Shown: in pieces, positions 1 to 58,733 of the stretch | How the letters are laid out: every line of letters begins with the position of its first letter | Numbering within the stretch: the stretch's first letter is position 1 | Notes under the pieces: generated by a model | Databases searched by the model: none | What the model saw: only the letters and a program-made list of their open reading frames with translations | Told to the model about the DNA's origin: nothing | Origin: a virus | Strand: one strand, 5' to 3' | DNA length: 58,733 nt | IMG/VR virus record: IMGVR_UViG_3300046792_000073 | Location: 1 to 58,733 of that record | Position numbers and translations under genes: made by a program

Positions 1-170
1 ACCCGGCGCCTTTTTTCTCCCCGTTTGGTGGCCTGTTCGCACCGTGGCCGAGGGTGACCGGGGGTTACAGCGGGTTGCGGGGGTGTTTGGGGAGCTTGCC
101 GGGGGTCTGGCGGGGCGGGTTTGCCGCGCCGGCTCGGCTGGGCTGGTCGTGTGGCGTTACCCTGGCGATC
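1..170. other. Left-edge non-coding segment
   Basis: I see no convincing gene here. Bases 5-10 are GGCGCC followed by six T at 11-16, which resembles the tail of an intrinsic terminator whose stem may lie outside the window. The rest is GC-rich and ends in the candidate -10 box at 158-163. Confidence 0.4.
158..163 (+). promoter_or_regulatory. Candidate -10 box (TACCCT) for leaderless transcript
   Basis: TACCCT matches the actinobacterial TAnnnT -10 consensus and lies 7 nt before the ATG at 171. No Shine-Dalgarno sequence precedes that ATG, which fits a leaderless mRNA. No clear -35 is seen. Confidence 0.4.
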
Positions 171-503
171 ATGGGTGAGCGTCTGCGGTTTTCAGCGGCC
201 GGGCTGCCGGCTGGCCTGGCGTGCGATCCTGACACGGGCGGGATCTCCGGGGTGCCTGAGGGGCCGGGGATCTCGTCGGCGACGGTGACCGGGCGCGGGT
301 ACTACGTGGCCGATGAGCGGTTCCCGCCGGGGACGGCGGTGACGATCTCGGATTTCGCCGAGGGCGACTGGCATGTGTGCCGGGACTGGCCCGAGCATGT
401 GCCCGAGATCTGCCGGGCGCCGCTGGTGCATATCGCGGGGACCGGGGCGGATGGGGTCGTCGGGGAGGCGTGGGTGCAGGCGTCGCGGCTGGCGGCCCGG
501 TGA
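171..503 (+). CDS. Hypothetical protein with a partial Ig-like (He_PIG) motif
   Basis: This 110-residue protein precedes the terminase genes. Residues about 8-30 read GLPAGL...TGGISGVPE, the signature turn of putative Ig (He_PIG) domains, which also occur in the tail protein at 21049-23625. The rest is not recognised. The ATG at 171 is chosen because a -10-like TACCCT lies just upstream; in-frame codons further upstream have no ribosome site. The stop overlaps the next GTG by 4 nt, so the genes are probably translationally coupled. Function is unknown. Confidence 0.6.
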   Translation: MGERLRFSAAGLPAGLACDPDTGGISGVPEGPGISSATVTGRGYYVADERFPPGTAVTISDFAEGDWHVCRDWPEHVPEICRAPLVHIAGTGADGVVGEAWVQASRLAAR

Positions 504-1006
504 CGGCGTCCCGGCTCAAGCAGGCCGAGGTCGCCGACCGGCGCCGCCGGCTGCTCGCCGCGTTGTCGAGCGGGATGACGATCGAGCAGATCGCCGGCGC
601 CGACCCCGAGGATGAGCGCACCGCGTGGGTTGCGGTGTTCGGCGGGTCGCCGGGGCGGGTGGCGCAGGAGGCGCGGCGGGCGCTTGAGCAGGCGGCGGCC
701 AACGATGCGGAGATCGCCGACCGGTATGTGACTCTTGAGCTTGAGCGGCTCGCCGCTGCGGAGCGGCGGGTGCAGCAGATCCTGATCCGCGCGTCGGACG
801 CCCGCGACGGTTTGCTGGCGTTGCGGGCGGTTGACCGGGTGATCCGGCTGTCCGAGCGCCGGTCGGAACTGCTCGCCCTGAATGCGGACAGGTCGAGGCG
901 GAACCCGGCCGGGCCGGCGCCGGCCGAGGATGACCGGGATGACCTGGCGCGGCGCCGGGCCGAGCGCCGGTCGGCGGCCCGGCTGGCGGCGGCGCAGCGG
1001 GGGTGA
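500..1006 (+). CDS. Probable terminase small subunit
   Basis: The 168-residue protein sits directly before the large terminase and overlaps its GTG by 4 nt. It is charged and helical. The N-terminal part (LLAALSSGMTIEQIAGA, about residues 14-30) resembles a DNA-recognition helix-turn-helix, followed by long Arg/Glu/Ala helices and a basic tail. Small terminase subunits bind packaging-initiation DNA and pass it to the ATPase. The call rests mostly on position and architecture. GTG start, overlapping the previous stop. Confidence 0.65.
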   Translation: MTASRLKQAEVADRRRRLLAALSSGMTIEQIAGADPEDERTAWVAVFGGSPGRVAQEARRALEQAAANDAEIADRYVTLELERLAAAERRVQQILIRASDARDGLLALRAVDRVIRLSERRSELLALNADRSRRNPAGPAPAEDDRDDLARRRAERRSAARLAAAQRG

Positions 1007-2787
1007 CTGTCCTCGACGTGCCGGCCGGGTGGCTGGGCGACCCGTGGGCCGAACTGCCGGCCGAGTTCGCGCCGCTGGCGCCGTATATCCCCCCGGGTGA
1101 CCCGTTCGGCACGTCGATGTTCGGGGTGCAGCGGCCGGCGTATTTCACCTGCCCGCAGTGGGTGACCAGCGCCGGCGGGGAGTGCATGGAAAAGGCCGCC
1201 GAGGCGGGCCTGGTCCTGGACCCGTGGGAGGCGTGGTTCCTGATCCACGCCCTCGGCGAGACCGAGCAGGGCCGCTGGGCGAGCTTCGCTGTCAAGCTGA
1301 TCTGTAGCAGGCAAAACGGCAAAGGCGCGATCCTTGAGGCCCGGGAACTGGGCGGCCTGTTCGTGTTCGGCGAGGAACTGATGATCCATTCGGCGCACCG
1401 GTTCAACACCGCCCAAGAGCAGTACCTGCGGATCCTGACCAGGATTGAGAACACGCGGTCGATGATCCGCAAGGTGGCCCGGATTCCCGCCTCGCACGGC
1501 GAGGAAGGCATCGAACTGTTCCCGACGCCGACGATCATCACCGGGTCCGGGGCCAGGGACGTGACCGTGTCGAGGACGCCGCGGTTGCGGTTCCTGGCCC
1601 GGTCCAAGTCGGCCGCTAGGGGGTTCACCGGGGACCTGATCGTGCTGGATGAGGACATGGTCCTCGACGCCGACGACTGCGCGGCGATGATCCCGTCGGT
1701 GAGCGCGCGGGGCCGGCTGACCCAGGCCGGCCCGCAGATCTGGTACATGGGCTCGGCGGGGATCGGGAAGGAATCGACCCAGTCGGCCAAGGTGCGCCGC
1801 AACGGGATGCGCGGCGGCACGAGCCTGTGTTTCGCCGAGTTCTCGGTGATCCTGCACGACGAGTATTGCCCCCGGGACTGCCAGGTCCCCGGCCACCTGG
1901 ACCCCTACGACGAGGCGACGATCGCCGCCGCGAACCCCGGGTACGGGCTGCGCCTTGAGCATGAGATCGCCGTGGCGACCCGCGACAACCTGGGTATCGA
2001 GAAGTGGGCGCAGGAAGTCCTCGGCGTGGGAAACTACCCGTCGGCCGAGGACGCGTTCGCGGTGTTCAGCGAGCGCATGTGGGACGCTATCCGGGTGCGG
2101 GACGGCATCCGCCCGGAACGGCCGGTCGCCGCGATCGACGTCGCCCCCGAGCGGGCCAGCGCCGCGATCGGGGTGTGCGGGATGCGGCCCGACGGCCGGC
2201 GTGCGGTCGAGGTCGCCGACCACCGGCGCGGCGCCGGCTGGGTCGTCGATGCAGCCGTGGGGATCAACCACCGGCGCGGGCCGATGACGTGGGTTGTGGA
2301 CCCGAGGACGGACGCCGGGTCGCTGATCGGCGACCTTGAGGACGCCGGCCTGCGGGTCGAGCAGATGCGGGCGATGGACGTCGCGCAGGCGTTCGGCCAG
2401 TTCTATGACGCGGTGCGGGCGCAGCCCCCGGAGGTCGCCGAGTACGGCGACCCGGCTGTCCGCAAGGCCGTCGGCGGGGCGGACACGAGGCGGATCAGCG
2501 AGGGCCGTGGGTGGGACCGGATCAGCGCGGCGATTGACATCACGACGATCGTCGCGGTCACGAATGCGCACTGGGGGCACAAGCGGTTCGGCGGCGATCT
2601 TGACTACGATGTGGGCGAGTCGGTCGGGTATGACGTGACTGAGGTCATCCGGTACGTCAAGATGGGCGTGTACGGCCCGACCGACCTGATGCGCTTGGCG
2701 TCGCTGGGGATTCTCAGGGCAGCCGACCTGGGCGCGATCGAGCAGGCCGGCATCGTATTGCCGGCTGGGCTCGCTGTGCGCGACTGA
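1003..2787 (+). CDS. Terminase large subunit
   Basis: This 594-residue protein is the ATP-driven DNA packaging motor and headful or cos nuclease. The N-terminal ATPase shows a Walker A variant CSRQNGKGA (101-109) and a Walker B DLIVLDEDM (211-219). The C-terminal RNase H-like nuclease begins near residue 375 with AAIDV (Asp379) and continues with WVVDP (Asp433). Length is usual for phage terminases. It starts with GTG at 1003 in a GTGA overlap with the small subunit. Packaging strategy cannot be read from the sequence. Confidence 0.95.
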   Translation: MTVLDVPAGWLGDPWAELPAEFAPLAPYIPPGDPFGTSMFGVQRPAYFTCPQWVTSAGGECMEKAAEAGLVLDPWEAWFLIHALGETEQGRWASFAVKLICSRQNGKGAILEARELGGLFVFGEELMIHSAHRFNTAQEQYLRILTRIENTRSMIRKVARIPASHGEEGIELFPTPTIITGSGARDVTVSRTPRLRFLARSKSAARGFTGDLIVLDEDMVLDADDCAAMIPSVSARGRLTQAGPQIWYMGSAGIGKESTQSAKVRRNGMRGGTSLCFAEFSVILHDEYCPRDCQVPGHLDPYDEATIAAANPGYGLRLEHEIAVATRDNLGIEKWAQEVLGVGNYPSAEDAFAVFSERMWDAIRVRDGIRPERPVAAIDVAPERASAAIGVCGMRPDGRRAVEVADHRRGAGWVVDAAVGINHRRGPMTWVVDPRTDAGSLIGDLEDAGLRVEQMRAMDVAQAFGQFYDAVRAQPPEVAEYGDPAVRKAVGGADTRRISEGRGWDRISAAIDITTIVAVTNAHWGHKRFGGDLDYDVGESVGYDVTEVIRYVKMGVYGPTDLMRLASLGILRAADLGAIEQAGIVLPAGLAVRD

Positions 2788-2797
2788 GGGAGGCTAG

Positions 2798-3076
2798 ATG
2801 GTGGCGGACGTCCACGCACTAGGGGCCGGGGACTCTCGCCCGTCAGGTGTCAAGAATTGGTTGACGGCCAAGGGGCGGCCGTGGGCGGCGGGTGCGTGGG
2901 GGAAGGTCAAGGCGTCCACGACGATCAGGGCGCTTCCTGGCGTGACGGCGATGATCGCCTGGTCGTGCTCGGTCGGGGGGGCGGTCAACTACTTCGCCCA
3001 CGGGCTCGGCGTGTGGGCCGGGCTCGGCGTGTTCGCGTGGTTCATGACCCGCCTCGACTCGCGTATCGGCAGCTAG
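2798..3076 (+). CDS. Small membrane protein
   Basis: This 92-residue protein has an N-terminal soluble half and a hydrophobic C-terminal half (about 46-84) that could form one or two membrane spans, ending in a short basic tail. A GGGAGG ribosome site precedes the ATG. It lies between terminase and portal, where small accessory genes are common. Family not recognised. Confidence 0.65.
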   Translation: MVADVHALGAGDSRPSGVKNWLTAKGRPWAAGAWGKVKASTTIRALPGVTAMIAWSCSVGGAVNYFAHGLGVWAGLGVFAWFMTRLDSRIGS

Positions 3077-3081
3077 CCCCC

Positions 3082-3351
3082 GTGTGCGGCGAGGAACTGC
3101 TGACCGAGGCGCAGCGCCAGGCCGCGACCGAGGCGATCGAGGCCCGGGTCGCCGAGATCCTCGGCGACGTGGCCGCCTGGCAGCCGCTGGGGTTCGTGCC
3201 TGAGGCGTTCAAGGCGCCGCCGGTGTTCACCGCGAGCTACGACCTCGGGTGCCGGATCTGCTCGTCGGCCGGCTGGTCCTCGTGCCCGGCGCACGGCCCG
3301 TTCCGGCCGGTCCCCGATTCTCTGCCGTTCCGGTCGATCGGGGGCTGCTAG
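3082..3351 (+). CDS. Small Cys-motif protein
   Basis: This 89-residue protein starts with GTG 5 nt after the previous stop. The C-terminal half carries CRICSSAGWSSCPAH, a possible zinc-binding knuckle. The N-terminal half is a Glu/Ala helix. The stop abuts the portal start. Similar short CxxC proteins precede portals in other actinophages, but I do not recognise this one. No strong ribosome site, so the start is uncertain. Confidence 0.6.
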   Translation: MCGEELLTEAQRQAATEAIEARVAEILGDVAAWQPLGFVPEAFKAPPVFTASYDLGCRICSSAGWSSCPAHGPFRPVPDSLPFRSIGGC

Positions 3352-4728
3352 GTGGGTGTGTTCTCCGGGCCGAGGTCGGTGACCGGCAAGCAGGTCCGGG
3401 CGTCCGACCCGGGGCCGACGTTCGGCATGTGGGGCATCAGTTCGCCGATGGACCTGATCCCGACCCGCCCGTTTCAGCGGCTCGGCCCGACCGTCACCCA
3501 GGACACCGCCATGCGGCACTCGGCGGTGTGGCGGGCGCTCACCCTGCGCGCCGACATGGAATCGACCCTGCCGCTGCTGCCGTACACGATGGTCGCCGGG
3601 GAGCAGGTCCAACTGTCCTACACGCCGATGATCCTGTCGGCGCCCGGCGGCCCGGAAGTGCCGATCGAGGAATACCTGTACTCGTCGCGGCTGGACCTGG
3701 ACCGGGCCGGGAACCACATCGCGATCATCACCGAGGTCAACGGGTACGGGCAGCCGGCCAAACTTGAGGCGCAGCCGTCGCAGGAATGCACGGTGCTGGT
3801 CCGGGGCGGGAAGCTGTGGAAGTACCGGATCGCCGGGAAACTGTATGACCCGGAGATGATCTGGCACGAAAAGCAGTACACAAGCTCGGGCCTGTACGTC
3901 GGCCTGTCGCCGGTCGCCTACGCCGCCTGGTCGCTGGGCCTGTACCTGAATGTGCAGGAGTTCGCGACGAACTGGTTTGCCCAGGGCGGCATCCCCAAGG
4001 CCCGGCTAAAGAACACGGCCAAGGTGATCCCGCCGGGGCAGACGGCGGTGATCAAGGAGGCGTGGCGGGCGTCGATCTCGGCCGGTGAGCCGTTCGTCCA
4101 TGGCAGCGACTGGGACTACGAACTGATGCAAGCCCAGGAAGCATCGGCGGACTGGCTTGACGCGATGGCCGCCACCGTCCCCGACGTGGCCCGGTTCATG
4201 AATGTGCCGGTGGACATGATCGACGGCACCCCGACCGGGGCCCGCACCGGCCGCACCGACCTGACGTATGCCAACATCGGGCAGCGCAACGCGCAGTTCC
4301 TGGTGCTGCACCTGTCCCCGGCGCTGGTCCGCCGGGAACGGAAGTGGTCGGCGGGGCTGCTGCCGGCCCGGCAGTTCTGCCAGTTCGTGCCCGACGAACT
4401 GTTCCGCATGGACCCGATGGCCAAGGCCCTGTTTCAGCGGGCCAGGATCGACGCGCGCACCCTCGCCCCGTCCGAGGCCCGCGAGGACTGGGGACTGCCG
4501 GCGCTCACCGCGGCGCAGGTCGCCGAGTTCGACCATTTCTGGCCGCCGGTGGGGAACGTGCAAGGCGAGGGGCCGTACCCGGAAGGTTCCGGCCCGGGGG
4601 AGGACCCGTCCGAGGACCCGACCGACCCGATCGACCCCGGCGGCGACCAATCGGCGTCGCTGGGCAACCCGTTCACCGCCCGGGAGCTTCCCGGCCGGCG
4701 CCGGCTGGCCATCGGGGCCGGCCGCTAA
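3352..4728 (+). CDS. Portal protein (HK97 type)
   Basis: The 458-residue protein forms the dodecameric portal at the capsid vertex, through which DNA is packaged and to which the tail connects. Features match the HK97-like Phage_portal family: RHSAVWRALTLRADMESTLP near residue 55, an IWHEKQYTSSGLYVGLSP-type segment near 170, and a stem region around 250-330. The C-terminal tail (about 400-435) is rich in Asp, Glu and Pro and is probably disordered. GTG start directly abuts the previous stop. It is followed by the prohead protease, the classical head order. Confidence 0.9.
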   Translation: MGVFSGPRSVTGKQVRASDPGPTFGMWGISSPMDLIPTRPFQRLGPTVTQDTAMRHSAVWRALTLRADMESTLPLLPYTMVAGEQVQLSYTPMILSAPGGPEVPIEEYLYSSRLDLDRAGNHIAIITEVNGYGQPAKLEAQPSQECTVLVRGGKLWKYRIAGKLYDPEMIWHEKQYTSSGLYVGLSPVAYAAWSLGLYLNVQEFATNWFAQGGIPKARLKNTAKVIPPGQTAVIKEAWRASISAGEPFVHGSDWDYELMQAQEASADWLDAMAATVPDVARFMNVPVDMIDGTPTGARTGRTDLTYANIGQRNAQFLVLHLSPALVRRERKWSAGLLPARQFCQFVPDELFRMDPMAKALFQRARIDARTLAPSEAREDWGLPALTAAQVAEFDHFWPPVGNVQGEGPYPEGSGPGEDPSEDPTDPIDPGGDQSASLGNPFTARELPGRRRLAIGAGR

Positions 4729-4746
4729 ACGAAGGAAAGGACTGTC

Positions 4747-5598
4747 ATGGCCGGAACCCCTCCCGAGGCGGGACGCGCCGAGCACTTCGCCGAGGACGCC
4801 GCCGGGCTGCGCGCAGCCGGCGCCCAGGCCCGCGCCGATCACATGCCCGGCCGCCGGGGCAAGCCTGACGACGGCGCGCGGATGGCGACGTTCCGCGCCC
4901 AGTTCCGGCACGAGCCGGTGGTCGTCGCCGGGAAGGAACTGCGGCGCCTCGACGGGTACGCCAGCGTCGTCGAGCAGCCGTATTCGATGTGGGACATGTG
5001 GGGCGAGTACACCGAGGAGATCGCCGCGACGGCGTTCGACGCGACCCTCGCCGCCGGCCCCGACGTGGCGTTCCTGACCAACCACCGGGGCGTGACGATG
5101 GCCCGCACCAAGGGCGGGACCCCGACGCTGACCCTCGACGCCGACCCGCGCGGCCTGCACATGGAAGCCCTGGTGAACCCGGCCCGCACCGACGTGCGGG
5201 ATCTGCTGACCGCGATCGACGACGAGAACATCACCGAGATGTCGTTCGCGTTCATGATCCTCGACTGGGAATGGAACGAGGATTACGACCAGTGCCGGAT
5301 CAACTCGGTGGACCTGGACCGGGGCGACGTGTCGGCGGTGAACTTCGGCGCCAACCCGTACACGTCGATCGCGGCCCGGTCGCAGGAGGTCATGGGCCTG
5401 CTGCCGCACCTGCCCGACGGGGTCGCCCGCGCCGCCATGAGCACCCTCGGCCGGCAACTGGGCATCCCCGTCCACACGATCGAGCGGCTGTCCACCCAGG
5501 CCGCGCAGGCGCGTGCCGCAGCGGACCCGGACCCGGTCGAGGCCGCGTCCCGGGGCCGGTCGGTGGCGCTGGTTGAGCGGCTGCTCGACCTCGACTGA
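4747..5598 (+). CDS. Prohead protease (S78/U35 family)
   Basis: This 283-residue protein is the HK97-type maturation serine protease that trims capsid and scaffold. The family signature is visible: FLTNHRG with catalytic His113 and EMSFAFM with nucleophile Ser166, spaced as in the family. The first 50 residues are a charged extension. Residues past about 230 are a helical Ala/Arg tail that may act as scaffold. A purine-rich AAAGGA precedes the ATG. The next gene is the major capsid protein. Confidence 0.92.
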   Translation: MAGTPPEAGRAEHFAEDAAGLRAAGAQARADHMPGRRGKPDDGARMATFRAQFRHEPVVVAGKELRRLDGYASVVEQPYSMWDMWGEYTEEIAATAFDATLAAGPDVAFLTNHRGVTMARTKGGTPTLTLDADPRGLHMEALVNPARTDVRDLLTAIDDENITEMSFAFMILDWEWNEDYDQCRINSVDLDRGDVSAVNFGANPYTSIAARSQEVMGLLPHLPDGVARAAMSTLGRQLGIPVHTIERLSTQAAQARAAADPDPVEAASRGRSVALVERLLDLD

Positions 5599-5615
5599 CC
5601 GGTCCGCCCGGTCGG

Positions 5616-5654
5616 GCTCGCGGCGCGGCGGTGCTGTCCTGCCGCGCCGCGAGC
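5616..5654 (+). terminator. Perfect 14-bp hairpin between protease and capsid genes
   Basis: Arms 5616-5629 and 5641-5654 are perfectly complementary, with an 11-nt loop. No T tract follows, so it may be an attenuator, a processing site, or a stabiliser of the 5' end of the capsid message rather than a full terminator. Confidence 0.6.
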
Positions 5655-5658
5655 TATG

Positions 5659-5664
5659 TATGAT
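5659..5664 (+). promoter_or_regulatory. Candidate capsid promoter -10 (TATGAT)
   Basis: TATGAT is close to the sigma-70 consensus and lies directly after the 14-bp hairpin, 154 nt before the capsid ATG. The best -35 candidate (CTGTCC, 5634-5639) is weak and falls in the hairpin. A separate promoter would explain high capsid expression. Confidence 0.4.
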
Positions 5665-5691
5665 CAGCGACTAGGAACTGCCGGCGCCGGC

Positions 5692-5765
5692 AATCAGACC
5701 GGCGGCATGTGGCAATCAGACCTCTCCGGTGTCCTGTACGGCGCCGCACGGCCGGCTATCAGACC
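5692..5765. repeat. Three ATCAGACC repeats in the capsid leader
   Basis: ATCAGACC occurs at 5693-5700, 5715-5722 and 5758-5765, each preceded by AA or CT. Two copies continue into GGCG. The repeats sit between the candidate promoter and the capsid ATG and could bind a protein or RNA. Confidence 0.45.
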
Positions 5766-5818
5766 GGCGATCTGGGCGGCGAGTCCACGGCATCCCAGCA
5801 CACCCGAGAGGCACAGTC

Positions 5819-7279
5819 ATGCCGGTATTCGTCGATGACCTGATCAACGGCATCGAAGTCGAGCTTGAGCAGGCGCAGCGGCAGCGCGACAAGGCGCAGC
5901 ACGAGATCAAGATCATCCTTGAAAGGTCCCGGCAGGCGGGTGAGGCGACCCTGTCCGCCGAGGACGACCAGCGGGTCGAGGACCTGTTCCGGTCGCGGGA
6001 CAAGCTCAAGGCCGACATCCGGGGCATCGAGAACCGGCTCAACCAGGCCAAGCGGGCCAAGGCCGAGGAACTTGAGGCCGCCGAGATCCAGGCCGAGCGC
6101 GACGCGAACCCGGCCGCGGTGCGGGTGATGCCCGCCGACCGCAGGAACACTGACCGGGCCGCGTCGGTGTCCGTGGGCCGCAACGAGCGCACCTACCGCC
6201 CGGACACTGACAAGAAGGGCGTCCGGTTCCTGTCCGACGTCACCCGGGCCATGATCTTCAACGACCCGGAGGCGGCGAACCGGCTCGCCTCGCACATGGC
6301 CGAGGAAAGGATCGAGCGCGGCGACAAGCTGATGCGCGCCGCCGGCGACTCGACGACCGCGAACTGGGCCGGCCTGACCGTCCCCCAGTACCTCACCGAC
6401 ATGTACGCGCCGGCCGTGGCCGCGATGCGGCCGTTCGCCGACATCTGCAACCACCACGACCTCCCCGCCAACGGGATGACGGTCAACATTTCCCTGGTCA
6501 CGACCCCGTCGGCCGTCGGGTTGCAGGCGTCCGAGCTTCCCGCCGGCGTCACCGCCCAGTCGATCGACGACACGCTGCTGACCGAGAACGTGCAGACCGC
6601 CGCCGGGCAGGTCACCCTGTCCCGCCAGGCGATCGACCGGGGCACCGGCATCGAGGAAGTCACGATGCAGGACCTGTTCCGCCGGTACGCCACCAACCTC
6701 GACTCGACGCTGATCAACCAGGCCACGACCGGCCTGTCGGCGCTGGCGGTGGCCAACAACTTCACGACCACGTACAACGTGCAGAACTTCTACTCCAAGA
6801 TCATGGGCGCGGCGGCCGGGGTCGAGGCGGCGCTGCTCGCCCAGGCCAATCCGACGCATGTGATCATGTACTCGACGCGGTGGTGGAACCTGGCCGCGCA
6901 GGTGTCGGCAAACTTCCCGTTCATCAACGTCATGGGCGCGGCGATGCCGTGGCAGGGCGGCGCGATGGACCCGAACAGCACCTACCAGACCGGGATCCGT
7001 GGCCGGCTCCCGTCGGGGCTGCTGGTGGTGTCCGACAACAACGTGCCGAACAACCTGGGCGCCTCCACCAACCAGGACGAGGTCTACGTCGTCGCCAGCG
7101 ACGAATGCCACCTGTGGGAGGACCCCGACGCCCCGGTGTTCATCCGCGCCGAGCAGCCCAAGGCCGCCCAGCTTGGCGTCCTGCTGGTCCTGTACGGGTA
7201 CTTCGCCTACAGCTTCCGGCGGTACGCCTCGGCGGTCCAGAAGGTCTCGGGCACCAGCCTGACGACCCCGTCGTTCTGA
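5819..7279 (+). CDS. Major capsid protein (HK97 fold)
   Basis: This 486-residue protein forms the icosahedral shell. Residues about 10-85 are a charged coiled coil, the delta (scaffolding) domain usually removed by the prohead protease. The rest has HK97-family landmarks: GLTVPQYLTDMYAP near 180, the ELPAGVTAQSIDD region near 240 and a C-terminal DECHLWEDP segment. It is placed right after the protease. GAGAGG precedes the ATG at 5819; an in-frame upstream ATG at 5729 lacks a ribosome site and encodes an atypical Arg-rich stretch. Confidence 0.93.
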   Translation: MPVFVDDLINGIEVELEQAQRQRDKAQHEIKIILERSRQAGEATLSAEDDQRVEDLFRSRDKLKADIRGIENRLNQAKRAKAEELEAAEIQAERDANPAAVRVMPADRRNTDRAASVSVGRNERTYRPDTDKKGVRFLSDVTRAMIFNDPEAANRLASHMAEERIERGDKLMRAAGDSTTANWAGLTVPQYLTDMYAPAVAAMRPFADICNHHDLPANGMTVNISLVTTPSAVGLQASELPAGVTAQSIDDTLLTENVQTAAGQVTLSRQAIDRGTGIEEVTMQDLFRRYATNLDSTLINQATTGLSALAVANNFTTTYNVQNFYSKIMGAAAGVEAALLAQANPTHVIMYSTRWWNLAAQVSANFPFINVMGAAMPWQGGAMDPNSTYQTGIRGRLPSGLLVVSDNNVPNNLGASTNQDEVYVVASDECHLWEDPDAPVFIRAEQPKAAQLGVLLVLYGYFAYSFRRYASAVQKVSGTSLTTPSF

Positions 7280-7287
7280 CCCGGTAA
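7279..7287 (+). promoter_or_regulatory. ACCCGGTAA motif copy
   Basis: This exact copy of the dispersed 9-bp word lies directly at the end of the capsid gene, before the GTG at 7311. See the finding on this word. Confidence 0.4.
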
Positions 7288-7310
7288 CAATTAGGGGCCG
7301 AGGGGTCGCG

Positions 7311-7841
7311 GTGCTCGTCGTCCGGGCGTGGCCGGATCACCCGCCGGCCGGCCGTCCGCACATCGTGGACGGCTGGCCGAGGGTGCCGGTCGACGACTAC
7401 GACTACCGGGCACTGGCCAGCGTCGGCGAGAACGTCATCTCAATGGACTGGGACACCGCCTGCTCGGCCGAGGACCTGCGGCACTTCGCCGCGCAGGCGG
7501 CCGAGCAGCCGGCCGAGATCCTCGTCGCCCCCGTCCGCACCTACTACGGCCCCACACCAGGGCAGTGGAACCTCGCCACGATCGACGGGACCATCCTGCC
7601 GACCGGGGCACCCGTGGCCGACGTCTTCGGATTCGGCCTGGTCTACCTGCCGCGCGCCCGGCTCGCCGCGTTCACCGCGGCGAACCCGGGGGCCCGGCTG
7701 ATCGACCCGGTGTTCTCTAGCTGGCACTACGAGACCACCGGCAGGGGGGTGCGGGTGTGCTGGTCGGTGCGGCCGGTGCACCTGCACTACCCCGACGCCA
7801 TCAGCGGTCGCCTGACGATGGGAGAGGCCCGTGCCGCTTGA
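7311..7841 (+). CDS. Glycosyltransferase-like protein next to capsid
   Basis: This 176-residue protein starts with GTG after an AGGGG-rich leader. Its pattern (SMDWDTACSAEDLRHFA, then an EILVAPVRTYYGP segment, then FGFGLVYLPRARLAAF and a closing VRPVHLHYPD) resembles a small GT-A type fold in which an acidic motif binds metal and nucleotide-sugar and a late His segment closes the site. Genes of this kind next to capsid genes could glycosylate virion proteins. I base this on pattern only; a structural protein of unknown function is the alternative. Confidence 0.45.
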   Translation: MLVVRAWPDHPPAGRPHIVDGWPRVPVDDYDYRALASVGENVISMDWDTACSAEDLRHFAAQAAEQPAEILVAPVRTYYGPTPGQWNLATIDGTILPTGAPVADVFGFGLVYLPRARLAAFTAANPGARLIDPVFSSWHYETTGRGVRVCWSVRPVHLHYPDAISGRLTMGEARAA

Positions 7842-8148
7842 CAGGGACGAACGTGACAAGATCCGCGACCGGTACGCCGACGACGGCCGGCGCGGCCAGG
7901 TCGAGCAGGCCGCCTCGGCGTACCTGACGGCCCGCGAGCTAGGGCAGGTGACCGCGATGGACGACGCACGGAACCGGATGGCCGCGCTCGGGTATGAGTC
8001 CGACGCCGCCGCCAAGGACCGGAAGGCCCAGGCCGCCGAGGACCGCAAGCAGGCCGCCGCCGACACGCCGGACAAGGGCGAGCCCAAGGGCAAGGGGCCG
8101 GCGCCGGCGCAGACCGGGACCCGGGGCCGCGCCACCAGGGGCGGCTGA
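7831..8148 (+). CDS. Charged head-region protein
   Basis: This 105-residue protein starts with GTG inside the previous gene, with GGGAGAGG upstream. Residues 1-75 are helical and charged. Residues 76-105 are a Lys/Pro/Gly low-complexity tail. Small proteins of this type after the capsid gene often serve in head completion. Not recognised. Confidence 0.6.
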   Translation: MPLDRDERDKIRDRYADDGRRGQVEQAASAYLTARELGQVTAMDDARNRMAALGYESDAAAKDRKAQAAEDRKQAAADTPDKGEPKGKGPAPAQTGTRGRATRGG

Positions 8149-8149
8149 C

Positions 8150-8620
8150 ATGTACACGGTCACCTGCCCGCAGTCGGGGCTGTCGGCGGTGGTGTCGTGC
8201 GGCTGCCACCTGGTGGGCCACCCGGTGGCCGAGACCGGCGAGCATCACGCCCGGTGCCAGATGGCGAACTTGACGTCGAACCTGGCCTGCCCGCCCGCGT
8301 CCGGGTGCTGCCAGGAGGACCACGACCACGAGGCGGCGGCGAACGCGTGCCCCGGCGGTCACGGCGACTGCCCCGACCCGGGATCGTGCGCGCTGCACGC
8401 GTCGGTGCGGGCGCACTACCGGGCCACCCTCGACGCCCACCGGGCCCATGTCGAGGCCGGCGGCCAGGACCGGCACGCGATCGAGGACCTGGCCGAGCCG
8501 CCGCCCTCGTGCCCCGGCGGGCACTGCCATGTGGCCCTGCCCGACTGCACCGTATGCCACCCGGTGATCATCACAGCCGGGATCGGGACCGCGGTACTGC
8601 GGCCGGTGGCTGCGGCATGA
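8150..8620 (+). CDS. Cys/His-rich protein
   Basis: The 156-residue protein has about 15 cysteines and many histidines, including SCGCH, GCCQEDHDH and CTVCH, so it probably binds several metal ions or forms disulfides. It starts at an ATG one base after the previous stop and ends in an ATGA overlap with the next gene. The context is head genes; a decoration or accessory role is possible but unproven. Confidence 0.6.
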   Translation: MYTVTCPQSGLSAVVSCGCHLVGHPVAETGEHHARCQMANLTSNLACPPASGCCQEDHDHEAAANACPGGHGDCPDPGSCALHASVRAHYRATLDAHRAHVEAGGQDRHAIEDLAEPPPSCPGGHCHVALPDCTVCHPVIITAGIGTAVLRPVAAA

Positions 8621-9096
8621 GGGGCGCATGGGCGGCGGCCCGGCTGATCCTCGCGTGGGCGCTGTTCCTGGCGTTCGCCGCCCTGGACCAGACCCAGGCG
8701 CAAAAGGTCATGACCTACCTGACGACCTCGACCGCGCCGGCCGCCCTGACAACCGGGTTCCGCATCCGCCTGGACTCGGGCACCGCGACCGCGTCGGCGG
8801 CCGGGACCGAGATCACCGGCACCGGGTACACCGCCGGCGGGCAGACCTCGACGGCGCCGTTCTTCACCACGGCGACCACCGCCTCCCCGTCGGTCACGAC
8901 GTGCCCGCACACGGCCGTGCTGTCGTGGACCAACGGCTCGGGCGGGAACTGGTCGATCCAGTCCCTCGACGTGAACGACGGCGCCGGCTCCCCGATCCGC
9001 ACCATGTTCGGCAACTGGAATGGCGCCCCTGTGGTCGTCGCCAACGGCAACACATTCCAGGTCGCCCTCGACGCGATCTCGGCGCAGGGGTCCTGA
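8617..9096 (+). CDS. Virion protein of the actinophage 'tail fiber' family
   Basis: This 159-residue protein begins with a hydrophobic stretch (about residues 8-24) that could be a signal or membrane segment, then a beta-rich domain: FRIRLDSGTATA, AGTEITGTGYTAGG, AVLSWTNGSGG, and a final GNTFQVALDAIS. This matches a small domain seen in many actinophage virion proteins annotated as tail fiber. Its position between capsid and adaptor suggests a head fibre or decoration. ATGA overlap with the previous gene. Confidence 0.55.
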   Translation: MRGAWAAARLILAWALFLAFAALDQTQAQKVMTYLTTSTAPAALTTGFRIRLDSGTATASAAGTEITGTGYTAGGQTSTAPFFTTATTASPSVTTCPHTAVLSWTNGSGGNWSIQSLDVNDGAGSPIRTMFGNWNGAPVVVANGNTFQVALDAISAQGS

Positions 9097-9099
9097 CCG

Positions 9100-9657
9100 G
9101 TGGGCGTCCTGTGGACCTACCCGCCGTCTGAGGGGGGCCTGGCGCGGGCGGCCGGCGCGGCGGTCACCGCCGCCGCGCTGACCGCCGGGACGCCCACGCC
9201 GCCGCCGATCCTGCCCAGGATCAACCTGCCCGGGGCCAAGCTGCTCGTCGAGGCCGACCTGGAAATGACCTCCACGTCGGCGACGCCGACGCTGACGATC
9301 GGCCTGTACCTGGGCGCGGTCGGCGGGGCGATCGGCTCGGCGACCGTCCTGCTGGTCTCGGCGGCGAACGCCCTGTCAGCGTCGGCGGCGGCGTGGCCGA
9401 TCAAGCTCCGCTACCGGGGCCGGTTCCAAGACATCGGCACGGCGGTGACGATGCAGGGAACCGCCGAACTGCTCTACTCCACGTCGCTGACCGCCTGGAC
9501 CTCGACGCCGCTGCCGCAAACAGCCGCCGCCCGGGTCACCGCGGCGACGATCAACACCGAGCAGAACAACCAGCTAGACGTCGGCATCACCCTGTCAGCG
9601 ACGACCGGCTCGCCGTCGGTCACGGTCACGGACCTGCACGCGATCTTGTCCGGCTGA
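9100..9657 (+). CDS. Probable head decoration or fibre protein
   Basis: This 185-residue, Thr/Ala-rich beta-type protein starts with GTG 3 nt after the previous gene. Segments such as LTIGLYLGAVGGAIGS and ATINTEQNNQLDVGITLSATTGS suggest a jelly-roll-like virion domain, with a Val-rich C-terminal strand. No family recognised. The gene belongs to the block of structural genes between capsid and head-tail adaptor. Confidence 0.55.
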   Translation: MGVLWTYPPSEGGLARAAGAAVTAAALTAGTPTPPPILPRINLPGAKLLVEADLEMTSTSATPTLTIGLYLGAVGGAIGSATVLLVSAANALSASAAAWPIKLRYRGRFQDIGTAVTMQGTAELLYSTSLTAWTSTPLPQTAAARVTAATINTEQNNQLDVGITLSATTGSPSVTVTDLHAILSG

Positions 9658-9675
9658 CCCGGGAGGGCGGCCCCG

Positions 9676-11484
9676 GTGATCATCCGCACGGTTCAGGCCG
9701 GCGCCGGCGGTACGACCACGAGCAGCACCCGCGCCCCCGGCGTGCCGGCGGGGACCGCCGTGGGCGACATGCTGCTGCTGTCGGCGTGCTGGTCGGGGTC
9801 CACGGTCACGATCACCGACCCGGCCGGGTGGACGCTGATCTACCACCCCACCACGAGCCAGCAGACCAACGACAACGAGGCGCTGTACGCGCGGATCGCC
9901 GACGGTTCCGCCACCGACTCACCGACGCTGACCCTGTCGGTGGCGGCGACGTTCATCGCCACCTGCACCTCGATCGGCGGGCACAACGGGGTCCTCCCGG
10001 TGGCCGGCACGACCGCAGCAGTGCAACTGGGCGGAACCGCCTCGACGACGATCACCTACCCGGCGATCACCCCGGCCACGGCCGCCGACGTGCTGCTGTA
10101 CTTCACCGGCCTGCGGCCGACGACCGCCTCGACGCAGGTCACGATCGTCCAGCCGTCCGGCGGCGGCGGCACCGGGGGCGCCCTGACCACCCAGGTTGAC
10201 GGGTGCACCAACGTGTCGGGGTCCGCCGAGTCCGAGCAGGCGGTGATCTCCCAGCAGTTGACCGCCGCGACCTCGGTCACATCCCAGACCGCCACCGTTT
10301 CGACGACCGTGTCGAGCGTGGTCATCGCCGTTGTGATCACCCCGGGGGCGGCGACGTCAGTCAACCCGCTCGCGCCGCCGTGGTTCAACCCTGGGATGGC
10401 CCGCGTGTTCGGGCCGGCCCGGCCGTTCTACGTCCCGCCGGCCGCCGACTACGCCACCGCCCAGACGTTCGCCGGGACCGCCGGCCTGGCCTGGGACACG
10501 TCCCTGTCGGCGCCGGCGGTGGAGGCGGCCCCGGCGGTCCTGCTGCCCGGCACATCGCTGACGGGGCCAGCGGCCGAGCTTGCCCCGGCGACCCTCGCAG
10601 CGGCCATGACCATCGGCGACGCCGGACTGCTCGCCGGGCCGGCGTCGCTGCTGGTCGCCGGCGCCCTCGCCGCGACCGGCGGCGGCCCGGCCGGCGCCAC
10701 CCTGACCGCCGGGTTCACGATCACCACGGCCGGGATCCTGCTCGCCCCCGCATCGCTGGCCGCGAGCTTCACCGTGTCGGACTCGGCGGTACAGGACGCC
10801 CCCGCCGTCCTCGCCGCCACCGGGACCCTGGCCGGCCCGGTGTCCGCCCTGCTCGCCCCCGCCACCCTGGCGGCCGGATTCGCGATCAGCGATTCCGGGC
10901 TGCTGCTCGCCCCGGCCACCCTGGCCGCGAGCTTCGCCCTCACCGGCAAGGCCACCGAGCAGGCCGGCGTCACCCTGGCCGCCCAGGTGACCCTGGCCGA
11001 TGCGGCGGTGCAGCTTGCGGTCGCGTCCCTGGCCGCCGCCACGTCCCTGGCCGGCGGTACCGGCGCTGTAGGCGCGGCCACCCTCACGGCAACCTCGGCT
11101 GTCAACGCGCCCTTGACGGCCCAGCTTGCCCCGGCGGCCCTCGCGGTCACGGCAAGCCTGACGTCCCCCGGCGCCCGTCAGGCCGCCGTGGCGTCCCTGG
11201 CCGTTGCCGCCGTCCTGGCGGCCAGCAGCCGGCAATTCTCGGCCGCGACACTGCTGCTCGCCGCGTCGATCGCCGCCACGGGCGGCGGTCCTATTACAGT
11301 GATCTATGGAACCGCGACGATAGGCGCGGGTCCGCTCCCCGGCGGTGTGCCAGGCGCCGGAACCGGTGCCGTCGATGTTCCCGGCGGCTCGGCCGCCGGC
11401 GCGGCGCCGGGGAGCGGCCGCACCATCGCTGCGACTGCCGGCGCAGGTTCCTCCGATGTGGTCATCCCCGGAGGACTGTCGTAA
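9676..11484 (+). CDS. Large repetitive Ala-rich virion protein
   Basis: This 602-residue protein starts at GTG after GGGAGGG. Residues about 1-220 are a Thr/Gly-rich beta domain. Residues about 280-538 contain roughly 14 degenerate units of 17-20 residues with the core LAPATLAASFT, where Pro, Ala and Leu positions recur and a D/S/G turn separates units. The last 60 residues are Gly/Ala/Pro-rich. The regular period suggests a solenoid or fibrous assembly. It lies just before the head-tail adaptor, so a head fibre is likely. Function is inferred. Confidence 0.6.
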   Translation: MIIRTVQAGAGGTTTSSTRAPGVPAGTAVGDMLLLSACWSGSTVTITDPAGWTLIYHPTTSQQTNDNEALYARIADGSATDSPTLTLSVAATFIATCTSIGGHNGVLPVAGTTAAVQLGGTASTTITYPAITPATAADVLLYFTGLRPTTASTQVTIVQPSGGGGTGGALTTQVDGCTNVSGSAESEQAVISQQLTAATSVTSQTATVSTTVSSVVIAVVITPGAATSVNPLAPPWFNPGMARVFGPARPFYVPPAADYATAQTFAGTAGLAWDTSLSAPAVEAAPAVLLPGTSLTGPAAELAPATLAAAMTIGDAGLLAGPASLLVAGALAATGGGPAGATLTAGFTITTAGILLAPASLAASFTVSDSAVQDAPAVLAATGTLAGPVSALLAPATLAAGFAISDSGLLLAPATLAASFALTGKATEQAGVTLAAQVTLADAAVQLAVASLAAATSLAGGTGAVGAATLTATSAVNAPLTAQLAPAALAVTASLTSPGARQAAVASLAVAAVLAASSRQFSAATLLLAASIAATGGGPITVIYGTATIGAGPLPGGVPGAGTGAVDVPGGSAAGAAPGSGRTIAATAGAGSSDVVIPGGLS

Positions 11485-12315
11485 ATGGCCGTCGATGTCG
11501 GCACCGTCTACACCGCCACCCTGGCGATCACGGACGCCACCACGGGCCAGCCCGTATCACCGGTCACCGCCACGCTGACAGTCACCCGCCCGGACCAGAC
11601 CGTCGCCACGCCGACGGTTCCGCTGCCGCCAGCGCAAACCGGGCTGCTCGCCGTCCCGTACACGCTCGACCAGGAGGGGCTGACCAAGTTCGCGTGGGCC
11701 GGCACCCTCCCCGGCGGTGCCGCGTTCCCGCCCAAGATCGACTATGTCAACGCGCGGGCCTACGCCTCGGTGCTGTCGCTGGCCGACGCGCAGGACATCC
11801 TCGGCGTCACCGACCCTAAGCAGGTCGAGCGGATCCGCACCCTGGCGAGTGTGGCGACCCGGTACGCCGAGGGGATCGTCGGCGTCCTGGTCCCCCGGGC
11901 GTTCACCGCGGCGTGGGTGCCGGGGGAGTTCCGGCCGGTCCTGGCGGTGCCCAAGGGGCCGATCCTCACCACAAGCTCGGTCACGGCCGTCCGGTCGGTG
12001 TACGGCAACGGGCCAAGCTGGACCACAACTGACCTGGTGGTCAACACCCGGCCGGGGACGATCCGGCTCAAGTCGCTGATCGATTTCTGGTACGGGCCGT
12101 GGACGGTGGACTACACCGCCGGCGTGCAGATCGTCCACGAGGACATCGAGGAAGCGGTCCGCGAGATCCTGCGCGACCTGTACATCCCGTTCCGGGGCCT
12201 GTCGGTGGATATCGCCGAGCAGGCGCAAGAGGGGCTGAATATCAGCCCGTTCTACCGCGCCCCCGCGAGGGCGCAGATGCTGCTCGACCAACACGCCCTG
12301 CCCGGGTTCGGGTGA
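11485..12315 (+). CDS. Head-tail adaptor (gp6-like)
   Basis: The 276-residue protein joins portal and tail. Residues about 1-85 are a beta-sandwich extension. From about 95 the pattern LADAQDILGVTDPKQVERIRTLA, then helices and a strand reading WTVDYTAGV, and the final helix DIEEAVREILRDLY match the gp6-like connector family. ATG follows the previous stop directly. Downstream come tail terminator and tube genes, the expected order. Confidence 0.75.
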   Translation: MAVDVGTVYTATLAITDATTGQPVSPVTATLTVTRPDQTVATPTVPLPPAQTGLLAVPYTLDQEGLTKFAWAGTLPGGAAFPPKIDYVNARAYASVLSLADAQDILGVTDPKQVERIRTLASVATRYAEGIVGVLVPRAFTAAWVPGEFRPVLAVPKGPILTTSSVTAVRSVYGNGPSWTTTDLVVNTRPGTIRLKSLIDFWYGPWTVDYTAGVQIVHEDIEEAVREILRDLYIPFRGLSVDIAEQAQEGLNISPFYRAPARAQMLLDQHALPGFG

Positions 12316-12331
12316 GAGAGGACAACCGGCC

Positions 12332-12886
12332 ATGACCAGCACGCAGGTCCGGGTGCAGTCGCAGGCGTCCGCGCCTACCGGCGGTGCCGTCGCCGCCGTC
12401 GGCACCGGCGGCACGTTCGCCGCCGCAACGTATTTCTGGAAGCTCACCCGGCGGACCGTATTCGGCGAGTCGCCGGGCTCGACGGAGGTCACCGTCGCGA
12501 TCGCACTCAACGGGTCCGCCAACCTGACCTGGACCCTGCCGCCGGCCGGGACCGTCGGGATCCGCATCTACCGGGGCACGGTCACCAACACTGAGAACGT
12601 CCTGGTCGGCGAGGTCGCCGGCAACGTAACAGCGTTCACCGACACCGGCGGGTCGCTGCAAGCCGGGACCCCGCCGGCCGCGCCGTCGGCGTTCGCCAAC
12701 GCCACCTTTGACGCTGCGGCCCGGACCGCCAAGTCCACGACGGCCCTGTCCGGGCTGGCCCCCGGGCAACTGCACCAGGCGCTGCGGGCGATCAACCTGT
12801 GGCACAACTTCCCCACCGACCCGGCGTTCACCGGGCAGGCGTCCAAGATGCTCGCCGCGGTCGGCCTGGCGATACAGGAGGTCTAG
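12332..12886 (+). CDS. Structural protein with a C-terminal LWHN domain
   Basis: This 184-residue protein has a fibronectin-like N-terminal half (YFWKLTRRTVFGESPGS, then IRIYRGT, then TAFTDTGG) and a C-terminal segment of about 38 residues, QALRAINLWHN...AAVGLAIQEV. The same C-terminal segment ends the next gene. GAGAGAGGAC lies 10 nt before the ATG. It probably binds the neck or tail through the shared segment. Confidence 0.6.
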   Translation: MTSTQVRVQSQASAPTGGAVAAVGTGGTFAAATYFWKLTRRTVFGESPGSTEVTVAIALNGSANLTWTLPPAGTVGIRIYRGTVTNTENVLVGEVAGNVTAFTDTGGSLQAGTPPAAPSAFANATFDAAARTAKSTTALSGLAPGQLHQALRAINLWHNFPTDPAFTGQASKMLAAVGLAIQEV

Positions 12887-12889
12887 ACG

Positions 12890-13126
12890 ATGGCGACACA
12901 GATCAAGCCCAAGACCAGCGGGTCGTTCACCACGATCACCGTGACCTCGACGGGGCTCGCGTCCGATTCCTCGACCGGGATGCCGTCGGCGTCGGCGGGG
13001 ACCGGCCTGGTGCACGCCGCGCTGCGGGCGTGCAACGAATGGCACAACACGCCGTCGAACACGACGAACACGGCACGCGCGGCCAAGATCGCCAGCGCGG
13101 CCGGGATCTCGATACAGGAGGTCTGA
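12890..13126 (+). CDS. Short paralogue of the preceding C-terminal domain
   Basis: This 78-residue protein has a short Thr/Ser-rich N-terminus and ends in AALRACNEWHN...ASAAGISIQEV, closely matching the end of the gene at 12332-12886 (shared ALRA.N.WHN and AI/SIQEV). It looks like a partial duplication that kept only the C-terminal module. Starts 4 nt after the previous stop. Role unknown; probably virion. Confidence 0.6.
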   Translation: MATQIKPKTSGSFTTITVTSTGLASDSSTGMPSASAGTGLVHAALRACNEWHNTPSNTTNTARAAKIASAAGISIQEV

Positions 13127-13129
13127 CCG

Positions 13130-13624
13130 GTGGCCTGGTCGTCGAGCGTCGATCCGGTGATCAACGCCCTGCTGGCGATCTTGCCCGCGTGGCCGGACCT
13201 GGCCGGGGTGGCGATCCGCGACGGCCAGCAAACCCCCGACGTGTCCGCGACGGGGGCGGTGTTCATCGGCGACACCCAGCAGCTTGACGACGCCGGCCAG
13301 CCCGTCGAGAACGCCGCCGACTACCTCGCCCAGTCCGAGGGCCTGGGCGGGAACCGGTCCCGGGAGCAGTTCTCGATTCACTGCTGCGCGGCGTTCCTCG
13401 ACACCAACGGCAGCTACGGGAACGCCCGCAAGCAGGCGTATGCGCTGGCGAACGCCGCCGGCGCGGCGATCGAGGCGCATTCCAACGGGCTGCCGGTCAA
13501 CGGGTCCAACACGATCCAGGGCCAGGCGGGGATGTCCGGCGGGTCGCTCAAGTACGTCAAGACCGACGCCGGCGTCAAGGCCGTCGTCCTGTTCGACGTC
13601 GATGTGACGTCCTACACCCCCTAA
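13130..13624 (+). CDS. Probable tail terminator protein
   Basis: The 164-residue protein starts with GTG 4 nt after the previous gene. An N-terminal helix (DPVINALLAILPAWPDL), a GAVFIGDTQQ strand, REQFSIHC and a late strand pair VKAVVLFDVDVTSYTP fit the alpha/beta fold of siphophage tail terminators, which cap the tail tube. Position before the tube gene supports this. Sequence similarity is weak in this family. Confidence 0.55.
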   Translation: MAWSSSVDPVINALLAILPAWPDLAGVAIRDGQQTPDVSATGAVFIGDTQQLDDAGQPVENAADYLAQSEGLGGNRSREQFSIHCCAAFLDTNGSYGNARKQAYALANAAGAAIEAHSNGLPVNGSNTIQGQAGMSGGSLKYVKTDAGVKAVVLFDVDVTSYTP

Positions 13625-13644
13625 CAGGAAGGGAATCCCGCACC

Positions 13645-13986
13645 ATGGCTACCTACGTTGCGCAATCCCCCGGCCACGCGGGATTGCAGCCGACCTGGGT
13701 CACCCCGGCAGTGTCCGGGGACCTGGCGCCGACCGGCGCCGCGATGTACCTGGTCGTGTTCAACGGCTCGGTGTCGTCGATCACGGTGACGCTGCCGTTC
13801 GCCCCGACCTACGACGGCCAGGGGGTCTCGTCGAGGACGGTCAACGTGCCCGCCTCGACGCTGGCCGCCCCCGCTCCGGTGTTCATCCCGCTGCCCGACG
13901 GCGTGTATGGCGTCGGCACGACGGCGGTCAACTTCTCTGCCGTGACCACGGTCTCGGTGTGCGTGCTGCGGGTGTCGGCGTCATGA
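13645..13986 (+). CDS. Small beta-rich structural protein
   Basis: This 113-residue protein is beta-rich and low in charge: TWVTPAVSGDLAPTGAAMYLVVFNG, then repeated Val/Thr strands. AGGAAGGG precedes the ATG. Such proteins between tail terminator and tube may decorate the head or neck. Not recognised. Confidence 0.6.
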   Translation: MATYVAQSPGHAGLQPTWVTPAVSGDLAPTGAAMYLVVFNGSVSSITVTLPFAPTYDGQGVSSRTVNVPASTLAAPAPVFIPLPDGVYGVGTTAVNFSAVTTVSVCVLRVSAS

Positions 13987-14234
13987 CCCGCGTGTGGCAT
14001 CCGGGGATCGAGGCCGAGGGCGGCCCGGCGTTCGCCGACGTGGACCCGTCAGCGGTCGGGGTCATGCGCAACGCCGGGTGGATGCTCGCGTCCGAGCGCG
14101 ACGAGCACGTTGACCGGGTCGCCGCGCACCCGTCACAGAACCGGCCCGACGGCGACGCCGACGGCGACTCGCCCAAGGCAAAGCGCCCCGCACGGGGCCA
14201 GAGCGCCGGCCAGTCCGGCAGTGAGGGGAGTTGA
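13983..14234 (+). CDS. Small charged protein with disordered tail
   Basis: The 83-residue protein overlaps the previous stop by ATGA. Residues 1-45 contain a conserved-looking WHPGIEAEGGPAFADVDPSAV..MRNAGW segment; residues 50-83 are Asp/Gly/Ser-rich and probably disordered. Similar short head-tail region proteins occur in actinophages. No function assigned. Confidence 0.55.
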   Translation: MTRVWHPGIEAEGGPAFADVDPSAVGVMRNAGWMLASERDEHVDRVAAHPSQNRPDGDADGDSPKAKRPARGQSAGQSGSEGS

Positions 14235-14240
14235 TCACCG

Positions 14241-14720
14241 ATGCCGGCGGCACCGCTGACCCCAACTAACCGGTACTTCCCGCCGGGCAAGCGCAAGGTG
14301 TACTGGCTGACCACCTGCGCGAACTACAACGCGCCGACCCGCACCGAGTTGAACGCGGGCACTGACCTGTCGGCCGAGGTCGCGGCGATGGCCGGGTTCA
14401 GCCTGACCGACAACCCCGTCGATACCCCCGACATGGGGTCGCGGTTCACGTCGCAGGTGCCGGGCCGGCAGACCGCCGCCGGGTCGTCGATCACCTGCTA
14501 CTGCGACACCGTCGGCAACGACGCCCGGTCGCTGCTGACCAACAACGCGGCCGGGTTCGTGGTCTGCCTGTGGGAGGGCGACGTGACCGGCCAGTTCATG
14601 GACGTGTTCCCCGCCAAGGTTGACAGCCAGGCGATGGACACGACCGTCGATGACCCGGGGCAGTGCGTGTTCTCCTTCACGATCACGCGCGTGCCGGCGA
14701 TCCGGGTCCTGATCCCGTAG
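14241..14720 (+). CDS. Major tail (tube) protein
   Basis: This 159-residue protein polymerises into the tail tube. The pattern PPGKRKVYWLTTC, then PTRTELNAGTDLS, AGFSLTDNPVDTPDMGSRFTS, and a strand before VFPAKVDSQ matches tail tube proteins of actinobacterial siphophages. The gene lies just before the chaperones and tape measure. The ATG has only a weak GGGGAG upstream. Confidence 0.8.
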   Translation: MPAAPLTPTNRYFPPGKRKVYWLTTCANYNAPTRTELNAGTDLSAEVAAMAGFSLTDNPVDTPDMGSRFTSQVPGRQTAAGSSITCYCDTVGNDARSLLTNNAAGFVVCLWEGDVTGQFMDVFPAKVDSQAMDTTVDDPGQCVFSFTITRVPAIRVLIP

Positions 14721-14722
14721 CC

Positions 14723-15256
14723 GTGCCGGTCGCCTCGGCGTTCGGCCTTGAGCCGGTATCGGCGACCTCACTGCGGGAGGTCGCCGGCCGGCTCCGGCGC
14801 ATGTCTGACCGGAAGGCGGCTGCGGAGTTCCGCCGGGAACTGCGGGCGGCGGCGGCGCCGCTGGTGCCGGCGGTGCGGGCGTCGATCGCCGCGATCCCGG
14901 CCAAGACCGGCCGGGTGCGCCGGCCGGGCGGGTCGCTGCGCTCGACGATGCAGAAGGCGACGAAACTGTATGTTCGCACGACCGGGCCGCTGACCGGCGT
15001 CGTGGTCATGGTCGATGGGCGGAAGATGCCCGCCGGGATGCGGCGCATTCCGGCGTATGAGGAAGGGACGCTGCCCCGGTGGCGGCACCCGACCTTCGGG
15101 CACACCGGCCCTAACCAGTGGGTGCAGCAACCCGCTCACCCCTACTTTTACCGGACGGTCCGGCCCCTCGGCGTCGCGTCGAGGGTCGCTGTGGGCCGGG
15201 TGATGACCCGCGTCGGCGAGGACGTCACAGGAGGGAGACCGATCATCAGTGTCTGA
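14723..15256 (+). CDS. Tail completion / gp10-like protein
   Basis: This 177-residue basic protein starts with GTG 3 nt after the tube gene. Helical N-terminus (FRRELRAAAAPLVPAVRASIAAIP), then LRSTMQKATKLYV, and HPTFGHTGPNQWVQQPAHPYF near the end match the HK97 gp10-like tail-completion or minor capsid family. It overlaps the next GTG by 8 nt. Confidence 0.65.
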   Translation: MPVASAFGLEPVSATSLREVAGRLRRMSDRKAAAEFRRELRAAAAPLVPAVRASIAAIPAKTGRVRRPGGSLRSTMQKATKLYVRTTGPLTGVVVMVDGRKMPAGMRRIPAYEEGTLPRWRHPTFGHTGPNQWVQQPAHPYFYRTVRPLGVASRVAVGRVMTRVGEDVTGGRPIISV

Positions 15257-15698
15257 CGAGATCCTCGGCCGTGAGGCGTTCCTCGCCCACGCCGGCGAAC
15301 TGCCCACCGAGAAAGTTGTGATCGAGGGATGGGGGACGGCGATCATCCAGGGCCTGTCGGCCGCCGCCCGCGACAGCTACGAGGCGTCGGTGGTGGTGCT
15401 GCGCCGTGGGAAGGGCGGCCGGACCGAGGAAGGCCGCGATTTTGACAACGTCCGCGCCAAGCTCGTGGTTCGGTGCCTGATCGGCACCGACGGCCGTCCC
15501 CTGTTCGGCGCCCACGAGTACGACCTCGTCGGCCAGTTGCCGGCGATGGTCATCGACAAGCTGTGGGAGGCCGCGACCCGCCTGTCGGGGATGACCGAGG
15601 AAGACATCGAGGAACTGGCCGGGGATTTTCCCGAAACCCCGCCCGAGCGTTCCGGTTCGCCCTCGCCCTCGCCCTCGGCTGCACCGTCGCCGAGCTAA
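15249..15698 (+). CDS. Tail assembly chaperone (gpG-like)
   Basis: The 149-residue protein corresponds to the short product of the tail chaperone pair. It is an acidic helical protein with LSAAARDSYEAS and VARCLIGTDG-type segments and a Ser/Pro tail after residue 130. GTG start; GGAGGG lies 12 nt upstream. Chaperones coat the tape measure during assembly. A fraction of ribosomes is expected to shift into the longer product described next. Confidence 0.8.
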   Translation: MSDEILGREAFLAHAGELPTEKVVIEGWGTAIIQGLSAAARDSYEASVVVLRRGKGGRTEEGRDFDNVRAKLVVRCLIGTDGRPLFGAHEYDLVGQLPAMVIDKLWEAATRLSGMTEEDIEELAGDFPETPPERSGSPSPSPSAAPSPS

Positions 15699-15817
15699 CC
15701 GCCCGGCTGGGCGCCCGCGAGTTCGACCAGTGGCAGGCATATGACCTGTTCCTGGCCAGGCAGCGCAAGAACGGCCCCGGGAAACCGGACCCGGACACGA
15801 GAGGACTAGGCGGCTAA
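15249..15817 (+). CDS. Tail assembly chaperone fusion (gpGT-like, -1 frameshift)
   Basis: A second reading frame, -1 relative to gpG, is open across the gpG C-terminus and continues to 15817. It encodes FALALALGCTVAELTARLGAREFDQW, typical of gpT domains. A slip near T-TTT-CCC at 15626-15632 would join 127 gpG residues to 62 more, giving about 189 residues. The stop lies 3 nt before the tape measure ATG. The slip site itself is inferred; the two-frame architecture is visible. Confidence 0.75.
15626..15632 (+). other. Candidate -1 frameshift site
   Basis: In the gpG frame the bases read T-TTT-CCC. The P-site Phe codon can re-pair perfectly after a -1 step; the A-site Pro codon re-pairs at two of three positions. 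It is the best slip candidate I see in the overlap, but not a canonical heptamer. Confidence 0.4.
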
Positions 15818-15820
15818 CCG

Positions 15821-18800
15821 ATGGCCACGATCGCCCGCGTCATGTACGACGTAGTTGCCAGGGATGGCGCTAGCCGTACGTTCCGGCGCATCGGCGATGA
15901 CGCCACCTTCGCCGAGGGGCGGGTGGCCCGGTTCGGCCGGACGTTCGCCGTCGCCGGCGGCGTGGTAGCTGCGGCTGCTGTCGCCGTCGGCGTCGAGTCG
16001 GTGCGGATGGCGACCACTTTCCAGGCGCAGATGACCCGCATCCAGACCCAGGCCGGCGGGTCCGCGCGGGACGTCAAGGTCCTCACCGGGGCTGTCCTGG
16101 GTTTGTCGTCGAGGCGGGCGCAGCAGTCGCCGCAGATGCTCGCCCAGGCGCTGTACCACCTCAAGTCGGTCGGCATGGACAACGTCCACGCCATGACCGC
16201 GCTGCGGTCCGCGTCGGACCTGGCGGCCGTCGGCGGCGCCAACCTTGAGGACACGACCAACGCCCTGGCGGGGGCGTGGCGGTCAGGGATCAAGGGCGCC
16301 CAGTCGTTCGGGAAGACGGCGGCGACGGTGAACGCCATCATCGGCGCCGGCAACATGACCATGACCGATTTCGTCGGGTCGCTGACCTCGGGCATCCTCC
16401 CGGCCGCGCGCACATTCGGGGTGTCGCTGCGGTCGGTGGGGGCGGCGATGGCCCTGATGACCGACGAGGGCATCCCCGCCGAGGTCGCCGCGACCCGGCT
16501 GCGGATGACCTTGTCGCTGCTCGGCGCCCCGTCGGCCAAGGCGCAGGCGCAACTCAAGGCGATCGGCCTGTCCTCGACGTCGCTGGCGAACGCGATGCGC
16601 TCACCCGGGGGCCTGGTCGCCGCCGTGGGCCTGCTCAAGACCCACCTGGACAACTCGGGCCTGTCGGCGACCAAGGCCGCCCAGTTGATCAGCAACGCGT
16701 TCGGCGGCGGCCGGTCCAGCGCGGCGATCATGACCCTGCTCAATAACTACAGCGTGCTTGAGCGCAAGCAGAATCAGATCAATAACACGATCGGCCGGTA
16801 CGGTGCCGCGGTCGCCGCGCAGCGCAAAACCGCCGGCGCCGAGTTTGAGCGGCTGCGGGCGATCATCGACACGGTCGGGATCAGGATCGGCCTGGCCCTG
16901 CTGCCGCCGGTCACGTCGTTTGTGTCGTGGATCGTGAACAGGGCGATCCCGGCGGTGGGCCGGTTCGGGTCCCGGGTCGGGCAGGTGTTCGACCAGGTGA
17001 TCCCGATCGGCACGATCAAGCGGGACTGGCAGGACGTGCTGCAGTTCCTCGGCTTGTCCAAGCCCAGGCCGGTCAAGCTGGTGACCGGCGACCTGCTGCA
17101 CCTGCCCAAGGCGGCGCCGCTGTTCGCCGGGGATCTGCTGCACCCGCAGCCGTTCCATTTCAACGACGCCAACCTGTTCCACCCGCTGCCCAAGTCGGCC
17201 GGTGCCGGGCTGGCGTCGTCGATCGCTTCGGTGCTGCACGGGCCGGCGGTCGGCAACGCCCTGGGGACGGCACTGGGGGACGCGTTCGCGTCGGTCGCGA
17301 CCCACGCCGCCATGATCACGTCCAAGCTGGTGACCGCGCTCGCCGGCCTGGACTGGACCACGATCGGCAAAACGGTCGGGTCGCAGGCGCTCGGGTTCGG
17401 TATCGGCCTGATCGCCGGGTTCGGCAACGACCTGTTCTCGGTGACCTGGTGGAAAAAGCATTGGTGGGACGCGATCCTCACCGTCCTGACGGTGTCGGCG
17501 GTCGGGAAGTTCGCCGGCCCCCTTGAGCGGATCTTCGCTAAGATCCCGATCCTGCGGTCGTTTACCCCGTTGCTGCGGGGGATCGAGAAGCTGACCGGGC
17601 CGATGAACAAGGCGATCGGGAAGGTCGTCGAGGCGGTCGGTAACGGGCTGATCGACGGGTTCACCAAGACATTCCCCACCGCGGCTAAGTGGCTGACCCG
17701 CGAGGGTGGCCTGCTGACCACCCGCCTCGGCGTGATGGGGATCCAGATGTTCGACCGGTCGCTGTCCGCCGGCCGGGGGATTCTGCGCGGCATCGAGTCC
17801 GGCACGTCGGGGCTGGTGCAGGTGGTCCTCGGGGTGATCCGGCGGATCGTGTCCCCGTTCCGGGGCGCGGCCGGGTGGCTGGTCAGGCCTGGGATGGATG
17901 TGGTCCGGGGGCTGCTCACCGGGATCCGCCGGTTCATGGGCGGCATCGGCACCTGGGTCAAGGGGAACATCGTTGACCCGCTGGTCAACGCGGTCAAGCA
18001 TTTCTTCGGGATCAAGTCGCCGTCCACGGTGATGGCCGGCATCGGCGGCCACCTGATCGGCGGCCTGCTCAAGGGGATGGTCGCCGGGTCGGCCGGGCTG
18101 GTGCATGCGGTGTTCGGGTCGTTCCCGGGGGCGCTGGCACACCTGGTCGACAAGTCGCTGGTGTCGATCGCGTCCCTGCCGGGGCGTGCGCTGCGCGCCC
18201 TGGGCGGCCTGGGGGGGAAGCTCGGGCACCTGCTCGGCGGCCTGTTCGGCGGCGGCGGGGGCACCCCGGGCGGGTCGGGGGTGGCCCGGTGGGGCTCGAC
18301 GGTCCTCAAGGTGCTGGGGATGCTGGGCTTGCCGTCGTCCTACCTGGGGGCGTGGCTGCGCCAGATCGCCACCGAATCCGGTGGCAACCCGAGGGCGATC
18401 AACCTGACCGACTCCAACGCCGCCGCCGGGCATCCGAGCATGGGCGTCCTGCAAACGATCATCTCGACGTTCAACGCCTACGCCGGCCCGTTCCGGGGCC
18501 TGGGCCCGTTCAACGGGCTCGCCGACATCTACGCCGGGATCAACTACGCGACGCACAGGTACGGCCGGCTCGGGCAGTTGGCCGTCATCGGGCACGGTCA
18601 CGGGTACTGGCAGGGCGGCCCGATCACCGAGCCGATCTGGGGGATCGGGCGTTCCGGGCGGTCCTACAGCTTCGGGGAGGGCGGGTTGCAGGAATGGGTG
18701 TCCCGTGGCCGCCCCGGCGGTCACGGTGTCAATGGTGGCTTGACGTCCGGCGGGCCGCTGGTCCACGTCGCGCAGATGGTGGTCCAGGACGCCACCGACG

Positions 18801-18859
18801 CCGACCTGGTCGCGCGCAAGCTCGCGTTCCGCGTCTACGCCGCCGGCCTGGGGTCGTGA
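15821..18859 (+). CDS. Tape measure protein with C-terminal lytic transglycosylase domain
   Basis: The 1012-residue protein sets tail length; at the usual ratio of about 0.15 nm per residue it predicts a tail near 150 nm. The N-terminal part is a TP901-type core (LSSRRAQQSPQMLAQALYH, then MALMTDEGIPAEVAATRLR, about residues 90-240). The middle holds hydrophobic Gly/Ala segments and KHFFGIKSPSTVM repeats. Residues about 830-920 look like an SLT transglycosylase (IATESGGNP, catalytic Glu852, then GVLQTI and INYATHRYG), which would open peptidoglycan during DNA entry. ATG follows the chaperone stop by 3 nt. Confidence 0.92.
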   Translation: MATIARVMYDVVARDGASRTFRRIGDDATFAEGRVARFGRTFAVAGGVVAAAAVAVGVESVRMATTFQAQMTRIQTQAGGSARDVKVLTGAVLGLSSRRAQQSPQMLAQALYHLKSVGMDNVHAMTALRSASDLAAVGGANLEDTTNALAGAWRSGIKGAQSFGKTAATVNAIIGAGNMTMTDFVGSLTSGILPAARTFGVSLRSVGAAMALMTDEGIPAEVAATRLRMTLSLLGAPSAKAQAQLKAIGLSSTSLANAMRSPGGLVAAVGLLKTHLDNSGLSATKAAQLISNAFGGGRSSAAIMTLLNNYSVLERKQNQINNTIGRYGAAVAAQRKTAGAEFERLRAIIDTVGIRIGLALLPPVTSFVSWIVNRAIPAVGRFGSRVGQVFDQVIPIGTIKRDWQDVLQFLGLSKPRPVKLVTGDLLHLPKAAPLFAGDLLHPQPFHFNDANLFHPLPKSAGAGLASSIASVLHGPAVGNALGTALGDAFASVATHAAMITSKLVTALAGLDWTTIGKTVGSQALGFGIGLIAGFGNDLFSVTWWKKHWWDAILTVLTVSAVGKFAGPLERIFAKIPILRSFTPLLRGIEKLTGPMNKAIGKVVEAVGNGLIDGFTKTFPTAAKWLTREGGLLTTRLGVMGIQMFDRSLSAGRGILRGIESGTSGLVQVVLGVIRRIVSPFRGAAGWLVRPGMDVVRGLLTGIRRFMGGIGTWVKGNIVDPLVNAVKHFFGIKSPSTVMAGIGGHLIGGLLKGMVAGSAGLVHAVFGSFPGALAHLVDKSLVSIASLPGRALRALGGLGGKLGHLLGGLFGGGGGTPGGSGVARWGSTVLKVLGMLGLPSSYLGAWLRQIATESGGNPRAINLTDSNAAAGHPSMGVLQTIISTFNAYAGPFRGLGPFNGLADIYAGINYATHRYGRLGQLAVIGHGHGYWQGGPITEPIWGIGRSGRSYSFGEGGLQEWVSRGRPGGHGVNGGLTSGGPLVHVAQMVVQDATDADLVARKLAFRVYAAGLGS

Positions 18860-18863
18860 CGTC

Positions 18864-19748
18864 ATGGCCGTGACGGCGATCACCCTCACCGACCCCGCCT
18901 CAGGGATCAGCGTGCCGATCATGCCCGCCGTGGGTGTGGCCGCGCAGATCCTCGACGTCGCCGCCCCCGCCAGGGCGGTCGCGGTGGACCGGGTCGGGGC
19001 GCACGGGTCGTTCGACACGACAGCCTTTTACGGGCCGGCGGCGGTATCGCTCACCATGCTGCTGTACCCCGACGGGGGCATCACCCCGGAGGCGTTCCTC
19101 GACCAGCTAGGGCAACTGCTCAACCCCGCGTTGCGGCCGGTGCTGGTCGTCACCAATGACGCGTGGGCGCTGCCGAGGCAGATCACGGTCAGGTTCGACT
19201 CGGTCAGTGTCCCGGTGTCGGACCCGACCAACCAGCCGGTGCAGGTCACCTGGACCGGGCCGCGGTCGGTGTGGGAGGACGCGGTCGAGGTCACCGCGAC
19301 GATTGGCGCGTTCATCGCCTCGGCCACCGGCCTGACGTGGGATGTGACCTCGGGTATCACCTGGACATCGGCGGGCGTGTCGTGGCCCGCATCGACGTCG
19401 CCGTCGCCGCAACTGGTCACCAACACCGGCACCCTGGCGTGCGACTGGGTCGGGTTCCTGTACGGGCCGGCGACCGGGCCAAAGATCGCCAACGACACCG
19501 CCGGCGGGGCGCTTGAGTTCGACGATTCCCTGATCCTGGCCCCCGGCGAGTATGTGCTGCTCGACTCGTCAACCCGGACCGCTTACCGCAACGGGGACCT
19601 GACCCAGCCGGTCACCGGCAACCTGACGTTCCCGGCGGTGTGGTGGCTGATGCAGCCGGGGGTCAACAACGTCCGCTACTACCCGTCCGCCGCTGGCGGC
19701 GGGGCGGCCGCGCAACTGGCGTTCCGCCCGGCCCGGCCGGTGTTCTAA
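18864..19748 (+). CDS. Distal tail protein (Dit-like)
   Basis: The 294-residue protein follows the tape measure directly, the position of Dit, which forms the hub between tube and tip. The N-terminal half contains RVGAHGSFDTTAFYGPAAVSLTMLL and ALPRQITVRFDSVSVP, typical of Dit belt domains; the C-terminal half (about 180-294) is a galectin-like beta sandwich with GEYVLLDSSTRTAYRNG. Confidence 0.75.
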   Translation: MAVTAITLTDPASGISVPIMPAVGVAAQILDVAAPARAVAVDRVGAHGSFDTTAFYGPAAVSLTMLLYPDGGITPEAFLDQLGQLLNPALRPVLVVTNDAWALPRQITVRFDSVSVPVSDPTNQPVQVTWTGPRSVWEDAVEVTATIGAFIASATGLTWDVTSGITWTSAGVSWPASTSPSPQLVTNTGTLACDWVGFLYGPATGPKIANDTAGGALEFDDSLILAPGEYVLLDSSTRTAYRNGDLTQPVTGNLTFPAVWWLMQPGVNNVRYYPSAAGGGAAAQLAFRPARPVF

Positions 19749-19758
19749 GGAGATCCGC

Positions 19759-20031
19759 GTGACCGATGACACCCTCGCCCGGCTGGCCGCCCGGGTCGCC
19801 GAGCTTGAGCGCGCCGAGCAGGCCCGGCAGGACCTCGGCGCCGGCCGCACCCCGGCCCGGCCGGCGGCCGACATCCACGACCCCCGGCCCGGGACGTGGG
19901 CCGGCGACGAGCAGACCGCCGAATGCCGGTACTGCGGCCAGCCGATCAACCGCACCCCCGACGGGCGCTGGTGGTATCTGCGCGACCAGCACTGCCCGGC
20001 CCGCGCCGCCGGCGCCCCAGCAAAGGACTAG
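19759..20031 (+). CDS. Small zinc-ribbon protein in tail operon
   Basis: This 90-residue protein has an N-terminal heptad-like helix (LARLAARVAELERAEQ) and a C-terminal CRYCGQPI...DQHC that probably binds zinc. AAGGAG lies 9 nt before the GTG. It sits between Dit and a minor tail protein. Its role is unknown; a chaperone or virion protein is possible. Confidence 0.65.
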   Translation: MTDDTLARLAARVAELERAEQARQDLGAGRTPARPAADIHDPRPGTWAGDEQTAECRYCGQPINRTPDGRWWYLRDQHCPARAAGAPAKD

Positions 20032-20034
20032 CCG

Positions 20035-21042
20035 ATGACCGCCCACCAGCCGCTCGCCGTCCAGCCGGCCACCGGCGACCCGTCCCTGGTCACCACCGCC
20101 CAGGAGTTCCGCCAGTTCATCTGGACCATGCTCGGCGCGGCCAACTCCTACCCCGGCGCCGAGGGCGTCATGGATGTCGGCATCCCGTCGGCCGGGGCGA
20201 TGACCGGCGATTTCTCGGTCACCCAGCGCGGCGCGGGTGCTAACGGGTCGGTGGACGTGTCCGCCGGCCACGCCCTCACCAACGGCGACGACATTTCCAG
20301 CCAGGGAACCTACGCCCTGTGGAACGACGGGGTGATCAACGTCGCGGTGCCGCTGTCGCCGCCGGCGCAAAGGATTCACCGCCTGGTGCTGCAAGTGCAG
20401 GACAAGCTGTCGCTGGGGACCTGGTCGGGGTACACGTTCGCCCCGGTGCTGCTACAGGACGTCGGGTCGGGCACGCCGGCGCAGCCGAACAGCGCCATCA
20501 CCCTGGCGCTGATCACGGTCAACCCGGCCGACCCGTCGGTGCAGAACGCGGCGATCGCCGACTACCGGCGCGCGGTCGGCCCGGTCGCCGCCTCGACGGC
20601 CACGGCCGAGACCAAGTCGAACACGACCCTGGCCGACTCGGCCAGCCTGCAACTGTGGGGGCTGCGCGACAGTGCCTGGTATGGGTTCGCCGGGTTCCTC
20701 AACTACGACGGCGCCAACCAGAACAGTTCCGGTGACCCGGGCGGCATTCACGTCACCTGGCGCACCCCCGGCCCGTCGAACGTGAAACTGTTTCACACGG
20801 CGATCCGCAACGATTCCAACAACAACGCGTCGGTCGGCGGGGCGGTCAAGGAAACAGACACTTGGAACGGGTGGACCGACGGGGCCGGGGTCAGCATGTC
20901 GGCGCTGCTGGTCGGGGCGATCCAGACGACCAGCACCAAGCCGAACAACTTTGCCGTGCTGCAGTTCTGCCAGAACAACTCCTCAGGCACCAACACCCGG
21001 ATCCTGGCCGGGTCGATGGTGTACGCCTGGCCGATCTCCTGA
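20035..21042 (+). CDS. Minor tail protein
   Basis: The 335-residue protein begins with a segment (PLAVQPATGDPSLVTTAQEF) seen at the start of many actinophage minor tail proteins, followed by a domain with MDVGIPSAGAMTGDFSV and AQRIHRLVLQVQD that resembles baseplate-associated modules. The C-terminal half is a beta-rich head with many Asn, Ser and Thr residues, fitting receptor binding. Starts 4 nt after the previous stop. Confidence 0.7.
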   Translation: MTAHQPLAVQPATGDPSLVTTAQEFRQFIWTMLGAANSYPGAEGVMDVGIPSAGAMTGDFSVTQRGAGANGSVDVSAGHALTNGDDISSQGTYALWNDGVINVAVPLSPPAQRIHRLVLQVQDKLSLGTWSGYTFAPVLLQDVGSGTPAQPNSAITLALITVNPADPSVQNAAIADYRRAVGPVAASTATAETKSNTTLADSASLQLWGLRDSAWYGFAGFLNYDGANQNSSGDPGGIHVTWRTPGPSNVKLFHTAIRNDSNNNASVGGAVKETDTWNGWTDGAGVSMSALLVGAIQTTSTKPNNFAVLQFCQNNSSGTNTRILAGSMVYAWPIS

Positions 21043-21048
21043 CCTCTG

Positions 21049-23625
21049 ATGGCTGCTGACATCCCGGTCTGCTACGCCGGGTCGCACGCGCAGGCGACCG
21101 GCGGGACGACCAACGTCGTCACCGTAGGGTCCGATTTCGCCGGGTCGCCGGCGGCGTTCCCGGTGATCGCCGGGGAGACCGTGATCGTGTGCGGCGGCGC
21201 GGGCACCCACCTGCCGACGGGGATCAACGATTCGCAGGCCAACGGCGGGTACGCGCAGGCCGCCGGCACCGCCACCAGCCCGGCGTCGTGGATCTTCGCC
21301 TCCCCGGCGGTAGCTCACCCGTTGCACGCCGCCGGAACCGGGTTCACCGCCGACACAGTCACGGTGACCTACTCGGGGACCGGCGACGGCAAGCAGGCCG
21401 TCGTCTTGTCCGTTCCCGGGCTCACCGCCACCCCGGCGGACTCGGGGTCGGCGGCGACCGCGTCGGGCAACTCGACCGCCCCGTCGGTCACGTCCGGGGC
21501 GCTCGCGCAGGCCCGCGAGTTCGTCGTCGCCGTGTGCGTGTCGGCGCAGGCCGCCGGCGAGGCGGTGTGGCCGGCGCCGTGGCAGGTGATCGCCAAGGGC
21601 GTCCAGACCGGCGCCGGGGCGTTCTGCTCGGTCGCGGTGCTGCGGAACTACACCGGCACGGCGGCGATCACCGCGAGCCCCACCCTGCCGGGGATCCCGG
21701 GCGCGTGGACCATGAGCATCTGCGGGTTCAAAGGTGCCGCAAGCTCGCTCAAGTCCTACGTCGGCGCGACCGTGTCAACGTCGTCGTTCGCCGACTCGCC
21801 GGGGTCGTGGGGGGCGGCCCTGGAATGGGACGCCGACATGGGCCGGGCCCCGTCGGCGCAGCGGACCCGCGTGTTCTACATCTCCACCGAGGGCCAGTGG
21901 GGGACAACCGCGGCCGATGACCCTCAAGGGATCGCCACGATGGTCGCCGCGCACCCGTCGATGAAGCCGATCTTGTCGATCAAGCCCAAGCGGATGGCGG
22001 TGATCACCCCGTCGGTCGCCACGTCCGAGATCGCCGCCATGTGCGTGTACGCGACGATGCTGCGCAACAACGGGGTCACCGAGTTGCGCTGGTGCCTGTG
22101 GAATGAGATGAACAACGGCGGCGGCACGTCGAGCTTCGGCGACGGCACCGCCAAGGGCACCCAGGCGGGGGACCCGTGGGCGGTGGGCGGCCCGGTGCCG
22201 CCGCCTGCTGGCGGGTGGACCGGGCAGCAGGCCGGCGCCCATTACCGGGCGTACTGCAACCTGTTCGGGCCGGCGCTGCTGCTGACCGGTTACCTGGTCG
22301 CGTACAAGCCGATGATCGCGTCCTACAACGCGGTGCAGTACAACTTTCCCGGCCGGGCGTGGGGCACCGGGGCGCAGGCCAACAACGCCGGCGGCTGCAA
22401 CGAGATCATCCTCGATCTGTACGCGTGGGACCCGCATCAGGACCTGGCGAACAAATGGATCACGGTCACCGACCAGTTGGCCCGGGGGGTGCTGACCAGC
22501 TTCGGCGGCGTCGATTACTCATTCACCCCAGAGGCCGCGCTCGGGTTCGGGGAGATCGGCGTCACCGACGGGCCGAACACCCCCGACGACACCGACCCCG
22601 GGTGGACCGCCGCCCTGTTCAACAACGTGTCGGCGCCGAGCTTCGGCGGGCACGCCCTGCCCGTGCCCGGGGTCACCCAGTTCTTCCTCAACCGGATCGC
22701 CGGCGGGCACCCGTCGGCGCCGATCGTGTGGTTCAGCGAAAAGCCGGCGCCGGCGGGGAACGCGATCGACTCGACCGGGGCGATCAACTCGCGGCAGGAC
22801 ATCGGCGACGCGTGGCGTGCCCTGTACGACACCCTGTCTGTCGATGCGGCCACCACCGGGGTTGCCCCTACGGTCACCACGGCGAGCCTGCCAGCGTGGC
22901 AGGTGGGCGTCCCTGTGTCGTTTCAGATGCAGGCGTCGGGGGGGACCGCGCCGCTGGTGTGGTCCCTGTCCTCCGGTGCGCTGCCGGCCGGCCTGATCTT
23001 GCACGCGTCCGGGCTGATCGACGGCACACCCACGGTCGCCGGCACGACGACCCCGCATTTCCTCGTCACCGACGCGGCGAGCCTGACCGGGGCGGCGACG
23101 CTGACCGCCACCGTCGCCGGGTCGCAGTTGACCGTGCCGGCGCAGCCGCTGCCCGGCGGTGTCGTCGGATCCCCATATGCGGCCCAGTTGGGCGCCACCG
23201 GCGGCACCCCGCCGGACACCTGGGCGGTCCTGTCCGGGGCGCTCCCGGCCGGCCTTTCCCTGTCTTCGGCGGGGCTGATCTCCGGGGTGCCGACGACCCC
23301 GGGGACCGCGTCGTTCACACCGCAGGTGACCGACCACCTGGGCGCGACCGCGTCGGCGCCGTTGCAGATCGTCGTGACCGCTGCGGCGTTCGCGATCACC
23401 ACGGCCGCGCTGCCGCCGGGCATCCTCGGCGGCTCTTACGCCGCCGACCTCGGCACCGCCGGCGGGACGCTGCCGGTGACGAACTGGCAGATCATCTCCG
23501 GGCAACTGCCGCCGGGGCTGGCCCTGGCGATCCCGCCGGCCGGTGACCCGAACATCGGCGACGAGGCCGGGACCGGGATCACCGACGAGGCAGGCACCCA
23601 GATCACCGACGAAAGCGGGCCCTGA
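21049..23625 (+). CDS. Tail protein with glycoside-hydrolase-like domain and Ig-like repeats
   Basis: This 858-residue protein has three parts. Residues about 1-230 are a virion beta domain. Residues about 240-590 look like a TIM-barrel glycoside hydrolase of clan A type: LRWCLWNEMNNGG holds a likely acid/base Glu353 and GFGEIGVTDG a likely nucleophile Glu502. Residues about 605-838 are Ig-like (He_PIG) repeats, two complete and a third that stops after GQLPPGLAL. The last residues are repeats of the ITDEAGT type. It probably degrades cell-surface glycan during adsorption. The missing half of the third Ig domain seems to lie at the start of the gene at 24394. Confidence 0.75.
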   Translation: MAADIPVCYAGSHAQATGGTTNVVTVGSDFAGSPAAFPVIAGETVIVCGGAGTHLPTGINDSQANGGYAQAAGTATSPASWIFASPAVAHPLHAAGTGFTADTVTVTYSGTGDGKQAVVLSVPGLTATPADSGSAATASGNSTAPSVTSGALAQAREFVVAVCVSAQAAGEAVWPAPWQVIAKGVQTGAGAFCSVAVLRNYTGTAAITASPTLPGIPGAWTMSICGFKGAASSLKSYVGATVSTSSFADSPGSWGAALEWDADMGRAPSAQRTRVFYISTEGQWGTTAADDPQGIATMVAAHPSMKPILSIKPKRMAVITPSVATSEIAAMCVYATMLRNNGVTELRWCLWNEMNNGGGTSSFGDGTAKGTQAGDPWAVGGPVPPPAGGWTGQQAGAHYRAYCNLFGPALLLTGYLVAYKPMIASYNAVQYNFPGRAWGTGAQANNAGGCNEIILDLYAWDPHQDLANKWITVTDQLARGVLTSFGGVDYSFTPEAALGFGEIGVTDGPNTPDDTDPGWTAALFNNVSAPSFGGHALPVPGVTQFFLNRIAGGHPSAPIVWFSEKPAPAGNAIDSTGAINSRQDIGDAWRALYDTLSVDAATTGVAPTVTTASLPAWQVGVPVSFQMQASGGTAPLVWSLSSGALPAGLILHASGLIDGTPTVAGTTTPHFLVTDAASLTGAATLTATVAGSQLTVPAQPLPGGVVGSPYAAQLGATGGTPPDTWAVLSGALPAGLSLSSAGLISGVPTTPGTASFTPQVTDHLGATASAPLQIVVTAAAFAITTAALPPGILGGSYAADLGTAGGTLPVTNWQIISGQLPPGLALAIPPAGDPNIGDEAGTGITDEAGTQITDESGP

Positions 23626-23626
23626 C

Positions 23627-24394
23627 ATGACCACCAAATACTCTGCCTATGCCGCCAAGGCCACGCCCACCACAGCGGATAAGGTGCTGATCCTCGACGT
23701 CGCCGACGGGTCGTTCCCGGCCGGGATGGAAAAGCTAGCCACCCTCGCCTCTATCGTCGCGCTCGCGCCGCAACTGGACTCCACCGCCGCCGACATCCAG
23801 CAAGGCGGGGTCCAGGCAGCCGGAAGCTCGGCCCTGGCGGCCCGCGCCGACCACGTCCACCCGCACCCGGCGGCGCAGCCGTCCGACGTGGGGGTGCTGG
23901 CGTGGACCGGCGACCCGGCGGTACTGAATGGCACGACGGCCGTGATGACCGCCGGGAAGCTGTACCTGTCGGCGTTCTGGATCCGCAAGACCGTGACGAT
24001 CGCCAACATGGCCTACTCGATCACCAACACGCCGGCGACACTGACCGCCGGGCAGAACTTCGCCGCGATCTTCAATAGCTCGGGAACGCAGATGGGCGTG
24101 AGCGCCGACCAGTCGTCGATCTGGACCGGCGGCGCCGGCACCTACGACACGGCCCTGGTCTCGTCGTTCAGCGCCACACCGGGGATGTACTGGGCGGCGT
24201 TCCTGGCGAACGGGACCACGACCCCGAACATCCGGGGCACCAACGGCGGTATCAGCCTGATCCAGTTGGGGCAGGCCGCTGCGGTGTCCCGCGCCGGCCT
24301 GTCGGGCACCGGCCTGACCGCGATGCCGGCGTCGTTCACCCCGTCGGCGATCGCGCAAACCTCGGCGATCTTGCACTGTGTGGTGCTGCACTGA
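23627..24394 (+). CDS. Minor tail / fibre protein
   Basis: The 255-residue protein starts 1 nt after the previous stop. The N-terminus (YAAKATPTTADKVLILDVADGS) and ADHVHPHPA at about residue 80 are typical of tail fibres, where the HxHP motif can bind metal in a trimer. The C-terminal 150 residues form a beta domain with FWIRKTVTIANM and PGMYWAAFLANGTT seen in actinophage receptor-binding proteins. It overlaps the next gene as TGATG. It appears inserted between two halves of one Ig-like domain. Confidence 0.7.
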   Translation: MTTKYSAYAAKATPTTADKVLILDVADGSFPAGMEKLATLASIVALAPQLDSTAADIQQGGVQAAGSSALAARADHVHPHPAAQPSDVGVLAWTGDPAVLNGTTAVMTAGKLYLSAFWIRKTVTIANMAYSITNTPATLTAGQNFAAIFNSSGTQMGVSADQSSIWTGGAGTYDTALVSSFSATPGMYWAAFLANGTTTPNIRGTNGGISLIQLGQAAAVSRAGLSGTGLTAMPASFTPSAIAQTSAILHCVVLH

Positions 24395-25644
24395 TGCAGA
24401 TCACCGGCGTCCCGACGGCGGCCGGGGTCTACACGTTCACTGTGCAGGCCACCGACTCGGCGTCGCACACGGCGACCGCGACGCTGACCATCACGGTCAC
24501 GACCGTGCCGGCGCCGCCGCCGCCGGCCCGGTGGCAGTTCATCCTCGCGGCCCCGCAACCGGACGGGTCGGACCTGACCGAGCTTGTGTCGTTCGCGACG
24601 CCGCCGCAGTTGACGATGCGCGTGTCCCCAGACCAGACCTCCGATTTCACCTGCGACCTGATCGGGACAGCCCCCGACGCCGCGCAGGTCGCCGAACTGA
24701 CCACCGATGTGCAGGTGATCTACGGGGGGAAGCTTCTGTATATCGGCCGGGTCGGCGCCTGCCAGGACACTGTTGACTCGGGCGGCCACGTCCTGTCGGC
24801 GGCGGCCACCGACTACCGGGGGGTGCTGGGCCGGCGGGCCATCGCCTCGGACGTGCCCGGCGGGACGCTGTCCCCGTCGGGGGTTGACCAGGCGCTGATC
24901 GTGTGGAACCTGATCGCCTACACCCAGGGCCGGGCCGGGGGGCAACTGGGCATCGCCAAAGGCGTCGGCCAGTCCACCGGCAAGACCCGGACCATGACCT
25001 TTACCCTGGGCGATTACATCGCCGACGACATCACCACCGTCGCCCAGTTGGACGGCGGATTCGACTGGCAGGTCACCCCGTATGGGCGGGCCGACCTGCG
25101 CCTCGACATCTTCACCCCGGTCCAGGGCACCGACAACGGGGTCGTGTTCACCCCCGGCGATGGGCGGGTCGTGTCGATCGTGCGGACCACCGACCCCTCG
25201 ACGTTCGGCAACGCGATCTTTGAAACGGGGCAGGCGCCGCCGTCGGGGTCCAAGCCGTCGGTCGCGAGCGTCGAGCAGATCAACCCGGGCGAGCAGCGGT
25301 TCGACAAGGTCATCGGGTCGAACATCACCCTGACCGCGGCGCTCGCCGACGACGCGACCGCCCAATTGGCCCGCGCGCAGGTCCTCGTGCCCGCGTATGT
25401 GATCACCCTCAAGCCGGGTTCGTGGGGCGGCCCGTCGGATGTGTGGATGGGCGACCTCGTCACGGTCGTGATCAACTCCGGGCGCCTGACGGTGAACGAC
25501 CAGCTACGGGTGATGGAACTGGCGTTCACCATCGACGCCAACGGGCAGGAAACCCTCGCCCTGACTGTGGGGATCAAGCTGCTCGACTACAACAAGCAGT
25601 TGCCCAAGATCCTGCGCCGGCTCCGCTACCTTGAGACCCGGTGA
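24394..25644 (+). CDS. Gp37-like tail protein with N-terminal half Ig domain
   Basis: The 416-residue protein resembles the Siphovirus ReqiPepy6 Gp37-like family, hub proteins akin to the N-terminal part of tail-associated lysins: LTMRVSPDQTSDFTCDL, then VLSAAATDYRGVLGRRAI, LGDYIADDITTVAQLDGGFDW and a final ILRRLRYLETR. Residues 1-33 (ITGVPTAAGVYTFTVQATDS) are the second half of a He_PIG Ig domain, followed by a Pro linker. The start overlaps the previous stop. It ends the main tail operon. Confidence 0.75.
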   Translation: MQITGVPTAAGVYTFTVQATDSASHTATATLTITVTTVPAPPPPARWQFILAAPQPDGSDLTELVSFATPPQLTMRVSPDQTSDFTCDLIGTAPDAAQVAELTTDVQVIYGGKLLYIGRVGACQDTVDSGGHVLSAAATDYRGVLGRRAIASDVPGGTLSPSGVDQALIVWNLIAYTQGRAGGQLGIAKGVGQSTGKTRTMTFTLGDYIADDITTVAQLDGGFDWQVTPYGRADLRLDIFTPVQGTDNGVVFTPGDGRVVSIVRTTDPSTFGNAIFETGQAPPSGSKPSVASVEQINPGEQRFDKVIGSNITLTAALADDATAQLARAQVLVPAYVITLKPGSWGGPSDVWMGDLVTVVINSGRLTVNDQLRVMELAFTIDANGQETLALTVGIKLLDYNKQLPKILRRLRYLETR

Positions 25645-25769
25645 CCCTCCCCATCACCGGGCACAGCTACCCAAAATGGGGCAAGTCTCTACCGAACATT
25701 TAGAGAGTCAGGATAGTAACCGTCCGGCTACGGGCAATAATGCTCCGGGACGATAGGGAGTTCTCAACG
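25645..25769. other. AT-richer intergenic spacer
   Basis: These 125 bp are less GC-rich than the surroundings. They hold a 6-bp inverted repeat (TCTCTA...TAGAGA, about 25686-25706) and a GATAGT that could be a -10 box, without a good -35. The segment separates tail genes from small genes before lysis and could hold a weak promoter or terminator. Confidence 0.3.
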
Positions 25770-26042
25770 ATGGCAATCGCGCCGATCCCGCTCGGCGACG
25801 CCGAGGCCCTGCTGATCGCCCAGGCCGGCTGGGTGCAGGTGACCCCCGGGACGTTGCAGTTCATCCAGACCGGCACCATGCTCGACGAGACCGGCACGCC
25901 GGTTCCTTTGCCCGAACCGTGGGTGCAGTTCGCCGACACCGGCGACCCGACGGCGATCCCGCCGGTGCCGCCGCAACCGCAGGGGTATGCGTGGCGGGCG
26001 GTCCTCGGGGTCAAGCTCGCCGCCCCCGCCCAGCCGGATTAA
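25770..26042 (+). CDS. Small hypothetical tail-region protein
   Basis: This 90-residue protein reads LLIAQAGWVQVTPGTLQFIQTGTML and then a Pro-rich tail. AGGGAG sits 9-10 nt before the ATG at 25770, which is preferred over the in-frame ATG at 25740. The stop codon overlaps a TAAGCT -10-like box for the next gene. Not recognised; possibly a tail accessory or assembly protein. Confidence 0.6.
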   Translation: MAIAPIPLGDAEALLIAQAGWVQVTPGTLQFIQTGTMLDETGTPVPLPEPWVQFADTGDPTAIPPVPPQPQGYAWRAVLGVKLAAPAQPD

Positions 26043-26045
26043 GCT
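26040..26045 (+). promoter_or_regulatory. Candidate -10 box (TAAGCT) for leaderless GTG at 26052
   Basis: TAAGCT fits TAnnnT and lies 6 nt before the GTG. It includes the TAA stop of the preceding gene. No Shine-Dalgarno sequence is present. Confidence 0.35.
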
Positions 26046-26051
26046 CGCCCC

Positions 26052-26315
26052 GTGGTGCATGTCATCGGCCGGGACCGGCAGGATGTCGCCGTCGAGGAAT
26101 GGCTCGACGGCGAGCCTGACCAGGTGGGCCGGGCTCGTAAGCGGGTCACCGTGACCGTGGATATGACCGGCGTTCCGGCGGCCGGGCCGGTGCATATCGA
26201 CCTGTCCCACCTGCCGCCATCCGCCGCCGGGACCGAGATCGTCCTCGCCTATTCGCAGCGGGGATCCGTGCTCCCGTGCGTGGCAGCCGAACACAGGCCC
26301 GGAAAACAGCCCTGA
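26052..26315 (+). CDS. Small hypothetical protein
   Basis: This 87-residue protein starts with GTG and may be read from a leaderless mRNA. Residues 1-70 form a beta-rich domain (RKRVTVTVDMTGVPAAGPVHIDLSHLP). The C-terminus contains the first copy of the 15-bp repeat CGTGGCAGCCGAACA. No family recognised. Confidence 0.5.
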   Translation: MVHVIGRDRQDVAVEEWLDGEPDQVGRARKRVTVTVDMTGVPAAGPVHIDLSHLPPSAAGTEIVLAYSQRGSVLPCVAAEHRPGKQP

Positions 26316-26333
26316 GCGGCCCCCCGAACAACC

Positions 26334-26342
26334 ACCCGGTAA
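26334..26342 (+). promoter_or_regulatory. ACCCGGTAA motif copy
   Basis: An exact copy lies in the 139-bp gap before the lysis genes, about 105 bp upstream of an inverted copy at 26448-26456. Confidence 0.4.
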
Positions 26343-26442
26343 TAGGCGCCTGACCTGGGGAAACCCCGAACAGGTCGCGGATGGGTCATTAGCCAGGCCC
26401 GGGGGGTAAGGCGCTTAGCGGCCGTCCTGGCGCGATTCAAGC

Positions 26443-26456
26443 TATGTTTACCGGGT
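26443..26456 (+). promoter_or_regulatory. Candidate -10 box (TATGTT) with TTACCGGGT motif
   Basis: TATGTT at 26443-26448 is followed after 6 nt by GTG at 26455. The 9-bp word TTACCGGGT (26448-26456) overlaps both, placing it at the transcription start. This looks like an operator-controlled promoter for lysis genes. Confidence 0.4.
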
Positions 26457-26541
26457 GGCGATGGTGTGGTCACCGGGCGTGGCAGCCGAACAGATGCCCG
26501 AACGGGCCGAGATCCCCAGCCGGCGCCCCCGGGCGCGGTAG
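26455..26541 (+). CDS. Short leader-like ORF before endolysin
   Basis: This possible 28-residue peptide (VAMVWSPGVAAEQM..., then Arg-rich) starts at a GTG 6 nt after TATGTT. Its TAG stop forms the first bases of the TAGCGT -10-like box of the endolysin gene. It could be a leader peptide or only a by-product of the promoter. No protein similarity is recognised. Confidence 0.35.
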   Translation: MAMVWSPGVAAEQMPERAEIPSRRPRAR

Positions 26542-26544
26542 CGT
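26539..26544 (+). promoter_or_regulatory. Candidate -10 box (TAGCGT) for leaderless endolysin
   Basis: TAGCGT fits TAnnnT and lies 7 nt before the ATG at 26552, with no ribosome site between. It fits a leaderless endolysin message. Confidence 0.4.
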
Positions 26545-26551
26545 GGCGCGC

Positions 26552-27508
26552 ATGACCATGCCAGCCGTGATGCTCGACCCAGTCCCCACCGCGCTGCTAT
26601 CCCGCTCGACGACCTCGGCGCTGCCCGCCGGCTCGCAAGCCCACGCCCTCGGGTACGGCCTGCATCATGCCCCGTTCGCGGCCGGCCGGGGCGGTGTCCC
26701 CGGCGTGGACTACGCCTGGTCCAAGCCGTCAATCGGCGCCCTTGAGGACGCGGGCGAGGTGTTCGTCGCCCAGTATTTCTCCCCCGACGAGACCAAGGAC
26801 CTGACGCCGGCGCGGGCCGATGCGCTGCAAGCCGCCCGGATCAAGATCGTCGTGATCTACGAGTACGGGGCGCAGGACGTCCTGCGCGGCCGGGCCGGCG
26901 GCCAGCGGGACGCCGAGAACGCCGAGGCGCAGGCCCGCGCCTGCGGCATCGACGGGTGCGTGTTCTACTGGGCGGTTGACTATGACGCACCGCCGGGCGA
27001 CCAGCCGCTGATCGAGGGTTACTCGGACGGGTGGGCCGACGTCGTCGGCGACGACCGGGGCCGCAACGCTTACGGCGGGTACTGGCCGCTGTCCCGGCTC
27101 AAGGCCGCCGGGAAGGCCCGCCGGCTGTGGGGCACGCCGGCGTGGTCGGGGGACAACTGGGCGACCTCGGGGCTGACCCCCGACATCATGCAAGGCGCGA
27201 TGATCACGATCGGCGGGGTGCAGTGCGACCTCGACGCCGCCCTGTCCGCAGACTTCGGCCAGTGGCCCAGGCCGGCGAACCCGGCGCTGACGTGGCAATG
27301 GTGGACCACCAACGGCGACCAGTCGTTCGCCGCGGTCGCCCGGCACACCGGCATGACCGTCGCCCACATCCTGCGGGCGACATGTGTCAAAAACGGCGGT
27401 CACTGGGATCAGGGGACGTTCGACGGGCTCAACTACGACCTGGGCGACCCGGTCGAGGACCCGCACCGGCCGCTCGCCGCCGGCACCCGCCTGTGGGTGC
27501 TCGCGTGA
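26552..27508 (+). CDS. Endolysin with DUF1906 glycoside-hydrolase-like domain
   Basis: The 318-residue protein has a DUF1906 (Rv2525c-like, GH25-related barrel) domain over residues about 45-230: GVDYAWSKPSIGALEDAG, then AARIKIVVIYEYGAQD, CVFYWAVDYD, and AYGGYWPLSRL. This domain is proposed to cleave peptidoglycan. The last 70 residues (SFAAVARHTGMTVAHIL...GTRLWVLA) resemble a LysM-like wall-binding module. No signal peptide is seen, so it needs a holin. It is followed by a second hydrolase in GTGA overlap. Confidence 0.8.
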   Translation: MTMPAVMLDPVPTALLSRSTTSALPAGSQAHALGYGLHHAPFAAGRGGVPGVDYAWSKPSIGALEDAGEVFVAQYFSPDETKDLTPARADALQAARIKIVVIYEYGAQDVLRGRAGGQRDAENAEAQARACGIDGCVFYWAVDYDAPPGDQPLIEGYSDGWADVVGDDRGRNAYGGYWPLSRLKAAGKARRLWGTPAWSGDNWATSGLTPDIMQGAMITIGGVQCDLDAALSADFGQWPRPANPALTWQWWTTNGDQSFAAVARHTGMTVAHILRATCVKNGGHWDQGTFDGLNYDLGDPVEDPHRPLAAGTRLWVLA

Positions 27509-28068
27509 CCGGGCTGCTGACCGTCCCCGGCGCCGACCACGCCCTGCCCGCGCAGGCGCTCGCCCTGCCGCAGCCGGGCTGCTACGGGGTATCTCACGGT
27601 GCGGGGATGATCGGGGAACTGATCCGGTCGGCGACCCAGTCCTGGGCCGGGCACGCGTTTGTCTACATCGGCAACGGGATGATCATCGAGGCGGCGCCGC
27701 CTGCGACCCGGACCGCCCCCGCCTCGTCGCACCCCGACGCGGTGTGGAACACCGCCGAGCCGCTCACCCCCGGGCAGCGGGCCAAGATCGTCGCCCGCGC
27801 CCACGCCCTGCTCGGCACCCCGTATGACTACCCGGCGTATGTCGGGTTCGCCCTTGAGGCGCTGCACCTGCGCACCGGCACCCAGCTTGACCCGGCGTTC
27901 AAGCAGGACCATTGGCGGGTGTGCTCGGCGGACGTCGCCGACTGTTACGCGTTCGCCGGCATCGACGTCACCAACCTGGCCGTCATCGGCGGGCAGGCGG
28001 TGCCGAACCTGGTGTCGCCGGCGAACCTGTACGACCGGATCGCCCAAGAGCACTGGGGGCACTCGTGA
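27505..28068 (+). CDS. Permuted NlpC/P60 (YiiX-like) peptidase or amidase
   Basis: This 187-residue protein has the permuted papain-like order: His50 in AGHAFVYIGNGMIIEA first, catalytic Cys140 in CSADVADCYAF last. GCYGVSHGAG near residue 26 and LLGTPYDYPAYVGFAL before the Cys are also typical. Such enzymes cleave cell-wall peptides or acyl links. Directly after the endolysin it probably supplies the second lytic activity. GTG start in GTGA overlap. Confidence 0.75.
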   Translation: MTGLLTVPGADHALPAQALALPQPGCYGVSHGAGMIGELIRSATQSWAGHAFVYIGNGMIIEAAPPATRTAPASSHPDAVWNTAEPLTPGQRAKIVARAHALLGTPYDYPAYVGFALEALHLRTGTQLDPAFKQDHWRVCSADVADCYAFAGIDVTNLAVIGGQAVPNLVSPANLYDRIAQEHWGHS

Positions 28069-28427
28069 CCGTGCCCGAGCGGCTGATGATGGCCGTGACC
28101 CTGATCGCCGCCGGGTGGCTGCTGGCCGCGGTGGCCGCCCAGTGGATCCGGGGGCTCGGCGACCCGTGGAAAGAACGCGGCCCGTGGCCGGCGGTGCTGT
28201 ACCGTCAAGGTGATCATGCCGGGCACAAGTGCCAGTCCTGCCGGCCGGGCGGCTTCGCCCCCGGCCGTCAAGGGGACTTTGACACCGAGCCGGGGATGCA
28301 GGCGCTGACCGGGTGGCGGCTGCAAGCCCAGTACGACCGGCGTATCGACGAGCAGCGACGGAGGCGGGCACGATGGGCAGCATTGAGAACGATGTCAGTT
28401 GGGTCGCGGCGCACCGTAAGGGGATAG
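28065..28427 (+). CDS. Single-pass membrane protein in lysis cassette
   Basis: This 120-residue protein starts with GTG overlapping the previous stop. Residues about 7-27 (MMAVTLIAAGWLLAAVAAQW) form one membrane span. The rest is soluble, with CQSC and an Arg-rich end. It overlaps the holin-like gene by 55 nt. It could be a holin partner or antiholin; not recognised. Confidence 0.6.
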   Translation: MTVPERLMMAVTLIAAGWLLAAVAAQWIRGLGDPWKERGPWPAVLYRQGDHAGHKCQSCRPGGFAPGRQGDFDTEPGMQALTGWRLQAQYDRRIDEQRRRRARWAALRTMSVGSRRTVRG

Positions 28428-28621
28428 CCGGGTTCGTCGCCGGCGCCGGCGGGGTGCTGGCGTTCCTCGCCGCCAACCAGCAGCTAGGCGCGGTCGCCCA
28501 GTACGCCGGCCTTGCCCTGGCGGTCCTCGGCGCGGCCGGCGTCTACCGGGTGCCGAACGCGACGGGTAACGAACCGGCGACACGCGCCCCCGCGCCGGGC
28601 AGGCACCCCGCCGGATCGTAG
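28373..28621 (+). CDS. Probable holin
   Basis: The 82-residue protein has two hydrophobic segments (about 17-34 and 40-57) separated by a short Asn/Gln turn, then a VYRVPNA exit and a polar tail, the layout of class II holins in actinophages. GGAGG precedes the ATG. Position beside two lytic enzymes supports pore formation for lysis. Confidence 0.7.
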   Translation: MGSIENDVSWVAAHRKGIAGFVAGAGGVLAFLAANQQLGAVAQYAGLALAVLGAAGVYRVPNATGNEPATRAPAPGRHPAGS

Positions 28622-28655
28622 ATCATAGGGGCATGATCTCCCCGGTGCCCGATCT

Positions 28656-29171
28656 GTGATCCTCGCCGCCGCCGTTGTCGCCGCGCCGCTGTCGGTGTCC
28701 ACGGTCCTGACCGTCGGCACGACCGTCCTGGTGGCGTTCCTCGCCGCCGGGTCCGCGCTCGGCGGCGTGGCCGCGTTCCGCACCGGCCGGACCAACGCCA
28801 TCGCCGCCTCGGCGGTCGCCCGCGCCGGCGAGGCCGAGGCGACCGCCGAAACATGGAAGGGCCGCCTTGACTCGGTGCAGGCCGAGTTCGACGCGTTCCG
28901 CACCCAGGCCGCCAAGGATCAGCAGCGCGACCGGGAACAGATCGCCATCGCCGAGCACGAGATCGGCACCCTGCGGGACAAGGTCGCGACCCTTGAGGGG
29001 CTCGTGACCGCCCGCCGGGAGATCGGTGAACTGCTCCACGTCGTCGCGGGGCTCTCACAGACAGCGGGGGAACTGCTCGCCACCGTCAAGAGCGACCACC
29101 AGCTACAGCAGCAGCAGCACCGGGAAATCCTCGCCGCCCTCGGGAGTCCACGCGATGACCACCACACCTAA
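28656..29171 (+). CDS. Membrane-anchored coiled-coil protein
   Basis: This 171-residue protein has an N-terminal membrane segment (about 1-40, PLSVSTVLTVGTTVLVAFLAAG) and then a long coiled coil (about 60-160) rich in Glu, Gln and Arg. It may act in lysis or superinfection exclusion; the layout also fits a spanin-like role, though Actinobacteria mostly lack outer membranes. GTG start; no clear ribosome site. The last 17 nt overlap the next gene. Confidence 0.6.
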   Translation: MILAAAVVAAPLSVSTVLTVGTTVLVAFLAAGSALGGVAAFRTGRTNAIAASAVARAGEAEATAETWKGRLDSVQAEFDAFRTQAAKDQQRDREQIAIAEHEIGTLRDKVATLEGLVTARREIGELLHVVAGLSQTAGELLATVKSDHQLQQQQHREILAALGSPRDDHHT

Positions 29172-29553
29172 CGGGACCGACTCGGCGAAACTGGCCGCCG
29201 ACCTGACCGAGATGGTGACCCGGTCCCGCCGGGTCCTGGCGGTGATCATCTTCACGCAGGGGGCGGTCCTGCTCGGCGCGGTGGTCGCGATCGTTCTGCT
29301 GTCGTTCGCCCTGGTCAAGGCCGAGCACCGGATCGCCCTCGACGAGCAGACCACCGCGACGGCGTTCTGCGACACGCAGTACACGATCGGGACGGCGCCG
29401 CTGCCGGCGGCGTCGGCGTCGAAGCTGGGCACCGAGTTCGTCGAGGCGTCCCGTAAGGCGTTCATCGTCCTGGGCTGCCCGGGGCGGCTGGGGCCGCCGT
29501 CGAAGGACCTGATCGAGTTGGGCCACAAGTACGACATCCCGATCAGGTACTGA
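29155..29553 (+). CDS. Membrane protein with extracellular domain
   Basis: The 132-residue protein has a central span (about 27-51, VLAVIIFTQGAVLLGAVVAIVLLSF) and a C-terminal domain with two cysteines (AFCDTQY and LGCPG) that may pair outside the cell. GGGAG lies upstream of the ATG. It is the last gene of the rightward virion and lysis operon. Function unknown. Confidence 0.65.
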   Translation: MTTTPNGTDSAKLAADLTEMVTRSRRVLAVIIFTQGAVLLGAVVAIVLLSFALVKAEHRIALDEQTTATAFCDTQYTIGTAPLPAASASKLGTEFVEASRKAFIVLGCPGRLGPPSKDLIELGHKYDIPIRY

Positions 29554-29573
29554 TAAGCGTGTGGTTATCCGCG

Positions 29574-29741
29574 TTACCGGTGGCTGATCAGGGTGCCGAT
29601 CGCGTACCCGGCCAGGCACACCACGGCGGCGGGGAGGACCCAGGGAGGGGCGCCGAATCCGGCGCCGGCCTTGGCGAGCAGGTCGAGCAGGCCGAGCAGC
29701 AGGCCGCCGATCGCGCCGCCCCAGACGAGTATCAGGATCAT
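29574..29741 (-). CDS. Small two-span hydrophobic protein
   Basis: This 55-residue leftward protein is almost entirely hydrophobic: MILILVWGGAIGGLLLGLLDLL, a short Gly/Pro turn, then a second span and a basic end. Its shape is holin-like, but it is at the far end of the leftward operon and converges with the lysis genes. Not recognised. Confidence 0.55.
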   Translation of the reverse strand: MILILVWGGAIGGLLLGLLDLLAKAGAGFGAPPWVLPAAVVCLAGYAIGTLISHR

Positions 29742-29944
29742 GCCCGGGGCCCTACCCGGCGGATGTGCCCTGAATCGCGCCAGGACGAACGCAGGGCGCC
29801 CGGGGTGGTGGACCCATCCAGTCACCCGGGCCGGGCCGTGATCGGCTGGGAGCGCCAACGGTGTGTTGACGGGCGGGCAGGTGTGGCGGGTGGGTACGGT
29901 CACAGGGCGGGTCCTGGCGCGCATGGGCGCCAGGACCCGTCTGG
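29742..29944. other. Gap between two leftward genes
   Basis: These 203 bp hold no gene I can support. The main feature is the strong inverted repeat at 29909-29938 just after the stop of the leftward secreted-protein gene. Confidence 0.4.
29909..29938 (-). terminator. 12-bp perfect hairpin after leftward operon
   Basis: Arms 29909-29920 and 29927-29938 pair perfectly with a 6-nt loop and lie 7 bp past the stop of the gene at 29945-30271. There is no T tract on either side, so termination would be hairpin-only or factor-assisted, common in Actinobacteria. Confidence 0.55.
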
Positions 29945-30271
29945 CTAGCTGGGCGGGGTGTCGTTGCCGATCAGCACGCACGGCTGTGAGCGGGGGCAGT
30001 TCGACGGGGTCAGGGCCGTGACCCCGTCCATGACCACGGTCCGCCGTGCCGGGGACTGGCCGAGCCAGTCGGCGAACGGTGACTCGCGGGTGGGGCCGGA
30101 CCCGCACGCCCGCAACCAGATCGAGGCGCCGTCGGGGCGGACCAGGCGCATCGTGTTGCACTCGGGGGCGGTGCGCCTGGCCGGGGTGGCGGCGGCGGGG
30201 ATGACCGCGGCGAGGCCGAGCGCGGCGGCCAGGCCGGCGGTCGCGGCGAGAACAGTGACGGTCCGGTGCAT
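29945..30271 (-). CDS. Small secreted protein
   Basis: The 108-residue protein starts with a clear signal peptide (basic MHRT, hydrophobic core to about residue 25, cleavage near AAATPA). The mature part has three cysteines (ECNTM, RACGSG, NCPRSQPC). AAGGGAGG precedes the ATG. A secreted product from the accessory operon could act at the cell surface. Family not recognised. Confidence 0.7.
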   Translation of the reverse strand: MHRTVTVLAATAGLAAALGLAAVIPAAATPARRTAPECNTMRLVRPDGASIWLRACGSGPTRESPFADWLGQSPARRTVVMDGVTALTPSNCPRSQPCVLIGNDTPPS

Positions 30272-30293
30272 GGTTCCTCCCTTGGCTGGGCGG

Positions 30294-30479
30294 TCACCGC
30301 TCGTCGGCGATCGCAAGGGTGAGCGTAACCGGGTTGGCGGCCAGGCCGACGGCGACGACCTCGGCGATCTGGTCGGGGCCGCCGTCGAGGGCGATGATGA
30401 TCTCGTCGCCGGGGTCGGGCAGGCCGGTGATGGGCAGGCCGTCGAGGCCCTCGCCGATGGTGATCGTGATCAGCCGCAT
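30294..30479 (-). CDS. Small acidic hypothetical protein
   Basis: This 61-residue protein (MRLITITIGEGLDGLPITGLP...) looks like a compact beta domain. It overlaps the end of the upstream gene by 10 nt, so translation is likely coupled. Unknown function. Confidence 0.6.
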   Translation of the reverse strand: MRLITITIGEGLDGLPITGLPDPGDEIIIALDGGPDQIAEVVAVGLAANPVTLTLAIADER

Positions 30480-30832
30480 GAGGCCTGCCAGCGCTGGTAG
30501 CGGATCAGGACGGCGGCGTCGCCGTGAACGGGCAGGCCGCCGTCGAGGTAGACGTCGAGACTGCCGTCGCTGATCGCGGCGCCCAGTTCGCGCAGATCCG
30601 CGTAACACGGCCAGCAGGCGTCCAGCCACGCCGCCGCGCCGACGAGATCCGACGGGCCGTAGATCAGTGCGGCCGACGCCGGCCGGCCGCACAGCGAGCA
30701 GGGCAGGCCGAGGGCGGCGCGGGCGTGCATCGCCCGGCACCGCCACGGCTCCCCGTCCACGGCCGGGGGGATCGCGGGCAGCCGGCCGATCAGGGCGAAC
30801 AGGGCGTGCAGTGTCGCCCGGGGATCGGTCAC
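30470..30832 (-). CDS. Cys-motif hypothetical protein
   Basis: This 120-residue protein starts with GTG in a GTGA overlap. CSLCGRP (about 49) and CWPCYADL (about 80) form a probable zinc site. A final VYLDGGLPVHGDAAVLIRYQRW segment looks like a small beta domain. Not recognised. Confidence 0.6.
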   Translation of the reverse strand: MTDPRATLHALFALIGRLPAIPPAVDGEPWRCRAMHARAALGLPCSLCGRPASAALIYGPSDLVGAAAWLDACWPCYADLRELGAAISDGSLDVYLDGGLPVHGDAAVLIRYQRWQASCG

Positions 30833-31392
30833 GCCAGGCCCAGGTGCAGGACGCACTCGACGAGGCCGGCGGCGATCAGCACACACCAGGCGATCTCGCC
30901 CCAGCCGCCGACCTTGCACCGCAACCAACCGGGCAGGCCGTGGACCAGTCCCGGCAACGGCCACAGCAGGGCGATCGGCTGCCGGTTGGTGAGGTCGAGC
31001 GCCAGGTGGGACCACCAGCCGATCAGCACCCCCGCCGGCCACGCCAGCGGCCACGCGGGCCAGAACGCCGCCGGGACTGCCCAGGCCCCGGCGGCGATCA
31101 GGCCCCCCACGAGGGAATGGAACGGGCCGCGCCGGTGGGAACCGAACCGGGTCACGACCCAGGAGGCGACCCGTTTCGCCGGGTGCCGGCGGACGGTGAA
31201 CTGGCGGGCCAGCGGCCCCTTGCCGAGCTTGCGGCGCCGCGACCAGGTCCCGAGATTGTCAAGGTCGGGCCAGGGGGCGGACAGGAACGCCATCCCCGCC
31301 ATGCCGAGCACGCTGGCCGCACCGGGGCGGACGGCGAGGGACACGCCGAGCGCGGCGAGGACCGCCCCCGCGCAGTGGGTTGCCGCCCTCAC
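30829..31392 (-). CDS. YdjM-family membrane-bound metal-dependent hydrolase
   Basis: The 187-residue membrane protein carries the YdjM (PF04307) signature: WPDLDN (Asp43, Asp45), HRRGPFHS (His86, His92) and SHLALDLTN (His129, Asp133), with hydrophobic segments between. These residues would bind metal at the membrane face. The family is linked to LexA/SOS in bacteria. GTG start overlaps the previous stop. Its role in a phage could be membrane or lipid modification; this is inferred. Confidence 0.75.
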   Translation of the reverse strand: MRAATHCAGAVLAALGVSLAVRPGAASVLGMAGMAFLSAPWPDLDNLGTWSRRRKLGKGPLARQFTVRRHPAKRVASWVVTRFGSHRRGPFHSLVGGLIAAGAWAVPAAFWPAWPLAWPAGVLIGWWSHLALDLTNRQPIALLWPLPGLVHGLPGWLRCKVGGWGEIAWCVLIAAGLVECVLHLGLA

Positions 31393-31769
31393 TGCTGGCA
31401 CCCCGCGACCCACCGGGCGCCCATCCTGGTCCACCGGCACTGGGGCTTGGCCGCAAGCTCGGCGGCGGTCCGGGTTGTCCCGTCAGTCATCATCCCCGGG
31501 TAGGCGACCGCGCCCGCGCTGGTCAATGTCACCAGGCCCTGGCAGTGCTGGCAGACGGCGCCGGTGAGCAGTTTGCGGGCGAGGGCGTCGGCCGCCTCGA
31601 CCGGGCCGGGCTGGTCGTCAGCGCTGATCCGGGCGCCCCGATACTGGGCGTAGGCGTACCAGCCGTGCGGGGGATCGTCGCTGAGATAGCCGATCTGAAA
31701 CGCTGTTGCCCCGGTGCGGCTGACCAGGCCGGCGCAGGCCTTGACGGCGTCCTCGTCGAGCGCTGGCAT
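31389..31769 (-). CDS. Conserved actinophage protein with CxxC
   Basis: The 126-residue protein has a pattern I know from actinophages and actinobacteria: AVKACAGLVSRTGATAFQIGYLSDDPPHGWYAYAQYRGARI, EAADALARKLLTGAVCQHCQGLV, and a closing CRWTRMGARWVAGC. Function is unknown. The CQHC and late Cys may bind zinc. The ATG lies one base after the previous stop. Confidence 0.7.
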   Translation of the reverse strand: MPALDEDAVKACAGLVSRTGATAFQIGYLSDDPPHGWYAYAQYRGARISADDQPGPVEAADALARKLLTGAVCQHCQGLVTLTSAGAVAYPGMMTDGTTRTAAELAAKPQCRWTRMGARWVAGCQQ

Positions 31770-31770
31770 G

Positions 31771-31923
31771 TCAGCCGCCTTCGGGGTTGCGGACCACGTC
31801 CACGGCCGCCACGCCGAACCCGGGATGACCGGCGGCCGGGCACAACCGCAGGCCGGTCTCGGCCCACCGGTCAACGTGGGCGGCATCGGCCGCGGTGACG
31901 GTGATCAGGTAGATGACGGTCAT
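31771..31923 (-). CDS. Small hypothetical protein
   Basis: This 50-residue protein (MTVIYLITVTAADAAHVDRW...) was found by reading the gap. A GAGAGAGGAAC leader precedes the ATG, the same element used by many genes on the right arm. Its stop is adjacent to the next ATG. Confidence 0.6.
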   Translation of the reverse strand: MTVIYLITVTAADAAHVDRWAETGLRLCPAAGHPGFGVAAVDVVRNPEGG

Positions 31924-31944
31924 TGTCGCGGTTCCTCTCTCGGG

Positions 31945-32145
31945 TCAGGCCAGGTGCCAGATGTAGGCGCGGGCCTTGTCGTTGTAGATGCGGGTGACCT
32001 TCCCGGCGCGCATCAGCCGGTTGAGGACGACTCGCATGCTGCGGACGTTCGCCCCGGTCGTGGGCCGGTCGAGAGCGCGGACGATGGCGCGGGCGTCGCG
32101 GGGCCGGTCGCGCAGCACCGCCAGGACCCGGTCGCCCTCGGTCAT
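31945..32145 (-). CDS. Small winged-helix protein
   Basis: This 66-residue protein reads as a compact winged helix: DRVLAVLRDRPRDARAIVRALDRP, SMRVVLNRLMRAGKVTRI, then a YNDKARAYIWHL wing. It is a plausible small DNA-binding regulator. ATGA overlap with the upstream gene. Confidence 0.6.
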   Translation of the reverse strand: MTEGDRVLAVLRDRPRDARAIVRALDRPTTGANVRSMRVVLNRLMRAGKVTRIYNDKARAYIWHLA

Positions 32146-32423
32146 AGCTCGCCCTCGCCGGCGATCTCGCCGCCGTCGAGCAGCCGCCACGCCAGGCCGG
32201 GCATCGCCGGGTCCCGGTAGATCTCAACCTGCCGGTATGTCAGGCCCTCCCCTTCGGCGAGCGGGACGGCGGGGACGATCGACCCGCCGTGGCCGGCGTC
32301 GAGGGATGCGGCGGTCAGCCGGTCGTGGGCGCCTTGGCCGCAGAACAGGATCAGCCGGCCCGTGGCGTCTTCGGCTTTGCGCCGGGCTTTAACCAGGGCT
32401 GCCAGGTCGGCGAGGGCGGTCAC
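32142..32423 (-). CDS. Hypothetical protein
   Basis: The 93-residue protein has an N-terminal helix (LADLAALVKARRKAEDATG) and an alpha/beta stretch with CGQGAHDRLTAASLDAGHGG. GTG start in GTGA overlap with the glycosyltransferase gene. No family recognised; its location suggests a link to the glycosyltransferase group. Confidence 0.55.
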   Translation of the reverse strand: MTALADLAALVKARRKAEDATGRLILFCGQGAHDRLTAASLDAGHGGSIVPAVPLAEGEGLTYRQVEIYRDPAMPGLAWRLLDGGEIAGEGEL

Positions 32424-33109
32424 AGTTCCACCCACCGGACGCGGGGGACATCGGGGGCCGGCAACGGTGCGGGGAGGCGCCGCACGGCGGTCTGGACGCT
32501 GTCGGCGGGATCGTGACAGTAGCAGTACATGTGCTCGCGCAGGTAATGCTCGCCGGCCGGATCCAGATGCGGCCGGACCTGGGCACGCCAGGCCCGGTCC
32601 TCGGGAAAAGCGCCAGTGTCGAACCGGCCGAGGCGGGCGAGTTCGGTGCGCAGCGGCTGAATGTGGGTCAGGTCGCAGGTGATGCGCCCGCCGGGCAGTT
32701 GGGACCAGCCGTCGTAACGCAAGGACAGGTCCGCCTCGCCGGTGACCGTCCACCCGGGGCCGGGGCCGGTGAGCCACATTGGGAAGCTGACGATCTGCGG
32801 GGCGTGCAAGGTCAGGGCGGCGGCGATCTCGGTCACGAACGTGTGCGGGACGGTGTCGTCGTCATCGACGAAGCTGGCCCATTCGCCGGCGGCGCTGTCA
32901 AGCAGCCGTTGACGGTAGGCGCCGATCGGGTGCTCGCCGTTGTTCCGCAGTGCGACGACCTCGACCGCGGCGCCTGCGAGTTGCCCGTGGATGCTGCGCC
33001 AGTCATCCCATTCGGCGGCCTGCGCGGCCAGGCCCCGGGCGAGGGCGGTGAACTTGGCCTGCCGGGCGTCGAGGGTCGCGATCAGGATCGACCATATCGG
33101 CGGGGTCAT
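32420..33109 (-). CDS. GT-A glycosyltransferase (family 2-like)
   Basis: The 229-residue protein has a GT-A fold pattern: SILIATLDARQAKFTALARGL at the start, VVALRNNGEHPIGAYRQRLLDSAAGEWASFVDDDD with the metal-binding acidic motif at 82-85, and later EDRAWRAQVRPH, the usual acid and His region. Family 2 enzymes transfer sugars from nucleotide donors. With a methyltransferase and another glycosyltransferase nearby it probably builds or decorates a glycan on DNA, virion or cell wall. Confidence 0.75.
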   Translation of the reverse strand: MTPPIWSILIATLDARQAKFTALARGLAAQAAEWDDWRSIHGQLAGAAVEVVALRNNGEHPIGAYRQRLLDSAAGEWASFVDDDDTVPHTFVTEIAAALTLHAPQIVSFPMWLTGPGPGWTVTGEADLSLRYDGWSQLPGGRITCDLTHIQPLRTELARLGRFDTGAFPEDRAWRAQVRPHLDPAGEHYLREHMYCYCHDPADSVQTAVRRLPAPLPAPDVPRVRWVEL

Positions 33110-33318
33110 GATTCTGGCCTGACCGGATCGGGCCAGATGCGGAACGCGGACACGTCACGCATGTCGCGGCCGAGGAAACAGGCGACGACGTTGCGTATCC
33201 GCTCGGGCCGCAGCGCGGGCAGCGGGTCGCCGTGCGCGAACACGCCTTGCACGAGGACCCGGCTGCTGCCGTCGTCGAGCAACTCGACGTCGAGGACGAC
33301 GCTGACGATCTCGGTCAT
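33106..33318 (-). CDS. Small hypothetical protein
   Basis: This 70-residue protein (MTEIVSVVLDVELLDDGSSRVLVQG...) is a compact beta-alpha domain. It overlaps both neighbours by 4 nt and lies inside the glycosyltransferase-methyltransferase group. Not recognised. Confidence 0.6.
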   Translation of the reverse strand: MTEIVSVVLDVELLDDGSSRVLVQGVFAHGDPLPALRPERIRNVVACFLGRDMRDVSAFRIWPDPVRPES

Positions 33319-33890
33319 AGGTCGATCACGCCCATACCGTAGAACCCGGGCCGTGACCGCAGGTTCCGCCAGGACAGCTTGAACCGGGCACAAAAGTCGT
33401 CGAGGGCTTGCGTGACCGGGCCGCCGGGCTCGGGGAGGGACACGTCGCCGGTGTCCCATTGGGTGTCGTGGCACATGATCACGCCGCCGTCGCGCATCCT
33501 CGGCAGGTAGGCGGTCAGTTCGGCGAGGGTCTGGGCGTAGGTGTGGGACGTGTCGATGAACAGCAGGTCGAGCAGTGGCGGCAGGAACGCCTGAGCTTGC
33601 GCCGACACCGAGTCGCACTGGGCGAACCGCCAGCCCGGGTCCTGATGCCAGATCTGGGGCACGTCCGGGGCGTTGACGTCCACCGACCAGACCCGGCCCT
33701 TGGCCCAGTGGGCGCCCAGAAGCAGGGCGGCGGTCGAGTTCCCGGCCCTGACGCCGAGTTCGGCGATGATCGGGTGTTTCGTCGCGGCGAGCATCAGGGC
33801 AGGCATGTGGTCCTGGATGTCGGACCATGCGGCGAGCTTGTCCCGGTAGGTGTTCTCTCGCCAGACCAGGGAGAACGGCTCGCCGGTCAC
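33315..33890 (-). CDS. SAM-dependent methyltransferase (Methyltransf_24-like)
   Basis: The 191-residue protein is a class I methyltransferase: ELGVRAGNST (44-53) is the SAM-binding motif I, SVDV with Asp71 is motif II, and LLFIDTSHTYAQT and VIMCHDTQW follow. This family is common in sugar and small-molecule modification. GTG start in GTGA overlap with the upstream glycosyltransferase, so they are likely co-translated. Confidence 0.8.
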   Translation of the reverse strand: MTGEPFSLVWRENTYRDKLAAWSDIQDHMPALMLAATKHPIIAELGVRAGNSTAALLLGAHWAKGRVWSVDVNAPDVPQIWHQDPGWRFAQCDSVSAQAQAFLPPLLDLLFIDTSHTYAQTLAELTAYLPRMRDGGVIMCHDTQWDTGDVSLPEPGGPVTQALDDFCARFKLSWRNLRSRPGFYGMGVIDL

Positions 33891-34630
33891 CGGGCACCGG
33901 CCAGTGCGCGGATCCGGGCGGCGGCGGCGTCGAGGGCGTCGCCGCGCCACGCCTGATAGGCGACGTGGTCGAGGCCGGTGGACCAGGTCGCCTGCGCGTC
34001 CTCATAGGTCTGATCCCAGAGCCAGCCGGCGCGGCCACCGGACCCGGCCGGGTGGTGGTGGCGGACGATCACGTCGGGCATGTACCGGATCTGGCCGGTG
34101 CGCTCGCCGAGGTCACGCCAGGCGTTGTCGATGTAGTAGTGGGCCAGGGCCGGCGGGCACATGTAGCCGAGCGCGGCGGGGATCTCGGCGGACATCACCG
34201 GCGCCGTGGGGAGCGCCTCACCTTGCAACGTGTCGTTGCCGTAGGCGATGCCGATAGCGCCGGGCAGGGAGCAGATCCCGGCGATCAGCTTGGTGTCCCA
34301 GCCGTGGGTTAGCGGTTCGTGGTCGTCGCCGAGGGAGGCGACGAACTGGGCGCAGCCGTCGAGGTTGACGGCAAACCTGTTGGTCCAGGCGGCGAGTGTC
34401 ATCCGGGGGGCGACCTCGATCACCGTGTCGCGGATGATCGGCTGCAGGTCGTCGTCGTGCGGCGGGTAGAGCAGGCCGAGGTACTCGTCGAGGGCGGGGT
34501 CGTCGTCGTCGAGGCCGACAGCGAGCATGACCCGGGCCGTGCTGTTGCGGGCGAGGGCGGCGATCAGCCGGCGCAGCCCGGCGGGCCGTCCCCGGGTCGG
34601 GGTGATGACCGCCAGGTCCCAGTCAGTCAT
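33887..34630 (-). CDS. Second GT-A glycosyltransferase-like protein
   Basis: The 247-residue protein begins DLAVITPTRGRPAGLRRLIAAL, then has an acidic motif LDDDDPAL (41-44) and a closing RHHHPAGSGGR. These are GT-A elements of enzymes using nucleotide sugars. The region between holds FVASLGDDHEPLTHGWDTKL, a likely acceptor site. It overlaps the previous gene by 8 nt and the methyltransferase by 4 nt. Confidence 0.7.
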   Translation of the reverse strand: MTDWDLAVITPTRGRPAGLRRLIAALARNSTARVMLAVGLDDDDPALDEYLGLLYPPHDDDLQPIIRDTVIEVAPRMTLAAWTNRFAVNLDGCAQFVASLGDDHEPLTHGWDTKLIAGICSLPGAIGIAYGNDTLQGEALPTAPVMSAEIPAALGYMCPPALAHYYIDNAWRDLGERTGQIRYMPDVIVRHHHPAGSGGRAGWLWDQTYEDAQATWSTGLDHVAYQAWRGDALDAAAARIRALAGAR

Positions 34631-35093
34631 CGCCGTCCCCGGGTTCGCCGGCGGCGGCGTCCTCACCGAGCTTGCCGGCCAGTGTCTGGTGCAGTAGCTC
34701 ATACATGCCGGCGATGGCGTCGTCGGTGGTGTGGTCGCCGCATTTCTGCCCGCCGGGCAGATCCGCGCAACCCGGGCAATACTCGCCCTGGTCGCGGCGG
34801 TAGTCGGCGGCGTCCTCAAGGGCGGACAGGATCTCGCGGATGTCCTGGTCGGTGATCGTGTGCGTGACCGGCGCCGGGGTGAACCCGGGGTCGTAGTAGG
34901 CCAGGACGTTGACCAGGGGGACCGGGCCGGTGAACAGCCAGTCCACGGCGACGACGGTCGCGATCGCGCGGTCGTCACCGGGGAGGCCCAGGTGGTCGCC
35001 GGCGCGGGGTACGGGCAGCCGCTCGGCGTGGTAGGTGGGCCGCTCGGGCCAGCCGCCGCTGGTGGCGTCGGCGACGTAAATGTCGAGGTTCAC
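34623..35093 (-). CDS. Hypothetical protein with Cys motif
   Basis: This 156-residue protein has a beta-rich first half (RLPVPRAGDHLGLPGDDRAIATVVAVDW) and a second half with CPGCADLPGGQKCGDH, a probable zinc site, then a helix. GTG start. The first half resembles small phage proteins that tune other enzymes, but no family is recognised. Confidence 0.55.
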   Translation of the reverse strand: MNLDIYVADATSGGWPERPTYHAERLPVPRAGDHLGLPGDDRAIATVVAVDWLFTGPVPLVNVLAYYDPGFTPAPVTHTITDQDIREILSALEDAADYRRDQGEYCPGCADLPGGQKCGDHTTDDAIAGMYELLHQTLAGKLGEDAAAGEPGDGDD

Positions 35094-35404
35094 TGGGCGC
35101 GGTTCCCGTTCCGGGCGGCGATCTTGTCGGCGGCGATCTGCTGGGCGGCCCGGTTGATCGTCGAGCAGGCGGCGGTCAGCATCGTCCGGCCCAGGGCCGC
35201 CGACGCCGGCGGGATCCAGCCGATGACCCGGCCGAGGGTGATGACCGGCTCGCCGGCGCCGAGGTCGGTGACGGTGCGGGCGTCGATCTCGACCACCAGC
35301 AGCGTCGTCGGCAGCAGGCCCTCGACGTCGGCGGGGTCGAACTTGGCGCCGTCTGGTTTGCGCAGGGCGACGGTCGCGGTGAGGTCCTCGGGTACTGCGG
35401 TCAT
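35090..35404 (-). CDS. Hypothetical protein
   Basis: The 104-residue protein reads TATVALRKPDGAKFDPADVEGLLP, then TLGRVIGWIPP, then a helix. A GAGAGGAAC leader lies before the ATG. It overlaps the next gene by 4 nt. Not recognised. Confidence 0.6.
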   Translation of the reverse strand: MTAVPEDLTATVALRKPDGAKFDPADVEGLLPTTLLVVEIDARTVTDLGAGEPVITLGRVIGWIPPASAALGRTMLTAACSTINRAAQQIAADKIAARNGNRAQ

Positions 35405-35622
35405 GGGCGTGTTCCTCTCGTGTTGCGCCGGTCGTAGGCGGCGATGACCGCCTGGCGGCGGCGCGGGTCGGGTTTGGCGAGCCACGCTTGCATGGCTGCG
35501 ATGATCTCAAGGCGGGACGTGGACCCGCACGATTGGGCGAGGACGGCGATCTGGTCCTTGAGCGGGACGGGGAGGTCGATCAGGGTCTTGGCGATCCCCG
35601 GCTGCGCCTTGGCGCCCATCAC
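35401..35622 (-). CDS. Small protein, possibly ribbon-helix-helix
   Basis: The 73-residue protein has KTLIDLPVPLKDQIAVLAQ, a short strand plus helix pattern, then SRLEIIAAMQAWL, which together look like a ribbon-helix-helix DNA-binding domain. GTG start at 35622 gives a GTGA overlap; an ATG at 35619 is the alternative. Confidence 0.5.
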   Translation of the reverse strand: MMGAKAQPGIAKTLIDLPVPLKDQIAVLAQSCGSTSRLEIIAAMQAWLAKPDPRRRQAVIAAYDRRNTRGTRP

Positions 35623-36245
35623 CGGCCCCCGGTCGTGGCGATGTCGGCGAGGATCTTCGCCCGGATCTGCGCGACCTGGGCACCGGTCAGGTCGCGCAGT
35701 CCCTCGGTCACGGCGGTTGCGATCAGGGCGTCGATGACGGGGACGGCCATCCGGCCCCGGGCGGCAGCCGTCGGGGAGGGATCGCGTAGCTGCCGCTGCA
35801 CTTCGGCGACGATCAACTGGGCGAGAGTCAGGTCCTGCCGGCTGGCGTCGCCGGTGAGCCGGGAGCGGGGCATGGCGAGCGCCTCGGCGACGAGGCGGGC
35901 AGCTTCGGCGGCGAGCCGGTCGAGCAGGATGTCCTCGACCTGCTGGCGGATGTCGTCGAGGTCGGGCATGGCCCGGTGGACGATCTGCGAGGCGACCAGG
36001 TGACCGAGGGTCAGGCCCTCGCGGTGTTCGTCGTCGCCGGGCCAGATCACCGACCCGAGGGCGATCTCCATGGTGGCGGTGACCTGGCCGAGCCCGGCCC
36101 GCACCGGCAGGACGGGGTCCTCGCCGATGAGGGCGAGCAGGGCGTCAGCGTGATCGATGCCCGGGTCGCCCAGGTGGGCGCTCCCGGCGTCGTCGCGCCA
36201 GGACTGGGCGAGGTCGCGCAACTGGCCGAGCAGGTTGTCAGGCAT
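35619..36245 (-). CDS. Helical hypothetical protein
   Basis: This 208-residue protein is largely helical and acidic (LGQLRDLAQSWRDD, EDILLDRLAAEAARLVAEALA, LTLAQLIVAEVQRQL). AAGGAA lies before the ATG. It overlaps the HNH gene by 8 nt. Unknown function. Confidence 0.6.
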   Translation of the reverse strand: MPDNLLGQLRDLAQSWRDDAGSAHLGDPGIDHADALLALIGEDPVLPVRAGLGQVTATMEIALGSVIWPGDDEHREGLTLGHLVASQIVHRAMPDLDDIRQQVEDILLDRLAAEAARLVAEALAMPRSRLTGDASRQDLTLAQLIVAEVQRQLRDPSPTAAARGRMAVPVIDALIATAVTEGLRDLTGAQVAQIRAKILADIATTGGR

Positions 36246-36624
36246 GGGGATGGATTCCTTCCGGGGGGACGGTCAGATGCGGGCACGGTTCAAGACCGCC
36301 GTGGTCGTCGAGGACGAACCACCCGGTACGGGCCGGGAACCGGCCGATCGCGGGCTGCCAGTACAGCACCGGCTCGACCAGGGTGTCGGTGCGTTTGCGG
36401 TGCCGGGACACGATGTAGCCGAGGTCGCGGGCCAGGCGGGCGTGCCGGTGGGCGAGGCCGTGGCAGCCGGGGGGGACGTTGCCGGTGCCGCAGAGCAGCA
36501 GCCGGTTCGACAGCCGGTTGTCGGCCCGGTTGCCGAGGATACGGTGATGCACGGCGAACGGGGGGACCGGGGTTCCGCAGCCGACACAGCGCCGGTCGCG
36601 GGTCGCAAGCTGGGTATCGATCAC
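36238..36624 (-). CDS. HNH endonuclease-like protein
   Basis: The 128-residue protein shows a zinc-bound HNH (beta-beta-alpha metal) core: CVGCGTPV, PFAVHHRILG with the active His pair, NRLSNRLLLCG, and CHGLAHRH. It lacks a long C-terminal DNA-binding domain. HNH proteins near phage genes are homing or packaging-associated nucleases; this one is in the recombination operon. GTG at 36624 gives a GTGA overlap. Confidence 0.75.
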   Translation of the reverse strand: MIDTQLATRDRRCVGCGTPVPPFAVHHRILGNRADNRLSNRLLLCGTGNVPPGCHGLAHRHARLARDLGYIVSRHRKRTDTLVEPVLYWQPAIGRFPARTGWFVLDDHGGLEPCPHLTVPPEGIHPHA

Positions 36625-36923
36625 GGCAGCCACCCGGGGGAGTCGGGGACATCGGGCAGGTCGGCGAGGTCGATCAGCTTGGCGGCAAGCTCGTCAAGCT
36701 CGCCGCGCAGGTGTGGGGGGATCATCATCCGGTGCACATCCGGTGACCGCATACCGCACGAATGCTGCACGTACTCACCGGTCCGGCTCGTGGTCGTCAC
36801 GGTGACGCCGAGGACCAGCGTGTCGTCGTCCATGCCGTCGAGGATCGCCGTCGTCAGCACCGCGATAGCCGTCAGCCGGCGCCGGCCGTTAACCGTTGAG
36901 GGCCGGGGAACTGGTACCGGCAT
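36621..36923 (-). CDS. Hypothetical protein
   Basis: This 100-residue protein has GRRRLTAIAVLTTAILDGMDDDTLVLGV and a late helix HLRGELDELAAKLIDL. GGAAGGAG lies 9 nt before the ATG, which supports this start although it overlaps the upstream gene by 35 nt. Confidence 0.55.
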   Translation of the reverse strand: MPVPVPRPSTVNGRRRLTAIAVLTTAILDGMDDDTLVLGVTVTTTSRTGEYVQHSCGMRSPDVHRMMIPPHLRGELDELAAKLIDLADLPDVPDSPGWLP

Positions 36924-37338
36924 CACCGGCGACTCCTTCCGTGCAACCGCAGGGGAACCGGCCCCGCACCCGCGCCGACCCCCGGTCGCCGAGATCGACG
37001 GTCTGGCAGGTGATCGGCCCTTGCCTGGTACATGGGCCTTGGGGGTGGCGTTTGTGCCGGCAGCGCGGGCACCGGAACGCGTCGGCGTCGGGACAGTCGG
37101 CGTAGTGGGACCGGCCGCGGTGCTCGCGGCCGGCAAGCTGCTCGCCCTCGACGAGCGACCGCCACCGCAGCCGTCCCGAGCCGTCGCGCCAGACCGCCAG
37201 GTTGCCCTCGTGGGTGCACGCCTCCCCCGGCCCGGGGCACGGGCGCGGCCGGGTGATCGGGTGCCGGTGGGTGCCGTCGGGCCAGGTCGCCCAGTCAATG
37301 ACTGCTTGACACGTTTCGCCCTGGCAGATCGACGCCAT
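36889..37338 (-). CDS. Cys-rich zinc-binding protein
   Basis: The 149-residue protein has eleven cysteines grouped as CQGETC, CPGPGEACTH, CPDADAFRCPRCRH, CTRQGPITC and CGC. It probably contains two zinc ribbons and may bind nucleic acid. ATG preceded by a short 32-codon ORF. Family not recognised. Confidence 0.6.
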   Translation of the reverse strand: MASICQGETCQAVIDWATWPDGTHRHPITRPRPCPGPGEACTHEGNLAVWRDGSGRLRWRSLVEGEQLAGREHRGRSHYADCPDADAFRCPRCRHKRHPQGPCTRQGPITCQTVDLGDRGSARVRGRFPCGCTEGVAGDAGTSSPALNG

Positions 37339-37339
37339 G

Positions 37340-37438
37340 TCATCCGCCTGGCCTGTCGAGCCGGCGATCCTCGTCGAGCAGGACGCCGCGCCGGCGCCAG
37401 ACCCAGCGGCTGACGATGGCGCGGATCGCGCGGATCAT
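37340..37438 (-). CDS. Possible 32-residue basic peptide
   Basis: The peptide (MIRAIRAIVSRWVWRRRGVLL...) is basic with a hydrophobic face. Its start overlaps the upstream stop as ATGA, and its stop is beside the next ATG, matching the chain of overlaps in this operon. It could be a small membrane-active peptide or a coupling spacer. Confidence 0.45.
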   Translation of the reverse strand: MIRAIRAIVSRWVWRRRGVLLDEDRRLDRPGG

Positions 37439-37677
37439 GACGGAACCTCGACGTCGTAGTCGCCGGCCTTGACCTGCTCGACGAACCGCGCCCACTCGGC
37501 GCGCGAGATCGGGATGCCGGTGACCAGCCGCCCGGCTGGCCCGTGGGCCTGGATGGGCCGCCGGCCAGGGTCGGCGGCGGCGAGCATCATCGCCTGGTGC
37601 TCGTGGTCGGGGCGCACAGGGCCGGCGGGGGCGTAGATGAGGAACGGGTCCGCGTCGGTCCAGCCGGTGATCGTCAT
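37435..37677 (-). CDS. Small hypothetical protein
   Basis: This 80-residue protein (MTITGWTDADPFLIYAPAGP...) ends in a helix WARFVEQVKAGDYDVEV. Its start overlaps the upstream stop by ATGA. Not recognised. Confidence 0.6.
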   Translation of the reverse strand: MTITGWTDADPFLIYAPAGPVRPDHEHQAMMLAAADPGRRPIQAHGPAGRLVTGIPISRAEWARFVEQVKAGDYDVEVPS

Positions 37678-38024
37678 GACATCACCGGCTCTGTATCCGG
37701 TTCGGGTGCCCAGTCCATGTCGGGGATGACCCCGTTCCCCCACGCGCGGATCTGCCCGATCGGCCAGGCGCCGTCGATGGTGGCGGACTCGACGTAGATG
37801 CAGTACCGGCACCGGTACAAGATGATCGTCGAGCGTGCCCCCGTCAGCGGCGACCCGAGCGACATCGGCGACTGCGCGGCGAGGGCGATGAGCGTGTGGT
37901 CGCCGTGGTCGCAGTCGTGGCCGTAGCGGTCCCTGATCGCATACCAGCCGAACACGAACCCGAGGCCGACCATCTGCATGACGGCGACGAGGCCGACGGC
38001 GACGAGCGGGTTGCCGAGGTTCAT
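37674..38024 (-). CDS. Membrane-anchored Cys protein
   Basis: This 116-residue protein has an N-terminal membrane segment (VAVGLVAVMQMVGLGFVFGW), then CDHGDHT and CRYCI, a likely metal site on the cytoplasmic side. It is directly after recT in ATGA overlap. Function unknown; a membrane-bound inhibitor or exclusion factor is one possibility. Confidence 0.6.
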   Translation of the reverse strand: MNLGNPLVAVGLVAVMQMVGLGFVFGWYAIRDRYGHDCDHGDHTLIALAAQSPMSLGSPLTGARSTIILYRCRYCIYVESATIDGAWPIGQIRAWGNGVIPDMDWAPEPDTEPVMS

Positions 38025-39274
38025 GAGCCGGCCGCCTCAATAACGAACCCGGCCGGCGCCGGCGGGTCCTGGCCGTCCCAGATGCGCTGGTCGTGGGCCA
38101 GGCGCAGCAGGGCGGCCTGTGCCGAGGCGGTGTCGCCGCCGACGGCGGCCATGATGCCGCCGAGGTTGGACACGGCCTGCCGGGCCTGCCCGGCGGTCAG
38201 GTCCGAGGGGCGGCCGACCTGGATCGGGTCGGCGCCGTCCTCGACGGCGAGCAGGCCGAGCAGCCCGGTCGTGACCCGGCGCCACCCGTCGGCGTCGGCC
38301 AGGCCGAGGGCCCGCCAGGTGACGCCGAGTTCGTTGAGCGCCTCGCCCTTGTTGAGCGGGTTCGCGTCGCGGCGCCCCTCGGCCTTCCCGGCGATCGTCC
38401 CGGGGGCGGGCCGGTCGCCGCCGTTACCGGCGTCGAGGGCCATCGGCGGGGAGGCGTCGATGGGCAGCGGCTGATCGGATCCGCCCAACTCGATCCCCGG
38501 CGGGGCGGTCTCTAGCGCCCTGGCGACGTTCTGGGTGACCTGCGCGAGATACTCGGGGGACGTCGGCACCGATCCCGAGTGCTTGTGGATCGCGGTCTTG
38601 CGCCACATGTCCACCGTCCACGCTCCCTCGGCCGGGTGGGCGGGACCCCAGAACGCGTCGCCGGCGCGGGACGCGGCCCGGTGCCGGCCGACCTCGCGGG
38701 CGGTCATGACGGTCGGGTGGGACGTGCCGCCGCCCTTGAAGATCACGTAGCAGTAGACGCCGGTGAGCTTGCCCCGGTCGTCCTGGTCGGCGAGGCCGAC
38801 CTGCCCGGTCGCGTTCGGGGCGATGTGATGCTCGGGGACGCGCATCGCCGAGGGGTCCCAGGCGAACTGGTCGTGCTCGCGGACGACCTCGCACACGACG
38901 GTCTCGACGAGGCCGGTGCGGTAGATCAGTTCGACCTCGCCGGTCCAGTGAACGACGGTGGAGATCGTCCACCCGGTCGGGTCCTCTTTGGACTTGAACG
39001 GCAGGTAGTAGATCGTGTCGCCGGGCATCAGGCCGAGCCGGGCGGTCTCGGCGACCGCCGACAGCCACGCGTTCGGGTTGGCGGTCGCCGCGGTGCGCAG
39101 GTCCTTGATCTTGTCGAGTTGGGCGAGGGACAACTGCACGAGCGCTTGCGGGTTGGCGTGGGAGGGGGCGAGGATCGCATACCAGTCGGTCGCGGCCTTG
39201 GTCCGCTGGGTCACGGTCCGCTGGTCGCGGCGGTGCGCTACAGCGCCGGCGACGGTTCCGTCGTCATCAGTCAT
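38021..39274 (-). CDS. recT: RecT-family single-strand annealing protein
   Basis: The 417-residue protein matches RecT: SLAQLDKIKDLRTAATANPNAWLSAVAETARLGLMPG at about 48-85, YLPFKSKED, VVHWTGEVELIYRTG, and DMWRKTAIHKH near 230. RecT anneals homologous strands after exonuclease processing. The C-terminal 170 residues are Pro/Ala-rich and helical beyond the usual core. It works with the YqaJ exonuclease two genes upstream. Confidence 0.85.
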   Translation of the reverse strand: MTDDDGTVAGAVAHRRDQRTVTQRTKAATDWYAILAPSHANPQALVQLSLAQLDKIKDLRTAATANPNAWLSAVAETARLGLMPGDTIYYLPFKSKEDPTGWTISTVVHWTGEVELIYRTGLVETVVCEVVREHDQFAWDPSAMRVPEHHIAPNATGQVGLADQDDRGKLTGVYCYVIFKGGGTSHPTVMTAREVGRHRAASRAGDAFWGPAHPAEGAWTVDMWRKTAIHKHSGSVPTSPEYLAQVTQNVARALETAPPGIELGGSDQPLPIDASPPMALDAGNGGDRPAPGTIAGKAEGRRDANPLNKGEALNELGVTWRALGLADADGWRRVTTGLLGLLAVEDGADPIQVGRPSDLTAGQARQAVSNLGGIMAAVGGDTASAQAALLRLAHDQRIWDGQDPPAPAGFVIEAAGS

Positions 39275-39539
39275 CGGGGTCTGCTCCGTTCAGTTGCGGT
39301 CTGTGCCCGCACCGTTGGGCGAGGGCGTTGAGGTCGGCGGCCTGCTGGTCCCAGCCGGCGGCGCGTCCGGGGTCGGGTTCGTGGTCGCGCATGACGGCGC
39401 GCACGTTGGCGGCGCGGGCCGATTCCCGGCCGAGCCTGGCCCGGTTGGCGGCGAGGGTGATCTGCACGAGATCGGCGCCGTGCGGACCGCGAGCGAGCAG
39501 CCCGGCCAGGCCAGTCAGTGACACGCGCATCCGGGTCAT
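39267..39539 (-). CDS. Small protein between recT and exonuclease genes
   Basis: This 90-residue protein is basic and helical (LVQITLAANRARLGRESARAANVRAVMRDH). It overlaps recT by 8 nt and the exonuclease by 4 nt, so it is expressed with the recombinase pair and might help it. Not recognised. Confidence 0.6.
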   Translation of the reverse strand: MTRMRVSLTGLAGLLARGPHGADLVQITLAANRARLGRESARAANVRAVMRDHEPDPGRAAGWDQQAADLNALAQRCGHRPQLNGADPDD

Positions 39540-40564
39540 CGTTCCCACCTGTCCCGGGGGGTGAGCTTGTCGTCGTGCCGGTCGTGGGCGCGGACCTTGG
39601 TGTCGCCGATCGACCGGGAGCACACGTCCACCGGCCGGCCGGTGGACGGGTCGATGATGTGCGCCCTCGCCGCCGGCCCCATCCGCTGCCGCAGTTCGTT
39701 GGATATGAGCCGGCGCCGGCGCTTGACCGCTGATTCGGCGGCGACGCCCGCCCAGTACCGCTCGGCCAGGCTGACCGGGATGCGAACCGACTCGTCGGCC
39801 AGATCCGGGTGCAGTTTCCGTAGGGTGACCGTGGTCGCGGGCAGGTCATCGACGGGGGGCTCGTCATGGTCGGCGAGCCGCTGCCGGAACCGCTGCGCCT
39901 CCCCGATCATGACGTCGAGGTCGCGGATCACCCCCGGGTTGTCGGCGGTGATCGTGTAGACCTCGATCTGCCAGGTCATCATGAACAGGACCACGACCTT
40001 GATCGACGCCGCGCCGGCGACGGTCATGTTCCATATCGCCTGGCAGCGGACCGCTGTCGGCATCGCGCCCGGGACGTTGCCGTCGCCGCCGGTGTCGGAC
40101 CAGCCATCCTTGGTCGCCCACGTTTTGTACTCGCCGGGCTCGGCGGTATCGACGACCCAGCCGCGCCCGTGGGCTTGCCGGTCCAGCGCTGAGGCGGCGT
40201 CGGTGTCGAGTATCCACCGGTCGAGGGTCGCCATCATCCACGGGTGGCCGCGCCGGGCGTACAGTCCGGCGGGGCGCGGGTCGAGCCACGGGTGGGCGTC
40301 GGTGAGCAGGTCGTCGATCTCCGGTTCAAGCAGCCGGCCCCGGCGCAGCACGGGCTTGTCTTCGGTCTCGATCCCGTCGAGCTTGGCGTGGTACAGGGCG
40401 AACGGCCCCATATGCGAGGACAGGCCGAGCAGGGCGGCGACGTCGGTGCCGGTGATCCCGCTGGTACGGGCGGCCAGCCACGCGGCGCGGTCCCGGTTGA
40501 TCTCGTGCTGGGGGATCAGCAGTTCGGGGCCGCTGGGAGACCGGACGGCCGTCTGGGCGGTCAT
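39536..40564 (-). CDS. YqaJ-like viral exonuclease
   Basis: The 342-residue protein belongs to the YqaJ (lambda-exonuclease-like) nucleases: RTSGITGTDVAALLGLS near the start, LRRGRLLEPEIDDLL, MATLDRWILDTD and PGEYKTW hold the usual acidic and Lys active-site residues. It resects double-strand ends to make the substrate for RecT. The ATG gives an ATGA overlap with the upstream gene. Confidence 0.85.
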   Translation of the reverse strand: MTAQTAVRSPSGPELLIPQHEINRDRAAWLAARTSGITGTDVAALLGLSSHMGPFALYHAKLDGIETEDKPVLRRGRLLEPEIDDLLTDAHPWLDPRPAGLYARRGHPWMMATLDRWILDTDAASALDRQAHGRGWVVDTAEPGEYKTWATKDGWSDTGGDGNVPGAMPTAVRCQAIWNMTVAGAASIKVVVLFMMTWQIEVYTITADNPGVIRDLDVMIGEAQRFRQRLADHDEPPVDDLPATTVTLRKLHPDLADESVRIPVSLAERYWAGVAAESAVKRRRRLISNELRQRMGPAARAHIIDPSTGRPVDVCSRSIGDTKVRAHDRHDDKLTPRDRWER

Positions 40565-40857
40565 GGGCTGATCTCGCCGAGATCGATGCCGGCGAACGGA
40601 TCGGCGTCGGGGACGGCCGGCTCGTGCCCGGTGACGATCTCCGGGGGGAGCTTCGGTTCCCACGACCGGACCTGGGTGATCTCCCCACCCGCGCGGGCGG
40701 CGAGGTCGAACGCGGCCTTGATCGCGTCGAGTTGCGTATGCGGGCCGTGGTAGCGGAACGTCAGGTCGATCTCGACGATCGTGCTGGTGTGCGGTTCGCC
40801 GTCGCCGTCGCCGAGGGGCTGCCAGGTCCGGCCGTACTCGTCGAGCATCACGGTCAC
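40561..40857 (-). CDS. Hypothetical protein
   Basis: This 98-residue protein has TIVEIDLTFRYHGPHTQLDAIKAAFDLAARAGGEITQV, an alpha/beta unit that could be a small ferredoxin-like fold. GTG at 40857 gives the usual GTGA overlap; an ATG at 40863 is possible. It is next to the recombination genes. Not recognised. Confidence 0.55.
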   Translation of the reverse strand: MTVMLDEYGRTWQPLGDGDGEPHTSTIVEIDLTFRYHGPHTQLDAIKAAFDLAARAGGEITQVRSWEPKLPPEIVTGHEPAVPDADPFAGIDLGEISP

Positions 40858-41156
40858 CCCCATCCGCCGGGGATGACCTGCCACGGTTCGGCGAGCGCGG
40901 CGTCGCGCCCTGGCCGGGGCATCGGCTGCCCGCAGTCGGGCATCAGGACGTCGTGGCTGACGGCGAGCCACTCGACGACGAACACGTCCGGGGGGAGTTT
41001 CCCGCCGGGTCCGCCGGCGAGCCACCGGGCGAACCGGGCGCGGGCCGGGGCGTCCTCGGCGAGCCAGTGCGCGACGACGCCAAGGTTCGTGATCGCCTCG
41101 TCGGCGCCGGCCACGTCGAGCAGTTCCTCGGGTGTCGGCTCGGCTGGTGTGGTCAC
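40854..41156 (-). CDS. Hypothetical protein
   Basis: The 100-residue acidic protein reads EELLDVAGADEAITNLGVVAHWLAEDAPARARFARWLAGG. GTG start, GTGA overlaps on both sides. No family recognised. Confidence 0.55.
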   Translation of the reverse strand: MTTPAEPTPEELLDVAGADEAITNLGVVAHWLAEDAPARARFARWLAGGPGGKLPPDVFVVEWLAVSHDVLMPDCGQPMPRPGRDAALAEPWQVIPGGWG

Positions 41157-41566
41157 CGGGCACCGCCCAGGACGGTCCAGAGCCGGTCGAGGGCATCGGC
41201 CAGGGTCGTGTCGCTGGCCCGGCTGCGCTCGGCGATCGTGACCGCGAGCCGCACGTCAGCGACGAACTGGCTGACGGCCCGGTGGTCGGTGACGTCGAGG
41301 TTCACCCGCATAGCAGTCAGTGCCGATGACCCGCGCGGCCGGCCGGGTTTGGGATCGAACGGCGGCTCGCCGCGCTCGACCTGCTCGGCTTCGGTATAGG
41401 TCTCGGCCGGGCACTGGGCGAGCGCGGCGTGAACGGCGGCGAGCGCGACCATCGCCTGCTCGTGGGCGCAGTTCGGCGGGCAGTCTTTGCACTCGCGGAA
41501 CCGGGCGGCGAGCAGTAGCTGCGCTTCCCGGTAGTTCTCCCCGGGGGTCATGATGACCGTGGTCAT
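41153..41566 (-). CDS. Hypothetical protein with Cys motif
   Basis: This 137-residue protein has CKDCPPNC near residue 27, then helices, and HRAVSQFVADVRLAVTIAE toward the end. ATGA overlap with the first gene of the operon. It may bind zinc. Function unknown. Confidence 0.6.
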   Translation of the reverse strand: MTTVIMTPGENYREAQLLLAARFRECKDCPPNCAHEQAMVALAAVHAALAQCPAETYTEAEQVERGEPPFDPKPGRPRGSSALTAMRVNLDVTDHRAVSQFVADVRLAVTIAERSRASDTTLADALDRLWTVLGGAR

Positions 41567-41784
41567 GGTTGTACCGCCCTCGACACGACCGACGGCCGGT
41601 TCACCCCGACGAGCGAGCACGTGGACCGTTGCGAGTCGGTCCACACGGCGGCGCCCTCAAGGCCGGCCTGCTGGTTGGCGAGCCGCCGCGCCTCACCGGC
41701 CTGCCGGGCGACGACGACCATCTCGCAGATCTCGCCGGTCCGCGCCGAGCCGGCGGGCCAGCGCTTCAAGTGGTAGATGTTCAC
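41563..41784 (-). CDS. Small conserved protein, first gene of leftward operon
   Basis: This 73-residue protein (VNIYHLKRWPAG, MVVVARQAGEARRLA, AAVWTDSQRSTCSLVGV, VSRAVQP) matches a small family common in actinophages, in which a VxAxxExEARxLA core precedes a WxD...STC strand. Function is unknown. GGGAGGA lies before the GTG. The leftward promoter at 41822-41850 drives it. Confidence 0.7.
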   Translation of the reverse strand: MNIYHLKRWPAGSARTGEICEMVVVARQAGEARRLANQQAGLEGAAVWTDSQRSTCSLVGVNRPSVVSRAVQP

Positions 41785-41821
41785 GGTCCTCCCTCGGTCG
41801 TGCTGTCCTCTCTCACCCGTG

Positions 41822-41850
41822 ACGATATAAGCCGTGTCTGACAAAATCAA
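41822..41850 (-). promoter_or_regulatory. Leftward promoter TTGATT-N17-TATCGT
   Basis: Read on the minus strand, TTGATT (41850-41845) is followed after 17 nt by TATCGT (41827-41822). It lies about 38 nt before the first leftward start codon. It differs from the right-arm family in the -35, so it may be read earlier by unaltered host polymerase. Confidence 0.55.
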
Positions 41851-42038
41851 CCGGGCACTTTCCCCGCCCTGACAGGCGCGTGTACCATCGGCAGCACGGG
41901 ATCGCGATCATCCTCCCTGCGCTGAGCGGTCGGCGCTGGCGGTTAGCGGTTCCTCTCTCAACGGGCCGCGCCAGGCCCGACCGGAGGTTCGCCCCGGAAC
42001 GGCCAGGCGCGGCCCACACGCATTCACCAGGGCATCTG

Positions 42039-42067
42039 TTGGCGCGGGCGCCTCATGGGTCTACTGT
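42039..42067 (+). promoter_or_regulatory. Rightward promoter TTGGCG-N17-TACTGT
   Basis: TTGGCG at 42039-42044 and TACTGT at 42062-42067 are spaced by 17 nt. The -35 belongs to the same T(T/A)GGC(A/G) type as the later right-arm promoters. It should drive the operon from 42174 onward. Confidence 0.55.
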
Positions 42068-42173
42068 CGGATCTCACAACGCCGGTTACCGCTTGGACGG
42101 TTGACCGCAACCGGCCCGCCGGTTTACCGGACGTTGATCTGTCAGCGACCGCACACGACCCGGGAGGCGAACA

Positions 42174-42263
42174 ATGCGCGAGCATTCCCCGGAACCACAC
42201 CAGACCGCGACCCGTCAACGACCCTTTGACAGCCGGACCGGCCCGGCCGGCAGACCCGAATGA
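42174..42263 (+). CDS. Possible 29-residue peptide, first rightward ORF
   Basis: The peptide (MREHSPEPHQTATRQRPF...) has a good GGGAGG ribosome site 7 nt before its ATG, and its stop overlaps the next ATG as ATGA. It could be a leader that couples translation, or a small basic protein. Confidence 0.5.
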   Translation: MREHSPEPHQTATRQRPFDSRTGPAGRPE

Positions 42264-42793
42264 CGCCCGGGGGGGCGACCGCTGCCAAGCCAGGAACGCT
42301 CGTGGCGCCGCAAGGCTGGCCGCAGACCCGGGCGCAGGCCGCCGAGATCATCGTGGCCCTGCTCGGCGCCCTCGACGCCGAACGCGCCCACACCGACCGC
42401 ATGTGGCACGACGGCCGCCGCCACGGCGCGGCATCAGCCGAGGGCCGGTGCCCGACCCACCAGGCCGACGTCGCCGACGCCTACGCCGCCGGCCAGCGGG
42501 CCACCGCGTCAGACCTGGCCGGCGGGGCGTCCGCGTTCGCCGCCGGGTGGAACGCCTGCCTGGACCGGCTCGCCGACGGGCTCGGCCACGACATCCCCGT
42601 CCCGCACTGGCAAGACCGCGAGACAGCCGTGTGGACCCGGCACCACCCGGCGTGCGGCTACCCGCACCGCGGCTGCCCGGACGCGCACGGGTGCCGGCCC
42701 GGCCCGCGCTCGCAGTTCGGCAAACGGGCGCCGTGGGACCGTGACCCGGCCGCCCTCGTCGCGCAAGCTCGCGCATCCTGGGGCCTGGCGTGA
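42260..42793 (+). CDS. Hypothetical protein before replication ATPase
   Basis: The 177-residue protein begins with a helix (AEIIVALLGALDAERAHTDRMWHD), then an Ala-rich helix, then a Cys/His region CGYPHRGCPDAHGC. It overlaps the ATPase gene by 4 nt, so it may help replication. Not recognised. Confidence 0.6.
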   Translation: MTPGGATAAKPGTLVAPQGWPQTRAQAAEIIVALLGALDAERAHTDRMWHDGRRHGAASAEGRCPTHQADVADAYAAGQRATASDLAGGASAFAAGWNACLDRLADGLGHDIPVPHWQDRETAVWTRHHPACGYPHRGCPDAHGCRPGPRSQFGKRAPWDRDPAALVAQARASWGLA

Positions 42794-43920
42794 ACGGCGA
42801 CGGCAACGACTGGGCGCCCCCCGCCGACGAGGCCGACGCCGGCGGCCGGCTCGCCGAACTACGCGGCCGGCTGCTCAACTCGATCAAGCTCGACTCAATC
42901 CGCCCGCTGGTCCCGCTGATCGGCGGCTGGCTGTTCCTCGACTCGCTCACCTGGATCTCCGGTAAACCGGGCAACGGCAAGAGCTTCGTCGTCCTCGACA
43001 TGGCCGGATGCGTATCCGAGGGCATCGCCTGGTGCGGTTACCCGACCAAGCAGGGCAACGTCCTGTACGTCATCAGCGAGGGCCTGTCCGGTATCCGGCA
43101 GCGGGTCCGCGCCTGGGAACAGGACCACGGCCGGCCAATGTCGAATGTGACCTGGCTGCCCGGCCCGGTCTCCCTCGTCGGCGACTGGGCGTCGATCGTC
43201 GCGATCGCCAAGTCGATCGACGCGGTCCTGATCGTGTTCGACACACAGGCGATGGTGACCGTCGGGCTCGACGAGGTCAGCAGCAAAGACATGGGCATGA
43301 TCGTCGCCGCCGCCGAGCACATCCGGGCCGGCACCGGCGCGTGCGTGGCACTGGTCCACCACGAGGCCATCGGCGGCGACCGGCCGCGCGGTCACTCGTC
43401 AATGGACGGCGCCGCCGCGACCCTGATCCGCGTCGTCAAAGACGGCGCGGTCGTCTGGGTCGCCAACACCAAGCAGAAAGACGGCCCCAAGCACCCGACC
43501 CTGTCGCTGCAAATCACCGCCATCGGCGACTCGCTGGTCCTGGTCCCCGTCGATGCGACCATGGCGATGGCGATGACCGACAGCGAGGTTGCCGTGTACG
43601 CGTGCCTTCGTGACCTCGCTGCGCTTAAAGGCGGGGCGTCGCACGCGGAACTGAAAGAGGCCACCGGTTCCCGGGGGGTGCCTATCTCAACGTTCGGGTG
43701 GGCGCTCAAGAGGATCGTCGCCCGTGGTCTAGCCCGCAACGAGGGCAAGGGACGATCGTCGTTTTACGTTCTGGTCGATCCGGCGCAGGGCCGGCTCGAC
43801 AGCGCTGACCAGGACGGATGGCAGCCGCAGGCCGACAGGCCGGCGGATGATGCCCAGTGGCAGCCGTCCGGTCAAGTCCAACCGAGGTCCAACGCTAGTA
43901 CAACGCGAGGTTCAACATGA
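42790..43920 (+). CDS. RepA-like AAA_25 ATPase / helicase
   Basis: The 376-residue protein is a RecA-fold ATPase of the RepA/AAA_25 type: Walker A GKPGNGKS (58-65), Walker B LIVFDTQ near 150, and LVHHEAIGGDRPRGHSSMDGAA, the usual sensor region. The C-terminal part (about 255-330) is a winged helix; the tail is Gln/Pro-rich and disordered. It probably acts as replicative or origin-loading helicase for the phage. GTG start in GTGA overlap. It is the only clear replication protein here. Confidence 0.8.
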   Translation: MNGDGNDWAPPADEADAGGRLAELRGRLLNSIKLDSIRPLVPLIGGWLFLDSLTWISGKPGNGKSFVVLDMAGCVSEGIAWCGYPTKQGNVLYVISEGLSGIRQRVRAWEQDHGRPMSNVTWLPGPVSLVGDWASIVAIAKSIDAVLIVFDTQAMVTVGLDEVSSKDMGMIVAAAEHIRAGTGACVALVHHEAIGGDRPRGHSSMDGAAATLIRVVKDGAVVWVANTKQKDGPKHPTLSLQITAIGDSLVLVPVDATMAMAMTDSEVAVYACLRDLAALKGGASHAELKEATGSRGVPISTFGWALKRIVARGLARNEGKGRSSFYVLVDPAQGRLDSADQDGWQPQADRPADDAQWQPSGQVQPRSNASTTRGST

Positions 43921-44243
43921 CGGACCAGGTTATCAACACACCTGTAGTAGCTACTACGGGTGTATCTCTCTCCCCCCTAACGGGGGGAGAGATACCCGCG
44001 CCCGCCCACGCGGACAGGGGACGCGCGGGCGCGCGGAACGCCGGCGCACGCGGATACCACGGGAACAGCTACGGGTCAAGGCACGGTTACGGCGGGGCGA
44101 ACGGCCAGTCGCACAATCACGAGCGGATCCTGGGCGCCCTCGACCGGCACCGCGCCGAGCACGGGTGGGCGCCCGGCCTGGTATGGAATCCCTACGCCGG
44201 CCGGTACGGGCCGCCGCAAGCCGGCGCCTGGTGGTCCCGGTGA
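43917..44243 (+). CDS. Gly/Arg-rich hypothetical protein
   Basis: The 108-residue protein overlaps the ATPase stop by ATGA. Its 5' part contains a 14-bp palindrome and a strong hairpin. Residues 30-60 are Arg/Gly/Tyr-rich and probably disordered or RNA/DNA-binding; the end reads ERILGALDRHRAEHGWAPGLVW. No family recognised. Confidence 0.55.
   Translation: MTDQVINTPVVATTGVSLSPLTGGEIPAPAHADRGRAGARNAGARGYHGNSYGSRHGYGGANGQSHNHERILGALDRHRAEHGWAPGLVWNPYAGRYGPPQAGAWWSR
43944..43957. repeat. 14-bp perfect palindrome GTAGTAGCTACTAC
   Basis: This palindrome lies 24 nt after the end of the replication ATPase gene and just before a hairpin. Its AT-rich arms stand out from the GC-rich context. It could be a dimeric protein site or part of an origin. 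Confidence 0.55.
43962..43995. repeat. Long inverted repeat with C6/G6 core
   Basis: Left arm 43962-43977 and right arm 43982-43995 pair over 14 bp with one 2-nt bulge and a 4-nt loop. The core is a run of six C against six G. With the adjoining palindrome it forms a structured segment of about 55 bp inside a coding region. Confidence 0.6.
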
Positions 44244-44494
44244 TGGCCAAGGCGCCCCGGCTGTGGACCGGCTACCGGCGGACCCTCGGCTGCGGTCACA
44301 TGGACCTGGTCGCGTCCGAGGGCGCCGAGTGGCGGATCGGCGGCCTGGCGTCGTGCTGGATCTGCCCGCCCGAGTCCACGACCCCGGAAGGCGCGAGGGT
44401 CGCCCCGGCCCGGCTGATCGTCGGCTTGACCCCGCTACTGCTCGATCAGCCACCCGACGTCGAGCCCTCCCCCGCACCGGGGCGTTCCCGGTGA
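44243..44494 (+). CDS. Small Cys-motif protein
   Basis: This 83-residue protein begins MAKAPRLWTGYRR and has CGHM and CWICPP, a likely zinc site. TGATG overlap with the previous gene; a GTG at 44240 is an alternative start. It ends in a GTGA overlap with rusA. Unknown function. Confidence 0.55.
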   Translation: MAKAPRLWTGYRRTLGCGHMDLVASEGAEWRIGGLASCWICPPESTTPEGARVAPARLIVGLTPLLLDQPPDVEPSPAPGRSR

Positions 44495-45111
44495 CCGGCC
44501 TGCCGGCCGGGCCGGTGAGCTTCCAACTGTGGCCGGACCCGGCCCCAGCCGAGCCGGACGTGTTCGACCTGGCGGTCACCTGGTCACAGGACCCGGCGCC
44601 GCAAGGGTCCAAGAACCCGCGCCCGATCTGGCGCAACAAAGGCAACGGCGACCCGGCCAAACGGCCGATCGCGATCTCCCCCGACGGCAAGCGGGAACTG
44701 ATCGCGATCACGGTCTCGGAATCGTCCAAGCACGTCGGCCCGTGGCGGGACGTGATCAAGCACGCCGCCCGGCAGCGGCGCCGCGGTGCCCCGGCGATCA
44801 CGAGCCCCGTCCGCGCCGTGATGATCTTCACCCTGCACCGGCCCGCGAACCACTACCGGACCGGGCGAAACTCGGTCCTGCTCACCGACCGGGCGCCCGC
44901 CCTGCCCGCCGGCTACCCGGACGTGTCCAAGCTCGCCCGCGCCGTCGAGGACGCCCTCGTCGATGCCGGCGTCCTCGACGACGACGCCCTGATCACCGGA
45001 TACGACCGGCTCGACAAGGTCTACCCTGATACCCGAGCCCCGGCCGGCTGGTCCCTGCCGGCCTACGCCCTGCAAAAGCCGGGCGTGTTCATCCACATCG
45101 AAAGGACCTGA
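44491..45111 (+). CDS. RusA-family Holliday junction resolvase
   Basis: The 206-residue protein has the RusA pattern of acidic residues: YPDVSKLARAVEDALVDAGVLDDDALI, where PD..KL...V.DAL and DD form the metal site. The first 80 residues include AVTWSQDPAPQGSKNPRP, typical of the N-terminus. It cleaves four-way junctions during recombination or before packaging. GTG start. Confidence 0.8.
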   Translation: MTGLPAGPVSFQLWPDPAPAEPDVFDLAVTWSQDPAPQGSKNPRPIWRNKGNGDPAKRPIAISPDGKRELIAITVSESSKHVGPWRDVIKHAARQRRRGAPAITSPVRAVMIFTLHRPANHYRTGRNSVLLTDRAPALPAGYPDVSKLARAVEDALVDAGVLDDDALITGYDRLDKVYPDTRAPAGWSLPAYALQKPGVFIHIERT

Positions 45112-45115
45112 TCCC

Positions 45116-45472
45116 ATGCCTGGTCTGCCAGCCAACCTCGCGGGCACCATGCCCGGCGAGACCGTCAACGGGTGGTTCACGATCGTGCCCGAACTGCTCG
45201 CCCACCCGGACAAGCTGCGCCTGCTCGTCGGCGTGTTCGACGTGGACACGATCAAGGTCAAGGTCGCCACCCACGGGCAGACGCCGGTCGTGCAACTGCG
45301 GCACGTCGAGGTCGTCGATCTCGGCGACGCCGAACTGACCGAGACCGTGTCCGCGATCTTGCGGAACCTGCAACGCGCCCGGCTCGGCGACGAGCAGCTT
45401 GAACTGACCTACACCCCGGGCGCGATCGCCCCGGCCGCCCCCCCGGCCGGCACCCCAGCCGACGACGACTGA
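45116..45472 (+). CDS. Hypothetical protein
   Basis: The 118-residue protein begins with a short helix and a beta-rich domain (RLLVGVFDVDTIKVKVATHG, VVQLRHVEVVDLGDAE) and ends in an Ala/Pro tail. GAAAGGA precedes the ATG. It looks like a small phage beta domain; not recognised. Confidence 0.6.
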   Translation: MPGLPANLAGTMPGETVNGWFTIVPELLAHPDKLRLLVGVFDVDTIKVKVATHGQTPVVQLRHVEVVDLGDAELTETVSAILRNLQRARLGDEQLELTYTPGAIAPAAPPAGTPADDD

Positions 45473-45490
45473 CCGAGAGGAACCCAGCAC

Positions 45491-46354
45491 ATGACCGAGG
45501 CCGTAGGAATCCACGCCCACCCGACCCGCAAGCTCGGCGCCCGCCCGATCGACGAGGCCCGCCTGTCCGCCATGATCGAACTGCCCGTCGGCCTGCCCCG
45601 GATCGCCGGCCTGGACATCCCCGCCGTCGCCGACCACCTGGGCACCGCCCAGCCGCTGATGGTCCTCGGCGGTAACGACAAGTTCGGCACCTGCTGGCCG
45701 ACGTCGATGGCAAACTCGGTGATCCTGGTCAAGCTGTTCTGCGCCGGGCAGCGGGTCACCGTCCTCGACGACGACGTGTTCGACCTGTACCGGCGCGTCG
45801 GCAACCCGGACTTCGACCCGGCGACCGGCGCCGGCGACAACGGCACCGAGCCCACCGCCGGCCTGTCGGCTCTCGCCGCCGGCGGGATCTGGGTGACCCA
45901 CCTGACCGCCGACGGCACCCCGGATCCGCAGCAGCGCGAGTGCGTCCGCCCGGTGTGCTACGCCCAGTCGTCCTCGACCGACCTCGATCACGTCCGGGTC
46001 ATCACCGCCGCCGCCGGGTCGGTCAGCCTGTGTCTCGACCTGCAGGTCGCCCAGCAGTTGCAGGGCGATCTGTGGGACTACCAGCCCGGGTCCGGGCAGT
46101 GGGGCGGTCACGCGGTCATCGGCGGCAGCTACCGGGCACGGTCCGGCGCCCACGCGTGGGATGAGACCGCCGAGTCGTGGCAGACCCAGGTCGGGATGAC
46201 CGACGCGTTCCTCGGCCACCAGATGCAGGCCGCGTTCGTCGTCGTGTGGCCGGACCTGTGGGGCAACGACGCGTTCATGGCGAACGTGGACCGGGCCGCC
46301 CTCGCCGCCGCCTACCAGACGGTGACCGGCAGGCCGATCGGCGCCCCGTCGTGA
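45491..46354 (+). CDS. Papain-like cysteine peptidase-fold protein
   Basis: The 287-residue protein resembles a papain-like fold: GNDKFGTCWPTSMANS has the expected Cys68 after a Gly/Asn turn, and GQWGGHAVIGGSY has His207, followed by WQTQVGMTDAF as a likely Trp/Asp region. The order Cys then His is the normal, unpermuted one. It lies in the DNA-metabolism arm, far from lysis genes, so a host-directed or processing role is more likely than wall cleavage. A GAGAGGAAC leader precedes the ATG. Confidence 0.65.
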   Translation: MTEAVGIHAHPTRKLGARPIDEARLSAMIELPVGLPRIAGLDIPAVADHLGTAQPLMVLGGNDKFGTCWPTSMANSVILVKLFCAGQRVTVLDDDVFDLYRRVGNPDFDPATGAGDNGTEPTAGLSALAAGGIWVTHLTADGTPDPQQRECVRPVCYAQSSSTDLDHVRVITAAAGSVSLCLDLQVAQQLQGDLWDYQPGSGQWGGHAVIGGSYRARSGAHAWDETAESWQTQVGMTDAFLGHQMQAAFVVVWPDLWGNDAFMANVDRAALAAAYQTVTGRPIGAPS

Positions 46355-46506
46355 ACCTGCCCGAGTACCTGCGCGAGGTCGAGACCGCGCACCGTGAGTT
46401 CCGCCAGCAGGTCGAGACTGCCGCCGAGGGACTCGACAAGCGCCTCGCGGCTGCCAGGGAGGCGTTCCACCGCGACCCCGACGAGATCACCAAGGTGGCC
46501 CGATGA
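46351..46506 (+). CDS. Small helical protein
   Basis: This 51-residue protein is a single charged helix or coiled coil (YLREVETAHREFRQQVETAAEGLDKRLAAA). GTG start in GTGA overlap; ATGA with the next gene. It may partner with its neighbours. Confidence 0.6.
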   Translation: MNLPEYLREVETAHREFRQQVETAAEGLDKRLAAAREAFHRDPDEITKVAR

Positions 46507-46715
46507 AGATCTGCACGACGCTGCGCCTGGCGCCGCCGACCGGCGAGGTCGTATCGGTCGGGTTCGGTGAGAACGTGGCCGACGCCCAGGTGATCGACGC
46601 GCAGATCGTGGACGTGTCCACCGTCCCCGACGATCACCAGTTCGGCCCCGACGACGACGGCCTGCTGCACGTCGAGGGGAAGATCGTCGCCGAGGATCTG
46701 AGGATCGAGCCGTGA
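46503..46715 (+). CDS. Small acidic protein
   Basis: The 70-residue protein (MKICTTLRLAPPTGEVVSVGF...) is acidic with alternating Val and Asp residues (DAQVIDAQIVDVSTVPDDHQFG). ATGA and GTGA overlaps couple it to its neighbours. Not recognised. Confidence 0.6.
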   Translation: MKICTTLRLAPPTGEVVSVGFGENVADAQVIDAQIVDVSTVPDDHQFGPDDDGLLHVEGKIVAEDLRIEP

Positions 46716-46882
46716 GCGGCGCCCGGAAGCTCGGCCGGCTGCGCACCAGCCCGGCCCGGCAGCATCGCCGGCGCCGGCACGTCCCAGCCGGGGAGCGGGC
46801 ACGCGCCTACCTGGGCACGATCTTGCCCCGGTCGTTCCTCGACCAGGCGTTCGCCGCCGAGTTCCTGGCGGGCCGGCGATGA
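46712..46882 (+). CDS. Small Arg-rich protein
   Basis: This 56-residue protein is very basic at the N-terminus (GRLRTSPARQHRRRRH), with a helix FLDQAFAAEFLAG at the end. It was read from the sequence between two overlapping genes (GTGA and ATGA). It probably binds nucleic acid. Confidence 0.55.
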   Translation: MSGARKLGRLRTSPARQHRRRRHVPAGERARAYLGTILPRSFLDQAFAAEFLAGRR

Positions 46883-47232
46883 TGCACCCAAACCAGATCC
46901 AGCCGCAGCGGACGATCGTCAGCCGGGCGCCGGCCAAGCCCGGCCCGCGCCGGCAGTCGTCGCTGTCGTTCGCGACCCGCCGCCGCCGGCCGCTGGGCAA
47001 GATCCGGTTCCCGGCGGACCCGTCCCGGGCCGGCAAGGTCCTGCCGCCCGGCGCCCGGCAGCGCACCACGCCGGTACGGCGCCCTGAGCGGCTCGACGTG
47101 CTGGCCCGCTGCACGAACTACGCCGAGCAGGCGATGCGCGCCGGCGTAGTCAAGCTGTCGTTGACACCGGCGCAGCGCCGGCGGGTCACGCACAAGGGGA
47201 AGCTGGACGCCGCCCAGCGCGCCTGGTTATGA
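46879..47232 (+). CDS. Basic hypothetical protein
   Basis: The 117-residue protein is rich in Arg and Pro through residue 70, then has a helix RLDVLARCTNYAEQAMRAG and a SLTPAQRRRVTHKGKLD tail. It is probably nucleic-acid-binding. It is the last gene of the first rightward operon, followed by a promoter. Confidence 0.6.
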   Translation: MMHPNQIQPQRTIVSRAPAKPGPRRQSSLSFATRRRRPLGKIRFPADPSRAGKVLPPGARQRTTPVRRPERLDVLARCTNYAEQAMRAGVVKLSLTPAQRRRVTHKGKLDAAQRAWL

Positions 47233-47310
47233 CCGGGGCCGACAGATAGCGGAACAGTTCCGGCGTCCTGACCTGCGGGTTCACGGGCGCCGGGACTTTC
47301 TTATCCGCCG

Positions 47311-47343
47311 GGGTTGGCGAATGTCCGACCCGCCTGCTACGTT
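47311..47343 (+). promoter_or_regulatory. Promoter TTGGCG-N18-TACGTT with hairpin
   Basis: TTGGCG (47314-47319) and TACGTT (47338-47343) are spaced by 18 nt. The -35 lies in a 7-bp stem, 47311-47317 with 47325-47331 (one G-T pair), with a 7-nt loop. It drives the DUF932 gene. Confidence 0.65.
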
Positions 47344-47344
47344 T

Positions 47345-47380
47345 CTCTTATCGGGTGAAAGGCACCCGGTAAGAGAGAGG
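47345..47380 (+). promoter_or_regulatory. Inverted pair of TTAYCGGGT motifs over the leader
   Basis: TTATCGGGT (47348-47356) and ACCCGGTAA (47364-47372) face each other and extend into CTCTTA / TAAGAG arms, giving a 13-bp hairpin with one mismatch. The right arm runs into the GAGAGAGGGAC ribosome site, so the fold could block translation. As DNA it could be a dimeric operator. Confidence 0.5.
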
Positions 47381-47387
47381 GACCGCA

Positions 47388-48692
47388 ATGACCGCAACCG
47401 ACGTCAACATCGAGTTCGACACCCAGCGCGCCGGCCAACTGTCCGCCATCGTCGAGATGCGCGCCGACCTGACCCGCCGGCAGGCCGAGTTCGACACCGG
47501 AGCCGCGCAGGCCAAGCTCGACGCCGACCTCGCCCAGCGGGTCGCCGACGGCAAGATCGCCATGATGGGTGAGGGCCGCTACCGGGTGCTTGAGGGCTGG
47601 GACCGCGGCGAGATCTTTACCGTCCGCACGGCCACCCGTCCCGGCGAACTGACCCTGATCGAGCCGCAGGCCGGGCTCGACCTCGACGAGGCCGGCAAGG
47701 CCCTCGGCTACTTCGCCCAGCCGGAATGGCACGGCCTGGGCACGGTGATCCCCGGCGGGACCACCGACATCGGCAAGATCCTTGAGGTGTCCGGGCTCGA
47801 CTGGGACGTCGAAAAGGTCGCGGTCCGCTACTTCGGCGACTCGGCGACGGACCTGCGCGAACTGCCCGACGCCTACGTCACCCGCCGGTCAGACACCCAC
47901 AACGGGCTCGGCGTCGTCGGCTCACGGTATGAGCCGGTGCAGAACAGGGACGCGTTCGGGTTCCTCGCCGACCTGCTCGGCAAGCGGGAGATCCTCCCGG
48001 TGTCGGCGTTCCCGCTGCGCGGCGGCCGGACCGTCGTGATCGCCCTGCGGCTGCCCGAGGACGTCGTCATCGACGCGCAGGGCGTCGCCGACATCATCAC
48101 CCCGTATCTGATGGCCCGCAACAGTCATGACGGCCGGACCCCGGTCCAGTGTGTCGTGACCCCGTGGCGTGCCCGGTGCTCTAACACCGAGCGCCTGGCG
48201 ATGGCGAACGCGATCACCCGCTGGTCAACCCCGCACCTGCGCAACGCACTGCGCCGGATCGACGAGGCCCGGCAGACCCTCAAGCTCGCCGTCAACTACT
48301 ACACCGAGTTCGGCCACCAGGAGACCAAGCTCGCCCGCACCGACCTGACCGTCGCCCAGATCGACACGATCCTGGCCGACCTGGACCGGGAACTGTGGCC
48401 GGACAAGCAGGCCGACCAGACCGAGGGCAAGGGCGCCCCGTCCAAGCGGTCCGAGACCACCCGCCGGCAGCGCGACGAGGCGATCAGGGACATCCTCGGC
48501 GTCGAGCGCGAGCGGGTCGGGCAGACCGCCTACGCCGTCGAGCGGGCGTTCACCGACTACCTGGACCACGTCGCCCCCCGCCGGATTCAGGGGATGGCGA
48601 TGGGCGCGGCGATGGCGACGGCGATCGTCGAGGGCGCCGAGGACCAGCGCAAGGCCAAGCTGCACGAGCGGCTGATGCTGGTCACCCGGTAA
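47388..48692 (+). CDS. DUF932 / phage-plasmid-like (TIGR03299) protein
   Basis: The 434-residue protein matches DUF932: ALGYFAQPEWHGLGTVI at about 105, SGLDWDVEKVAVRYF, LGVVGSRYEPVQNRDAFGFLADLL, and TPWRARCSNT near 265. The first 75 residues are a coiled coil. The function of this phage and plasmid family is not established; a DNA-binding or anti-defence role has been suggested in general terms. Its own promoter and terminator flank it, and the stop codon overlaps an ACCCGGTAA word. Confidence 0.75.
   Translation: MTATDVNIEFDTQRAGQLSAIVEMRADLTRRQAEFDTGAAQAKLDADLAQRVADGKIAMMGEGRYRVLEGWDRGEIFTVRTATRPGELTLIEPQAGLDLDEAGKALGYFAQPEWHGLGTVIPGGTTDIGKILEVSGLDWDVEKVAVRYFGDSATDLRELPDAYVTRRSDTHNGLGVVGSRYEPVQNRDAFGFLADLLGKREILPVSAFPLRGGRTVVIALRLPEDVVIDAQGVADIITPYLMARNSHDGRTPVQCVVTPWRARCSNTERLAMANAITRWSTPHLRNALRRIDEARQTLKLAVNYYTEFGHQETKLARTDLTVAQIDTILADLDRELWPDKQADQTEGKGAPSKRSETTRRQRDEAIRDILGVERERVGQTAYAVERAFTDYLDHVAPRRIQGMAMGAAMATAIVEGAEDQRKAKLHERLMLVTR
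48684..48692 (+). promoter_or_regulatory. ACCCGGTAA motif copy
   Basis: Exact copy whose last three bases are the TAA stop of the DUF932 gene, 19 bp before a strong terminator. Confidence 0.4.
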
Positions 48693-48710
48693 GCTCGGGA
48701 CGCCACGAGA

Positions 48711-48753
48711 GGCGCCGGCCCGGGGGAGAGATCCCCCGGGCCGGCGTCTCTTT
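48711..48753 (+). terminator. Strong intrinsic terminator
   Basis: A 16-bp stem (48711-48726 with 48733-48748, one G-T pair) with a 6-nt loop is followed by TCTTT. This is the best classical terminator in the window and ends the DUF932 transcript. Confidence 0.8.
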
Positions 48754-48755
48754 GC

Positions 48756-48804
48756 TTACCGGGTAGACAGGGCGATCACCCGCCCGCTATTCTTAACGTG
48801 TAAG
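48756..48804 (+). promoter_or_regulatory. Promoter TAGACA-N18-TATTCT with operator-like repeats
   Basis: TAGACA (48764-48769) and TATTCT (48788-48793) are spaced by 18 nt. TTACCGGGT (48756-48764) overlaps the -35, and CTTAACGTGTAAG (48792-48804) overlaps the -10 and start point. It drives the gene at 48833. Confidence 0.7.
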
Positions 48805-48832
48805 TAGCTGAGAGAGACAGAGGGAGACCGCG

Positions 48833-49099
48833 ATGACCACGACCGCAGTCCAGGCCCGGCAAGAGGCGATGGGCATGCTCACCGAGTTGTACTGGCCCGC
48901 GACCGGCGACTACCAGTTCGCCGGCGGCCCGGTCTCGGCCGTCGCCGACAACATCGCCAAGCTCGCCGCCCTCGGCCGGACCGACCGCTGGCGCAAGGCG
49001 ATCACCCGGTGGGCCGACGAGGTCCGCCAGGCGACCCCCGAGACCCTGCACTGGGCCTACTTCCAGTTCGCCGTCTACGCCGGCCACGCCAGCGAATGA
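48833..49099 (+). CDS. Small hypothetical protein
   Basis: The 88-residue protein has a helix (QARQEAMGMLTELYW), a short loop, then a long helix (RTDRWRKAITRWADEVRQATPETLHWAYFQFAVY). GGGAG lies before the ATG. It stands alone between a promoter and a hairpin. Not recognised. Confidence 0.65.
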   Translation: MTTTAVQARQEAMGMLTELYWPATGDYQFAGGPVSAVADNIAKLAALGRTDRWRKAITRWADEVRQATPETLHWAYFQFAVYAGHASE

Positions 49100-49107
49100 G
49101 ACCATAG

Positions 49108-49140
49108 CGCCGGCCCGCCCGCTCACAAGGCGGGCCGGCG
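49108..49140 (+). terminator. 12-bp GC hairpin after small gene
   Basis: Arms 49108-49119 and 49129-49140 pair perfectly with a 9-nt loop. No T tract follows; it is probably an attenuator between 48833-49099 and the next gene. Confidence 0.6.
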
Positions 49141-49178
49141 TGAACCATCCACCCAACCACGAGAGAGGAACGACCGCA

Positions 49179-50135
49179 ATGCGACCTAAAGGACCGATGG
49201 ACCCGGGCTGGCGCCCCGCCGACCCGGTCGGGCAGATGCTGATGCTCGACATCCTTGAGCGCCTCGCCCAGCACCGCGCCGAGGACACCCTGCCGCGGTC
49301 ACCGCGTGGCCTGTTCTACGACCTGCGCCCCGACGGCATGGGCCACGGCCTGCACTACGTCAAGCAGCCGAGGATGATCACCGTCGGCCGGGGCACCCGC
49401 CGCGCCGACCCGGCCGAGATCGGCCCGATCCAGGTGCAGGAAATGCTCGTCAAGCTGCGCCGCGCCGGCCTGGTCCGCGAGGACTGGATCGAGGACACCC
49501 GCGCCCCGACCCCCGACATGCCGTCCTACAACGACGTGACCGCCGAGGACGAGGCCGCCTGGCTGGTCAACGAGATCATGTCGCCCCGGATCACCTACAG
49601 CCCGCAGCGCGGGCAGGACATGTTCCTTGAAATGGTCGTCGAGGCCGCCGGCCTGATCGGCCGCACCGCCCGCATCTGCCGCCCGTTCGGCGTGCCGGTG
49701 TACTCAGGTGGCGGGTTCGACGGGCTCAAGGGCAAGCGGGCGTTCGCCGAACGCGCCGCCGACCGGGACGTCCCGACGGTCGTGCTGCGGATCAGCGACC
49801 TCGACGAGCACGGCCTGCGGATCGCCGAGTCGATGGCCGAGGACTGTGTCGCCTGGGCGGTCAATGAGTACGGCGCCGACTACGACCAGTTGACCTTTGA
49901 ACGGATCGCCCTGACCGTCGCCCAAGCGGAGGCCGCCGGGGTGATCGACTCGGCGGGCAAGGCCGAGGCCGACGCCCTGCCGGTGCCGGTGATGGACGCG
50001 ATCATCACCGAGGCGATCGAGGAATACCAGGACGCGCAGACCCGCGAGGACAACGCCCGTGAGGCCGCCGAGGAATCCGCCCGCGTGACGGGCCTGGTCC
50101 TCGCCGGGCTGCGCGAGAGAGGAACCGAGTCATGA
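49179..50135 (+). CDS. Toprim protein (Topo VI-A / Spo11-like)
   Basis: The 318-residue protein has a Toprim-like centre: LEMVVEAAGLIGR, RPFGVPVYSGGGFDGLKGKRAFAERAADRDVPTVVLRISDLDEHGLRI. The D-L-D (Asp207, Asp209) and following HG match the Topo VI A / Spo11 DxDxxG motif. The N-terminal 140 residues look like a winged helix with YDLRPDGMGHG, which could hold the strand-cutting Tyr. The C-terminus is a long charged helix. A GAGAGAGGAAC leader precedes the ATG. DNA nicking or relaxing is inferred. Confidence 0.65.
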   Translation: MRPKGPMDPGWRPADPVGQMLMLDILERLAQHRAEDTLPRSPRGLFYDLRPDGMGHGLHYVKQPRMITVGRGTRRADPAEIGPIQVQEMLVKLRRAGLVREDWIEDTRAPTPDMPSYNDVTAEDEAAWLVNEIMSPRITYSPQRGQDMFLEMVVEAAGLIGRTARICRPFGVPVYSGGGFDGLKGKRAFAERAADRDVPTVVLRISDLDEHGLRIAESMAEDCVAWAVNEYGADYDQLTFERIALTVAQAEAAGVIDSAGKAEADALPVPVMDAIITEAIEEYQDAQTREDNAREAAEESARVTGLVLAGLRERGTES

Positions 50136-50584
50136 TCCACGACCACGATACGACCGCCGAGACTCTCGCCGCCGCCGGGCCGCCCGGCGAACGGCACGCG
50201 ACAATCAGGTTCAGCCACACCACGACCCGGCAGATCGTCGTCGATGCCGGCGAGATCCGGCGAATCTTCGGCCTGGGCGGTGTCCCCGCCGAGCAACTGA
50301 TCGACCGGCTCGTCGCCCTGCTCGCCGCCCGCCCGTCCGTGCTGGCGGCCGACGAGGTCGAGAACGGCGCGACGTGGGAATCCGACACCGGCCATGTCCT
50401 GGTCACGGTCAACGGCATGCCCCCCGGCGAGGCCGCCGAGTTCGTGATCCTCGCCGAATCCGAGACCGACGCCCCGAACCCCGGCTGTGTCCGCTGCTCG
50501 GCCGGCCACGGCCAGGGACCCGACGTCCGGCCGTGCGCCTGCCTGAATCAGTGCGCGTTCCTCGGCTGCGGGGCCATGCCATGA
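50132..50584 (+). CDS. Hypothetical protein with C-terminal Cys cluster
   Basis: This 150-residue protein has a beta-rich domain (RHATIRFSHTTTRQIVVDAGEIRRIFGLG), a helix pair, and a Cys cluster (CVRCSAGH, CACLNQCAFLGC) at the end. ATGA overlap with the Toprim gene suggests a joint role. Zinc or disulfide binding is likely. Confidence 0.6.
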   Translation: MIHDHDTTAETLAAAGPPGERHATIRFSHTTTRQIVVDAGEIRRIFGLGGVPAEQLIDRLVALLAARPSVLAADEVENGATWESDTGHVLVTVNGMPPGEAAEFVILAESETDAPNPGCVRCSAGHGQGPDVRPCACLNQCAFLGCGAMP

Positions 50585-51120
50585 CCGCCGACGGCCAGAC
50601 CAGGGCAGCGCTTATGCTCGCCGACCGCCGGCACCGGCCCGCGACCGGCCGGGAGGTCTGCCAGCACGACGGCGAGTCGTGGCCGTGCGACGCCCGCCTC
50701 GCCCTCGACGCCCTCAACGCGTCAGCCGAGGACGCGACCGCCTGGCGGGAACACGCCCAGACCGACTGCGCGGCGCTGCGCCGGGTGTGGGATCTGAGCC
50801 GCCGATGGGATCAGCGGGCGCGCGCCAATTCCGACCAGGTGAGTGCCGCGATGATGGCCGGCTATGCGCTGACCATCCGTAACGCCATCACCGACGACCC
50901 GCCCGCGTCCCGGCGCCGCGCCACCGACCCGGGATGGCTCGCGATGTTCCTCGGCGCCCGCGACTGCCGCTGGTGCCACCAGCGGATCCGGCCCCAAGGT
51001 CCCCGCCCGGACTGGGCCGCCGATGGCAAGAAATGGCCGGCGCTGATGTGCCCGGCCCGGCCAGTCGCCGACGGCGACCTCGCCCTGCACGAACCGGAGG
51101 AATCCCCCGATGAGACCTGA
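50581..51120 (+). CDS. Hypothetical protein with zinc motif
   Basis: The 179-residue protein has an N-terminal CQHDGESWPC, helices with DCAALRRVWDLSRRWDQRAR, and a C-terminal CRWCHQRIRPQGPRPDW...MCP ribbon. ATGA overlap with the previous gene; the last 11 nt overlap the next ATG. Not recognised. Confidence 0.6.
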   Translation: MTADGQTRAALMLADRRHRPATGREVCQHDGESWPCDARLALDALNASAEDATAWREHAQTDCAALRRVWDLSRRWDQRARANSDQVSAAMMAGYALTIRNAITDDPPASRRRATDPGWLAMFLGARDCRWCHQRIRPQGPRPDWAADGKKWPALMCPARPVADGDLALHEPEESPDET

Positions 51121-51418
51121 CCGGACCGAACTGACCGCCGCGCTCGATGGCGCCGGGATCATCGAGGCCGCCCAGCTTGGCGACGCGATCCTCGCCGCCT
51201 GGCCCGCCTCGTCCACGGCGCCGGCGAACCTCGACGACGCGATCAGCCGCGCCGAGGACCTCGCCGCCGAACTGGGCCGGCTGCTCGGCTATATCAGCAC
51301 CGCCGAGCCGGTGCCGACCCGGAAGGCCGAGATCCGCCAGCACCGGGCCGGCTCGTGCTGGTGCGGTAGCTCGCACTCGGTGCCCGGTGCCCGCTCGCTC
51401 AACCAGCCGCACCCGTGA
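51110..51418 (+). CDS. Hypothetical protein
   Basis: This 102-residue protein is helical in the first two thirds (LDDAISRAEDLAAELGRLLGYI) and ends in CWCGSSHSVPGA. The ATG lies inside the previous gene. Unknown function. Confidence 0.55.
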   Translation: MRPDRTELTAALDGAGIIEAAQLGDAILAAWPASSTAPANLDDAISRAEDLAAELGRLLGYISTAEPVPTRKAEIRQHRAGSCWCGSSHSVPGARSLNQPHP

Positions 51419-51457
51419 AACAATAGGCTGACCAGCCACAGGAGAGAGGAACAGCCG

Positions 51458-51799
51458 ATGACAACGACCGACGAGCAGTTCACCGACACCGGCCCCGGGC
51501 AGCCGCACGAGCGGCTGTGGCCCGAGCAGGTCGTCGAGCTACTCGGGCTCGCCTCAACCGATTCGCTGCGCGCCACCGCCGGCCGGTCCCGGCAACTGGC
51601 CCGCCGGGGCAAGCTCACCGTCCACGACCTGCCCGTCGAGGACGGCCGCGACAAGCGGAAGATCCCCACTGGGGAGGACGGCAAAGGCCCGGTCCGCACC
51701 GTGTGGCAATCCTGGTGGTACAGGGCGACGATCGAGGCGCATCTGCCGCACCGGCGCGGCCGGGGCAACCCGGGGAAGGCCAAGGCCGATGCTGCCTGA
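51458..51799 (+). CDS. Possible DNA-binding protein
   Basis: The 113-residue protein has EQVVELLGLASTDSLRATAGRSRQLARRGKLTVHDLP, resembling a MerR- or excisionase-like helix-turn-helix with wing, then a basic C-terminus. GAGAGAGGAAC lies before the ATG. It could be a regulator of right-arm promoters; this is inferred. Confidence 0.55.
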   Translation: MTTTDEQFTDTGPGQPHERLWPEQVVELLGLASTDSLRATAGRSRQLARRGKLTVHDLPVEDGRDKRKIPTGEDGKGPVRTVWQSWWYRATIEAHLPHRRGRGNPGKAKADAA

Positions 51800-52043
51800 C
51801 CGGCACGGCGGCCGGCTGCTCGGCAAGGCCGCGACCCGGACCGGGCCGATGCCGGCCCGGCTCGCCGCCCTGCTGACTGGCGAGGATTACGAGACCGCCC
51901 TGCTCGACGGCGAGCCGCCGTTCGTGCCGGGGATCGTTCTGTCCGTTCCCGACGGCGACGGCACCGTCCCCCGGTGCCCGGTCCACCAGGAACCGGCCGG
52001 CGGCGGCCGGGTGTGCATCGCCTGCGACGGGGGCGTGTTCTAA
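51789..52043 (+). CDS. Hypothetical protein with late Cys motif
   Basis: The 84-residue protein overlaps the previous gene by 11 nt. LAALLTGEDYETALLDGEPPF and CPVHQ...CIACDGGVF suggest a small zinc-binding tail. Not recognised. Confidence 0.55.
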   Translation: MLPDRHGGRLLGKAATRTGPMPARLAALLTGEDYETALLDGEPPFVPGIVLSVPDGDGTVPRCPVHQEPAGGGRVCIACDGGVF

Positions 52044-52044
52044 G

Positions 52045-52551
52045 GTGGCCCGCCACCGCCGCAAGCCGGCCAGCTACCGCGAGGTCATCGCCCCGGGCGC
52101 CCTGCGCATCCCCGACGAGGTCGAGGTCACCCTCGACGGGGGACCGCGTATCGGCACCGCCCGCCTGGCCGCCGACGATCGCGGCGTGACCGCGTCGATC
52201 AGTCTCGACGGCGACGCTGGCCTGGCCGCCGCTGACGCGATCCTCACCGGGAACGTCGCCGGCCTGTCGTTCCGGGTTGAGCCGTCCCTGCCCGTCGAGG
52301 CGGTTGTGACGGCGCCCCAGCCGGGCGCCCTGGATCCGGTGCCCTGGCATATCGTGTCCGGGCACCGGCACCGGCACGCCGAGCGCACCGCCGACGGCAG
52401 CGGCCTGACCGGGTGGCGGGAGCATGACCACCTGGGCGGCGGTCAGCCGCACCGGCACGACCCGCAGACGGGGGCGCAGATCCCCGTCGGCTGCGACCCG
52501 GACCGGTGCCGGCACCCGTTCGGCTCGCACGCCGAGACCTGCCGGTCATAA
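52045..52551 (+). CDS. His-rich hypothetical protein
   Basis: The 168-residue protein starts with GTG one base after the previous stop. Residues 1-95 are a beta-rich domain that resembles a shortened prohead-protease-like fold (REVIAPGALRIPDE near the start and GNVAGLSFRVEP) but lacks the His/Ser pair. The last 70 residues contain at least ten His (HIVSGHRHRHAE, HDHLGGGQPHRHDP) and end in CDPDRCRHPFGSHAETC. It may bind several metals. Confidence 0.55.
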   Translation: MARHRRKPASYREVIAPGALRIPDEVEVTLDGGPRIGTARLAADDRGVTASISLDGDAGLAAADAILTGNVAGLSFRVEPSLPVEAVVTAPQPGALDPVPWHIVSGHRHRHAERTADGSGLTGWREHDHLGGGQPHRHDPQTGAQIPVGCDPDRCRHPFGSHAETCRS

Positions 52552-52552
52552 T
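52547..52552 (+). promoter_or_regulatory. Candidate -10 box (CATAAT)
   Basis: CATAAT lies 6 nt before the ATG at 52559 and overlaps the previous stop codon, as in the other leaderless candidates. No ribosome site is seen. Confidence 0.35.
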
Positions 52553-52558
52553 GGCGCC

Positions 52559-52825
52559 ATGAGCACTTCCCCCGAACCGATGCCCGGCCCCGCCGGCCCG
52601 AGGTACGTCCCGGGCCTGCCGACCGCCTCGACCGACATCACCGTCCCCAAGGGGACCCGGCTGACCCTCGCCCACCTGCGCGCCCTGCTCGCCCAGGCCG
52701 ACTCGATCCACCTGTCCCCCGGCGCCGTGGTGACCCCTGCGACGTCGATCGGCGGGAAGCTGACCGGGCTCAAGGTCGAGGGCGACATCCGGCCGGCTGC
52801 CAACGACCCGTTGACAGGCCAGTGA
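52559..52825 (+). CDS. Small hypothetical protein
   Basis: The 88-residue protein has a Pro-rich start, then TRLTLAHLRALLAQADSIHLSPGAVV. It overlaps the ParB-like gene by 4 nt. Possibly leaderless. Not recognised. Confidence 0.55.
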   Translation: MSTSPEPMPGPAGPRYVPGLPTASTDITVPKGTRLTLAHLRALLAQADSIHLSPGAVVTPATSIGGKLTGLKVEGDIRPAANDPLTGQ

Positions 52826-53358
52826 CCGCCGCCCCGGCCGAGGGGTTCCGCCTCGCACCACAAGAGTTCGACCCCGCGATCGACGTCACGGCGATCCGCG
52901 AGCACCCAAAGAACGTCAACGAGGGCGACCTCGGCGCGATTGACTCGTCGATGCGCAAACACGGTATGGCCGGCGGTGTCCTGGTCCAGCGGTCCACCGG
53001 GTACATCATCAGCGGCAACCACACCTACCGGACCGCCGTCGGGCAAGGCGCCCCCGCCGTCCCCGGGTTCTGGCTGGACGTCGATGACGACGCCGCCGAG
53101 CAGATGATGCTCGACTGGAATCACTCCGCACGGCTGGGCCGCGACGACCCGTTCAAGCTCGCCGCCCTGCTCGTCGAACTAGCCGGCCGGGACGCCCTGC
53201 CGGCGACCTACGGCCGCGACGACCTCGACGAGATCCTCGCCGACATCGACCAGGGCGAGGGCATGTTCCCCGACGCCGGCGACGACCTGCCCACCGAACA
53301 CGAGTGCCCGTCCTGCGGCTACAAATGGTCGGGGAAGACAACCCCGCGCGCCGGATGA
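52822..53358 (+). CDS. ParB-like nuclease-domain protein
   Basis: The 178-residue protein has the ParB N-terminal core: AIREHPKNVNEGDLGAIDSSMRKHGMAGGVLVQRSTGYIISGNHTYRTA, with GNHTYR as the nucleotide-binding box. A C-terminal CPSCGYKW suggests a zinc knuckle. Such phage proteins are often paired with DNA methyltransferases and may be nucleases or methylation partners. GTG start; overlaps the methyltransferase by 4 nt. Confidence 0.75.
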   Translation: MTAAPAEGFRLAPQEFDPAIDVTAIREHPKNVNEGDLGAIDSSMRKHGMAGGVLVQRSTGYIISGNHTYRTAVGQGAPAVPGFWLDVDDDAAEQMMLDWNHSARLGRDDPFKLAALLVELAGRDALPATYGRDDLDEILADIDQGEGMFPDAGDDLPTEHECPSCGYKWSGKTTPRAG

Positions 53359-54392
53359 CCCGCCCGGCCTACGTCCTGCCAACGCTGGCCGAGATCGCCG
53401 CGGTTCAGCCGAACGGGCACGTCGCCGCCTCCCTGTTCGCCGGCATGGGCGGGTCCTCGACCGGGTACAGGATCGCCGGCTACCGGATCGGGTACGCGTG
53501 CGAGTTCACCACCGCCGCCGCCGACACCTACGCCGCGAACATGGCCCCCGGGACCGTCCTGGACCGGCGCGACGTCCGCCAGGTCACCGGCGCCGACATC
53601 CTCGCCGCCACCGGCCCCGACCTGGCCCTGCTCGACGGGTCGCCGCCCTGTGACCCGTTCTCGACGTCGGGGAAAGGTGACGCGGCGTGGGGGAAGACCC
53701 GCGACTACCTCGGCGAGCACAAACAGCGCACCGACGACCTCTACCCCGAGTTCGCCCGCCTCGTCGCCGAGACCCGGCCGCGCGTGTTCGTCGCCGAGAA
53801 CGTCACCGGCCTGATCAAAGGCCGCGCCCGGGGCTACTTCCTGGCGCTGCTGCCCAAGCTGCGCGACCCGGGGTACAGGGTCGCGGCCAAGGTCCTCGAC
53901 GCGTCCTGGCTGGGCGTGCCGCAGATGCGCCAAAGGGTGATCATCGTCGGCGTCCGCAACGACCTGCGCCATGATCCGGTGTTCCCCGCGCCGCTGGGTT
54001 ACCGGCGGGTGCTGCGGGAAGCCCTCGACGCCGCCGTACCGGACCCGGACGATCCCGAGCCGGCGCCGCTGTCGCCGCAACTGGCCGCCGAGTGGCACCG
54101 GATGCGACGCGCCGGCATCTACAACTCGTCGAAGTTCCTCAACCTCAAGCGGGGGAATCTCAACGCGCCGGGCTATACGATCACCGGCCTGGCCGGCACT
54201 CGCGCGGGACCGTGCCACCCGTCCGAGCCGCGCCGGTTCACGATCGCCGAACTGCGCCAGATCGGGTCGGTGCCGGTGGATTACGTCCTGACGGGGGACT
54301 ATGCCCAGCAGTGCCAGCGGATCGGTCAGTCGGTGCCGCCGTTGATGGCGGCCGCGATCGGCCGCGCCCTGCTCCCCGTCCTATCCCGTTAA
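53355..54392 (+). CDS. C5-cytosine DNA methyltransferase
   Basis: The 345-residue protein has the C5-MTase motifs in order: motif I SLFAGMGGSSTGY (27-39), motif IV GSPPCDPFS with catalytic Cys99, motif VI AENVTG (Glu148), motif VIII QMRQRVIIVG (190-199), and motif X with GQSVPP. Motif IV has GSPPCD where GPPCQ is usual. It should methylate cytosine in phage DNA, probably to avoid host restriction. ATGA overlap with the ParB-like gene. Confidence 0.9.
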   Translation: MTRPAYVLPTLAEIAAVQPNGHVAASLFAGMGGSSTGYRIAGYRIGYACEFTTAAADTYAANMAPGTVLDRRDVRQVTGADILAATGPDLALLDGSPPCDPFSTSGKGDAAWGKTRDYLGEHKQRTDDLYPEFARLVAETRPRVFVAENVTGLIKGRARGYFLALLPKLRDPGYRVAAKVLDASWLGVPQMRQRVIIVGVRNDLRHDPVFPAPLGYRRVLREALDAAVPDPDDPEPAPLSPQLAAEWHRMRRAGIYNSSKFLNLKRGNLNAPGYTITGLAGTRAGPCHPSEPRRFTIAELRQIGSVPVDYVLTGDYAQQCQRIGQSVPPLMAAAIGRALLPVLSR

Positions 54393-54407
54393 GAAAAGTT
54401 CGGCCAA

Positions 54408-54441
54408 GGGGTAGGCAGATCCCCCACCTACCCGGTAATGT
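54408..54441 (+). promoter_or_regulatory. Promoter TAGGCA-N18-TAATGT with hairpin
   Basis: TAGGCA (54412-54417) and TAATGT (54436-54441) are spaced by 18 nt. Stem 54409-54415 with 54427-54433 holds the first part of the -35. ACCCGGTAA (54430-54438) overlaps the stem and the -10. The upstream bases GTTAAGAAAAG resemble those before the last element at 58697. Confidence 0.65.
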
Positions 54442-54518
54442 TTCATCTGTAGGGCAGATCGAACCGCAGAGAACATCAGCCGACAGGCCGGAACCCACCG
54501 GCCGGGAAGGGGGTCACA

Positions 54519-54698
54519 ATGACCACCATCACGATCTGCCCCGAGGCCGAGGTCCGCGCGTTCGCGGCCGAGTTCGGGCACCTGCCCAACGTGGCCCGGA
54601 TGGTCGCCATGTGCGAGGCCGGGACGATCACCTGGGCCCAGGCCCACAAGATCGCCCGCCAGGCGCTGGCGGCCGGGATCTCGGCGGTGACGTCGTGA
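54519..54698 (+). CDS. Small helical protein
   Basis: This 59-residue protein reads ITICPEAEVRAFAAEFG, ARMVAMCEAGTITWAQAHKIARQALAAG; a two-helix unit. GGAAGGGGG lies before the ATG. It overlaps the next gene by GTGA. Not recognised. Confidence 0.6.
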   Translation: MTTITICPEAEVRAFAAEFGHLPNVARMVAMCEAGTITWAQAHKIARQALAAGISAVTS

Positions 54699-54832
54699 AC
54701 CCGCTGCCGGCCTGCTCGGTCGCCACCCGGCGCCCGGTGTGGGTGTGCCCCAGGTGCGGGCGCGTGCTGGCCAAGGAACTGGACGGGTCCTCGTGGCTCG
54801 ATCCGGGCCTGGCCTGCCCGCCCCGGCGCTAG
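54695..54832 (+). CDS. Tiny zinc-ribbon protein
   Basis: The 45-residue protein has CSVATRRPVWVCPRCGRVL and a last CPP, a single zinc ribbon. GTG start in GTGA overlap. The stop lies 3 bp before a strong hairpin. Could modulate transcription or translation; inferred only. Confidence 0.6.
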   Translation: MNPLPACSVATRRPVWVCPRCGRVLAKELDGSSWLDPGLACPPRR

Positions 54833-54835
54833 ACC

Positions 54836-54874
54836 GCCGGCCGGGGGGTCGGCCCGCTCGATCCCCCGGCCGGC
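54836..54874 (+). terminator. 12-bp hairpin between small genes
   Basis: Arms 54836-54847 and 54863-54874 pair perfectly with a 15-nt loop. The GAGAGAGGAAC leader of the next gene follows after 3 nt. No T tract, so it may be an attenuator. Confidence 0.55.
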
Positions 54875-54895
54875 CCGAGAGAGAGGAACACGCAA

Positions 54896-55036
54896 ATGCA
54901 GGTCAACGGATGGACCTACGACCCGGCCCGGCGGCTGTGGTTCGCCGACGCCAGCGACGGTATCCGCTGGCTTGCCCTCGACGGCGGCCCGGACGACGCC
55001 CCGGCGTTCCGGCCCGACGCATTCCTGCCCGCGTAA
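54896..55036 (+). CDS. Small WYL-like repeat protein
   Basis: This 46-residue protein (MQVNGWTYDPARRLWFADASDGIRW...) looks like a single beta-hairpin unit rich in Trp and Asp. GAGAGAGGAAC lies before the ATG. Not recognised. Confidence 0.6.
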   Translation: MQVNGWTYDPARRLWFADASDGIRWLALDGGPDDAPAFRPDAFLPA

Positions 55037-55039
55037 GAC

Positions 55040-55101
55040 CCGAGAGAGGAACCGCCCGGCACTTCCCCGCCGGGCGAACCCCGAGAGAGAGGAACCCTGC
55101 C
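55040..55101 (+). promoter_or_regulatory. Tandem GAGAGAGGAAC leaders with a hairpin between
   Basis: Two leader copies lie at 55042-55052 and 55084-55094; only the second has a start codon behind it. Between them an 8-bp hairpin (55053-55060 with 55069-55076) starts directly after the first copy. The first may be a relic of a lost small gene. Confidence 0.5.
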
Positions 55102-55488
55102 ATGCCCGCCAGCAGCGTCACCGCCGCGATCACCGGAACCGACCACGCCACACCGGCGCTGGCCCGGGTCGCGGCGGTGACGCTGCTGGCGGGCTACCCA
55201 GCGACCGCGGTCACCGTCCAGCTTGTCGGCCTGGCCGTCGAGGGCGGCCTGCGCCCGCAGGCCGATCCGAGACGCCGGCGCGGCCTGTACCGGGTGTTCG
55301 TCAACGGCCCCGGCCGTGACGCCCTGTTCGGCTGCATCGACATCAGCGAGACCACCGGCCGGGCCGTCCGCGCCTACCTGACCCACGGCAACGACGGGGT
55401 CGAGCGCAGGTACGAGTCGGTCGCCGGCATCCGCGCCGTCCTCGCATCGTGGGCGGCGATCCAGCGTGAAAGGAACACCCACCCATGA
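55102..55488 (+). CDS. Hypothetical protein
   Basis: The 128-residue protein has HATPALARVAAVTLLAGYPATAVTVQLVGLAVEGGL, then a beta-rich end with GRDALFGCIDISETTGRAVRAYL. ATGA overlap with the next gene. Not recognised. Confidence 0.6.
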   Translation: MPASSVTAAITGTDHATPALARVAAVTLLAGYPATAVTVQLVGLAVEGGLRPQADPRRRRGLYRVFVNGPGRDALFGCIDISETTGRAVRAYLTHGNDGVERRYESVAGIRAVLASWAAIQRERNTHP

Positions 55489-56006
55489 CAAGCTCGCGCG
55501 ACATTCAGATCGCGTTCGACAAGCTCGCCTACGACCTCAACCTGGCCGGGGTCGGGCAGGAACTGCTCGACCGGCTCGCCACCCTGGCGACCGTGGTCCG
55601 GGGATACGCCGCCGGGCCGGCCGGCGACATCTACGCCGCCGACCCGGCGACCACCGCCGCCCACGCCGACCTCGCCGACCTCGACGACGGCGGCCCGGCC
55701 CTCGACACCGATCAGAAACTGGCCCGCGCCGCCGTCCTGGCGACGATCGGGAACAGCAACCAGCTAGCCCGGCTGCTCGCCGAGGAAACCGGTCCCGCAC
55801 CCGAGCCGGCTATCGCGCCCGAGCCGGCTGTCGCGCCGTCTGCGCTCGGCCCGTCCCAGGACGGCCTGACCCTGTATCAGGTGAGCGTCGGCACATACCC
55901 AGTCGGCCGGATCTTCTCGGCCGAGGTCATGGGGGTCAACCCGCTCGACGCCCTGGCGGTCGCCCCGCGCGAACTGCGCGCCCGCTACCCGGAGATCACC
56001 GAGTAA
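55485..56006 (+). CDS. Hypothetical protein
   Basis: The 173-residue protein is helical and acidic to about residue 100, followed by a Pro/Ala repeat (PEPAIAPEPAVAPS) and a C-terminal domain YQVSVGTYPVGRIFSAEVMG. ATGA overlap with the previous gene. The stop leads directly into a hairpin-promoter element. Confidence 0.6.
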   Translation: MTSSRDIQIAFDKLAYDLNLAGVGQELLDRLATLATVVRGYAAGPAGDIYAADPATTAAHADLADLDDGGPALDTDQKLARAAVLATIGNSNQLARLLAEETGPAPEPAIAPEPAVAPSALGPSQDGLTLYQVSVGTYPVGRIFSAEVMGVNPLDALAVAPRELRARYPEITE

Positions 56007-56021
56007 GAAATACTGGCCCGC

Positions 56022-56073
56022 GTGGGCGGATCGCCTTGGCAGGCGGCCCGCCCACCACCTATTCTTAACATGT
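56022..56073 (+). promoter_or_regulatory. Hairpin-promoter element TTGGCA-N18-TATTCT
   Basis: TTGGCA (56036-56041) and TATTCT (56060-56065) are spaced by 18 nt. The -35 lies in the tip of a hairpin: 56022-56029 with 56048-56055 and 56032-56036 with 56041-56045, with loop TGGC. The -10 runs into TTAACATGTAAG. The hairpin plus TATTCTT could also end the upstream transcript. Confidence 0.7.
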
Positions 56074-56098
56074 AAGGACTTGAGGGAGAGGAACCCAG

Positions 56099-56305
56099 AT
56101 GACCCAGACCGCCGCCCAGCAGCAGCCGGCCGAGACCATCGACGACGTCGTCGCCCAGATCGAGGCCGGCCGGCGCGGGTACACCGGCATCGTCACCGGC
56201 GAGCCGTTCGCCGACGACCAGGGCACCCGCTGGCACCAAGTATTCGAATACACCAACGGCCGCTGCACCGACGCCTACGTCAGCCGCCACGGCCAGCAGA
56301 TCTGA
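56099..56305 (+). CDS. Small hypothetical protein
   Basis: The 68-residue protein has a Gln-rich start, IDDVVAQIEAGRRGYTGIV and WHQVFEYTNGRCTDAYVSRHG. Its end (CAGATC, then TGAGAGAGGA) is copied by the gene at 57874, where the stop codon forms part of the next leader. Not recognised. Confidence 0.6.
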   Translation: MTQTAAQQQPAETIDDVVAQIEAGRRGYTGIVTGEPFADDQGTRWHQVFEYTNGRCTDAYVSRHGQQI

Positions 56306-56321
56306 GAGAGGACCGACCGCC

Positions 56322-56738
56322 ATGATCGCCATCGGAGAGACCACCGTCGAGGTCGTCAACGGCCTGCCCGTCCTGGTCACCCGCGAGCAGGACATCGTCG
56401 AGATCACCCCCACCAGCCGGACCGTGACGCCGATGTTCCGGCGCGAGGTCATCGGCGCCACCCCGGAACTGGCCGGCGTCGAGATCGCCGCCGCCGAGTT
56501 CGGCCCGGACTGCTGGCACGTCACCCCGGTCTGGGCGCACGTTGACCGCCCGGACACGGGCGGGATCTCGGTCCGTGGGCGCAAGCTCGCTGACCGGCTG
56601 CGCGCAGCGATCCGCGACGGCAAGGCGATCACCGGCGACGCCGTCCTCGTCGATGTCAACGGCCGGACCTACGTCGATGCCCGGCATCACGTCCTGTCCC
56701 GCATGCTTAACGCGGACCTGCGCCGGCTCGGTTACTGA
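56322..56738 (+). CDS. Hypothetical protein
   Basis: The 138-residue protein is beta-rich (VNGLPVLVTREQDIVEITP, FGPDCWHVTPVWAHVD) with helix RGRKLADRLRAAIRDG and a final DARHHVLSRMLNADLRRL. The TGAGAGAGGAC leader at its start includes the previous stop. Not recognised. Confidence 0.6.
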   Translation: MIAIGETTVEVVNGLPVLVTREQDIVEITPTSRTVTPMFRREVIGATPELAGVEIAAAEFGPDCWHVTPVWAHVDRPDTGGISVRGRKLADRLRAAIRDGKAITGDAVLVDVNGRTYVDARHHVLSRMLNADLRRLGY

Positions 56739-56753
56739 CCAGACCCGGCGGAT

Positions 56754-56805
56754 CGGCCCGGATGCCTTGGCAGGCGTCCGGGCCGCCCTGTATTCTTAAC
56801 ACGTA
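56754..56805 (+). promoter_or_regulatory. Hairpin-promoter element TTGGCA-N18-TATTCT
   Basis: TTGGCA (56767-56772) and TATTCT (56791-56796) are spaced by 18 nt. The -35 spans the loop TGGC (56768-56771) of a 14-bp stem, 56754-56767 with 56772-56785, with one G-T pair. The -10 continues into TTAACACGTAAG. It is the clearest member of the family. Confidence 0.75.
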
Positions 56806-56826
56806 AGCGAGAGAGAGGAACCCGAA

Positions 56827-57093
56827 ATGACGACCGCGACGCTCACCCGGGCCGAGGGACTCAACGTCCTCGACGACCTGCGCGAGACCCTGATCCATTC
56901 GGCCACCTGCGAGCAGCCCGGCGCCCAGTGCCCCGCCTGCGACGCCGACCACCTGATCGCCCGGGTCACCCGCGACCTGTACGACAGCTACCCGCTCGCC
57001 GACGCCGTCCAGACCGCCGCCCTGATCGCCCTCGACCTGCCGTATGCGCTCGGCCGGGACGTCAAGGCGATCGTCGCCCGCATTGCCGAATGA
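56827..57093 (+). CDS. Hypothetical protein with CxxC
   Basis: The 88-residue protein has NVLDDLRETLIHSATCEQPGAQCPACDADH, then two helices (TRDLYDSYPLADAVQTAALIALDLPYALG). GAGAGAGGAAC lies before the ATG. Probably zinc-binding. Unknown function. Confidence 0.6.
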   Translation: MTTATLTRAEGLNVLDDLRETLIHSATCEQPGAQCPACDADHLIARVTRDLYDSYPLADAVQTAALIALDLPYALGRDVKAIVARIAE

Positions 57094-57150
57094 CCACCAG
57101 CCGGCGCCGGCCATCGACCGGCACCGGCCAGCTTGAGAGAGGAACGACCG

Positions 57151-57603
57151 ATGACCGCCGACCAGATGATGATCCTCGCCAACCACGAGACCTACTGCCC
57201 CGAGCACGGCGGCTACCGCGACGAGTGCGGCTGCCCGGCCTACCCGCGCGCCGCCGCCGTCGAGGCCAAATGGGGGAAGGCGCACCCGCTGTTCGCCCAG
57301 ATGCGCCAGATCGACCGGCAGAACGTCCTCGACCACGCCGCCCTGACCGGGCAGGGCAACCCGCTCGCCGGCCTGGTCGCCGCGTTCGACGCCGAGCGCG
57401 CCGCCGTCGAGGCCACCCAGACGGCGCCCAGCGTCCCCGTCCCGATCGATCGGGCGATCCACCAGGGGAACACCTGCCCGGTCTGCGGCAAGCAGCACAG
57501 CCGCCCGTCGGCGATCTCGGCGAGACACGTCGCCCAGGCGCTGGCATCCGGGGTCACCGGCTACGACTACGACGCCGAGCGCTGGGTGGGGACGACGTCA
57601 TGA
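57151..57603 (+). CDS. Hypothetical protein with two Cys motifs
   Basis: The 150-residue protein has YCPEHGGYRDECGCPAYPRAA at the start and CPVCGKQHSRPSA near residue 105, two possible zinc sites joined by a helix. The ATG at 57151 follows a GAGAGAGGAAC leader. ATGA overlap with the next gene. Confidence 0.6.
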   Translation: MTADQMMILANHETYCPEHGGYRDECGCPAYPRAAAVEAKWGKAHPLFAQMRQIDRQNVLDHAALTGQGNPLAGLVAAFDAERAAVEATQTAPSVPVPIDRAIHQGNTCPVCGKQHSRPSAISARHVAQALASGVTGYDYDAERWVGTTS

Positions 57604-57737
57604 TCACCGTGTGGGCCAGGTTCCTCGACGGCAGGACCGACTGCTGGGGGACCGAGGGCGGCGAGACCGACGCCCTGATCGCCGAGCTATGGGACGACCC
57701 TGAGGTCGTCGAGGTGTGGACCGAGGGCGACTACTAG
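57600..57737 (+). CDS. Small acidic protein
   Basis: This 45-residue protein (MITVWARFLDGRTDCWGTEGG...) is acidic with several Trp residues. ATGA overlap. It ends 16 bp before a strong terminator. Not recognised. Confidence 0.6.
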   Translation: MITVWARFLDGRTDCWGTEGGETDALIAELWDDPEVVEVWTEGDY

Positions 57738-57753
57738 GGCCAGCAGCCCGGCC

Positions 57754-57788
57754 GGGCCGGCTGTCAACGGATCGTTGGCAGCCGGCCC
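57754..57788 (+). terminator. 15-bp intrinsic terminator
   Basis: Stem 57754-57768 with 57774-57788 (one G-T pair) and a 5-nt loop is followed by GATTAATTA, a weak T-rich stretch. It ends the small-gene transcript just before the next promoter. Confidence 0.7.
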
Positions 57789-57794
57789 GATTAA

Positions 57795-57847
57795 TTACCG
57801 GGAAGGGGTAGGCAAGGACGGACCCCGCCCTGTATTCTTAACACGTA
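57795..57847 (+). promoter_or_regulatory. Promoter TAGGCA-N18-TATTCT with operator-like repeats
   Basis: TAGGCA (57809-57814) and TATTCT (57833-57838) are spaced by 18 nt. TTACCGGGA (57795-57803) lies just upstream, and TTAACACGTAAG follows the -10. A 5-bp stem (57805-57809 with 57822-57826) encloses the -35. Confidence 0.7.
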
Positions 57848-57873
57848 AGCAGTTGAGAGAGAAGGAACCGGAA

Positions 57874-58119
57874 ATGCTCGACACGCTGATGGCCCGGGGC
57901 TACTTCCCCGCCGACGACGCCCCCGCCGGCGCCAACTGGTTTGAACTGACCGCCGGCCCGCGCGGCGTGGTCCGCGTCGTCGTCGAGGACGGCACCGCCG
58001 AGATCTACGTCAACGATGCCCGCAGCGTGAACTACTCGCAGGCCCGCCTGACCGGCGCCTCGCCGGCCATGTTCGACGCCGTCCTGGCCGCCGCCGAGTC
58101 CGACGCCAGCCAGATCTGA
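57874..58119 (+). CDS. Small hypothetical protein
   Basis: The 81-residue protein has LDTLMARGYFPADDAPAGANWFEL, a beta strand run VRVVVEDGTAEIYVN, and helix ARLTGASPAMFDAVLAAAE. The ATG at 57874 follows GAGAGAGAAGGAAC. It ends in the same CAGATC-TGAGAGAGGA junction as the gene at 56099. Not recognised. Confidence 0.6.
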   Translation: MLDTLMARGYFPADDAPAGANWFELTAGPRGVVRVVVEDGTAEIYVNDARSVNYSQARLTGASPAMFDAVLAAAESDASQI

Positions 58120-58136
58120 GAGAGGAACCGACCGCC

Positions 58137-58691
58137 ATGTGCATCCGCTGCGGCACCGGCTCAATCGCCTGGTGCACCCACCCCACCCACCACGGCGAGG
58201 ACAACCCGGCCCGGACGGTCCACGGGATCGCCACGACCCACACGTTCGACCCGGCCCCCGACTGCCTCGGGCCGAACTGCTGGCACGACAACATGACCAG
58301 CTACACGACCGACGCGTCCCCCGAGCAGATCGACCTGTCGGTCCGGTGGCGGGTCACCCTCGACGCGCACTCGGCCGCCCTGCGCGCCCTGCTCGACCCG
58401 GACCTGCCCCCCGGGACGATGGCGATGATCCCGCTCGTCCAGCCGGGCAAGCAGCACGGCTGGTGGGAGACCGGGCAGCCCGTCGAGACCGTCCCCGGCG
58501 TGATCATCCTGGCGACCGAGGGCGGCCACGACGACTCGGCCAAGACGGTCCCCGGGAAGGTCCTGGACTACTCCGCAGCCCGCACCCTGGCCGACAAGAT
58601 CGCCGAGACCTACCTCGCCGGCCGTGACGGCACGTTCGGTCACGCGGTCGTCGAGGCAAACGGCTCGACGTTCGTCCACGAAGGGATCTGA
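58137..58691 (+). CDS. Hypothetical protein with Cys/His N-terminus
   Basis: The 184-residue protein starts MCIRCGTGSIAWCTHPTHH, a probable zinc site, then CLGPNCWHD, then a mixed alpha/beta domain (VRWRVTLDAHSAALRALLDPDLPPG, VPGVIILATEGG). The TGAGAGAGGAAC leader includes the previous stop. The gene ends 42 bp before the window edge. Confidence 0.6.
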   Translation: MCIRCGTGSIAWCTHPTHHGEDNPARTVHGIATTHTFDPAPDCLGPNCWHDNMTSYTTDASPEQIDLSVRWRVTLDAHSAALRALLDPDLPPGTMAMIPLVQPGKQHGWWETGQPVETVPGVIILATEGGHDDSAKTVPGKVLDYSAARTLADKIAETYLAGRDGTFGHAVVEANGSTFVHEGI

Positions 58692-58733
58692 TCCCGGTAA
58701 GAAAAGTGGCCGGTTCCCGTAGGCACGGGAACC
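58692..58733 (+). promoter_or_regulatory. Truncated hairpin-promoter element at window end
   Basis: TCCCGGTAAGAAAAG (58692-58706) resembles the bases before the element at 54412. TAGGCA (58720-58725) spans the loop of a perfect 9-bp hairpin, 58712-58720 with 58725-58733, which ends exactly at the window edge. The -10 would lie outside. Confidence 0.5.

What the first reader, a model, noticed from the sequence alone, without database searches (positions are those of the whole stretch)
47311..58733. Family of combined hairpin-promoter elements on the right arm
Seen directly: six elements share T(T/A)G(G/A)C(A/G)-N18-TAnnnT (47314, 48764, 54412, 56036, 56767, 57809), and a seventh -35 lies at 58720 at the window edge. 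At 56036, 56767 and 58720 the -35 is in the loop of a GC hairpin; at 47314 and 54412 it lies in a 7-bp stem. The -10 follows the right arm and is T-rich (TATTCTT in four cases), so the same bases could be a terminator U-tract for the upstream gene. A DNA hairpin might also affect promoter melting. The exact N18 spacing and constant loop TGGC suggest selection, not chance. Function as terminator plus promoter is inferred.
Basis: partly seen in the sequence, partly recalled or inferred. Interest (0 to 1): 0.75.

Follow-up and report, generated by a model that had tools for sequence, protein, structure and literature searches.

The report
Phage intergenic terminator-promoter cassettes
Between its right-arm genes, this high-GC phage of an actinobacterium-like host repeats a compact switch, a stop-transcription hairpin beside an ordinary bacterial-type promoter; in three of seven copies the two are fused so that a promoter box forms the loop of the hairpin, a small new twist on an arrangement already known from mycobacteriophages.

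Summary
The promoter observation is real. Six T(T/A)G(G/A)C(A/G)-N18-TAnnnT sites exist exactly as described, all on the + strand and all intergenic (0.17 expected by chance), plus a truncated seventh. They fit the actinobacterial housekeeping consensus. The hairpin claim holds for three of the seven only (56036, 56767, 58720). There the stem closes exactly on T1-A6 of the -35 box, its sequence differs between copies while pairing is kept, and at most 2 of 20,000 shuffles reach it. The stems at 47314 and 54412 are at or near chance. Three gaps (47314, 48764, 57809) instead carry a separate strong hairpin 11-19 nt upstream of the -35. So six of seven gaps hold one terminator-like hairpin, separate (gap 136-155 nt) or fused (88-92 nt). 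A start-associated sequence (GAGAGAGGAAC) precedes many start codons, and a CTTA-N5-TAAG dyad lies over the predicted start site of four promoters. The same plan (terminator, SigA-like promoter, start-associated sequence) is found in cluster K mycobacteriophages Adephagia and Leston, so this is a variant of a known kind. The -35 box as terminator loop was not seen in the comparison phages. Termination and transcription starts are inferred. A DNA-hairpin effect on promoter melting has no support.

The parts
47245..47298 (+). Separate terminator-like hairpin with a CUUUCUU tail, upstream of the 47314 promoter (approximate limits)
   Evidence: RNA fold of 47236-47302 -36.1 kcal/mol, z -4.27
47314..47343 (+). 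Promoter TTGGCG-N18-TACGTT for the DUF932 gene (47388-48692)
   Evidence: enclosing hairpin not above chance
48707..48752 (+). Separate strong hairpin (21-position stem, GAGA loop) ending 11 nt before the -35
   Evidence: -52.1 kcal/mol, z -8.12
48764..48793 (+). Promoter TAGACA-N18-TATTCT
54412..54441 (+). Promoter TAGGCA-N18-TAATGT; no strong hairpin in this gap
   Evidence: fold z -0.44
56022..56055 (+). Fused hairpin; the -35 TTGGCA forms the closing pair and loop
   Evidence: -26.8 kcal/mol, z -4.21; 0/20000 shuffles
56036..56065 (+). Promoter TTGGCA-N18-TATTCT
56754..56785 (+). Fused hairpin; the -35 TTGGCA forms the closing pair and loop
   Evidence: -35.1 kcal/mol, z -5.19; 2/20000 shuffles
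56767..56796 (+). Promoter TTGGCA-N18-TATTCT
57753..57789 (+). Separate strong hairpin, 17-position stem, ending 19 nt before the -35
   Evidence: -36.7 kcal/mol, z -5.36
57809..57838 (+). Promoter TAGGCA-N18-TATTCT
58712..58733 (+). Fused hairpin around the -35 TAGGCA (58720-58725), cut by the end of the record
   Evidence: -15.0 kcal/mol, z -2.92; 0/20000 shuffles
48792..48804 (+). Dyad CTTAACGTGTAAG over the end of the -10 and predicted +1; same at 56064-56076, 56795-56807, 57837-57849
   Evidence: CTTA-N5-TAAG: 4 in window, 0 expected; nowhere else
56811..56821 (+). Example of the start-associated sequence GAGAGAGGAAC (11 copies in the window), mostly starting 16-19 nt before a start codon
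   Evidence: 11 found, 0.01 expected; positions
54390..54396 (+). TAAGAAA upstream of a -35; also 56004-56010 and 58698-58704 (+), and 47297-47303 (-)
   Evidence: 4 found, all beside these promoters, 0.08 expected
42039..42067 (+). Further promoter candidate TTGGCG-N17-TACTGT in the divergent intergenic region

Best explanation
These are intergenic punctuation cassettes of a 71% GC siphophage of an actinobacterium-like host. In each right-arm gap the upstream transcription unit ends at a GC hairpin, and the next unit starts at a housekeeping-sigma promoter (TwGrCr-N18-TAnnnT), with initiation predicted at or near the G of CTTAACrYGTAAG and translation at a start-associated sequence plus start codon. 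In longer gaps hairpin and promoter lie side by side; in three compact gaps they are fused, so that the -35 hexamer is the loop and part of the spacer is the right arm of the hairpin. The fused hairpin most likely acts as RNA from the upstream gene (termination or 3'-end formation) and the DNA acts separately as a promoter. The dyad over +1 is a plausible operator. Shown: sequences, statistics, pairing kept with changed letters among the three fused copies, gap lengths, same plan in cluster K phages. Inferred: promoter activity, termination, regulation.
For: Six promoters against 0.17 expected, + strand only, all intergenic. The -10 fits TANNNT, the S. coelicolor consensus (PMC4895711). Fused stems: 0-2 of 20,000 shuffles in exact register; 96% of cells paired, 5 of 9 pairs with changes on both sides, slid controls 33-46% paired. 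Separate hairpins with fold z -4.3 to -8.1 lie upstream of the other three. Stop-to-35 distance is 28-29 nt in fused and 71-81 nt in separate gaps. Cluster K phages Adephagia and Leston have 5 and 6 promoters with a strong hairpin 1-13 nt upstream; reversed controls have none. Published work describes SigA-like promoters, a putative terminator and a start-associated sequence in these cluster K gaps (PMC11373665).
Against: No RNA data. The T-rich -10 starts 4-5 nt after the main fused stems, so they are not classic intrinsic terminators (at 56767 a weak extension brings the tail closer). Some gaps have strong hairpins without a recognisable promoter downstream (49107-49141, 54836-54874), so hairpins may not all terminate. 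54412 has no strong hairpin. No close relative carrying the right arm was found, so conservation between phages is untested; the more distant L140 has promoters without hairpins.
Confidence: 0.72

Rival explanations
1. The promoters are ordinary; the three hairpins are RNA processing or 3'-end protection elements (RNase III site or exonuclease block) of the upstream transcript, not terminators.
For: Poor U-tract after the fused stems; strong hairpins also in gaps without a promoter (49107-49141, 54836-54874).
Against: The separate hairpins at 47245-47298 and 48707-48752 have T-rich tails, and cluster K equivalents have T runs right after the stem.
Confidence: 0.17
2. The inverted repeat around the -35 is an operator, bound as DNA by a repressor or activator.
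For: Dyads over promoters are typical operators; cluster K left repeats are a conserved palindrome over the -35 (GTGTTGACATGTCAACAC).
Against: The stem sequences differ between the three copies while pairing is kept and four promoters lack the repeat. The CTTA-N5-TAAG dyad is a better operator candidate.
Confidence: 0.06
3. A DNA hairpin extruded in the promoter controls its melting or is recognised directly, as in phage N4 early promoters.
For: The single DNA strand can fold (-15.5, -18.5 and -10.2 kcal/mol).
Against: Normal -35/-10 hexamers and N18 are kept with or without the hairpin; no ORF over 1012 aa, and that one is the tape measure protein, so no N4-type virion RNA polymerase in the record.
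Confidence: 0.02
4. Chance: stems arise from the 71% GC composition.
For: True for 47314, 48764 and 57809, nearly so for 54412.
Against: 56036, 56767 and 58720 exceed shuffles in exact register.
Confidence: 0.02

Closest known systems
Cluster K mycobacteriophage ESAS/SAS intergenic cassettes (Adephagia, Leston, Gengar)
   Same: Right-arm gaps of about 100 nt with a strong hairpin, a SigA-like promoter (16-18 nt spacing), dyads over the promoter and a start-associated sequence before the start codon (PMC3203893, PMC11373665)
   Different: SAS letters differ (GAGAGAGGAAC against GGGATAGGAGCCC); no conserved 17-bp inverted repeats; -35 is TwGrCr rather than TTGACA; in three copies the hairpin encloses the -35 instead of ending before it
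phiC31 early-region terminators and phage promoter repeats
   Same: Terminator hairpins in early gaps that overlap other signals: at L146 9150-9242 the right arm of a hairpin runs into the repeated CCCGGGTTGCCGACTYCCTTAC motif, and CTACTCACGTGAGTAG repeats lie in terminator-like stems. That these are promoters and repressor sites, and that some terminators lack poly-U, is from my own knowledge of the phiC31 papers, which are not held
   Different: No match to the TwGrCr/TTGAC-N16-19-TAnnnT pattern in that region; different motif
Streptomyces/actinobacterial housekeeping-sigma promoters
   Same: TANNNT -10 and a loosely conserved -35 (PMC4895711)
   Different: Uniform N18 and a shared extended -10/+1 sequence TATTCTTAACrYGTAAG within one phage
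Phage N4 hairpin promoters
   Same: Hairpin-forming DNA at a promoter
   Different: No virion RNA polymerase, ordinary -35/-10 hexamers retained

Membership tests
Actinobacterial SigA/HrdB-type promoters | TANNNT -10 with a TTGAC-like -35 at 16-19 nt | tested here: met
   Six sites at N18, 0.17 expected; consensus from PMC4895711
Actinobacterial SigA/HrdB-type promoters | Transcription starts 6-8 nt after the -10 | not testable with these tools
   No RNA data
Cluster K SAS | GGGATAGGAGCCC with at most 2 mismatches near starts of many genes | tested here: not met
   Two matches, one near a start (56084); the repeated motif here is GAGAGAGGAAC
Cluster K ESAS | Conserved 17-bp imperfect inverted repeats flanking the promoter core | tested here: not met
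   No 17-bp pair found in the repeat scan; only the CTTA-N5-TAAG dyad and variable stems
Cluster K-like cassette (works like) | Strong hairpin immediately upstream of a SigA-like promoter in right-arm gaps | tested here: met
   48764 and 57809 by the same script as the cluster K phages; 47314 by folding; three more fused
Intrinsic terminators | GC stem directly followed by a U-tract | tested here: inconclusive
   Good tail at 47245-47298 and 48707-48752; tail displaced 4-5 nt at 56022-56055 and 56754-56785
N4-type hairpin promoters | Giant virion RNA polymerase gene | tested here: not met
   Largest ORF 1012 aa, a tape measure protein; the record is incomplete

The most novel reading that the evidence does not exclude
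A true dual-use element: the same 35-40 nt act as RNA terminator for the upstream gene and as promoter for the downstream gene, with the sigma -35 box held as the tetraloop of the terminator, so that one sequence is under joint selection as RNA and as DNA, and initiation and termination at it interfere with each other.
Probability: 0.3. Interest if true: 0.55.

Novelty: new variant of a known kind. Interest (0 to 1): 0.36.

Why it matters
It links the poorly understood start-associated sequences of cluster K mycobacteriophages to a wider actinophage plan, in which each right-arm gap carries terminator, promoter and start-associated sequence, and it gives a minimal natural example of how far terminator and promoter can be overlapped. 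Useful for annotating transcription units in uncultured actinophages; not a new mechanism by itself.

Tried and rejected
Exact TATTCTTAACAYGTAAG in viral contigs: no match. Relatives through the DUF932 protein: about 30% identity, unrelated phages and bacteria. Terminase: four 100%-identical fragments of the same phage that lack the right arm, except the end piece L010. The 49197 protein gave L139 and L140 (71 and 64% identity); L139's record has no such elements, L140 has two TTGACA-N17 promoters followed by TGTAAGC and no hairpin. Proteins at 58137 and 56322: no relatives. No Rfam match. phiC31: no match to this promoter pattern in its right part. A DNA-hairpin promoter was rejected for lack of any support. 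The similarity of the 56754-56785 hairpin to Kratiovirus terminators (82-86% over about 35 nt, E 0.2 to 10) is kept only as a lead, because palindromes inflate such matches.

Full report
What the window is. It is a virus record of 58,733 bases, 71% GC, with terminase, portal, major head protein and tape measure protein on the left, RecE/RecT on the minus strand in the middle, and replication, DUF932 and methyltransferase genes on the right. Terminase relatives are mostly in phages of actinobacteria. No close relative with the right arm was found in the collections searched.

Observation. The pattern T(T/A)G(G/A)C(A/G)-N18-TAnnnT occurs six times, all on the + strand, all in gaps between genes, with 0.17 expected. 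Spacing 18 has six matches, 17 has one, and 16 and 19 have none. A score built from these sites plus the two L140 promoters ranks five of them at the top, with a gap to the next; 47314 is seventh, behind 42039. Four share TATTCTTAACrYGTAAG, which contains a CTTA-N5-TAAG dyad seen nowhere else in the window. The -10 agrees with the TANNNT consensus of Streptomyces coelicolor (PMC4895711).

Hairpins. I scored the best stem around each -35 against shuffles of flank and spacer and then with the register locked on T1-A6 of the hexamer. The result is bimodal: 56036, 56767 and 58720 have stems of 15, 14 and 9 positions (0, 2 and 0 of 20,000 shuffles); the other four have none in this register. Their stems in other registers are at chance, or marginal at 54412 (0.02). 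Among the three, 5 of 9 pairs have changes on both sides and 96% of cells pair, against 33-46% when the partner is slid. This is a comparison of paralogous copies within one genome and only three sequences, so it is suggestive, not strong.

The gaps as units. Folding and hairpin scans show separate strong hairpins upstream of 47314 (about 47245-47298, z -4.3), 48764 (48707-48752, z -8.1) and 57809 (57753-57789, z -5.4). The three fused gaps have none other. Thus six of seven gaps have one hairpin associated with the promoter; 54412 is the exception. (The 47314 gap has a second hairpin downstream of the -10, noted separately.) The distance from stop codon to -35 is 28-29 nt in fused gaps and 71-81 nt in separate ones. 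Fusion is therefore most simply a compaction of the same plan.

Comparison. A short blastn search with the 56767 gap brought up Kratiovirus (cluster K5) mycobacteriophages. Their right-arm gaps consist of a strong hairpin, GTGTTGACATGTCAACAC with a TAnnnT -10, and GGGATAGGAGCCC before the start codon. The same script finds strong hairpins 1-13 nt upstream of 6 of 7 promoter-like sites in Leston and 5 of 9 in Adephagia, none in the reversed controls, and none in the parts searched of TurkishDelight, Shagrat, Lilbeanie, Mufasa8 or phiC31. Published work on Adephagia reports seven intergenic SigA-like promoters within ESAS elements and a putative terminator before one of them (PMC11373665); SAS and ESAS were defined in PMC3203893. 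The window has its own start-associated sequence, GAGAGAGGAAC, 11 copies against 0.01 expected, most of them starting 16-19 nt before a start codon. It is not the cluster K sequence, so I do not file the phage under cluster K, but the elements work on the same plan.

Mechanism. Most likely each cassette ends one transcript and starts the next. Promoter identity is well supported by sequence. Termination is inferred; at fused sites the T-rich -10 begins 4-5 nt after the main stem, so termination may be weak, or the hairpin may serve 3'-end formation instead. The idea that a DNA hairpin alters promoter melting has no support: the promoters without the hairpin have the same hexamers and spacing.

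Limits. Host and expression data are unknown; the seventh element is cut by the record end; the comparison set is small (seven named actinophage records, partly covered, and two metagenomic relatives).

Noticed in passing
window 1; L010 1483: The left end of the window is shared exactly by two other contigs (L008, L009), while L010 runs 1482 bases further left into what looks like an HNH-type gene, as expected for a packaged end (cos-like) crossed by circular or concatemeric DNA. L010 1-1482 is probably the missing right end.
   Followed up: partly
47342-47378: A 16-position hairpin whose right arm ends in GGTAAGAGAGA next to the ribosome-binding region of the DUF932 gene. Its left arm starts upstream of the predicted transcription start, so only readthrough RNA would form the whole hairpin and could hide the start site.
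   Followed up: partly
window, 11 places (e.g. 50115, 56811, 58118): Start-associated sequence GAGAGAGGAAC, analogous to the SAS of cluster K but with different letters.
   Followed up: yes
55042-55095: Two start-associated sequences flank a GC hairpin with no obvious gene between them.
   Followed up: no
43957-44000: 19-position hairpin with CTCTCTCC/GGAGAGAG arms in the gap after the replication gene.
   Followed up: no
L140 959 and 4404: Relative with two TTGACAGAGAACC-type promoters and the same TGTAAGC 6-7 nt after the -10, suggesting a shared initially transcribed sequence.
   Followed up: partly
L148 3175-3309 and 4186-4319: Streptomyces phage TurkishDelight repeats AGTGATCA...CGGGCGCYTATCCTCC after strong hairpins in two gaps: another terminator-promoter-like pair with a different motif.
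   Followed up: no
49197-50132: Protein matching PHROG 6247 (DNA topoisomerase, E 3e-14), 71 and 64% identical in L139 and L140 but absent from named phages.
   Followed up: no
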